Virus record (IMG/VR): IMGVR_UViG_3300047673_000114
Span: 1 to 30,457 of that record
Strand: one strand, 5' to 3'
Source: a virus
Length of the DNA stretch: 30,457 nucleotides
This document shows, piece by piece, positions 1 to 30,457 of the stretch. Numbering within the stretch: position 1 is the first letter of the stretch; the number at the start of each line of letters is the position of its first letter. The notes under the pieces are model-generated. The model ran no database searches. It saw nothing but the letters and a program-made list of their open reading frames with translations, and was not told where the DNA came from. A program made the translations under genes and the position numbers.

Positions 1-1
1 G

Positions 2-1525
2 GCCAACCGGGCGAACATCGCGGACACCGTGCAGTTCGTCGAGGACATCGAGACGGCCCAGCGACTGGCGCCGGCCGAGAGGTGGTTCACGCCCATGAAC
101 TGGGACTGGCGGACGCGCACCTATGCACTCACCCGCTTCAACTTCCAGCGCGAGGACCGTGTGCGCTCGCTGTTCCTGTTCGCCAATGGCAAGCCCATCG
201 GTGAAGAGGGCATCAAGTGGCTCAAGATCCACGTGGCCAACTGCGGCGCGTTCAAGGACGAGAAGAAGGTAGGCATCGACAAGAAGCCATTCGAGGAGAG
301 AGTGAAATGGACGGACGATCATCTGTCGGACTTGGCGGCATACGTTACGTCACCGCTGACGAACTCAGGCTGGACCGAAGCCGACAATCCGTTCCTCTTC
401 CTGGCCGCCGCCAGGGAGCTTGTGTCTGCCCTCAATGTGGGGCCGAGCTACATCACGCACTTGCCGACTGGCTGGGACGGCTCCTGCAACGGCCTGCAGC
501 ATCTCTGCCTGATGACCCGCGACACCCAGGGGCGTCTCGTCAACCTGACGGACAACTCTGAGCCCAGCGACGTCTACCAAGTGGTGGCGGATCTCGCCAA
601 GGAGCTGATCGTCGCCGATCTCGACAACCACGAGATCATGGGCAAGCCCGACGACGACCGGCCGGAACGCAAGACCACGGCGCCCATCAGCAAGCTCGCT
701 GCCATGGCGCTGGCGTTTGGCGTCGACCGCAAGCTCGTGAAGCGTAACTGCCTCACCTTCAGCTACAGCTCGAAAGAGTTCGGCATGAGCGAGCAGCACT
801 TCGAAGACACGATGGCTCCCCTGGAGCTGAAGCTGTTGAAGAAGGAGCTGGAGCGGCATCCGTTCGGTGACACCGACGACGAGTGGCGTCTCGCCTCTCG
901 CTATCTGGCCAACCGCGTGCTCAAGGCCATCAAGACTGTCGTGAAGCTCCCCGCCGAGGCGATGGAGTTCATGCAGATCCTGGCGAAGGTCCTGGCCCAC
1001 GAAGGCAAGCCGCTGCGTTGGACGACACCAGCCGGCGTGCCGTGCATCAACCGCTACCACGAGAGCACCACCGAGAGGGTGGAGCTGTTCTGCTACGACA
1101 AGGGCGTGAAGATCCGCACGCGCATCACCGTCGCTACGGGCTACGAGAAGCCCATCGCGAAGGAGAAGGCGGCGGCCGGCATTGCCGCTAACCTCACGCA
1201 CTCCATGGACGCGTCCCACCTCCTCTTGAGCGTGGGCAACGCTGTCGACCAAGGGATCACCGACATCGCAACGGTCCACGATAGCTTCGGCTGTCTGGCC
1301 TGTGACGCGCCTCGGTTCCTGACGATCATCCGCGAGACCCTCAAGCGGATGTACGAAGACCACGACATCCTCGCGGAGCTTTACGAGAGCGCCCGCGCGG
1401 ACCTGACCCCTGCCGGCCTGGAGAAACTGCAGAATGACCTGCAGGAGAAGGGCTTCAACGGAGTGCCTGAGAAGGGCACGCTCGACCTCACGGAGATACT
1501 CAATGCTCGATACGCGTTTGCCTGA
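2..1525 (+). CDS. T7-type single-subunit DNA-directed RNA polymerase, C-terminal part (5' truncated by window edge)
   Basis: This is the phage RNA polymerase that would transcribe the phage genome from its own promoters. The reading frame is open to the left edge, so a GTG at 29 is internal and the N-terminal promoter-recognition part (roughly 400 residues by comparison with the 883-residue T7 enzyme) is missing. Counting from that GTG, the palm motif DGSCNGLQH contains the first catalytic Asp (D150, T7 D537). The fingers motif VKRNCLTFSYSSKEFG supplies K238 and Y246 (T7 K631 and Y639), and HDSFG supplies the second catalytic Asp (D418, T7 D812). The protein ends in YAFA, very like the T7 FAFA terminus that contacts the active site. 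The family match is direct from the motifs; promoter specificity cannot be read because that sequence class is unknown here. Confidence 0.97.
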   Translation, partial: ANRANIADTVQFVEDIETAQRLAPAERWFTPMNWDWRTRTYALTRFNFQREDRVRSLFLFANGKPIGEEGIKWLKIHVANCGAFKDEKKVGIDKKPFEERVKWTDDHLSDLAAYVTSPLTNSGWTEADNPFLFLAAARELVSALNVGPSYITHLPTGWDGSCNGLQHLCLMTRDTQGRLVNLTDNSEPSDVYQVVADLAKELIVADLDNHEIMGKPDDDRPERKTTAPISKLAAMALAFGVDRKLVKRNCLTFSYSSKEFGMSEQHFEDTMAPLELKLLKKELERHPFGDTDDEWRLASRYLANRVLKAIKTVVKLPAEAMEFMQILAKVLAHEGKPLRWTTPAGVPCINRYHESTTERVELFCYDKGVKIRTRITVATGYEKPIAKEKAAAGIAANLTHSMDASHLLLSVGNAVDQGITDIATVHDSFGCLACDAPRFLTIIRETLKRMYEDHDILAELYESARADLTPAGLEKLQNDLQEKGFNGVPEKGTLDLTEILNARYAFA

Positions 1526-1694
1526 TTACGACACCGTGCGCACTCTCAGTGAGCGGCAGCGCGTGTGGAATGCCTTGATCCCCGCTTCGGCGGTCGAGTT
1601 CAAGATCGAACCCGAGGGCGTGCGGTATCTGCACGCCACCAAGGGGTGGAAGTGGGTCAGCAAGAAGCGCTTCGCTGTGCGCGGGGTACTGTGA
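1503..1694 (+). CDS. Small hypothetical protein (63 aa)
   Basis: Unrecognised basic protein of 63 residues starting MLDTRLPDYDTVR. The ATG at 1503 lies inside the end of the RNA polymerase gene and is preceded by GGAG at 1493-1496. The stop overlaps the next start (TGATG), so the gene is probably translationally coupled at both ends. The C-terminal half is rich in Trp, Lys and Arg (KGWKWVSKKRF). It has no signal peptide or membrane segment. Its position directly after an RNA polymerase is typical of small phage host-takeover genes, but no function can be assigned. Confidence 0.7.
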   Translation: MLDTRLPDYDTVRTLSERQRVWNALIPASAVEFKIEPEGVRYLHATKGWKWVSKKRFAVRGVL

Positions 1695-1867
1695 TGAGGA
1701 CGTGGCGCGTCCACTTCCTCAAAGGCTCCGGCTTCGTTGGGGCTATGGAAGTACGTGCGTCGGCGATGACGTACGACGGCACAGGAAGCCTAATCTTCAT
1801 GCTGAACGAGCGCATCGAAAAGATGTTCGCGCGCGGCACATGGGCTCTTGTGGAGGATCTCTATTGA
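1694..1867 (+). CDS. Small hypothetical protein (57 aa)
   Basis: Unrecognised 57-residue protein beginning MRTWRVHFLKGSGFVGAMEV. The start overlaps the upstream stop as TGATG and the stop overlaps the downstream ATG in the same way, placing it in the coupled run of tiny genes after the RNA polymerase. The predicted fold is a short beta-rich N-terminus followed by one helix (MLNERIEKMFARG). A longer upstream reading in this frame overlaps the preceding gene and was not used. Confidence 0.65.
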   Translation: MRTWRVHFLKGSGFVGAMEVRASAMTYDGTGSLIFMLNERIEKMFARGTWALVEDLY

Positions 1868-2013
1868 TGCTGGACGACTGCGATAGCTGCGACGGCACCG
1901 GGGAATGTCCCGTGTGCTTCGACGACGACGACGAGTGCAGCTGGTGCCGTGATGGCGCCTGCGCTGACTGTAACGGGACCGGCCTGGGACCCTTCACCTG
2001 CGAGGAGGTCTGA
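1867..2013 (+). CDS. Cysteine-rich mini zinc-finger protein (48 aa, four CxxC pairs)
   Basis: This 48-residue protein has nine cysteines (C5, C8, C14, C17, C24, C27, C32, C35, C45). They form four CxxC pairs, two of them in the form CxxCxGTG (CDSCDGTG and CADCNGTG). That is the ligand pattern of the DnaJ/Hsp40 zinc-binding domain, condensed to about half its usual length and with acidic linkers (FDDDDE). It probably binds two zinc ions. The start overlaps the upstream stop (TGATG) and the end overlaps the next ATG. There is no J-domain. A role in binding host protein or nucleic acid is inference only. Confidence 0.72.
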   Translation: MLDDCDSCDGTGECPVCFDDDDECSWCRDGACADCNGTGLGPFTCEEV

Positions 2014-2192
2014 TGGCCATCCGCATGACAGTCAACGACTTCATGCTGGAGGTCACACGCATCGACAAGGAGATCCGGGAGCTAGTGAAGGCCCCCGTGC
2101 TCCGCATCAACAGCACTCTCATCAGCCAGTACCGGGCGCTCAAAGAGAAGCGCCGCGGCTACGTGCAAGCCATCCAAGCCTATCAACCCTGA
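2013..2192 (+). CDS. Small helical hypothetical protein (59 aa)
   Basis: A 59-residue protein starting MAIRMTVNDFMLEVTRIDKE. It reads as two amphipathic helices rich in Lys, Arg and Glu, compatible with a short coiled coil. The start is coupled to the upstream stop (TGATG), and the preceding sequence GAGGAGG at 2002-2008 is a good ribosome binding site. No known family is recognised. Confidence 0.7.
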   Translation: MAIRMTVNDFMLEVTRIDKEIRELVKAPVLRINSTLISQYRALKEKRRGYVQAIQAYQP

Positions 2193-2203
2193 AGGAACAG
2201 CCC

Positions 2204-2368
2204 ATGGAATACCAAGCGAAGCATTCGTCTCCCGACCGCATCTTCCGTGCGGCTGTGCTCAACGGCGTCCCCGTGCCCGAGCAGACCCGCGCGACCCTTG
2301 AGGCTCGTGGTGTCGACACCGCGGAGCTGGAGGCGCGCCTGCGTCAGCAGATCGGGTGGAGGCACTGA
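2204..2368 (+). CDS. Small hypothetical protein (54 aa)
   Basis: A 54-residue protein starting MEYQAKHSSPDRIFRAAVLN. The ATG follows AAGGA at 2192-2196. The C-terminal half (RATLEARGVDTAELEARLRQ) is predicted helical. The stop overlaps the next ATG (TGATG). A longer upstream reading in this frame only shadows the preceding genes. Function unknown. Confidence 0.65.
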   Translation: MEYQAKHSSPDRIFRAAVLNGVPVPEQTRATLEARGVDTAELEARLRQQIGWRH

Positions 2369-2493
2369 TGGACGAGTACGCAACCGGCACCGTGCAGCTC
2401 TACTACGGCACGCAGGCTGACTACATCCTCTCGGGCGCTGCGTGGTGGCCTTCGTTCTCCTACTGGATGATCCCAGGGACGCAGGAGGACTGA
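2368..2493 (+). CDS. Tiny hypothetical protein (41 aa)
   Basis: A 41-residue protein starting MDEYATGTVQLYYGTQADYI, rich in Tyr and Trp. It is coupled to both neighbours by one-base overlaps (TGATG at each end). The support is positional: removing it would leave an unusual 124-base hole in an otherwise gap-free run. No homology is recognised. Confidence 0.5.
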   Translation: MDEYATGTVQLYYGTQADYILSGAAWWPSFSYWMIPGTQED

Positions 2494-2696
2494 TGGCCTC
2501 CTACCTCCACTACCTCGACGAAGCCTACGCCAACCGTGAGGCCGAGCTTCGAACCCAGCGCCTCTACTCGACCAAGCAGACCCCTCGCGGGTCTGTTGTC
2601 GTTTTGGGGGACCGCATCATCTCCGAGCACGAGATGCCTGAAGCCCACGCCCAGCAGCAAGCTGATTGGCTCAACGACAGGAAGAAGAACGGCTGA
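2493..2696 (+). CDS. Small hypothetical protein (67 aa)
   Basis: A 67-residue protein starting MASYLHYLDEAYANREAELR. The ATG overlaps the preceding stop and is preceded by GCAGGAGG, a strong Shine-Dalgarno. The ending is highly basic (LNDRKKNG). The 3' end overlaps the proposed TTG start of the endonuclease gene that follows. Function unknown. Confidence 0.7.
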   Translation: MASYLHYLDEAYANREAELRTQRLYSTKQTPRGSVVVLGDRIISEHEMPEAHAQQQADWLNDRKKNG

Positions 2697-3112
2697 CAAC
2701 TACTGAAGAACGGCGGGCGATAAAGCGTGAGTATATGCGCCAGAAGCGTCTGGACCCAGGGTGGGTATCGCAGACCAACGCCCGCCGCCGAGAGCGCAGG
2801 AAAGACCCTACTGTCAAAGCCCGCTGCGCTGCGGTTCTACGTAAATCACTCTACGGCCTATCTCAGTCCGATTACGACACGATGCTCGACAGACAAGGAG
2901 GCGTGTGTGCCGTCTGTGGCACAGATGCCCCTGGTGGACGTGGGCTCCATGTCGACCACTGCCACGCTGATGGGTTCGTGCGGGGACTTCTCTGCTCGAA
3001 CTGCAACACAGCGCTGGGTCTATTCAAAGACGACCCTGACAACCTGCTCAAAGGCGCAACCTATTTAAGGACGGCACATGAACATCATAGCTGCAGTAGC
3101 GGACTGGCATAG
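2666..3112 (+). CDS. HNH endonuclease, recombination endonuclease VII-like (free-standing, possibly homing)
   Basis: The C-terminal half carries the endonuclease VII zinc/HNH pattern: CAVCG, then HVDHCHADG, then VRGLLCSNCN, followed by ALGLFKDDPDNLLKGATYL. Such proteins cleave branched or double-stranded DNA; solitary copies in phages are often mobile. The TTG at 2666 is proposed because the stretch TTEERRAIKREYMRQ matches the N-terminus of the related reverse-strand protein at 27668-28012 (SDEEKRAKRNAYQREW). The ATG at 2735 would lose part of that. The gene overlaps the preceding small gene by 31 bases. It sits within a run of tiny genes rather than with replication genes, which favours an invading element. 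The start is uncertain; the family call is firm. Confidence 0.85.
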   Translation: MAQRQEEERLTTTEERRAIKREYMRQKRLDPGWVSQTNARRRERRKDPTVKARCAAVLRKSLYGLSQSDYDTMLDRQGGVCAVCGTDAPGGRGLHVDHCHADGFVRGLLCSNCNTALGLFKDDPDNLLKGATYLRTAHEHHSCSSGLA

Positions 3113-3200
3113 CGTTCAAGCACTCAAGGCCTACCGCAAGCGTGACTACAAGACCTACACCCGGCACATCCGCATCGCGGACAGCCTGAGGACTGCCTAA
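3078..3200 (+). CDS. Tiny basic hypothetical protein (40 aa)
   Basis: A 40-residue protein starting MNIIAAVADWHSVQALKAYR, strongly basic in its middle (KAYRKRDYKTYTRHIRI). It starts inside the end of the endonuclease gene and its stop overlaps the next start (TAATG). AAGGA at 3067-3071 can serve as the ribosome binding site. No family is recognised; the support is coding context and coupling. Confidence 0.5.
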   Translation: MNIIAAVADWHSVQALKAYRKRDYKTYTRHIRIADSLRTA

Positions 3201-3364
3201 TGGAAGGCCCGTACACCATCGTCCCCAACGCGGACGGACGAGGCTACGACGTGGTCCGCATGGCACCAACCATCATCGCCAAGGAGCTGCGCCAGGGAGA
3301 GGCCGAGGCGCTCGCCTTCGCGCTCAACACGCAGATCCGAATGATCGAAGGAGACTTGAAGTGA
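3200..3364 (+). CDS. Small hypothetical protein (54 aa)
   Basis: A 54-residue protein starting MEGPYTIVPNADGRGYDVVR. The pattern is a short beta-hairpin region followed by a helix (QGEAEALAFALNTQIRMIEG). Proteins of this shape are common in phage genomes as unnamed small proteins. It starts on the preceding stop (TAATG) and ends overlapping the next GTG start (GTGA). Confidence 0.65.
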   Translation: MEGPYTIVPNADGRGYDVVRMAPTIIAKELRQGEAEALAFALNTQIRMIEGDLK

Positions 3365-3567
3365 ACGACATCAGTTTCAAGGACGTCGCTGGCTGCGTGC
3401 TGACCGTCGACAGCTACCAGTCGACCACCAAACGCCCCGGCCACGACGACTACTGCTTCGTGGTGCTCGCCCACGCCCCCGACCGTGCCGACGCGCCGGC
3501 CGTAGGTCTGTCCCGTGCGCAGGCATTGGCCCTCGCCAAATTTCTCATTGAGGAGCTGAGCAAGTGA
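3361..3567 (+). CDS. Small hypothetical protein (68 aa)
   Basis: A 68-residue protein with a GTG start overlapping the upstream stop (AAGTGA) and preceded by GAAGGAGA. The sequence alternates beta-rich stretches (AGCVLTVDSYQS, YCFVVLAHA) with a C-terminal helix (SRAQALALAKFLIEEL). That layout resembles the preceding 54-residue protein and the protein at 13400-13663: a small sheet plus one helix ending in hydrophobic repeats. No family is recognised. Confidence 0.72.
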   Translation: MNDISFKDVAGCVLTVDSYQSTTKRPGHDDYCFVVLAHAPDRADAPAVGLSRAQALALAKFLIEELSK

Positions 3568-3725
3568 CACCAGAGCAACGCGCCGCCAAGCAGCTGTTTG
3601 GCATGCAGGACTACGTGCCGCTCCACCCCAACAGGGAGTTCCTGTTGGACACCGAGAGCGGCCAGTGGATCACCTACAACGATTTGGTCGCGCAGTATCG
3701 CGCTGAAGAGGAGACCGAGAAGTGA
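3564..3725 (+). CDS. Small acidic hypothetical protein (53 aa)
   Basis: A 53-residue protein, GTG start coupled to the upstream stop (GTGA), starting VTPEQRAAKQLFGMQDYVPL and ending in an acidic helix (AQYRAEEETEK). GAGGAG at 3550-3555 provides a ribosome binding site. No function recognised. Confidence 0.6.
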   Translation: MTPEQRAAKQLFGMQDYVPLHPNREFLLDTESGQWITYNDLVAQYRAEEETEK

Positions 3726-3727
3726 AG

Positions 3728-3886
3728 ATGAAGAACCGAGTGACCATCCACATGGGTGCCAGCAAGTTCACCGTGGCTCTCAACGACGGCAACGACAACC
3801 CGGTGGTGTTCAACCTGTACGCCATGGACAAGGAAGAGCGCCGCAACTTCCACCGCAAGTTCATGCAGGCGTATCGCGCCTCCTGA
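3728..3886 (+). CDS. Small basic hypothetical protein (52 aa)
   Basis: A 52-residue protein starting MKNRVTIHMGASKFTVALND. A GTG at 3722 would add two residues. It has a beta-rich N-terminal half and a basic helix at the end (KEERRNFHRKFMQAYRAS). The stop overlaps the following ATG (TGATG). Function unknown. Confidence 0.6.
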   Translation: MKNRVTIHMGASKFTVALNDGNDNPVVFNLYAMDKEERRNFHRKFMQAYRAS

Positions 3887-3960
3887 TGTTCGAACACATC
3901 TTCATCGCCTACATGGCGGTGGTGCTCTTCATAGGGGCACTCTCATGCTTCGTCGATTAA
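3886..3960 (+). CDS. Putative tiny single-span membrane peptide (24 aa)
   Basis: A 24-residue reading frame starting MFEHIFIAYMAVVLFIGALS, nearly all of it one hydrophobic segment. The ATG overlaps the preceding stop (TGATG). The last 16 bases overlap, in another frame, the start of a gene for a secreted protein. The length is close to the lower limit for a real gene; it is kept because the coupling pattern matches every neighbour and a membrane peptide suits this cluster. Confidence 0.35.
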   Translation: MFEHIFIAYMAVVLFIGALSCFVD

Positions 3961-4142
3961 CCGCGGGGGCCCTGGTGGCCCTCGTTTCCATTTCGGCGGC
4001 CAACGCCGGCCCGTCCTGCACCATCGAATACCCGCGGGGCTACCACGTCCCGAAGGGCACCAAGAAGAAGCCGCTGAAGATATGCACTGGCGGTGACCTG
4101 CAATCCACGTGGCGCATCTGTGTGTCACGGTTCAACATCTAG
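3945..4142 (+). CDS. Small secreted/periplasmic protein with Sec signal peptide (65 aa)
   Basis: A 65-residue protein with a clear Sec signal peptide: basic start (MLRRL), hydrophobic core (TAGALVALVSISA) and an Ala-x-Ala type cleavage site (ANA before GPSC). The mature part is about 44 residues, basic, with three cysteines (C25, C47, C59), suggesting one periplasmic disulfide plus a free thiol or a dimer. It overlaps the 24-residue membrane peptide. Exported small proteins in the early or middle region of phages often alter the envelope or block superinfection; that role is inference. Confidence 0.7.
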   Translation: MLRRLTAGALVALVSISAANAGPSCTIEYPRGYHVPKGTKKKPLKICTGGDLQSTWRICVSRFNI

Positions 4143-4155
4143 GAGCCAACGACTG

Positions 4156-4422
4156 ATGTTCTCCAAAGTCTATTCGTTCTTCGGTGGCCTCGTTCAGTTC
4201 GTGATTTCCGTCGAGAAGACGGTCGAACACGACGTCGAGGCGATCATCTCGACCTTCACCGACACCGTCACCAAGCTGGAAGCCGCCGTCGAGGCGAAGG
4301 CTGAAGAGGCCAAGCTCCTCTACGCCCAGGCTGACGCGCTGTACGAGACGGGCGACGCTGCCAAGCTTGCGTCCAACAAGGCCGCCTCCGTCGCCGCCAA
4401 GATCAAGGAACTGGTGGCCTAA
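4156..4422 (+). CDS. Helical hypothetical protein with amphipathic N-terminus (88 aa)
   Basis: An 88-residue protein beginning MFSKVYSFFGGLVQFVISVE, then a long Ala/Glu/Lys-rich helix (KLEAAVEAKAEEAKLLYAQA) and a second helix at the C-terminus. The N-terminal part is hydrophobic enough to lie on or in a membrane; the remainder suits a coiled coil. AGGAG at 4141-4145 precedes the ATG. The stop overlaps the next start (TAATG), linking it to the membrane protein that follows. No family is recognised. Confidence 0.75.
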   Translation: MFSKVYSFFGGLVQFVISVEKTVEHDVEAIISTFTDTVTKLEAAVEAKAEEAKLLYAQADALYETGDAAKLASNKAASVAAKIKELVA

Positions 4423-4979
4423 TGCACCACATTCACATGTCGACCCCGTTCTTCTTCGTCACCGTGTTCGGCTTCATCGGCCTGCTCGCGGTCATCTTCG
4501 CGTTCGTCCGCAGCATGCGCAACGACCGCCTGGAGGCCGAGGCCCGCGTGGCCGAGGCCAAGGCTGAAGCCGCGTATCACGCAGCCAACCCCGTGCGCCC
4601 CACGGCCGCGCAGATACAGCAGGTCCACGGCGAGCGCCTGGAGGCCCGTCAGTCCGTCAATGGCTGGCCGATGGGCTCGGGCTCCCACACCCACACCTAC
4701 ACCCCGGCGCCGTCCTACGCAGCCGTGGCCCCCGTGTATCACTCGGATCCGCTGACCGGCCTCGCGACCGGCATGCTTATTGGCTCGGCCCTGGGCCACA
4801 GCCATAGCCACGACACCACCATCATCCACGACAACGCGCCGTCGCACTCTCACTACAGCAGCGACAGCTCCTCGTACTCGTCATCCTCCTCTTCGGACAG
4901 CGGGTTCTCCTACAGCGACAGCTCGTCCTCCTCGTCCTACGACAGCGGTTCGTCGGGCGGCTTCGACGCCAGCTGGTAA
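4422..4979 (+). CDS. Membrane protein with His-rich and Ser-rich C-terminal tail (185 aa)
   Basis: Residues about 9-29 form one transmembrane helix (FFFVTVFGFIGLLAVIFAFV). A charged helix follows (LEAEARVAEAKAEAAYHAA). Then come His-containing repeats (SHTHTYTPAP, GHSHSHD, PSHSHYS), a short hydrophobic stretch (TGLATGMLIGSALG) and about 50 residues dominated by Ser with Asp and Tyr, ending GSSGGFDASW. The His clusters could bind metal; the Ser/Gly tail ending in an aromatic is seen in various bacterial membrane proteins of unknown role. An ATG 15 bases downstream is an alternative start. Function unknown; the architecture is directly visible. Confidence 0.82.
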   Translation: MHHIHMSTPFFFVTVFGFIGLLAVIFAFVRSMRNDRLEAEARVAEAKAEAAYHAANPVRPTAAQIQQVHGERLEARQSVNGWPMGSGSHTHTYTPAPSYAAVAPVYHSDPLTGLATGMLIGSALGHSHSHDTTIIHDNAPSHSHYSSDSSSYSSSSSSDSGFSYSDSSSSSSYDSGSSGGFDASW

Positions 4980-5002
4980 TTTCGAAAGACTGACTTTTTT
5001 CA

Positions 5003-5536
5003 ATGCCGAAATACATTACTGCCACTCTGCCGAAAGGCACCCTTGTCTTCCCGAAGCTCAACAAGGTTGACGACTTCAAGGGCAAGCGCACCTTCAAGAC
5101 CCGCATCAAGTTCGACGACGACACTCACCGCAAGGTGGATGCGTGGTTGCGCAAGGCGGCCAAAGAGCTGGGCCACCCCGACGCCAAGCTGCCCTGGTAC
5201 AAGGACAAGAAGACCGGCGAGCTGACGCTCAAGGCCTCCTCGGGCGAGAAGTATCCCCCGGCACTCCTCGACGCGAAGGGCAAAGAGATCCCGCGCGCCA
5301 AGGTCGAGGTCGGTGGTGGCACCATCGCGAAGGTCGACGTCAACGCCAAGTATTACGATGGCTTCGGTGGCGGCATCAATCTGTACATGAACTTCGTGCA
5401 GATCATCGAGCTGAAGAAGAAGGGCTTCAACGTCCAAGAGGAGGAAGGCTTCTCCTACGACGACGAAGACGGCGACGAGGGTGACGCGGAGGCCCCGAAG
5501 GCCAGCGAGGATCTCTCAGATGATTTGCCTTTCTAG
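5003..5536 (+). CDS. Single-stranded DNA-binding protein (T7 gp2.5-like role)
   Basis: A 177-residue protein with a basic beta-rich core (residues about 1-145) and a long acidic tail that ends DLSDDLPF. An acidic tail ending in Asp-Leu/Ile-Pro-Phe is the classic C-terminal interaction tip of ssDNA-binding proteins, which recruits polymerase and helicase. The core resembles phage OB-fold ssDNA-binding proteins (gp2.5 / Enc34-type). The position fits: T7 gene 2.5 also lies just before endonuclease I (gene 3) and primase/helicase (gene 4). Here an HNH gene has been inserted between 2.5 and 3. It would coat exposed single strands during replication and recombination. Confidence 0.85.
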   Translation: MPKYITATLPKGTLVFPKLNKVDDFKGKRTFKTRIKFDDDTHRKVDAWLRKAAKELGHPDAKLPWYKDKKTGELTLKASSGEKYPPALLDAKGKEIPRAKVEVGGGTIAKVDVNAKYYDGFGGGINLYMNFVQIIELKKKGFNVQEEEGFSYDDEDGDEGDAEAPKASEDLSDDLPF

Positions 5537-5538
5537 AG

Positions 5539-5958
5539 ATGTCTCTCGCCTCTTACGTTGAGGCGCGGTGCATTCCTGAACCAAACTCCGGCTGTTGGCT
5601 GTGGCTGTTGGCGATTGACAGCAGTGGCTACGGCCGGGGTGAGTTCGTTGGGAAAAAGGACCGCGCACATCGGCTCTCCTATCAAGCTTTCAAGGGCGCT
5701 ATCCCTGATGGCCTCACCATTGACCATTTGTGCCGGAACAAGTGCTGCGTCAACCCGGACCATCTCGACGCCGTAACACTCACTGAGAACATCAGACGAC
5801 GGCACACCGCCGCGGGCAACCAGCGTCACGACGGTGAGACCCGCGAAGATTACGTTGCTCGGCTGCGCACATATACGCGCGAATACCACCGGAAAAACAG
5901 TCGACACCTCAACGACCTGCGCAACGCGCGCCGTGCCGCGGAGAGAGCCCGTGTCTAG
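5539..5958 (+). CDS. HNH endonuclease (HNH_3-like, free-standing homing type)
   Basis: A 139-residue protein with the pattern GCWLWLLAIDSSGYGR, then RAHRLSYQAFKG, then LTIDHLCRNKCCVNPDHLDA. This is the HNH_3 arrangement in which the His of DHLCRNK, the two Cys and the final Asn/His form the metal and catalytic site. The basic C-terminal region (about residues 100-139) probably binds DNA. It starts two bases after the SSB stop and its end overlaps the endonuclease I start, so it is wedged between two T7-like core genes. The role is probably selfish homing. Confidence 0.9.
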   Translation: MSLASYVEARCIPEPNSGCWLWLLAIDSSGYGRGEFVGKKDRAHRLSYQAFKGAIPDGLTIDHLCRNKCCVNPDHLDAVTLTENIRRRHTAAGNQRHDGETREDYVARLRTYTREYHRKNSRHLNDLRNARRAAERARV

Positions 5959-6436
5959 TCGTGGGGCCTTAACTATAGAACCCGAGTACCGCTCAAAGCT
6001 CGAAAAGGACGTCGCGGAGAAGCTCGCCGCGGCCGGTGTGGAGTTTGGCTACGAAAGCCAGAACATCTTCTACACCGTGCCCGCGCGTGAGGCCAAATAT
6101 CTCCCTGACTTCTCGTTCGAAGGCTGTCCCATCATCATCGAGCCCAAGGGCCGCTTCGGCGGCAACTACGAGGGCTTCCGCGGCAAGCGGATGGTTGGCA
6201 GCAAGGACGCGGCGGTCAAGGAGCGGCAGAAGTTCATCCTGCTCAAGGAGCAACATCCTGAGTTGGACATCCGCTTCATCTTCTCCAAAGCGTCGACCCC
6301 GATCTATCCCAAATCCAAGACCACTTACGGCAAATGGGCCACGGACCACGGTTTCAAGTGGGCCGACAAGGTCATGCCGGACGAGTGGGCTGACGAGATC
6401 AAAGCGTACCTGAAGCAACCCAAGAAGAGGAAGTAA
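5951..6436 (+). CDS. Endonuclease I, Holliday junction resolvase (T7 gp3-like)
   Basis: A 161-residue homologue of T7 endonuclease I (149 residues), which resolves branched DNA and helps degrade host DNA. The catalytic set is present: E18 in YRSKLEKD, D53 in LPDFSF, and E64 and K66 in IIEPKG (T7 E20, D55, E65, K67). A further strong match is KEQHPELDIRFIFSKAST. The GTG start at 5951 lies just behind the purine-rich GGAGAGAG and overlaps the HNH stop; no other start precedes the first catalytic residue. Neighbours mirror T7 gene order apart from the inserted HNH gene. Confidence 0.95.
   Translation: MSSRGALTIEPEYRSKLEKDVAEKLAAAGVEFGYESQNIFYTVPAREAKYLPDFSFEGCPIIIEPKGRFGGNYEGFRGKRMVGSKDAAVKERQKFILLKEQHPELDIRFIFSKASTPIYPKSKTTYGKWATDHGFKWADKVMPDEWADEIKAYLKQPKKRK
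5966..5985 (+). promoter_or_regulatory. Possible phage RNA polymerase promoter core (weak call)
   Basis: The stretch CCTTAACTATAGAACC contains ACTATAGAA, the same core as SP6-type phage promoters (ACTATAGAAG) and close to the T7 core (CACTATAGGG). It lies at the start of the endonuclease I gene, just after the inserted HNH gene. No second good copy was seen elsewhere in the window, so this may be chance. Confidence 0.18.
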
Positions 6437-6440
6437 CGAC

Positions 6441-6692
6441 ATGACGAACGACACCATGACCCTCGGCGCCCCCACGCTGGCCAACGATCTGAGCCTGCCC
6501 GATCAGGCCCGCAAGGTTCTCGCGCATCTGGAGAAGCACGGCGACATCACGCGCCTGAAGGCCGACAAGGTCTACGGCATCGTGAACCTGCCCGACTGCA
6601 TCTATCGCCTGCGTGAGGCCGGCTACATCGTGCACACCGAGCGCCCGGTCGACGATGGTGGCGTTCGCTACGTTCGTTACGTCCTCGACTAA
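6441..6692 (+). CDS. Small winged helix-turn-helix protein (83 aa)
   Basis: An 83-residue protein. The central part, ARKVLAHLEKHGDITRLKAD followed by KVYGIVNLPDCIYRLREAGY, has the spacing of a helix-turn-helix ending in a wing strand. It resembles the small phage HTH domains (HTH_39 type) that often occur next to replication genes. The stop overlaps the primase start (TAATG), so expression is coupled to the primase/helicase. A DNA-binding or regulatory role is inferred from the fold; the target is unknown. Confidence 0.78.
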   Translation: MTNDTMTLGAPTLANDLSLPDQARKVLAHLEKHGDITRLKADKVYGIVNLPDCIYRLREAGYIVHTERPVDDGGVRYVRYVLD

Positions 6693-8350
6693 TGGGGAAC
6701 GTCGTTTCGAAGGGACCCTGCCCGTGCGGGGTCTCTTCAGACGCGCTGGTCACCTACGACGACGGTGGTGACTGGTGCTACCGGTGCAACAACGAACAGA
6801 ACACTCGCAAAGCAGGCAAGGTGCAAACACCCGACGACGACTTCGCTGAGAAGCCGAAGAAGACATTCGTCCCCATCCAGGGACACTACGCCGACCTCCC
6901 GGCACGCGGGATCACCGAAGAGACCTGCAAGAAGTGCGACTACCAGATCGGCGAGACGGAGAGCGGCAAGCGTGTCCACATCCAGCTGATCAAGGACGAG
7001 AACGGTCGCCTGATCGACCAGAAGACCCGCGACAAGGACAAGAACTTCTCGTGGCTCGGCACCAGCCCCTACAAGAACAACGGGGGCATCATCGGCAGTT
7101 GGTCCTGGCCGGCGAAGGGCAAGAGCGTCACCCTCACCACTGGCGAACTGGACCGCATGTCCATCTCCCAGGCTTTCGACAACAAGTGGCCTACGGGCTC
7201 GCTGCCCAACGGTGACGGCTCGTGCAAGAAAGCCATCCTGGCCGACTACGAGAAGCTCTGCCGCTTCGACAGCATCGTGCTCTGCTTCGACAACGATGAG
7301 AGCGGAGCCAAAGCCCTCAAGGAAGCGTGTGATCTCCTGCCGGTCGGCAAGGTCAAGATCATGTCGCTGCCGAAGAAGGACGCCAACGCGGTCCTCACCG
7401 ACAAGACCCTGGGAGCCGCAGTGCTCGTGCGGGCCTTCTGGGACGCAACGCCCTACAGGCCCGATGGGATCCGTGATGGCGCGGACTTCAGCGTCGACCG
7501 CATGAAGCAGAAGCGCAAGCGCGGTGTCTCCCTGCCGTTCCCCAAGCTCAACGAGATGTGGGGCGGCGACCGCGACGGAGAGGTGACCACCATCATCGCC
7601 GGCTCTGGTATCGGTAAGAGCACCATCGCGCGCAACATCGCGTATCACATGCGGACTGAGCACGACTTCAAGATCGGCAACATCTTCCTTGAGGAAGACA
7701 ACGACACGACCGTGAAGGCGTACGTTGGTCTGCACCGCGGCATCCCGCTGCGGACGCTGGTGGCCGAGCCTGAGACACTGACTGACGAGCAATGGGACGC
7801 GTCCCTGCACGCAGTCGTCCACAACGGCATGATGTTCTACGACCACTTCGGCAGCATCGAGAGCGACCGCCTGCTCACCATGATGCGCTACATGGCCGCC
7901 TCAGGTTGCCGTCGAATCGTGCTTGATCATATTTCCATGTCTGTTTCAGGACTGGCCTCAAATGACGAGCGTAAGGACATCGATGTCCTAATGACGGGCT
8001 TAGGCTCGTTCACCCAGGAGACTGGCGTGAGCACCTATGCGGTCTCGCATCTGAAGCGACAGATGGGCAAGGACTTCAACGAAGGCGCACCGATCTCCCT
8101 TAGGGACATCCGCGGCTCGTCCGCGATTGAGGGCGTGTCGTTCAACGTCCTGGCGGCCGAGCGTAACCAGCAGGACCCGAAGAAGAAGGCCTTCGCGCAG
8201 CTGCGCTCGCTGAAGTGCCGCATCACGGGCGAGACCGGTGAAGCCGACTTGCTGAAATGGAACCTCGCCACCGGATGCTACGAGCCGGCGAGCGCGGCCG
8301 ACATCGCCAATTTCGATCCACACGACGACGAAGAGGACCAGAAGTTCTGA
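6692..8350 (+). CDS. Bifunctional DNA primase/helicase (T7 gp4-like)
   Basis: A 552-residue protein, close to T7 gp4A (566). The N-terminal zinc module has Cys at 10, 12, 29 and 32 (CPCG ... CYRC) and would recognise the primer site. The Toprim catalytic centre follows, with GELD (E152) and CFDNDESG (D200, D202). The helicase Walker A motif is GSGIGKST (304-311, K309), then RRIVLDHISMSVS as Walker B and RDIRGSSAIEG and ERNQQ as later helicase motifs. The C-terminus is acidic and ends in Phe (DDEEDQKF) like T7 gp4, where the tail contacts DNA polymerase. It unwinds the fork and lays primers in the cytoplasm. The first zinc pair is CxC rather than CxxC. Confidence 0.97.
   Translation: MGNVVSKGPCPCGVSSDALVTYDDGGDWCYRCNNEQNTRKAGKVQTPDDDFAEKPKKTFVPIQGHYADLPARGITEETCKKCDYQIGETESGKRVHIQLIKDENGRLIDQKTRDKDKNFSWLGTSPYKNNGGIIGSWSWPAKGKSVTLTTGELDRMSISQAFDNKWPTGSLPNGDGSCKKAILADYEKLCRFDSIVLCFDNDESGAKALKEACDLLPVGKVKIMSLPKKDANAVLTDKTLGAAVLVRAFWDATPYRPDGIRDGADFSVDRMKQKRKRGVSLPFPKLNEMWGGDRDGEVTTIIAGSGIGKSTIARNIAYHMRTEHDFKIGNIFLEEDNDTTVKAYVGLHRGIPLRTLVAEPETLTDEQWDASLHAVVHNGMMFYDHFGSIESDRLLTMMRYMAASGCRRIVLDHISMSVSGLASNDERKDIDVLMTGLGSFTQETGVSTYAVSHLKRQMGKDFNEGAPISLRDIRGSSAIEGVSFNVLAAERNQQDPKKKAFAQLRSLKCRITGETGEADLLKWNLATGCYEPASAADIANFDPHDDEEDQKF
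8332..8337 (+). promoter_or_regulatory. Shine-Dalgarno (AGAGGA) for DNA polymerase, supports a CTG start
   Basis: AGAGGA lies nine bases upstream of the CTG at 8347 in the tail of the primase/helicase gene. No ATG, GTG or TTG exists in the polymerase frame between this site and the first exonuclease motif, so this site decides the proposed start. Confidence 0.4.
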
Positions 8351-10440
8351 GCAGACTGCTATACGACACAGAGAGCAACGGCTTCGTTGCGAATGCTACC
8401 AAACTGCACTGTGTCGGAATTATCGACCTGAAGACCGAAGAGGTCCTCGGCTTCCGCCCGCACCAGATCAAGGACGCGCTTCAATACCTCTCCGAGGCCG
8501 AGGAGCGCATCGGGCACAACATCCAGAAGCATGACGAGAAGCTGGTCGCGAAGCTCCACGGGGCACTCCCTGGGGCCAAGATCAGCGACACCTTCATCAT
8601 CGCCAGGACCATGTTCCCCAGCGTCAAGCTGACGGACGCGGGCCTCGTCGAGAGCGGCAAGCTCCCTGCGAAGCTCCGCGGCAAGCACAGCATCAAGGCC
8701 TGGGGCTATCGCCTGGGCGAGCAGAAGGGCGACTACGCGGAAGTTCGCGAGGCCGAGGCGCGAGCCAAGGGCATCGTGGATCCGCGGGAGATCGCGGACT
8801 ACGTCTGGGGCACGTTCAACGAAGACATGTACGACTACATGCTTCAGGACTGCCGCACCAATCTGGTCCTGTGGAAGCACCTGCGGCCCGAAGAGTATCC
8901 GCAGGCGCCCATCGAACTCGAACACCGCATCGCCGAGGTGTGCACCAAGATCGAGGAAGCCGGCGTCCCTTTTGATGAAAGGGCTGCTGGGCAGCTTCAG
9001 GCTGACCTCGTCGAGAAGAAGACTGTGCTGGAGGAGAGGCTCAAGGAGACCTACGGCTTCTGGTATCAGCCCATCAGCCCTGACCCGACCAAGTCGCTCT
9101 TCGTGCCGAAGAAGGCCGGCAACGGCTACTGGGGCGATGAATGGACGACGGAGGAGATTGTCCCTGGCAAGCGCAATCGCGACGGCAGCATCAAGATGCG
9201 CGCGAAGAAGCACTTCAAGGGCTATCCCTGCACCAAGCTGAAGCTCGTCGAGTTCAACCCCAAGAGCCGCGACCACATCGCGCGCGTGCTCATCAACAGG
9301 GGCTGGAAGCCGACGAAGTTCACCGAGGGCAACAAGCCTCAGATCGACGAAGAGACCGTAGAGAGCATCGTCGCCCGCTATCCAGAGATGGACGGTCTGG
9401 GCGAATACATGATGCTGGAGAAGCGACTGTCGCAACTCTGCGGTACCGACAACAGTCTGATCCAGTCCGTCAAGGACGACGGCTGCATCCACGGGGTCAT
9501 CAACCCAGGAGGGACCCAAACGGGTCGCTGCAGCCATTTCCTGCCGAATCTTGCGCAGGTGCCATCGGCGAAGAAGCCGTTCGGTATGGAGTTCAGGCGG
9601 CTCTTCCACGCACCGAAGGGCTTCTCGTTCCTCGGAGCCGACATGGCGGGCCTGGAGCTACGGGGCCTCGCGCACTTCCTGCATCCCATGGATGGCGGCA
9701 AGTATGCGGAGACCGTGCTGTCTGGCGATCCTCACTGGGCGAACGTGCAGGCCATGGGCCTCGCCTCCGGTGCTCGGCAGAAGCCGCCGCACGAAGGGGA
9801 GCCCAGCGAGATCGAGCAGCTGCACACCATCGTGCGCGAAGACGGAGCCAAGCGCTTCGCCTACGCCGTGATCTACGGTGCGCAGGACAAGATGGCCGGC
9901 GACATCGTCTACGAATGTCTGCTCAACGCACAGCGTCAATGCCCGACATTGGGTGACGCGCTGTACAAGGAGTTCTTTGGGATCGGCGTGCCGGGCGACA
10001 AGCGTATTCGCAGCGTCGGCCGCAAGATCCGCGAGAACTTCAGGAACGGCATTGAGGGCTTTGCGGATCTGCAGGACCGCATCGAGCGTCAAGTCGAAGC
10101 CAAGGGACGCGTCCCGTTGCTCGACGGGCGCCGTGTGCCTGCCAAGGGCTTCTCGGCGTTAAACTACCTTATCCAGGGGGCCGGAGCGGTGCTCTGCAAG
10201 CGTTGGGTATCCGACGCATTCGAGGAGTGCTGCAGGCGCTTCAAGTACGGCTGGGGCGGCGACTTCGTCTTCGTACTGTTCATCCATGACGAAATCCAAC
10301 TCTGCGTACGAGAAGGTCTTGAAGAAGAAATCGGCAACATCATCGTCAAAGCCGCGCAAGAAGCCGGCGAGCCGTACGGCTTCCGGGTCAAGCTCGACAG
10401 CGAGTACTCGTTCGGTCGCACCTGGGCTGACACTCACTGA
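8347..10440 (+). CDS. Family A DNA polymerase (T7 gp5-like), probable CTG start
   Basis: A 697-residue polymerase (T7 gp5 is 704). The proofreading domain begins at once with YDTESNG (catalytic Asp and Glu, Exo I). IGHNIQKHDEKL is Exo II and YMLQDCRTNLVLWK is Exo III. The polymerase domain has motif A FLGADMAGLELRGLAHF (Asp near residue 431), motif B with AYAVIYGAQDKM, and motif C FIHDEIQL (Asp near 647). A roughly 60-residue insert between YGFWYQP and FNPKSRDH corresponds in place to the T7 thioredoxin-binding loop but differs in sequence. The end, FGRTWADTH, matches the T7 WAICH end. The start is unusual: the only near candidates are CTG at 8347 or 8356. An ATG at 8257 would add 30 Arg-rich residues read out of frame over the primase. 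Confidence 0.95.
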   Translation: MSRLLYDTESNGFVANATKLHCVGIIDLKTEEVLGFRPHQIKDALQYLSEAEERIGHNIQKHDEKLVAKLHGALPGAKISDTFIIARTMFPSVKLTDAGLVESGKLPAKLRGKHSIKAWGYRLGEQKGDYAEVREAEARAKGIVDPREIADYVWGTFNEDMYDYMLQDCRTNLVLWKHLRPEEYPQAPIELEHRIAEVCTKIEEAGVPFDERAAGQLQADLVEKKTVLEERLKETYGFWYQPISPDPTKSLFVPKKAGNGYWGDEWTTEEIVPGKRNRDGSIKMRAKKHFKGYPCTKLKLVEFNPKSRDHIARVLINRGWKPTKFTEGNKPQIDEETVESIVARYPEMDGLGEYMMLEKRLSQLCGTDNSLIQSVKDDGCIHGVINPGGTQTGRCSHFLPNLAQVPSAKKPFGMEFRRLFHAPKGFSFLGADMAGLELRGLAHFLHPMDGGKYAETVLSGDPHWANVQAMGLASGARQKPPHEGEPSEIEQLHTIVREDGAKRFAYAVIYGAQDKMAGDIVYECLLNAQRQCPTLGDALYKEFFGIGVPGDKRIRSVGRKIRENFRNGIEGFADLQDRIERQVEAKGRVPLLDGRRVPAKGFSALNYLIQGAGAVLCKRWVSDAFEECCRRFKYGWGGDFVFVLFIHDEIQLCVREGLEEEIGNIIVKAAQEAGEPYGFRVKLDSEYSFGRTWADTH

Positions 10441-10648
10441 TCCCCTTGAACGTCTGCACAAGGTCCTGCGCGCCATCTGGCGTGAGCAGGTCCGCGTGAA
10501 GTCGGACATGGCACGTAAGGAGGCCGACGTCATTGCGATGGCGGCTTCCCTCCAACTCATTACCACGAAGGTGGGCGCGCAGCGCTACGCCAAGACGTGG
10601 CTTATCACCAGCAAGGGCCTCAAGTGGCTCGACGAAAAGGAAGACTGA
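10286..10648 (+). CDS. Small winged-helix-like hypothetical protein (up to 120 aa, start uncertain)
   Basis: The part after the DNA polymerase stop reads LERLHKVLRAIWREQVRVKS, a helix, and ends AKTWLITSKGLKWLDEKED. That ending has the look of a winged helix with its wing and final helix (compare MarR-like LTxKGxxWL). The first 50 residues overlap the polymerase gene in another frame, are very basic and may not be translated. No good start with a ribosome binding site was found: ATG at 10286, TTG at 10319, CTG at 10427, GTG at 10496 and ATG at 10508 are all possible. The stop overlaps the next ATG (TGATG). Possibly a DNA-binding accessory protein. Confidence 0.55.
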   Translation: MTKSNSAYEKVLKKKSATSSSKPRKKPASRTASGSSSTASTRSVAPGLTLTDPLERLHKVLRAIWREQVRVKSDMARKEADVIAMAASLQLITTKVGAQRYAKTWLITSKGLKWLDEKED

Positions 10649-11022
10649 TGTTTACCCAGGAAGTGAACGTTGACGCCATGTTCCGTGCCACCGCGCTGAT
10701 GTTCGGCGATCAGGCCGCAATGATCCTCGCGAAGCTCGCGGACACCATCGACCAAGCGCAGCAGGCGGCTTACGAGCTGGGCCTGCAGAAGGGCCAAGAG
10801 AACCTTGAGGCCGCGTGTGACGCGTCGTTCGACAATGGCTGGGATGCTGCGGGTCTCGCAGAAGCCGAGACCATGGGCACCCAGGCTTGGGAAGACGGCT
10901 ACCTCGATGGCGTGCAGGACGCGCGCGCCAACCCGACACTCACCGACGTGATGGTGCAGGACATCATCAACGACCGCGCGGACGAGTTCTACGAAGCAAT
11001 CGACGAATACTACGCCGACTAA
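10648..11022 (+). CDS. Acidic helical hypothetical protein (124 aa)
   Basis: A 124-residue, strongly acidic protein starting MFTQEVNVDAMFRATALMFG. It is predicted mostly helical with many Ala, Glu and Asp and ends NDRADEFYEAIDEYYAD. The low pI and lack of Lys in the second half recall DNA-mimic or protein-binding phage products, though no family is recognised. It is coupled at both ends (TGATG, TAATG), between the polymerase and exonuclease genes. Confidence 0.75.
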   Translation: MFTQEVNVDAMFRATALMFGDQAAMILAKLADTIDQAQQAAYELGLQKGQENLEAACDASFDNGWDAAGLAEAETMGTQAWEDGYLDGVQDARANPTLTDVMVQDIINDRADEFYEAIDEYYAD

Positions 11023-11192
11023 TGGAAGGCATGCACGCATTCGAGGGAGGTCCGTTTCAAGTCTCGGCTGACCGGGTGGATGACCAAGTCACCATCAGGC
11101 TCTACCGGGGCGCGGACCTCCTTGTGGAATTACAGACGACCCGCAACGGGGCCCGCAACATCGCGGAGCAGATCATGAAGGTGCTTTATTGA
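11022..11192 (+). CDS. Small hypothetical protein (56 aa)
   Basis: A 56-residue protein starting MEGMHAFEGGPFQVSADRVD. Beta-strand pattern (QVTIRLYRGADLLVELQTT) followed by a helix (GARNIAEQIMKVLY). The start overlaps the upstream stop (TAATG) and the stop overlaps the next TTG start (TTGA). Function unknown. Confidence 0.68.
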   Translation: MEGMHAFEGGPFQVSADRVDDQVTIRLYRGADLLVELQTTRNGARNIAEQIMKVLY

Positions 11193-11380
11193 TCATTCTG
11201 AAACTCTATGCCACCTTGGTGGCCCTCTCCATGCTGACTGGCCTCGGCCATTTGCTCGTTGGCATGATGACGGACGACCTGCGCATTGCTGAACGCGGCC
11301 TCGGGTTCTTCGTCGGGGGCTTGGCTGGCGTCCTGGCCGCGGTTCTCGGCATGGCCCTATCCTTGCTGTGGGCCTCATGA
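11189..11380 (+). CDS. Small two-span membrane protein (63 aa)
   Basis: A 63-residue protein with two hydrophobic segments (LYATLVALSMLTGLGHLLVG and GLGFFVGGLAGVLAAVLGMA) separated by a short charged loop (MTDDLRIAERG). The TTG start overlaps the preceding stop (TTGA) and the stop overlaps the exonuclease ATG (ATGA). It may be an inner-membrane accessory protein. A holin is possible by shape, but better holin candidates lie with the endolysin on the other strand. Confidence 0.7.
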   Translation: MIILKLYATLVALSMLTGLGHLLVGMMTDDLRIAERGLGFFVGGLAGVLAAVLGMALSLLWAS

Positions 11381-12177
11381 AGCGACTACTGCTGATCGAC
11401 GGCGACGAGTTCCTGTTTAGGGCCTGTGCCGCCGTCGAGAAGGAGGTCAAGTTCAACGTCATCCTCGGTGAGGTCGACTGGAACGAACCTCCTATCCATG
11501 TGCTGGGCTCCAACCCAGTAGAGGCGCGCCAAGTGCTCGACGAGATGCTCGACCGCATCTTCACGCGGTTCGAGACCAAGGAGCACCTACTCTGCTTCTC
11601 CTCGCCGCCGAACTTCCGCTACACCGTCGACCCGACCTACAAGAACAACCGCGCCAACTCGCGTAAGCCCCTGTGCTACGTCGAGCTGCGGGAACAGGTC
11701 GAGGCCGACTTCAAGTGTAAGGCTCTTCCGGGTCTTGAGGCCGACGACGTGATGGGCATCATCGCGACCACGCCAGCCATCCAGAAGCGCAACCCGATCA
11801 TCGTGTCCCAGGACAAGGACATGCAGACCATCCCGACGTCCGTGTGGCGCCAGGGTGAGCTGGTGAATGTCACCGAAGATCAGGCTGACTATTACCACAT
11901 GTTCCAGACGCTCGTTGGGGACACCAGCGATGGCTACAAGGGCTGTCCTGGCGTGGGCAAGGTGAAGGCTGAGAAGATACTCGGCGCCGAACTGGTAGGC
12001 CCCGACATGACGGACAGGCGCATCTCCGAGATCATGTGGGGACGCGTGGTCGCCTGTTACGAGAAGGCCGGCCTCACCGAGCAAGACGCACTCACACAAG
12101 CCCGCCTCGCGCGCATCCTGCGGTTCAGCGACTGGGATCCTGTCGAGAAGAAGCCCATTCTGTGGACCCCTACGTAA
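11377..12177 (+). CDS. 5'-3' exonuclease (T7 gp6-like, PIN/FEN family)
   Basis: A 266-residue FEN-type exonuclease that removes RNA primers and digests host DNA. The acidic metal-binding residues are present: D8 and D10 in LIDGDEFL, E121/D123/D124 in LEADDVMG, D146 and D148 in SQDKDMQ, and D182 and D185 in GDTSDGYKG, followed by the helix-hairpin-helix PGVGKVKAEK. The ending ARILRFSDWDPVEKKPILW closely parallels T7 gp6. The ATG at 11377 overlaps the preceding stop (ATGA); a GTG three codons earlier is an alternative. T7 gene order is kept, but an HNH gene starts inside the last codons. Confidence 0.95.
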   Translation: MKRLLLIDGDEFLFRACAAVEKEVKFNVILGEVDWNEPPIHVLGSNPVEARQVLDEMLDRIFTRFETKEHLLCFSSPPNFRYTVDPTYKNNRANSRKPLCYVELREQVEADFKCKALPGLEADDVMGIIATTPAIQKRNPIIVSQDKDMQTIPTSVWRQGELVNVTEDQADYYHMFQTLVGDTSDGYKGCPGVGKVKAEKILGAELVGPDMTDRRISEIMWGRVVACYEKAGLTEQDALTQARLARILRFSDWDPVEKKPILWTPT

Positions 12178-12635
12178 GGTCCACAAAGAACCCGACCTAC
12201 AACGCATTCCGCAACATGCACTACCGCTGCAACGGGCGCTTCGTGCGCACGGCGCATCGCTATGTAGACCGCGGCATTACGGTGTGCCCGGAGTGGTCGG
12301 AGTTCAAGGCGTTCGTGGATGACATGGGGGTGAAGCCTTCAGGCCTCACCTTAGATCGCATCGACAACGACAAGGGCTACAGCAAGACCAACTGCCGCTG
12401 GGTGACTGCGTCAGAGCAGAACACCAACAAAGAGCGCACGGTGATGGTCGAGTTTGAAGGCGAGACCTTGCCCCTCGTCGACGTGGCGCGGCGTGTGGGC
12501 ATCGACCGCAATGTTCTGAACACACGCCTACACCGGGGCCTAACGCTCGCGGAGGCCATCAACAAGCCCATCAGGAAGAGGACGCGCAAGCCCAAGTGCT
12601 CAATTTCGCAATTCAACTCTCAGCCAGCGCTCTGA
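12162..12635 (+). CDS. HNH endonuclease with C-terminal NUMOD-like DNA-binding repeat (homing type)
   Basis: A 157-residue protein whose GTG start lies inside the last codons of the exonuclease. The nuclease part reads AFRNMHYRCNGRF, RYVDRGITVCPEWSEFKAFV, then LTLDRIDNDKGYSKTNCRWV, a familiar phage HNH pattern in which Asp-Arg-Ile-Asp and Asn-Cys-Arg-Trp frame the active site. The C-terminal part (LVDVARRVGIDRNVLNTRLH, then RGLTLAEAIN) is a helix-turn-helix of the kind fused to homing nucleases (NUMOD-like). It overlaps the following membrane protein gene by 40 bases. Mobility is inferred from type and position. Confidence 0.88.
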   Translation: MDPYVRSTKNPTYNAFRNMHYRCNGRFVRTAHRYVDRGITVCPEWSEFKAFVDDMGVKPSGLTLDRIDNDKGYSKTNCRWVTASEQNTNKERTVMVEFEGETLPLVDVARRVGIDRNVLNTRLHRGLTLAEAINKPIRKRTRKPKCSISQFNSQPAL

Positions 12636-12814
12636 GCCTGTCGGGCCAGTGGCTCTACGGCAACAAGAGCAAGTGGGGCCCGATCCTGGGCCTCACCGCC
12701 CAGGTGCCCTGGTGGATCATCATGGTCACGCAGGACCTTTGGGGACTGCTCCCTGTCAACATCTTCACGGGCATCATCCACGCCCGCAATCTCTGGAAAT
12801 GGATTAAGGACTGA
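12596..12814 (+). CDS. Small membrane protein (72 aa), PnuC-fragment-like
   Basis: A 72-residue protein with two hydrophobic segments around SASALSLSGQWLYGNKSKWG and VPWWIIMVTQDLWGLLPVNI, ending in a Trp-rich basic helix (HARNLWKWIKD). Small phage membrane proteins with this W-L-Y-G-N-K/S pattern resemble one repeat of PnuC-type vitamin transporters; that relation is from pattern memory and weak. The GTG start at 12596 overlaps the HNH gene and the stop overlaps the next ATG. Confidence 0.72.
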   Translation: MLNFAIQLSASALSLSGQWLYGNKSKWGPILGLTAQVPWWIIMVTQDLWGLLPVNIFTGIIHARNLWKWIKD

Positions 12815-13410
12815 TGTTCTCGATCAACGACCGCGTCAAGCTGACCAAGACCCACTCTCAATGGTATCAAGCTGGTGATCTCGCGACCGTGACGCGTCTC
12901 TACAAAGACAGCGATCACATCGGGGTACTCTCCGACTGCGACCCTGATCCAGAGCCCATGCCTCTGAAGCCGGACTACATCATCCACGTGACCAACGTGC
13001 CCACCGTGCGTCCCCGCGGCTCCGACGTCCAACCGCAGACCGAGGCTTCCTCGCGTGTCTTCGGCACCGGGGCAACCCGAGACCTCGACGCGAACAAGCT
13101 GGACTTCGAAGGCTTCCTCTCGCCCCTGGTCCTCGAACGCTACGCCGAGCACATGCACAAGGCCCGCAAGATGCCCGATGGCACCATGCGCGCGAGTGAC
13201 AACTGGCAGCTGGGGATCCCGGTGGAGGTCTACATGAAGTCGATGTGGAGGCACTTCTTCGCCGTCTGGAAGCTCCATCGGGGCCTCAAGGTGACCGAGG
13301 TTGTCCGTGGGGAGACCATCGTGAAGGACATCGAGACCGAGCTGTGCGCCCTCCGCTTCAACGTGGACGGCATGCTGCACGAGATCCTGAAGGCGAAGAA
13401 TGCCGGCTGA
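12814..13410 (+). CDS. dATP/dGTP diphosphohydrolase (MazZ-like) domain protein with N-terminal SH3/KOW-like domain
   Basis: A 198-residue protein. Residues about 1-60 (SINDRVKLTKTHSQWYQAGD, VTRLYKDSDHIGVLSD) look like a small SH3/KOW beta-barrel. Residues about 84-157 carry the conserved block GATRDLDANKLDFEGFLSP, LVLERYAEHMHKARK, SDNWQLGIPVEVYMKSMWRH. That block is typical of the phage dATP/dGTP diphosphohydrolase N-terminal family, related to MazZ of 2-aminoadenine phages and to MazG-type all-alpha pyrophosphatases. The expected activity is hydrolysis of (d)GTP or dATP to the monophosphate, shaping the nucleotide pool. No PurZ homologue is in the window, so a base-modified genome is not implied. 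The family call is from motifs; activity is inference. Confidence 0.8.
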   Translation: MFSINDRVKLTKTHSQWYQAGDLATVTRLYKDSDHIGVLSDCDPDPEPMPLKPDYIIHVTNVPTVRPRGSDVQPQTEASSRVFGTGATRDLDANKLDFEGFLSPLVLERYAEHMHKARKMPDGTMRASDNWQLGIPVEVYMKSMWRHFFAVWKLHRGLKVTEVVRGETIVKDIETELCALRFNVDGMLHEILKAKNAG

Positions 13411-13663
13411 GAGCCACACGGACCAGTTTGGCACCACCTACACGATCCCCGCAGAACCCGCAGTGCGAACCCCAGGAGCCCAATGGCGCCGTGGGTGTCC
13501 CGCTGTGGACGTGTGGTGGTCGAGGAACGGTGCCAAGGCCGACGAGACCCTGATCATCCGCCAGGAGTATGCGGAGCGAAGCACAGCAGACGTTTTGGAG
13601 CTGACGTTCGGGCAGGTTTACGACCTGATCGACGCACTCAACAAAGCAGTGGAGAGCAAATGA
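13400..13663 (+). CDS. Small hypothetical protein (87 aa)
   Basis: An 87-residue protein. The ATG at 13400 lies inside the end of the preceding gene and the stop overlaps the next ATG (ATGA). The second half (ETLIIRQEYAERSTADVLEL followed by TFGQVYDLIDALNKAVES) is a strand pair plus helix, similar in layout to the 68-residue protein at 3361-3567. No catalytic motif seen; function unknown. Confidence 0.7.
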   Translation: MPAESHTDQFGTTYTIPAEPAVRTPGAQWRRGCPAVDVWWSRNGAKADETLIIRQEYAERSTADVLELTFGQVYDLIDALNKAVESK

Positions 13664-13917
13664 CTGTTGAATGGAATGACAACGAGCCGATGTTTCCCGA
13701 CTTCCTGCCGCCGATCAAGAAGCCGGAGCCTGTGAAGCTGCCGCGCGCGGAAGCCGAGCGGCGCATCGAGGGCGTCCTTGAGGCCGCTGGTATCTCTCTG
13801 GACCTGTTCGCCTGCGAAGGTGGCACAGTGGAGCTGATAGCCACGTTCCCTGACGGTGCCACCTACGAATGCGACGGCGCCATCAACCTGCTGGCCGAAG
13901 GCTACACACGCCGATGA
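13660..13917 (+). CDS. Small acidic hypothetical protein (85 aa)
   Basis: An 85-residue protein starting MTVEWNDNEPMFPDFLPPIK. A Pro-rich N-terminus is followed by a helix (RAEAERRIEGVLEAAGISLD) and a beta-hairpin (GGTVELIATFPDGATYECDG). ATGA overlaps at both ends couple it to its neighbours. No family recognised. Confidence 0.7.
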   Translation: MTVEWNDNEPMFPDFLPPIKKPEPVKLPRAEAERRIEGVLEAAGISLDLFACEGGTVELIATFPDGATYECDGAINLLAEGYTRR

Positions 13918-14342
13918 CCACAATCGCCTACAGAGACGGCGAGCTGGCCACCGACAGCCGCATCACGGCCGGGGACATGATCGTCTCCGACAAGCGCACC
14001 AAGGTCCATCGCATGCGCGACGGGAGCCTCGTAGCGTGGGCCGGGAGCGTGCAGGACGCCGAGCTGCTCCTGCAGGCGATGCGCAAGACCGCCAAGCCCG
14101 CCGAGAAGCACCCGAAGCTGGAAGACATCTCAGCGCTGCACCTCCGCAGCGATGGGACCCTCTGGGAATACGAAGGTGAGGCCTGGGTCAAGCAAGACCC
14201 CGGCTACTACGCGACCGGCTCTGGGAGCCCGTACGCATTCGCTGCCATGGACGCAGGCGCATCCGCCAAGGACGCCGTGCGCATCGCAATCAAGCGTGAC
14301 GCCAACTCAGGCGGGCGCGTGCAATCACTGAGGCTCAAATGA
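13914..14342 (+). CDS. HslV-like Ntn-hydrolase (proteasome-type protease) family protein
   Basis: A 142-residue protein whose start MTTIAYRDGELATDSRIT matches HslV/proteasome beta subunits. Met removal would expose Thr2 as the N-terminal nucleophile. D14 corresponds to the proteasome Asp17, K30 in KRTKVHRM to Lys33 of HslV (KKVRRL), and WAGS (G44) to the FAGG loop. The later stretch GSGSPYAFAAMDAGASAKDA matches the conserved GSG-Y-A-A-A region. It is shorter than bacterial HslV (about 175). Members in phages are annotated as HslV-like; whether they cut peptides without the HslU ATPase is unknown. Coupled on both sides by ATGA overlaps. Confidence 0.82.
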   Translation: MTTIAYRDGELATDSRITAGDMIVSDKRTKVHRMRDGSLVAWAGSVQDAELLLQAMRKTAKPAEKHPKLEDISALHLRSDGTLWEYEGEAWVKQDPGYYATGSGSPYAFAAMDAGASAKDAVRIAIKRDANSGGRVQSLRLK

Positions 14343-14704
14343 AGCGACTACTGCTAGGCCCCGCGGTCCTCGCGTTGCCCCTGGCTCTCTTCGGCTGCAA
14401 CTGGGGCACCAAGGCCCCAGAGCTGCCTAAGGTGCCCGAGGTGATCAGAGAGATCCCGCTGGAGGACTTCGACCACTTCCCGCCCGTAGTGCCCCCGGCG
14501 CCCGTAGAGGCTCCCGTGGTGCGCCACAAGCCCGCCAAGACCCATCAACCGGTGAAGAAGCATGTACGACCCACGCCAGCACGACCATCACCTGTGGTCC
14601 CGGTGGAAACACCTGATGCTGGTGAGGCTCTTCCTCCACAGCACGGGGTCATCTGTATCTTCCCGTTCAACATGATCCCCAACTGCACTCCGGGGGTGCC
14701 GTAG
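14339..14704 (+). CDS. Proline-rich lipoprotein (121 aa)
   Basis: Residues 1-20 form a lipoprotein signal peptide with a lipobox ending LFGC (C20 lipidated). The mature protein is Pro- and Val-rich (PPVVPPAPVEAPVVR, KHVRPTPARPSPVVP), a stretched linker form, and ends with a short hydrophobic segment containing two Cys (GVICIFPFNMIPNC). It would be anchored in the outer membrane inner leaflet or the inner membrane. The Pro-rich lipoprotein form recalls outer-membrane spanins, but it lies on the strand opposite the lysis cassette and no inner-membrane partner is adjacent. The first 17 bases are identical to the start of the exonuclease gene. Confidence 0.78.
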   Translation: MKRLLLGPAVLALPLALFGCNWGTKAPELPKVPEVIREIPLEDFDHFPPVVPPAPVEAPVVRHKPAKTHQPVKKHVRPTPARPSPVVPVETPDAGEALPPQHGVICIFPFNMIPNCTPGVP

Positions 14705-14808
14705 TGAACGCCTTCGCCATCGAGACCATCATGCTGCTGCCCTACGTCTACTGGCTGAAGCTGATGCAAGCCCACCAAGAATACTTTGAGGACCTGATTT
14801 ATGCATAG
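14704..14808 (+). CDS. Tiny hydrophobic peptide (34 aa)
   Basis: A 34-residue frame with GTG start overlapping the preceding stop (TAGTG), starting VNAFAIETIMLLPYVYWLKL. Its N-terminal half is hydrophobic and could be a short membrane span; the rest is acidic. The next gene starts eight bases before its stop. The call rests on coupling and context. Confidence 0.4.
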   Translation: MNAFAIETIMLLPYVYWLKLMQAHQEYFEDLIYA

Positions 14809-15022
14809 CAACCACGCCACCTGGGAGACCACGCTGGTCATCCCCGAGGCCACCAAGACCGTCGAGGAGCAGACGCTCGACGCGCTCCTGCGGATCGAAG
14901 TGCTGCTGCAGACGCTGGTCGCCCAGACTGCGCCGGCCGTCAGCACCGCTGAGCCCGAGCTGGACTTCGACGACGAGATGAACGTCATCGGCACCAAGAA
15001 GCCGAAGGCGAAGCGTAAGTAA
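14801..15022 (+). CDS. Small hypothetical protein (73 aa)
   Basis: A 73-residue protein starting MHSNHATWETTLVIPEATKT. A helix (EEQTLDALLRIEVLLQTLVA) precedes an acidic patch (EPELDFDDEM) and a very basic end (TKKPKAKRK). The stop overlaps the next ATG (TAATG). Function unknown. Confidence 0.68.
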   Translation: MHSNHATWETTLVIPEATKTVEEQTLDALLRIEVLLQTLVAQTAPAVSTAEPELDFDDEMNVIGTKKPKAKRK

Positions 15023-15192
15023 TGGACACTGAAGCCGCCAAGGCCCTGGCCGAGCGCCTGGGTGAGACCATCGTTGAGTTCGCGGAGGCCAACACCATGA
15101 CGGTCTCCGACGTGCTCAGCGCGCTGGAGTACAACTATGCAGCTGTGGAGCGTTCGCACATCCACACCGAGCTGCCGCATAAGATGCACTGA
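15022..15192 (+). CDS. Small helical hypothetical protein (56 aa)
   Basis: A 56-residue protein starting MDTEAAKALAERLGETIVEF, predicted helical with an HTH-like break (EANTMTVSDVLSALEY). Coupled to both neighbours by one-base overlaps (TAATG and TGATG). No family recognised. Confidence 0.65.
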   Translation: MDTEAAKALAERLGETIVEFAEANTMTVSDVLSALEYNYAAVERSHIHTELPHKMH

Positions 15193-15299
15193 TGATCCCG
15201 GTGTCCTGCACGCCGCAGACCCGGAACCGCGAGCGAGCCTGGGCCGTTGCGAAGCACGTCTTCGCCGAGGCCAAGAAGCTGAAGCCGAATGCGGCCTGA
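15192..15299 (+). CDS. Tiny basic hypothetical protein (35 aa)
   Basis: A 35-residue frame starting MIPVSCTPQTRNRERAWAVA, a single basic helix. The start overlaps the preceding stop (TGATG) and the last 11 bases overlap the next gene. Weakly supported by context. Confidence 0.4.
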   Translation: MIPVSCTPQTRNRERAWAVAKHVFAEAKKLKPNAA

Positions 15300-15441
15300 C
15301 CTATACACCGAGGAGGCCATAGGCGACCGCATCTGGCGGTTCACGTGGCGCAAACCAGACGGAACGGTGGCTCACGGCATACGGCGCGTGCTCGACTGCT
15401 TTGAGTATCGAGAGCTGTATAAGACCGTGCGGCTAGGCTAG
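15289..15441 (+). CDS. Small hypothetical protein (50 aa), last gene of the forward arm
   Basis: A 50-residue protein starting MRPDLYTEEAIGDRIWRFTW and ending CFEYRELYKTVRLG. It is beta-rich with a basic ending. The ATG lies inside the preceding tiny gene. Its stop codon falls in the loop of a perfect hairpin (15430-15447), and the convergent terminator follows within 70 bases. Function unknown. Confidence 0.5.
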   Translation: MRPDLYTEEAIGDRIWRFTWRKPDGTVAHGIRRVLDCFEYRELYKTVRLG

Positions 15442-15447
15442 TAGCCG
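15430..15447 (+). other. RNA hairpin over the stop codon of the last forward gene
   Basis: CGGCTA at 15430-15435 pairs perfectly with TAGCCG at 15442-15447 around a six-base loop that ends with the stop codon TAG (15439-15441). No U-run follows, so it is not a terminator alone. It may protect the 3' end or mark a processing site. Confidence 0.5.
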
Positions 15448-15459
15448 AGGCTGTCCAAA

Positions 15460-15487
15460 GGCCGGAAGGCCAACTCCGCGTAGGCGG
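15460..15487 (+). other. Two short tandem hairpins in the convergent junction
   Basis: GGCC-GGAA-GGCC at 15460-15471 closes a GNRA-type tetraloop. CCGC-GTAG-GCGG at 15476-15487 forms a second four-base-pair stem. Four bases separate them. Together with the hairpin at 15430-15447 and the terminator they make a densely folded 3' region. Confidence 0.4.
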
Positions 15488-15500
15488 TGCCGTACGAAAA

Positions 15501-15540
15501 AAACCCCCCAAGGAATCCTGTGAAGGACCTTGGGGGTTTT
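15501..15540. terminator. Bidirectional rho-independent terminator between convergent arms
   Basis: CCCCCAAGG (15505-15513) pairs with CCTTGGGGG (15528-15536); an inner TCC/GGA extends the stem around the loop TGTGAA. On the + strand the stem is followed by TTTT; on the - strand it is followed by a run of seven T (A run at 15497-15503). It can therefore stop transcription from both arms and prevent collision of the two transcription units. Confidence 0.88.
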
Positions 15541-15547
15541 AGGTTTA

Positions 15548-15563
15548 GCAGGCGTCAGCCTGC
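15548..15563 (-). other. Hairpin after the last reverse-strand gene
   Basis: GCAGGC-GTCA-GCCTGC is a perfect six-base-pair stem with a four-base loop, lying seven bases beyond the reverse-strand stop codon and just before the shared terminator. It may be part of the reverse terminator or a 3'-end stabilising element. Confidence 0.5.
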
Positions 15564-15569
15564 GGCCGA

Positions 15570-15929
15570 CTAGGCGTTGGCGCGCGGGTCGCCGGGCAGG
15601 AAGGTGCCGAGGGACGTAACGGCGACCACGGGGCCCAGCGCGGGCACAGGCAGCGTAGCGGTCGCTACTGGGGCCTCTACGGCCGGAGCCGGGGCCACAA
15701 GTGCCGCAGAGACGGCAGCGATACCAGCGGCCTCCGCAGGGGTCGTAGCAGCCGAGACCAGCTGCGCAGCCATGGCGTCGATGTCGACCTGGGCCTGCGC
15801 GAGGTCGGCGAGAGCGGCATCACGGGCTGCGGAGGCCGCAGAGACCTGGGCAGAGACGTCGGAGTGCGAGGCCGCCAGGGCGGCGACCTTGGCGACCGCG
15901 TCGGTCAGCTTGGAGAAGTCGAGGGACAT
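15570..15929 (-). CDS. Ala-rich coiled-coil hypothetical protein (119 aa)
   Basis: A 119-residue protein starting MSLDFSKLTDAVAKVAALAA. The first 65 residues form an Ala-rich helix compatible with a coiled coil. The remainder is an Ala/Val/Pro-rich flexible tail (APAPAVEAPVATATLPVPAL) ending GTFLPGDPRANA. AAAGGA precedes the ATG. It is the last gene of the late arm, so it is probably made late and may be virion-associated, but no family is recognised. Confidence 0.75.
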   Translation of the reverse strand: MSLDFSKLTDAVAKVAALAASHSDVSAQVSAASAARDAALADLAQAQVDIDAMAAQLVSAATTPAEAAGIAAVSAALVAPAPAVEAPVATATLPVPALGPVVAVTSLGTFLPGDPRANA

Positions 15930-15943
15930 AGGTGTCCTTTCGG

Positions 15944-17311
15944 TTATGCGCCGAGGCGCGGATTGTAGGCCACAGCGGAGGCGCCGAGGTTGATGGCGAT
16001 GCCGGACGTTGTGACGTTGACGATGCGGTCGGGCGTCTGGGTGCCACGGGTTCCGAACTGGACGTCGTTGGCCGCATTGGTGTACGTGGCCGACGTGAAG
16101 GGCCGCGAGTAGGAGGCGCCCACAGGGAAGTTCACCGCTGAGGCGCCGCCTAGCAGCCGGAGGCCGAGGTTGGCGGTCACTGCGGGATCCGTCGACTTGG
16201 CGTAGACGGCCAAGTTGGCCACCTGGCCGTTCGCCGCGACATCGCCCTGGCGGGTGACGAAGCAGAAGTCAGCGCTGGTATCGCCATCACCGCGGTCGAG
16301 GAGCAGCCGCATCGGAATGGTGCCGGTGGGGCCGAGCATCTCGCTGGCGCGATACACACGGGCGTAGCGCCACTGTGTGATCGCAGGGAGCGTGTAGGTC
16401 TGCAGCTCGTTGACCATGTAGATGCCCGTGGTGTTCGGGGCCGAGCCGGTGCTGTGATAGTAGCCGTCGCTCACGGTCTTGAGGGTGTTGCCCTGGACGA
16501 TAAGGCCTTCGACCGCCTGCGCATCGCTGAGCAGGTAGCGGTTGACGACGATGTCCTTGTCCTTGTCGTAGCAGAACAGGACGCCCGCAGCGCCGTTAGC
16601 GCCGCACGTGGCCCAAAGGTAACCACCGGTCCCGCGGGTCGGATCGACACAGAAGTGATCCACGGGCGACGAGAAGCCGCTGAAGTTGAAGTCGACCGCG
16701 CGTCGGATGAAGCCGTCGAGGCCCACTAGGTAACCCATGGGACTGTTCGCATCACCGACCCACAGGCCGTTCAGCTGCGCGTCCCAGGTGAGAGCGTTGG
16801 CCGTGAACGGGAGCTGGATGTCTGGGCGCGGGATGCTGCCGTCGCGACTGACGAAGCGGATGCGGTTGTCGGCACCACCCACGTAGGCGAAGGCCTTCAG
16901 GCCGTTGGCCGAGATGGCCGCGATGCCCTGGAGGCCGCCGATGGTCTGCGTGGGCAGGATGATCTGCGAGACCATTGAGGAGCCATCGGGCGCCATCTGG
17001 ACGAGGCTGATGGGCGTGGAGTTGCCCCCTGCCCCGCCGCGGGTCGCACCGAAGTTGCCAACCCACAGATTGCCGTTGTCGGGATCCACAGTGAGACCCG
17101 TACACGTGAAGCCCTTGCCGGCCTCGCCGCCCGGAATGTCCGGTACGGTGACCTTGGCGCCGGGGTTCAGCGAAGTGCCGGCCGAGTAGACGTGAGGGAT
17201 CGCAGCGCCCGTGCCGCCCGTGAGCCATGTGAACTTGGTGTAGTCCTCCGAGAACGTCATGTAGTTCGCCGGGAGGACCGGAGGCGTGTAGAGACGGAGA
17301 AGGCGAGCCAT
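15944..17311 (-). CDS. Probable virion/tail protein with beta-propeller-like repeats (455 aa)
   Basis: A 455-residue protein with repeated blade-like units: FTCTGLTVDPDNGNLWVGNF, GIAAISANGLKAFAYVGG, ALTWDAQLNGLWVGDA, VDHFCVDPTRGTGGYLWAT and AVEGLIVQGNTLKTVSDG. The recurring pattern of variable Asp-x-x-x-Gly-x-Leu-W-V is typical of NHL/YVTN/SMP-30-type beta-propellers. Residues after about 300 are beta-rich (ITQWRYARVYRASEMLG) and resemble lectin-like or fibre C-terminal domains. It follows the lysis cassette and a small beta-rich protein on the late strand, suggesting a receptor-binding or decoration role; this is inference. The stop lies 14 bases before the next gene. Confidence 0.7.
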   Translation of the reverse strand: MARLLRLYTPPVLPANYMTFSEDYTKFTWLTGGTGAAIPHVYSAGTSLNPGAKVTVPDIPGGEAGKGFTCTGLTVDPDNGNLWVGNFGATRGGAGGNSTPISLVQMAPDGSSMVSQIILPTQTIGGLQGIAAISANGLKAFAYVGGADNRIRFVSRDGSIPRPDIQLPFTANALTWDAQLNGLWVGDANSPMGYLVGLDGFIRRAVDFNFSGFSSPVDHFCVDPTRGTGGYLWATCGANGAAGVLFCYDKDKDIVVNRYLLSDAQAVEGLIVQGNTLKTVSDGYYHSTGSAPNTTGIYMVNELQTYTLPAITQWRYARVYRASEMLGPTGTIPMRLLLDRGDGDTSADFCFVTRQGDVAANGQVANLAVYAKSTDPAVTANLGLRLLGGASAVNFPVGASYSRPFTSATYTNAANDVQFGTRGTQTPDRIVNVTTSGIAINLGASAVAYNPRLGA

Positions 17312-17314
17312 CAG

Positions 17315-17581
17315 TTAGCCCTCGGCCAGGACAGCGACCGCAGTGACCGAAGCCGCGACAGCGTAGATGTCTGACGTGGTCTCCATGACCTGCGCATAGC
17401 CGACAGGGACGGGATAACCGGTGAGCGTGGTGACGCCGGGACCACCAATGTAGACGGTGACGACGCCAACGGGCTGGATGGAGACAGTGTCTCGACCCGA
17501 CGCGCCAGCAACGATCAGCGTGGCAGTCGTGTTGACGGCGACCTGGGAGGCACTGAAGCTCTCGTTAAGTTTCTTGGGCAT
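17315..17581 (-). CDS. Small beta-rich late protein (88 aa), possible head/virion decoration
   Basis: An 88-residue protein starting MPKKLNESFSASQVAVNTTA with dense Thr/Val/Ser content (TLIVAGASGRDTVSIQPVGV, TTLTGYPVPVG, AASVTAVAVLAEG). No charged clusters are present; the pattern suits a small beta-sandwich like those of decoration or fibre-associated proteins. It sits between the holin gene and the propeller protein on the late strand. Identity as decoration is speculative. Confidence 0.65.
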   Translation of the reverse strand: MPKKLNESFSASQVAVNTTATLIVAGASGRDTVSIQPVGVVTVYIGGPGVTTLTGYPVPVGYAQVMETTSDIYAVAASVTAVAVLAEG

Positions 17582-17583
17582 TC

Positions 17584-17751
17584 CTACTTACCTCGCAGTT
17601 TGTACGCGATTTGAACACCCAACCACACGATGCCGAGCACGCCGGCAACGAGTTGGATGTAGGGGTTGAGTTCGGTGACCCAAAGTGGCGCGGAGACGGC
17701 GCCAACCGCACCCGCTGTAGTCACGTGTTCCATGAATTGATTTTCAGTCAT
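17584..17751 (-). CDS. Putative holin (55 aa)
   Basis: A 55-residue protein starting MTENQFMEHVTTAGAVGAVS. It has a weakly hydrophobic segment (TTAGAVGAVSAPLWV) and a clear transmembrane helix (YIQLVAGVLGIVWLGVQIAY), then a basic tail KLRGK. The size and the N-terminal charged, C-terminal basic layout match small class II holins. It lies in the same block as the endolysin. The ATG at 17751 is preferred; an in-frame start seven codons upstream would overlap the preceding gene. It is the best holin candidate by shape. Confidence 0.7.
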   Translation of the reverse strand: MTENQFMEHVTTAGAVGAVSAPLWVTELNPYIQLVAGVLGIVWLGVQIAYKLRGK

Positions 17752-17753
17752 TG

Positions 17754-18167
17754 CTAGGCGCGACGTCCCCAAGCATGGGCGAGGCCGGCTATTACAGAAG
17801 AGGCACCGCCGATGGTGAACATTGAACCGACAACGAGCTTAGCGAAGTCTAGTGCATCTGCGGGGGCCGCTAAGACCCTCCAACCCCAGAAGGGGAACGT
17901 GGAGACCCAGAAGATGCAGGCGTAGTAGAGCAGGACAGGGAACACCCCGAGCGCCCAGGCGCACCACCAGATCGGATGCGACATCGCAACGGTGATCACG
18001 CTGGCGGCTGTGTTCTGACGGGACACCTCGGCCTGCACGATGGCAACCGAGACGTCCTTGCCGTGTTCGTCGAAGACCGCGGCTGTGTCCTGCTTCTTGT
18101 TGAGGTAGGAGAGCAGTCCGGTGAGGAAGCCGGGGATACCAGTGAGCAGGCCGAAGAGCGCGCTCAT
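17754..18167 (-). CDS. Membrane protein, holin-like (137 aa, three spans)
   Basis: A 137-residue protein with hydrophobic segments at residues about 1-22 (MSALFGLLTGIPGFLTGLLS), 66-90 (PIWWCAWALGVFPVLLYYAC) and 108-132 (LDFAKLVVGSMFTIGGASSV). A soluble helix (VAIVQAEVSRQNTAASV) links them. This resembles three-span holins found with gene transfer agents and alphaproteobacterial phages. It overlaps the next upstream gene by four bases and ends two bases before the 55-residue holin, so two holin-type proteins may act as a holin/antiholin pair. Confidence 0.7.
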   Translation of the reverse strand: MSALFGLLTGIPGFLTGLLSYLNKKQDTAAVFDEHGKDVSVAIVQAEVSRQNTAASVITVAMSHPIWWCAWALGVFPVLLYYACIFWVSTFPFWGWRVLAAPADALDFAKLVVGSMFTIGGASSVIAGLAHAWGRRA

Positions 18168-18403
18168 TCGTCGTCCTCGGGCTCCGTAAGGTGTATCATC
18201 GGCTTCATCACGAGTAGCGCGAACGGGAGAAGGGAAATGATCAGCTCGACGTAGTTATCAGGCAGGAAGTGCGAGAGGATCGGCCTGAGGTCGATGCCTT
18301 CCATCTGATAGAGCAGCGTGGGGAGCATGGCGACGAAGGCGACCGCCAGGGCGTGCCAGTGGATCTTGAGGCGCGCACAGATGTCTTTGAGTTCAGTGAG
18401 CAT
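18164..18403 (-). CDS. Small membrane protein of the lysis cassette (79 aa)
   Basis: A 79-residue protein with two hydrophobic segments (WHALAVAFVAMLPTLLYQME and YVELIISLLPFALLVMKPMI) and an acidic end (LTEPEDDE). It overlaps the endolysin stop by one base and the next membrane protein by four, so all are translated as a unit. It may be a holin partner, antiholin or pinholin-like protein; there is no spanin lipobox. Confidence 0.68.
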   Translation of the reverse strand: MLTELKDICARLKIHWHALAVAFVAMLPTLLYQMEGIDLRPILSHFLPDNYVELIISLLPFALLVMKPMIHLTEPEDDE

Positions 18404-19128
18404 TAGGCGTTCTTCAGTTTGTCATTGTACGCATTGGCGCGGTGATTGGCCATAACGGCGTGGTATGCGAACCAGACGACACCGAAGACCACGAGGCCCG
18501 CGATCACCCAGCCCGCTACGGTCGCGAAGTCGAGGTGGTTGATCACAGGGGCCACGGTGGCTCCCGAGGACGCACCAGCGGTCGAGTGCGCGATGGCCTT
18601 GCCGGCGTTCTTGGTGGCTTCGTTCTTGAGGCCCTTGGAGACAGGCTTGCCCGAGGCGCCGAGCGCCATACGGACACCCGTGGCTTCCACGTCGGCGACG
18701 CGCCGGCCCCAGCCCTTGCCGAAGCAGGACCACGTCTTGAGGCCGTGGAGGAACGAGCTGCGCTTAGCGCAGAACGCCTTCACGTAGGCGACGGGCTTGA
18801 GCTTCTGGGGATCCAGGGCCTTGCGATAGTCGAGGGCGCGCTTGACGCCAGAGTTCACACCGAAGTCGAACTCGACGAAGTCCACGCCGGCCGGGCGCGC
18901 ATCGCAGCCGAGCTTGGCCCAATACTTCTGTCGGTAGATGTCGATTGCGACCGACTTCGGCATGGCCTTAACGTCGGCCGGGGAAGCGTCATGCTTCCAG
19001 TAGAGACGAGCATCGAAGATCGTGATGCCCCAGTTGGTGGCGCCACCGGGATCACGGGGATCGTTGGTGTAGCCTCCTTCGTAGGACAGCGTCTTGCTGA
19101 TGCTCGCCTCGCGGTTTGAGGCGGTCAT
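18403..19128 (-). CDS. GH108-family endolysin with C-terminal membrane anchor (241 aa)
   Basis: Residues 1-155 match glycoside hydrolase family 108 lysozymes: the N-terminal SYEGGYTNDPRDPGGATNWG holds the catalytic Glu (E17). FDFGVNSGVKRALDYRKAL, then a C-terminal peptidoglycan-binding half with WGRRVADVEATGVRMALG, follow. It cleaves peptidoglycan glycan strands for host lysis. Unusually, residues about 202-223 (ATVAGWVIAGLVVFGVVWFA) form a C-terminal transmembrane helix behind a flexible Ser/Ala linker, then a short charged tail. There is no N-terminal signal peptide. The enzyme is the first gene of the lysis block and is coupled to the following membrane protein by a one-base overlap. Confidence 0.92.
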   Translation of the reverse strand: MTASNREASISKTLSYEGGYTNDPRDPGGATNWGITIFDARLYWKHDASPADVKAMPKSVAIDIYRQKYWAKLGCDARPAGVDFVEFDFGVNSGVKRALDYRKALDPQKLKPVAYVKAFCAKRSSFLHGLKTWSCFGKGWGRRVADVEATGVRMALGASGKPVSKGLKNEATKNAGKAIAHSTAGASSGATVAPVINHLDFATVAGWVIAGLVVFGVVWFAYHAVMANHRANAYNDKLKNA

Positions 19129-19149
19129 TTAGGTGTTCCTGTTGTACAA

Positions 19150-21225
19150 CTACCAGCCGAGAGAGGCAGCGTGGTGGGCGTCAGCGCGTGCGTCCGAGAG
19201 CGCGTAGTTGTAGAGCGCGAACTCGTCTATGCATCCTGACATGGAGAATTGATTGACGCCGCCCGACGTGTTCCCCCCGCCGAGCCACACCGGAACGCTA
19301 CCGTGGGCAGCGATGTTACTCGCAATCGCAACGGTCTGCCGCGTCTCTTTGCCAACAACACGGATGAACAGGTTGCCACCGCTTCGGCCTGCGACGACGT
19401 GGTAAAACCGGCCAACAGCCAAGCTGATCGTGCTGCTCACGGAGAGGGTTGTTCCACCCGAGAGCTTAACGAGAAGAGACAGCTTGTTGTTTTGAACAGT
19501 AAGAAGCGTTGAATTAGAGCCCGTCGCAGAGACCTGCCACGCGTTCACAATCCAAGGGTCGAAAGCAGACGATGGGGTCGGCAGGGCATCGAACCACACC
19601 CACGATTCGTAGGTGAAGTCGCCGCCAGCGAAATCAAAGTTCGTGCTGGCAGGAATGACAGCAAGATCATCGACACTGTTGAACCGAATGGCGCTACGGC
19701 CATCACCGATGGCCCCCGCCGAGCCGAAGATAGGCGTTCCCGCATAAGCCCCGTTCAGAGCCAGAGCGCCTGCGTCATTAACAGTTGTCCCGCCTGTCTC
19801 CTCGAATGAATAGTAGATCCGCGGGGTGTCTGCGAGAACGGCGCCTCGATAAGCATTCAGGGGATTTGCCGTCCGCCAGGAGCCGGGGAGCTTGTAGTAA
19901 CTGATAACGCCAGCGCCTCCGAAATTAGTGTCTGTCCCATTGCCGCTGACGGAAGCCCCCTGACAGCTGATGCTGGGGAAGTTTAGCCGCTTGAACGGCG
20001 TCAGCAACGCCTTGGTGGGGCGGAACTGGTGAGCATCGGAAATCTCGATACACGTGTTCAGGGCACCACGGCCAATCGGATCAAGCAGAATACACCACGC
20101 GGAGTCCTCGACGGACACTTGGGCAAGCATCCCGTCGCTGAAGTCGGTGGGGAATGCTGTGATACCCGCTGTGCCCGGTGCGGAGCCGGCAGCTTGACTG
20201 GCCGAAACCTGAGACATCTGGGTTGCGCGAAGCGCGGCAATTCGGCTGTAGTAGAGACCCTTCGGGTCGTTGTACGCCGGATCGCTTGTGACTAGAGCTG
20301 GACGACATGCGTACAAGAAGCTGTCAGTATTGCCGTTGGAGGCAATCGTGGTCCCAGCTGGAACGGGAAAGCACTCATCAATCCCTAGATCCCGGTGAAA
20401 CCACTGGGCCGAGCCTTGGATTGTCGTAATCCACGCGTTGAGGACGTACATCACCTCACCGGCCGGCACGGTAACGGAGAACGAAGCACCCTTCCAATAG
20501 ACATAGGCTGCTGGATCGAGCATCGCAGCGCGGTCCTTCCAGAAGGACAACTCAGCAGCAGACATCGTACCGTTTTGCACAAAGGCCGTCGTGGCAATCC
20601 TGGTGCTGTTGTCTCCAGCGGTAGGCGTAGGCGCTGTAGGCGCGCCCGTGAGCGCTGGAGAGGCCAGCGGCGCCTTCAGGGCGTCTTGCGTATCAACGTA
20701 GGTCTTGTTGGCCTTGAGGCCGAGCTGCGTCGCCGTGGACGTGGCGAAGTTCGGGTCATTGCCCAGCGCTGTCGCCAGCTCATTGAGCGTGTCAAGCGTG
20801 GCGGGCGCCGAGTTGACGACAGCGGCGACCTTGGTGTCCACATAGCTCACCGAGGCAAGCGTGGGGTCCTTGGGATGCACGTGGTCTTCGTGGGCCCACT
20901 TGGCGCTTGTGCCGACAGCCGCTGTGCCATCAACGAGAGGCGTAGCCGTGCCCGCAGCAGCCGCAATCGCCGCAGCAGACGCAGAGCCGGCCGCAGCAGC
21001 GCTGGAAGCTGCAGCGCCCTGGGAGGCCAGAGCAGCAGCAGCAGAGGCCGCAGCGAGGTCCGCGGAATGCTCCGCAGCCGCTTCGTCAGCTTGCGTGTAC
21101 GGTTGTCCATCAGGGTAGAAGCCGCTGGGAGCCTGGGAGGGCGTGGTGGACGCCGGGTAATCGGTGGTGACGACATCGTCCTCGCTGTAGGCCGTGCCGT
21201 CCGTGAAGAACGAGGTGCTTACCAT
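19150..21225 (-). CDS. Tail fibre protein with C-terminal LamG/concanavalin-like domain (691 aa)
   Basis: The N-terminal region (1-45) has two related units (SFFTDGTAYSEDD and GFYPDGQPYTQAD), likely for virion attachment. An Ala-rich helical shaft follows (50-95). AKWAHEDHVHP (H115, H117) is the metal-binding HxH motif common in phage fibres. A fibre repeat TLDTLNELATALGNDPNFAT precedes SPALTGAPTAPTPTAGDN and TRIATTAFVQ, typical of trimeric tail fibres. From about residue 470 there is a LamG-like jelly roll: YYSFEETGGTTVNDAG, ESWVWFDALP, FYHVVAGRSGGNLFI, CIDEFALYNYALSDARADAH. That tip probably binds host surface glycans. The ATG overlaps the adaptor stop. Confidence 0.9.
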   Translation of the reverse strand: MVSTSFFTDGTAYSEDDVVTTDYPASTTPSQAPSGFYPDGQPYTQADEAAAEHSADLAAASAAAALASQGAAASSAAAAGSASAAAIAAAAGTATPLVDGTAAVGTSAKWAHEDHVHPKDPTLASVSYVDTKVAAVVNSAPATLDTLNELATALGNDPNFATSTATQLGLKANKTYVDTQDALKAPLASPALTGAPTAPTPTAGDNSTRIATTAFVQNGTMSAAELSFWKDRAAMLDPAAYVYWKGASFSVTVPAGEVMYVLNAWITTIQGSAQWFHRDLGIDECFPVPAGTTIASNGNTDSFLYACRPALVTSDPAYNDPKGLYYSRIAALRATQMSQVSASQAAGSAPGTAGITAFPTDFSDGMLAQVSVEDSAWCILLDPIGRGALNTCIEISDAHQFRPTKALLTPFKRLNFPSISCQGASVSGNGTDTNFGGAGVISYYKLPGSWRTANPLNAYRGAVLADTPRIYYSFEETGGTTVNDAGALALNGAYAGTPIFGSAGAIGDGRSAIRFNSVDDLAVIPASTNFDFAGGDFTYESWVWFDALPTPSSAFDPWIVNAWQVSATGSNSTLLTVQNNKLSLLVKLSGGTTLSVSSTISLAVGRFYHVVAGRSGGNLFIRVVGKETRQTVAIASNIAAHGSVPVWLGGGNTSGGVNQFSMSGCIDEFALYNYALSDARADAHHAASLGW

Positions 21226-21866
21226 CCGCCATCCGTGTCGAGGGCCAGGGCCGGCGCCATGACCGCGTCTGCGGCCAGCTCGTCAGCGTCTGCCATCTTC
21301 TGCAGGTTCATTGTGATCTGGGTGTAGGTGGCCTCGGCCTCCGAACGGTTCTCGACGTCCTTGAGGTAGCTGTAGGCCGCGGCGAGCGCCCCGTAGAGCA
21401 CAGCGTCCCACGCGACCTTGAGGGCCGTGTTGGTGTCACCGTCCGCGCTCACGGCTGCGAACTCGGCGTAGTAGAGGATGAGGACCTTGGAGCCTTCACC
21501 AGGCGTGGGCCCGAGGATCCAGCTGCCGCCCTGGCGCGTGTAGCGACGCGGGGGTAGACCGGGGATCTCCGAGTCCCGCACGACCTCGGTCAGCGAGGAC
21601 TTCCTGAGCTGATATTCGAGGATGCCGTCGTTGTCGGTGTCCGACATGATGGCGATAAGCTCTAGGAGATCCGAGGGGATAGCGAGCTTCGTGAAGTCGG
21701 CGGGAATGGTGTAGAGGATCTGCTTTTCCATGAACGGGACACGAAGCTCCCGCTGGATCCGCATGATCGACTGGTTGATAAATAGGCTCACCAACGTGTC
21801 GGATTTCCCGACCACATTATTGTTGAGCATCAGCTTGAACTGAGCCTTCAGCTCACCGAGTGTCAC
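21219..21866 (-). CDS. Head-tail adaptor protein (215 aa)
   Basis: A 215-residue, mostly helical protein starting VTLGELKAQFKLMLNNNVVG (GTG start behind AAGGAG). Helices at 1-40 are followed by a beta part (IPADFTKLAIPSDLLELIAI) and RRYTRQGGSWILGPTPGEG, KVLILYYAEF, then WDAVLYGALAAAYSYLKDVE. That order (F-I-N-x-S helix, P-D-L-L-E-L, GGSW-LGP, YYAEF, LYGALA) is characteristic of the SU10/P22 gp4-like adaptors which sit beneath the portal and connect the tail. It lies downstream of capsid genes, as expected for a head-completion protein. Confidence 0.78.
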   Translation of the reverse strand: MTLGELKAQFKLMLNNNVVGKSDTLVSLFINQSIMRIQRELRVPFMEKQILYTIPADFTKLAIPSDLLELIAIMSDTDNDGILEYQLRKSSLTEVVRDSEIPGLPPRRYTRQGGSWILGPTPGEGSKVLILYYAEFAAVSADGDTNTALKVAWDAVLYGALAAAYSYLKDVENRSEAEATYTQITMNLQKMADADELAADAVMAPALALDTDGGW

Positions 21867-21879
21867 GTTGGTGTGCTCC

Positions 21880-22206
21880 TTAGATTTTCTTGTTGGTCAG
21901 GATGAAGTCGTCCAGGGCGTACCGCTGGAGCATCTTCAGCGTCTCGCGCACGGGCGCGGTCATGACGTCGAAGCCGTAGCGGCGGTACAGCTCGTCGACC
22001 ACCTCAACAGGAATGGATGCGACGTGGTAGAAATCACCAGCCTTTTGGTTCGCGCTGTCGACCTTCTGCTTGCGTATCTCGCTAAGCCAGTCGTCAGGGA
22101 TGTGCTGCTCGCGCTTGATGATCAGTTCGTTCGTGGTGCGGTCTTCGTCGAAGGACACCAGAGTGTCGAGCACTTTCGGCTCTTCGTGGAAAGTTTCAGC
22201 AGACAT
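21880..22206 (-). CDS. Hypothetical protein after capsid gene (108 aa)
   Basis: A 108-residue protein starting MSAETFHEEPKVLDTLVSFD, rich in charged residues. It contains ITKREQHIPDDW-like segments (LIIKREQHIPDDWLSEIRKQ) and a helical end (VRETLKMLQRYALDDFILTN). A TTG nine bases upstream is an alternative start. It is the first gene after the terminator behind the capsid gene and precedes the adaptor; a head-associated role is likely from position only. Confidence 0.72.
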   Translation of the reverse strand: MSAETFHEEPKVLDTLVSFDEDRTTNELIIKREQHIPDDWLSEIRKQKVDSANQKAGDFYHVASIPVEVVDELYRRYGFDVMTAPVRETLKMLQRYALDDFILTNKKI

Positions 22207-22217
22207 AATTCTCAATG

Positions 22218-22261
22218 AAAAAAAGGGGCCCCACTACCCCATACGGTGATAATGGAGCCCC
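22218..22261 (-). terminator. Rho-independent terminator behind the major capsid gene
   Basis: On the reverse strand GGGGCTCC (22261-22254) pairs with GGGGCCCC (22232-22225), eight base pairs with one G-U, followed directly by seven T (22224-22218). It lies just after the capsid stop and ends 12 bases before the next start. It resembles T7 T-phi, which also follows the capsid gene, and would give strong capsid expression with reduced read-through to the adaptor, fibre and lysis genes. Confidence 0.85.
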
Positions 22262-22268
22262 AATTCGC

Positions 22269-23171
22269 TTAGAAGCCCGAAGCGGCTTCGATGACCGCGG
22301 CCGACGCGAAGAAGTTCTTGTGCTTGAGCGAGAACTCGCCCAGCAGCATGGCCTTCGAACTGTCGCCGGTCTTCGCCAGCTCCTTGCGCTCCCAGGGGCG
22401 CAGGGTGACGTTCGTCCACATGTCGGGATCGTAGATCAGCGTGTTCTTGGCCTTGAGCCAACGGTTGATCTCGACCTTCTGCTCACCGAACGGCGAGACG
22501 TACAGGTTGACGACGTTGACGATCTTCTTGCTGTCCGAACCGGTGATGGTGCGGTAACGGCCCGCTGCCGCAGCGAAGCCCGCGAGGACCACCGAGTTGC
22601 TCGGGGTCACCATGATGCGGGTCGGCTCCGCGCCGGCCACGAACGCGCTCTGCAGCGCGGTGACAAGCAGGGCCTCCGACAGCGGGGTCGCGGCGCCGCC
22701 CGTGTAGGTCACGGTCGAGCTGTCGAGCTGCTGCTGGAAGGACGCCAGGGTCGAAGCAACCGAGCTGGAGCCCGCGGCCTTGACCTGTGCGTTGCCGATC
22801 AGGGCGATCTCGCGGTCACGCTTGATCGCGGCCGATGACTTGGCCATCTGGTAGGCCATCTCGCGCTTGCGACCGTAGGTCGACACGATGTCGGCGCGGT
22901 CGGAGACCTGCACGGCTTCGGTGAAGATCTGCGTGTAGTTGTTGCGCATGACGGTCGGCACAACGGTGATGAAGGAAGCGTCTGCGCCTTCAACCGCGGC
23001 GTTGGTCGCCGGAGCGCGCAGGCTGTCTTCCTGCCACTGGAACAGCGGCTGGGTCACCTTCTCGTTGCCGATGCCGTTCTGGAACGGGGTCTTGCGCGGG
23101 GAGAGGTTGGTGATGACATCGGAGACCTGCTCCTTGATGCCAACCATCTGGTACGTCTGGTAGTTCGCCAT
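22269..23171 (-). CDS. Major capsid protein (SU10-type, HK97 fold)
   Basis: A 300-residue protein whose start, TYQMVGIKEQVSDVITNLSP then RKTPFQNGIG, is the signature of the SU10-type (DUF5309) major capsid family: a conserved N-arm with G-I-x-E-x-x-S-D-V-I and S-P-x-x-T-P-F. Further support comes from VEGADASFITVVPTVMRNNY, AYQMAKSSAAIKRDREIALI, and RIMVTPSNSVVLAGFA and INRWLKAKNTLIYDPDMW in the later half. It builds the icosahedral shell. It is preceded by the scaffold gene and followed by a strong terminator. No cleavage protease gene is seen. It is unlike T7 gp10. Confidence 0.92.
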   Translation of the reverse strand: MANYQTYQMVGIKEQVSDVITNLSPRKTPFQNGIGNEKVTQPLFQWQEDSLRAPATNAAVEGADASFITVVPTVMRNNYTQIFTEAVQVSDRADIVSTYGRKREMAYQMAKSSAAIKRDREIALIGNAQVKAAGSSSVASTLASFQQQLDSSTVTYTGGAATPLSEALLVTALQSAFVAGAEPTRIMVTPSNSVVLAGFAAAAGRYRTITGSDSKKIVNVVNLYVSPFGEQKVEINRWLKAKNTLIYDPDMWTNVTLRPWERKELAKTGDSSKAMLLGEFSLKHKNFFASAAVIEAASGF

Positions 23172-23202
23172 TTAGAAAATGTCTTCTTTGAAAAGGGTGG
23201 TC

Positions 23203-24261
23203 TTAGTCGTCGCCACTGAACATGGCTTCGAATGCGTTGATCGCGTCGTCCTGCGAGCCGGACTTCATGGCCTTGGTGGTGGCCTGCTTGACAGTCACGG
23301 TCTTCGCGCTGGATCGCGCGGCTGGTGCGGATGCAGAGTTCTTCACGATCTTCGTCGGGGTCTTGTTGACCTTCTGGGTCACGACCTTCGTCGAGCCACG
23401 CTTGAACTGCATGGCCATGTGGAGGATCTTGAAGGCGCCAGGATCGGTGAGGTTGTTCACCATCTCCTTGTCGAGGCCCTGCTCGGTAGCGAAGCTGCGG
23501 ATGTCGTTGTACAGCGCTTCGTTCCAGCCCTTGATGTGGTGCGGGCTGTCGGCGGTGTTGATCGCCTTGAGGCAATCACGGGCCGCGGTCTGGCGTGCCG
23601 CCAACTGATCGGCAGACACCTTCTGCATAAAGCCGTCGAGTTCGTTCTTCAGGAACGTCTCGTCCTCGTACGCCTTCTGAGCTTCGGCCTGGAGGGCCTG
23701 GAGCTGGTCGGCGGGGACGTTCGGGTCCTTCAGCAACTGCGTCCACGGCAGCTCGCGATACTGGTTCGCGCGCTCGGTCGACCGCTTCAGCATGACGTCG
23801 TAGGCAGCGATGTTCTTCGCTTGATCTGCCTCGACGGCCTTGCGGACTTCGGCGACTTCTTGGGACTTGCGGGTAAGAGATGCCTCTTGGCCGTAGAGAC
23901 GCTTCAGGTCGGAGACTTTAACCTCGTGCTCGTCATCGCCGATCTTGACCTTGACGTACGTCTCGTCACTGTCATCGGCATACTTCTTAGCCTTGGTGTC
24001 GTCGTCCTTCTTGTCGTCGTCTTGGCCTTCCTCCTCGTCGCCTTCGTCCGCGTCGTCGTCTGGAGTTTCCTCGGACGGCTCGTCGTCGTCAGCTTCGGGC
24101 TGGTCGGTATCTTCGTCTTCGCTCTTTACCTTTTTCTTCGATGGCTCTTCAGCGTCGTCACCCTCTTCGGGATCGGTAAGGAAAGCGTCAAGAATGTCAT
24201 CACCTTCGATGGCATCCGGGTATTCATTCAGGTTAGCAGCGTCCGTCTGGATGGCTGGCAT
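23203..24261 (-). CDS. Scaffolding protein (352 aa, acidic N-terminus)
   Basis: A 352-residue protein. Residues 18-95 are dominated by Asp and Glu (SEDEDTDQPEADDDEPSEET and similar). Then comes a beta-containing element (YVKVKIGDDEHEVKVSDLKR), coiled-coil helices (QEASLTRKSQEVAEVRKAVE to about 190), a helical domain, and a basic C-terminal tail (STKVVTQKVNKTPTKIVKNS) before a final helix (DDAINAFEAMFSGDD). The location directly upstream of the capsid gene, the acidic-helical-basic layout and the basic shell-binding end are typical of internal scaffolds of short-tailed phages. The start overlaps the upstream HNH stop (TGATG). Confidence 0.85.
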   Translation of the reverse strand: MPAIQTDAANLNEYPDAIEGDDILDAFLTDPEEGDDAEEPSKKKVKSEDEDTDQPEADDDEPSEETPDDDADEGDEEEGQDDDKKDDDTKAKKYADDSDETYVKVKIGDDEHEVKVSDLKRLYGQEASLTRKSQEVAEVRKAVEADQAKNIAAYDVMLKRSTERANQYRELPWTQLLKDPNVPADQLQALQAEAQKAYEDETFLKNELDGFMQKVSADQLAARQTAARDCLKAINTADSPHHIKGWNEALYNDIRSFATEQGLDKEMVNNLTDPGAFKILHMAMQFKRGSTKVVTQKVNKTPTKIVKNSASAPAARSSAKTVTVKQATTKAMKSGSQDDAINAFEAMFSGDD

Positions 24262-24674
24262 CAGTAATCGTTCTTTCTAAGAAAGTCTGCCACGGCGCAT
24301 ATCTCAGCGGTGGTGGCGTTGGTTTTGATTTGGTTCGCAAGCTGTGACAGCCAGCGGACGTTGCCGACCACGTAGCCCTTCTCAGGTACGATGCGGTCCA
24401 GCGACGGGGATGTGTGTCGGTCCTGATCCCCCCAGACCATGGGTAGACCTAAGGCGGGGCACACGCCGTCTTTCGGGAAGATATCTGCGAGGTGGTCAAT
24501 GCTTAAGTCGAACGGCACCCGCTTCTTCAAAGCCCTGCGCTTAGCGGCTCCGTGCGCGGTACACACGCGCTTGCGCTGGTACGCACTTTTCGAAATCCAG
24601 TGCTCACAGCCGTCACGCCGATACGCATAGAAAAGCATACCGTCTTCGCGCGCGTCTCCTTGTTTGAGACGCAC
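24261..24674 (-). CDS. HNH endonuclease, free-standing (homing type)
   Basis: A 137-residue protein with PFDLSIDHLADIFPKDGVCP, ALGLPMVWGD, then SPSLDRIVPEKGYVVGNVRW and LSQLANQIKTNATTAE. This is a common phage HNH type in which S-P-S-L-D-R-I and G-N-V-R-W form the beta-beta-alpha metal site. The N-terminal part is basic and Cys-containing (KRVCTAHGAAKRRALKKRVP). The GTG at 24674 directly follows the upstream stop; an ATG at 24638 behind AAGGAGA is an alternative. It interrupts the order of structural genes between an accessory protein and the scaffold, and is coupled to the scaffold start. Confidence 0.85.
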   Translation of the reverse strand: MRLKQGDAREDGMLFYAYRRDGCEHWISKSAYQRKRVCTAHGAAKRRALKKRVPFDLSIDHLADIFPKDGVCPALGLPMVWGDQDRHTSPSLDRIVPEKGYVVGNVRWLSQLANQIKTNATTAEICAVADFLRKNDY

Positions 24675-24989
24675 TCAGAGGGTTCCGTCATAGATATCGT
24701 GCACGCTCGGATCATCAATCGGATCTGGAGCGGAGACATGTGGGGTGTTGTCTTGGTGTTGCGGGAGCTTGTCGAAGGCCTCGGCGAAATGCGCCATGAG
24801 CCCGAGAAACTCGTCGAAGCCTTGCGACGTCGCGTAGAGATATTCGCGCCGCTTGGTCTCGTGTGGTTGCGTCTTGAGGATGTCGGCAGCGCACTGCTGT
24901 CGGAACATGGCCACAAGAGCCTGGAAGTTCTCGACACCCAGCAGCTCCTTTGAGAAGCCGCCGAGTGCGAGGATCGTGTCGTCGTTCAT
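24675..24989 (-). CDS. Hypothetical protein in the head gene block (104 aa)
   Basis: A 104-residue helical protein starting MNDDTILALGGFSKELLGVE, with a middle helix (QGFDEFLGLMAHFAEAFDKL) and an acidic, Pro-rich end (APDPIDDPSVHDIYDGTL). The ATG overlaps the upstream stop (ATGA). Lying between the portal-linked protein and the scaffold, it may assist assembly; no family recognised. Confidence 0.7.
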   Translation of the reverse strand: MNDDTILALGGFSKELLGVENFQALVAMFRQQCAADILKTQPHETKRREYLYATSQGFDEFLGLMAHFAEAFDKLPQHQDNTPHVSAPDPIDDPSVHDIYDGTL

Positions 24990-25600
24990 GCCTTGTTGTG
25001 CAGATACGTCATCATCTTGGAGATGAGGTCGGGCCCACGGACGCTTGAGGCGCCTGAGGGATCGATCAGCTCTCCGGTTGAGGGATCACGCATCGACAAC
25101 GCGTTGCGCATGAAGAAGCTTGTGTCAGGCTGGGCCTGCGGGGCTTCAGCGGGACGTGGTTGCGGCATCGGCACCGGAGAAGCCTGAGGCGGCGCTGCAG
25201 GGGCCGGAGCCGGTGCAGCTGGTGCTGGGGATGCCGGGGGCAGCATCTTGGTCATGTCGCCGGTCGCCCACCAGGGCAGCTGCGGGTTCGGCACAGCGGG
25301 CTGAAGCTCAGCCTGCTTGTCAGCCTGCGCCTTGAACTTCTGCCATTCCGGGGCGAGACCCGAGGGAGCCTGGGCGGCCCCAGGGAGAGCCATGGACATC
25401 GGCGAAGCCCCAGCGTTGCCCATGAGGGACGAGGCGGTCTTTGCGAGCGTCGGGATGGAGCGTATAGCCCCACCCGCAGCAAGGCCAGGAGCCCCTAAGA
25501 CCAGCGAGCTGGCCGTAAGGGGACCTGGGGTGTGGTCGTGGACGGCCTCACGGATGCGCCGAAGCGTATCTGAGACCCTGTCGTAGTTGAACGTGGGCAT
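24986..25600 (-). CDS. Pro/Ala-rich hypothetical protein next to portal (204 aa)
   Basis: A 204-residue protein starting MPTFNYDRVSDTLRRIREAV. A helical N-terminal part with a hydrophobic Gly/Ala stretch (SSLVLGAPGLAAGGAIRSIP) is followed by a low-complexity Pro/Ala-rich linker (PPASPAPAAPAPAPAAPPQA). It ends with a short conserved-looking segment (SFFMRNALSMRDPSTGELID, then LISKMMTYLHNKA). The gene is coupled to the portal stop (TAATG). It could be a minor virion or ejection-associated protein; no homology is recognised. Confidence 0.72.
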   Translation of the reverse strand: MPTFNYDRVSDTLRRIREAVHDHTPGPLTASSLVLGAPGLAAGGAIRSIPTLAKTASSLMGNAGASPMSMALPGAAQAPSGLAPEWQKFKAQADKQAELQPAVPNPQLPWWATGDMTKMLPPASPAPAAPAPAPAAPPQASPVPMPQPRPAEAPQAQPDTSFFMRNALSMRDPSTGELIDPSGASSVRGPDLISKMMTYLHNKA

Positions 25601-27660
25601 TACGCTGACGGTCCCTTTGGTTGAGCAGCCTTAGCTGCCGCGTTGGCAGCAGCCGTGCGCTCTGTGGCCGCGATCTTCTCCCGCTCGACGTCGAGCTGCT
25701 CCTCACCCAGTTGGATGCGGGCGGCAGTATCGGCGTCCTGGCGGTCGTTGGTGCGGTCCATGTTGAGCGCGTCGAGGTGTATCTGAGCAGCGCTCTGCTC
25801 CAGCTTCGACTGCGTGGCAGCGTAGAGACGGTTGTCTGCGGCCTGCTTGACGTTGACAGATGCCATAGAGGCGTCGACGGCCTTCTCCTTGATGTCCAGC
25901 TCGCGAACCTTGAGCGGGTCAGGACCCGGAGGCTGTGCGTTGGGATCGAGGTAGGCGGCGAACCGGTTGAAGCCCTTGAGCTTGCCGATGTCGTGCAGCA
26001 TCTCGTAACGCTGCTTCTGTCCGAACATGCCACCGAGACCGGGATCGCCGGCCATTTCCTTGTAGCCCATAGCCAGCTCGTTGGCGGCCATGTCCTTCTC
26101 GCCGTAGCCCAGGTGCTGGGAGACGGTGCAGGTCGTACGCTCGGTCCACGTCTCTGCGTCGATCTGCAGAGGAGCACCCGCGACTTGGATGACGCGTTTG
26201 TCCTTGTAGACGATGCCGAGGCGGACCACTTCAAGCATGAGGGGCACGAGGAAGTTGAAGGCGAAGTTACGCGCCATGATCTTCCCGCGCTGGCCTGAGG
26301 CCTTCATCATGTTGTCGACCAGACCCTTAGAGTTCTGGGTCGAGATGGCGTCCTTGTTCTGGCCCTGAGAGAGCGCAGAGATGCCAGTCGATTTCTCGTT
26401 CTTGGCGTCGAGGACGTTCATCGTCTGGAAGACGTACGGGTTCAGCGGGTTCTGCACGAACGGTGCGACGCTGTCCGGACGGCGAACGTTCACGATGCCG
26501 CCGAGGCGGTTGTCGAGAAGCTCACGCGGGTTCATCAAGCCACCATTGACCACAGCGTAACGCGGGTTGGTGGTGATGGCCGTATGGTCGAGCACGCCGC
26601 GGAAGAGGACCGTGTTGGCGTTCTGCGTGTGGATCACGCGGGCCGCGAAGTTGTGGCCGTAGAAGACGTGAGGCAAAGGAAGCGGCACGTAGGCCAGGAA
26701 CGGGGCCTTGTCGACCTCCTGGGGCTCCTCAAGGATCTTGCCGCCTGCGTGGAGGATCTTGTAGAGGCGAGCGCCCTTAGAGCTGTCGATCTCCATACGC
26801 ACGTAGCTCTCGTACAGGACGATGTATTCCTGCGAGCTGTCGATGGGATCGGTGTCTGCGTCGTTGCTGTGTGTCGGCGCGTTGCGCGCGAGGACTTCAG
26901 GGCTGAACTGCAGCTCCTTGGCCTCGTCGGCCGGCAGCGACATCACGATGGACTTCTTGATGCCCATCTCGATCAGCTCCGCACGCGTCTTGGGCGTACG
27001 GTGACCGCAGTACTTGGCGTCGAGGATGCAAGTGGCCAGGGGCTCGATCAGAAACTCTTCGGGAGCGATTGGATCGATGCAGGTCTTGCTGACATCCTTC
27101 TTGCGCGTCAGGGTGCCCGAGAAGCCGCCCGTGGCCGGATCGAGGTCAGCGTTGAACTCGTCGACGTCGTCCTGGGAGGCCAGAGCGTGCGCGTCCTCAT
27201 ACGAGATGGGACCGAACGTCTCTTCGGCGTAGTCGTATTTCTTTTCCCAGTACACCTTCGCGATGCCGGCACGGGCCGTGAGGCCGTCGTACATGACGCT
27301 GCTGAAGATGTTGAAGCCGGGGTTGGCACGGAAGATGACGTAGGACGCATACTCGGTTGCGACCCGGCACATCTCGGCGTTCATATCGTTGTCGGGGTCG
27401 AATTGCGCGATGTGGTCGCCGCCGGCGAACACTTCCAGCAACTGAGAGCGCTGCATCTCGACGCTGTCGAAAACGTCGCTGCTCACGTATGAGCTGGAGC
27501 CTTCGGAGGTACGCTTGGGGAGGTCCCCATTGATGTAACGCGTTACGCGTTCTCTTTCCCGCGCCAGTCTGGAGTCAAACCAGGACACCGAGGAAGTGGA
27601 CTTAGCTTGGACTTTGGCGAGAATCTCTTCGTCTGATAAAGTCGATGGCTTCTTCGCCAT
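25600..27660 (-). CDS. Portal protein (P22-like, 686 aa)
   Basis: A 686-residue protein of the size of P22-type portals, which form the dodecameric DNA gate at one capsid vertex. The N-terminal part contains RYINGDLPKRTSEGSSSYVS and DVFDSVEMQRSQLLEVFAGG; then the wing region (CIDPIAPEEFLIEPLATCIL); then the stem/crown region with PFLAYVPLPLPHVFYGHNFA, VLDHTAITTNPRYAVVNGGL and the loop region NVRRPDSVAPFVQNPLNPYV. The C-terminal 120 residues form a long Gln/Ala-rich helix (KQAADNRLYAATQSKLEQSA), the barrel seen in P22. The next upstream gene on this strand is an HNH gene inserted after large terminase. Confidence 0.92.
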   Translation of the reverse strand: MAKKPSTLSDEEILAKVQAKSTSSVSWFDSRLARERERVTRYINGDLPKRTSEGSSSYVSSDVFDSVEMQRSQLLEVFAGGDHIAQFDPDNDMNAEMCRVATEYASYVIFRANPGFNIFSSVMYDGLTARAGIAKVYWEKKYDYAEETFGPISYEDAHALASQDDVDEFNADLDPATGGFSGTLTRKKDVSKTCIDPIAPEEFLIEPLATCILDAKYCGHRTPKTRAELIEMGIKKSIVMSLPADEAKELQFSPEVLARNAPTHSNDADTDPIDSSQEYIVLYESYVRMEIDSSKGARLYKILHAGGKILEEPQEVDKAPFLAYVPLPLPHVFYGHNFAARVIHTQNANTVLFRGVLDHTAITTNPRYAVVNGGLMNPRELLDNRLGGIVNVRRPDSVAPFVQNPLNPYVFQTMNVLDAKNEKSTGISALSQGQNKDAISTQNSKGLVDNMMKASGQRGKIMARNFAFNFLVPLMLEVVRLGIVYKDKRVIQVAGAPLQIDAETWTERTTCTVSQHLGYGEKDMAANELAMGYKEMAGDPGLGGMFGQKQRYEMLHDIGKLKGFNRFAAYLDPNAQPPGPDPLKVRELDIKEKAVDASMASVNVKQAADNRLYAATQSKLEQSAAQIHLDALNMDRTNDRQDADTAARIQLGEEQLDVEREKIAATERTAAANAAAKAAQPKGPSA

Positions 27661-27667
27661 AAGTATC

Positions 27668-28012
27668 CTAGTTCAAGTATGTAATTGCTTTTGACAGGAT
27701 CACAGCGCTGTCTCGCGCATGGCCAAGCAGGTGGTTACACCGCTCGCAGAGAATGCCGCGCACCTCGCCTGTGCTGTGATCGTGATCTGTGTGCCAACCG
27801 CGTTTGTTGGCCGGATCGTCTGAGCCGCAAATGGCGCAACAGTGGCCCTGCTTATCGAACAACACATCCCACTCATCGGAGTTTATGCCGAAGCGCGACT
27901 TCCTTCTGTAGGAGCGGTTCTTTTCCGGATTGTTTTTGTACCACTCTCGCTGGTACGCGTTGCGCTTGGCGCGCTTCTCTTCGTCAGATTGCTTCTGTGT
28001 AGAACTCATCAC
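27668..28012 (-). CDS. HNH endonuclease, recombination endonuclease VII-like (free-standing)
   Basis: A 114-residue protein with the endonuclease VII zinc/HNH set: CCAICGSDDP, GWHTDHDHSTGEVRGILCER, CNHLLGHARDSAVILSKAIT. The N-terminal part is a basic helix (EEKRAKRNAYQREWYKNNPE). It is clearly related to the forward-strand protein at 2666-3112 in both domains. The first codons are GTG-ATG; either may start. It overlaps the large terminase end by 29 bases and ends seven bases before the portal start, so it splits the usual terminase-portal pair. It could act as a homing nuclease or as a resolvase in packaging. Confidence 0.88.
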   Translation of the reverse strand: MMSSTQKQSDEEKRAKRNAYQREWYKNNPEKNRSYRRKSRFGINSDEWDVLFDKQGHCCAICGSDDPANKRGWHTDHDHSTGEVRGILCERCNHLLGHARDSAVILSKAITYLN

Positions 28013-29651
28013 TCACTTCGACTGGACGCCACTTGCCCTCGTGAATGTAGCAAGCGATGGCGAGCGCCATCACACAGTCGTCGTGTGTGCCGGCCTCGGC
28101 TTCCATCTTGCCGTTCTCACTCACGACGAAGGTTTTCATTTCCTTCAGCGTGGTCTCGTCGTTGATTTCGATTTCACGCTCACGGTCGAGCGCACGGAGC
28201 TTGTCGATGATCAGAGGCTTCGACGCTTCACTGGTGAAGAAGCCTAGCTTGATAGTGTCCTTGTCGGCATCGAGCGTGCCTTCCGTCTGCTCTGTGTAGA
28301 GATACGGGTAGTTGCTGTCGCGCAGCTGCACGCACGTCACGAGCCCGTGATTATTCCTCTCAGGAGCGATGGTGGCGCTGTTGTAGTGGTAGCCCAGCGT
28401 CTCAAGGATCTTCGCGAATACGTCGGGGTGGCAGAGGCCACGCCATACGGCGACTTGGCGCATCTGGCTGTCGAGGATCTGGGCGACACTCGGGTCCCCG
28501 TCCTTCTTGCCTTTGATGCCCTGGCGCAAGCCCATGCCCACGTCGGCGCCGATCACGTACGATTCCTTCGGGTCGAGCGGCCGGTAGACCTTCAGCTCAC
28601 CACGGGCATGCTCTCGGAGCACCCGCAGCGGCAGCGGTCGGCCGTTCTTCTCGTCGTAGGTCTCTTCGACAGCCATGATCGTCTCGGGAGCCTTCGGGGT
28701 GCGAAGGCGCTCGGTGACGTACTCGTTGTTGAAGATGGGGCGGCCGGTCGAGAGGAAGGCCTCTTCGGCGGTCGCCGGGTATTCTTGCTTGAACAGGTCG
28801 AGCCCGTTCGTCGCCACCTTCTTACGACGCCAATAAAGTTGGTCGTTGGAGGTGAGCCCTTTATCGTAGAAGGCCTTCACGAGGTCTTCTTCTTCGGGCG
28901 TACGCTTGAAGTCAGCAGGTGCTGGATCGCGATACTCGGCGCTCTCGAACCACGCGGAGAAGAACAGCTCGTAGCCATTCCAGTCCTTGTCGCCCGGTGT
29001 CTTGTCGGCGCCCTGGGCCATGTCGTAGAACTTCCCGGTGACACCTTGCGCGGTGCTTTCCAGAAAGATGAACGTGCCGGGCTCTTCAGGGATTGCCTGG
29101 ACGAGGCCGTTGAAGTTGGTGTTCGCGAAGGCGGTCGGCCAGAACGCTACCTCGGAGAGGTGCGCGAAGGTGAGCGTTTCACCGCGAGCAACGCCGCGGC
29201 CACCAGCAGTCGCAACACGAAGGCCACTATCAAGCTTGTCAAAGACCAGCTCTGAGCGCGAGGAGTACTTCGTCGAAGGGCGTACGATGTCGGGAACGTT
29301 GTCATGGATGCGCCGATACATGTCGAAGAGCGTCGTGGTGCTCTCGGCCTCGTGGGCCATGACGAGACCCTTCTGGGCCTTGCGCTGTGACAGCCACCAA
29401 TACTGGAGGGCTGAGATGACGGTGGAGAGGCCCTGCTGGCGTGCCTTGAGCACGACCATACGCACGCGGCCGGTGCGCTGCAGCTGGGCGATAACGCGCT
29501 CCGAGAAACGCTGCTGCACCCTGTTGAGAACGAGCGGGGCAATCTTGCCCTGCTTCGTCCTGATCTTGATGCACTTCGCAGCGTAGAACGCGAAGTCGTC
29601 GTAGAGCCGCTTACGAGCCTTCTTCTGGCTCTCTGTAAGCTCGTCAGCCAT
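27984..29651 (-). CDS. Terminase large subunit (555 aa)
   Basis: The DNA-packaging motor ATPase and headful/concatemer nuclease. The ATPase domain has a Walker A variant KARQQGLST (residues 69-77), the Walker B region LTFAHLSEVAFW (near 160-171, with the Glu at 168) and the coupling motif FIFLESTAQG (195-203). The nuclease domain has YVIGADVGMG (D370), APERNNHG (E431) and GTHDDCVMALA (D524/D525), the three acidic clusters of the RNase H-type site. The start overlaps the upstream gene stop (GATGGCTGA). The protein belongs to the general large terminase family and not obviously to the T7 gp19 type. Confidence 0.95.
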   Translation of the reverse strand: MADELTESQKKARKRLYDDFAFYAAKCIKIRTKQGKIAPLVLNRVQQRFSERVIAQLQRTGRVRMVVLKARQQGLSTVISALQYWWLSQRKAQKGLVMAHEAESTTTLFDMYRRIHDNVPDIVRPSTKYSSRSELVFDKLDSGLRVATAGGRGVARGETLTFAHLSEVAFWPTAFANTNFNGLVQAIPEEPGTFIFLESTAQGVTGKFYDMAQGADKTPGDKDWNGYELFFSAWFESAEYRDPAPADFKRTPEEEDLVKAFYDKGLTSNDQLYWRRKKVATNGLDLFKQEYPATAEEAFLSTGRPIFNNEYVTERLRTPKAPETIMAVEETYDEKNGRPLPLRVLREHARGELKVYRPLDPKESYVIGADVGMGLRQGIKGKKDGDPSVAQILDSQMRQVAVWRGLCHPDVFAKILETLGYHYNSATIAPERNNHGLVTCVQLRDSNYPYLYTEQTEGTLDADKDTIKLGFFTSEASKPLIIDKLRALDREREIEINDETTLKEMKTFVVSENGKMEAEAGTHDDCVMALAIACYIHEGKWRPVEVSDEFYTEAI

Positions 29652-30204
29652 CGCCGCGGATGATCTCGTCGAGGAAGTCCTCGGCCTTGTTGAGCGTCAG
29701 CTTGGACTTGCTCTCAGGCTTCGACTTCGTGAAGTTTAGGATGGTGTTGATCGCTTGGATCTTGATCTTCTGGTCGCTGGGGCCTACCGCGAGCACGAAG
29801 CACTCCTTCAGCGCGGCCTCGGCCTTGCCGGTGTCGCTGGTCGGGACCTTGACGGTGTGGACATCGCCATCGTCCGAGACATCGACAAACTCGTATTCAG
29901 GCAGTTCGCCTTTGTCTTTCATGATCTGGATAAACCTGTCTGCTAGTTCGCGTGCGCGCTCCCATAGGGGCGCCACGGATTCACGCGTGTGCCCGGTGGG
30001 GACACCTGCGCGAGAGTGTTTGGTGGGGTCGGCCTTGTGCGAGGCTTTGATCGCCGCCGCATGACGAGCGCGAAACTCCGGGTCTTCCCACTGCGCCTTC
30101 TTGAGGGCGCTGATGTCGGGACGCGGTTGCCTGCGCTTGTCTACTCGGCCAAAGAGGGGGACCTTCTTGTACTTCTTGGCCCCCCTCGCGGGCGTCTTTG
30201 TCAC
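29644..30204 (-). CDS. Probable terminase small subunit (186 aa)
   Basis: A 186-residue protein with a GTG start overlapping the upstream stop (GTGA). The N-terminus is very basic (TKTPARGAKKYKKVPLFGRV). A helical segment with a NUMOD3-like ring of basic residues follows (ISALKKAQWEDPEFRARHAA, IKASHKADPTKHSRAGVPTG). Then a helix (RARELADRFIQIMKDKGELP) and a beta/helical C-terminal part (KAEAALKECFVLAVGPSDQK, IKIQAINTILNFTKSKPESK) come. Position directly before and overlapping the large subunit, size and DNA-binding character support the call. Sequence motifs alone do not prove it. Confidence 0.62.
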   Translation of the reverse strand: MTKTPARGAKKYKKVPLFGRVDKRRQPRPDISALKKAQWEDPEFRARHAAAIKASHKADPTKHSRAGVPTGHTRESVAPLWERARELADRFIQIMKDKGELPEYEFVDVSDDGDVHTVKVPTSDTGKAEAALKECFVLAVGPSDQKIKIQAINTILNFTKSKPESKSKLTLNKAEDFLDEIIRGDG

Positions 30205-30457
30205 TTGAATGCGTCCAATGCTTTCATGAGGCCGGCATCGTTCACGTTGTCCTGCGCGTACTTCACCGCTCGGGTGATCTGCGCGGGATTGGTGCCGACA
30301 CGCTGCAGCTCGCGCTGTAGCCAGTCGATGATGTGAGCTTCCTTCGGAAACTTGGCCTTGAGGCTCTGGGCGATACCCTGGCGCTTCTGCTCGGACGCTT
30401 CGGCCCTGGCGATATACACGTCGTTGTCGGTGCCCTTGCGGGACGCCTCCAGGCGCG
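30201..30457 (-). CDS. Hypothetical protein, 5' end cut by window edge (at least 85 aa)
   Basis: The frame is open to the window edge, reading RLEASRKGTDNDVYIARAEA before continuing. A GTG at 30419 therefore need not be the true start, and the gene most likely begins outside the window. The visible part is helical and basic (KRQGIAQSLKAKFPKEAHII, DWLQRELQRVGTNPAQITRA) and ends GLMKALDAFK, overlapping the next start (GTGA). Its place before the small terminase suggests a packaging or assembly accessory protein; nothing specific is recognised. Confidence 0.6.
   Translation of the reverse strand, partial: RLEASRKGTDNDVYIARAEASEQKRQGIAQSLKAKFPKEAHIIDWLQRELQRVGTNPAQITRAVKYAQDNVNDAGLMKALDAFK

Follow-up and report, generated by a model that had tools for sequence, protein, structure and literature searches.

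What can a proteasome-like hydrolase do for a phage that brings no recognizable unfoldase with it? The question is raised by a 142-residue protein encoded on the plus strand of a 30,457-base virus contig, which may be incomplete and which we analysed over its whole length (the window). A first-pass annotation had read this protein as a phage-encoded HslV/proteasome-like Ntn hydrolase and had offered three ways in which it could work: borrowing the HslU of the host, acting as a decoy subunit that poisons host HslUV, or cleaving small peptides alone.

The gene occupies positions 13914..14342 (+), including its TGA stop, and is supported by the open reading frame itself, by Pfam and PHROG profiles and by a structural model. 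It encodes 142 residues plus stop, beginning Met-Thr-Thr-Ile-Ala-Tyr-Arg-Asp-Gly. A mechanical list of open reading frames gives a longer form of 157 residues from an in-frame ATG at 13869. We prefer the start at 13914 because relatives share the Met-Thr-Thr beginning, because an in-frame stop lies at most 12 codons upstream in 27 of 80 IMG/VR copies, making a long N-terminal extension impossible in those copies, and because the preceding frame ends in a stop that shares bases with this ATG (ATGA). ATG stands at this position in 79 of the 80 IMG/VR copies, and ATA in the remaining one. With the preferred start there would be no propeptide, but another ATG stands upstream and in frame at 13869. 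G+C content is 85% at third and 49% at second codon positions, which fits a coding gene in G+C-rich DNA.

The overlapping upstream frame is small (13660..13917, +), and the ATGA formed by its TGA stop and the start of the hydrolase gene suggests translational coupling. The arrangement is repeated at the other end of the gene, where its stop overlaps the ATG of a 121-residue frame (14339..14704, +). The product of this downstream frame has a signal-like N-terminus with Leu-Phe-Gly-Cys and by eye resembles a proline-rich lipoprotein, perhaps an outer spanin. At E<=0.01 neither neighbor (the upstream frame queried from 13666) matched a family in Pfam or in PHROG. By our reading of the open reading frames, the plus strand of the contig also seems to encode a T7-type RNA polymerase, represented by its C-terminal part, together with a primase-helicase and a DNA polymerase, with the hydrolase gene downstream of these replication genes; the minus strand appears to carry portal and head genes. 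Searches confirmed a relative of the terminase large subunit and a glycosyl hydrolase 108 endolysin on the minus strand. The terminase of Roseobacter phage CRP-7 is a distant match of the window terminase.

The first-pass identification of the protein is borne out by family profiles. The window protein matches Pfam Proteasome (PF00227) at E 3.4e-9 and PHROG_1040, "peptidase HslV family", at E 7.4e-39. Candidate stretches in IMG/VR and in bacterial genomes were found by a word search, with MTTIAYRD among the words. A relative is encoded by 102 of the 107 IMG/VR candidates, from which the best 80 were kept, and by 8 of the 36 bacterial ones, the nearest being that of Bradyrhizobium sp. BR 10289 (85%). 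Our alignment, A1, joins the window protein to 68 of these 88 relatives (69 rows); near-identical copies, copies shorter than 135 residues, a 308-residue protein (L083) and the loci of named phages were left out. All 69 members, the window protein included, match PHROG_1040. Of the 50,697 phage records searched by tblastn, 119 contain a relative with E<=1e-3; the number rises to 377 when weak matches up to E<=10 are counted. Among the phages listed by this search, many already have the gene annotated, as HslV family peptidase or as proteasome beta.

Fuchs, Alva and Lupas (PMC8665760) named the PPH family in 2021; the part of their article available to us describes proteins of about 140 residues from tailed phages and their hosts in which H2 is missing. 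The window protein has 142 residues. Its predicted structure and alignment place a Thr1/Asp17/Lys33 triad on a beta core, and H2 is missing both from the model and, as a gap, from the alignment with Bradyrhizobium HslV. The setting is that of tailed phages and prophages: relatives lie in the phage records found by tblastn at E<=1e-3, and the window itself is a virus contig with a terminase relative. We are nearly certain that the window protein is a member of PPH. The first-pass annotation had treated such a protein as unusual, a view that finds no support: PPH is not novel, being a described family that is annotated in many phages. For its new families in general, the same article, in the portion available, gives no function-suggesting genomic context or AAA+ partner (PMC8665760). 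Our literature search, which missed most subscription journals and preprints, found no functional study, activity or substrate for a phage PPH.

A predicted structure without the Ntn sandwich would, on its own terms, have refuted the first-pass annotation; our model has the sandwich. The AlphaFold2 model of the window protein, built from 69 sequences, has a mean pLDDT of 94.0 and a pTM of 0.88. Its helices span residues 46-58, 105-113 and 118-128, and the first of them is followed by a strand at 72-77; the model has no second helix after the first, none at the C-terminus and none before residue 46. Residues 61-70, where H2 would lie, are its least confident block (mean pLDDT 75). The nearest solved relative differs with the method. 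VIA-align 2 places the E. coli HslV L88A mutant first (4g4e; Z 20.3, rmsd 1.9, 140 aligned); rows 1-10 of its list are all HslV, proteasome beta subunits with Z near 18 make up the greater part of what follows, and BPH is missing from the best 50. Foldseek instead gives BPH of Thiobacillus denitrificans in rows 1-3 (5ovt, 5ovs; E 8.1e-10 for the first), and the five top matches of the A1 sequence profile against PDB are proteasome beta-8 and beta-5.

The active-site residues that the first-pass annotation had named, an N-terminal Thr, an Asp, a Lys and a glycine loop, are conserved across A1. The nucleophile Thr2 (codon 13917..13919, +) is Thr in 69/69 rows, and superposition on 4g4e sets model residue 2 opposite HslV residue 1. 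The alignment with Bradyrhizobium HslV identifies Asp14 (13953..13955, +; 69/69 rows) with proteasome Asp17, and Lys30 (14001..14003, +; 68/69) with proteasome Lys33. Ser103 (14220..14222, +; 65/69), which we take to correspond to proteasome Ser129, sits in a Gly-Ser-Gly loop whose Gly102 and Gly104 are kept in 69/69 and 68/69 rows. Asp129 (14298..14300, +; 64/69), the presumed equivalent of proteasome Asp166, shares its column with a Cys in Bradyrhizobium HslV. Ser132 (14307..14309, +), presumably proteasome Ser169, is Ser or Thr in 67/69 rows, and Gly44, near the oxyanion-hole glycine, is kept in 60/69. Conservation of Thr2 and of the N-terminus in A1 is inflated, as its rows were gathered with N-terminal words; as a check, 12 named phages gathered by tblastn have Thr-Thr after the initiator codon in 11 cases and Met-Ser in one.

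In seven close relatives, omega lies between 0.09 and 0.23 across all 21 pairs (computed with our own Nei-Gojobori script), and the PPH gene is under purifying selection within this close clade. Judged from sequence, the protein, and by conservation its site, is maintained by selection. We consider it probable that the window protein is catalytically competent. Two copies deserve separate mention. The copy at L010:5001-5426 (87%) has ATA in place of ATG, retains Thr-Thr and is preceded just upstream by a ribosome-binding-like AAGGAGG; it may use ATA as an uncommon start codon, or the gene may have decayed. The copy of Rhizobium phage RHEph10 (L105:4001-4453) starts Met-Ser-Val rather than Met-Thr-Thr, so that Ser would serve as nucleophile, as in some BPH proteins.

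The near-invariance of the catalytic residues bears directly on the proposed decoy. A subunit that inserted itself into the HslV rings of the host, so poisoning HslUV, would profit from the HslV-like fold, and the Bradyrhizobium carrier does possess HslV. A decoy, however, has no need of the catalytic residues that the 69 rows of A1 preserve, and the window protein shares 24 of 109 residues with Bradyrhizobium HslV (BLASTP, E 0.026). Conserved catalysis disfavors an inert decoy, and we hold this part of the first-pass annotation to be very improbable.

How far, then, does the protein resemble an HslV that would work with HslU? Against the NCBIfam HslV models it reaches 28.6 bits where the cut-off is 157.75 (TIGR03692) and 29.1 bits where it is 137 (NF003964); by this equivalog measure it is not a true HslV. 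The available part of PMC6429459 describes HslV alone as only weakly active and in need of HslU, and locates the pocket for the HslU tail at Phe54, Phe57 and the residues at 79-80 (Ala79/Lys80). In our alignment, which addresses this pocket at the sequence level, Phe54 lies opposite Glu50 and Phe57 opposite Leu53, and the counterpart of the 79-80 stretch is missing. We infer that HslV residues 79-80 belong to H2. True HslVs themselves vary at the pocket, with Ile54 and Met57 in T. brucei (PMC6429459, in the part available). Given this variation Leu53 says little, and the argument is carried mainly by Glu50 and the missing 79-80 stretch. No residue predominates at the Glu50 position within A1 (Glu in 18/69), and the Leu53 position is Leu, Ile or Val in 43/69.

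The ATPase itself was sought in the phages. The first-pass annotation had seen no unfoldase in the window, and our searches agree: the 30,457-base record matches neither PF07724 (AAA_2, HslU/Clp-type) nor PF00004 (AAA). More widely, PF07724 matched none of 32 and none of a further 9 PPH-bearing records, some of them fragments and the window among the 9, in a search that was positive in all 14 control genomes. PF00004 matched 13 of 41 PPH-bearing records, 10 of them above the cut-off, the window not being among the 13; some PPH phages may have an ATPase partner of another kind.

A ring of phage subunits could still borrow the unfoldase of the host and redirect ATP-dependent degradation. Partners would be at hand: Bradyrhizobium sp. 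BR 10289, the closest bacterial carrier found, has both HslU (613.9 bits) and HslV, and PHROG_1040 matches 289 of 297 genomes of the host order, most of them, we take it, through HslV. The first ten VIA-align rows, all HslV, point the same way. The profile matches PPH and HslV alike, and the host-order search does not separate the two. Against borrowing stand the absence of the Ala79/Lys80 stretch and the replacement of both pocket phenylalanines. BPH offers a precedent: its HslU-contact residues are likewise not conserved, no partner ATPase is known and HslU was not pulled down, according to the part of PMC5777263 available. Loss of the H2 region and the altered pocket residue both count against the borrowing of host HslU, even though the Bradyrhizobium carrier has HslU and HslV, and we judge it unlikely.

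Of the three mechanisms earlier offered, acting alone is the best candidate. Independence from HslU is, in our estimation, rather likely for the window protein, and the fuller reading, a PPH family member that is a predicted active enzyme working without HslU, is on balance the likely one. In such a scheme, host methionine aminopeptidase would remove Met1 and expose Thr2 as the nucleophile, there being no propeptide to cleave. Subunits would then assemble into a ring or other oligomer, in which the active site would become functional. Without help from HslU, the enzyme could then cleave peptides, either unfolded or of a particular kind, or else act on one particular protein of the phage or the host. 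BPH again provides guidance: it bound epoxomicin and was inert on standard peptides and casein (PMC5777263, available part). An intact site therefore gives no guarantee of peptidase activity, and PPH, too, may plausibly accept few substrates. A bolder version makes PPH a compartmental protease or ligase that belongs to the virus, needs no ATPase, owes a new quaternary structure to the loss of H2 and acts during infection on one specific phage or host target; it seems to us doubtful.

A more specific role would be the maturation of capsids or virions, with the enzyme acting late on scaffold or other head proteins. A subset of relatives encourages this idea. In one locus, L025:1180-3693, a head-assembly gene lies directly upstream of PPH and a downstream frame groups with the L041 major head protein; in Vibrio phage BUCT006, PPH is flanked by a portal gene region on one side and a head morphogenesis gene on the other. 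When frames within 4 kb of PPH were clustered over 93 loci, a terminase-like cluster appeared in 14 of them, and downstream frames match head-tail adaptor (6/121) and major head protein families. In the window, by contrast, PPH follows replication genes on the plus strand, and the terminase and, by our reading, the head genes are on the minus strand. Other phages have PPH near lysis, recombination or replication, or sugar-nucleotide genes, and upstream neighbors include matches to head-maturation protease (2/123). A role in head maturation is very improbable on this evidence.

Conserved neighbors were also considered as a clue to PPH function in general, and no constant partner emerged, either from the 93-locus clustering or from scanning 123 frames upstream and 121 downstream against PHROG. 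These frames came from 65 of the 88 relatives, with ten neighbors scanned singly; the frame caller was crude and admitted shadow frames. Among the matches listed (the best 25 of 120 and 169 families), no single PHROG exceeds 6/121 downstream or 5/123 upstream frames, bearing in mind that a single function is divided among several PHROGs. The cluster of the lipoprotein-like frame at 14339..14704 recurs in 6 loci, all closely related to the window. The authors of PMC11841896, in the part available, placed an HslV family peptidase in a lysis module. PADLOC gave no useful match for the window protein (E 0.024). In Aeromonas phage 4L372D (L104:3432-4885), two tandem genes are annotated HslV family: one encodes 183 residues beginning Met-Thr-Cys from a TTG start, the other 294 residues beginning Met-Thr-Thr from a GTG start, with a long C-terminal extension. 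The pair is possibly a two-subunit enzyme. The longer protein recalls the RPC type, which the table in the available part of PMC8665760 lists without phages.

A specific transpeptidase or ligase activity in place of proteolysis is very unlikely. In its favor, the proteasome-like family includes a ligase, connectase (PMC8665760, available part), and BPH is inert on general substrates. Against it, the window protein lacks the helical S3/S4 insertion described in the same part of PMC8665760 as lying over the active site of connectase, and its model has no helix before residue 46.

The window copy is a further PPH sequence, with evidence both for selective maintenance of its active site and for an altered HslU pocket. 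Together, these two properties make activity without HslU the first reading to test. The finding is well supported but ordinary, and alone it alters little.

Set beside known systems, the window protein has relatives at several distances. With 20S proteasome beta subunits it shares the Arg-Asp-x-x-Ser-Gly-Gly end, and beta-8 and beta-5 head the A1-profile matches in PDB, but it is much shorter, lacks H2 and H5, and scores 45.1 bits against the archaeal proteasome beta model, where the cut-off is 224. The window record, possibly a fragment, holds no second Proteasome (PF00227) match such as an alpha partner. BPH, which leads the Foldseek list (5ovs/5ovt), resembles the window protein, as read from its preferred start, in having no propeptide and, in the available part of PMC5777263, no known partner unfoldase. 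Unlike the window protein, BPH is a bacterial gene product, is longer (183-201 residues in PDB chains), and includes H2 as well as a long acidic pore loop (PMC8665760, available part). HslV shares the core fold (Z 20.3) and the Thr/Asp/Lys triad, whereas its pocket Phe54 and H2 stretch are absent here, and Asp129 takes the place of a Cys in the Bradyrhizobium enzyme. PPH, compared through its published description rather than its alignment, differs from the window protein in none of the features tested: both are phage-borne proteins of about 140 residues with no H2, no AAA+ partner identified and, given the preferred start in the window, no propeptide, and both retain the catalytic Thr, Asp and Lys.
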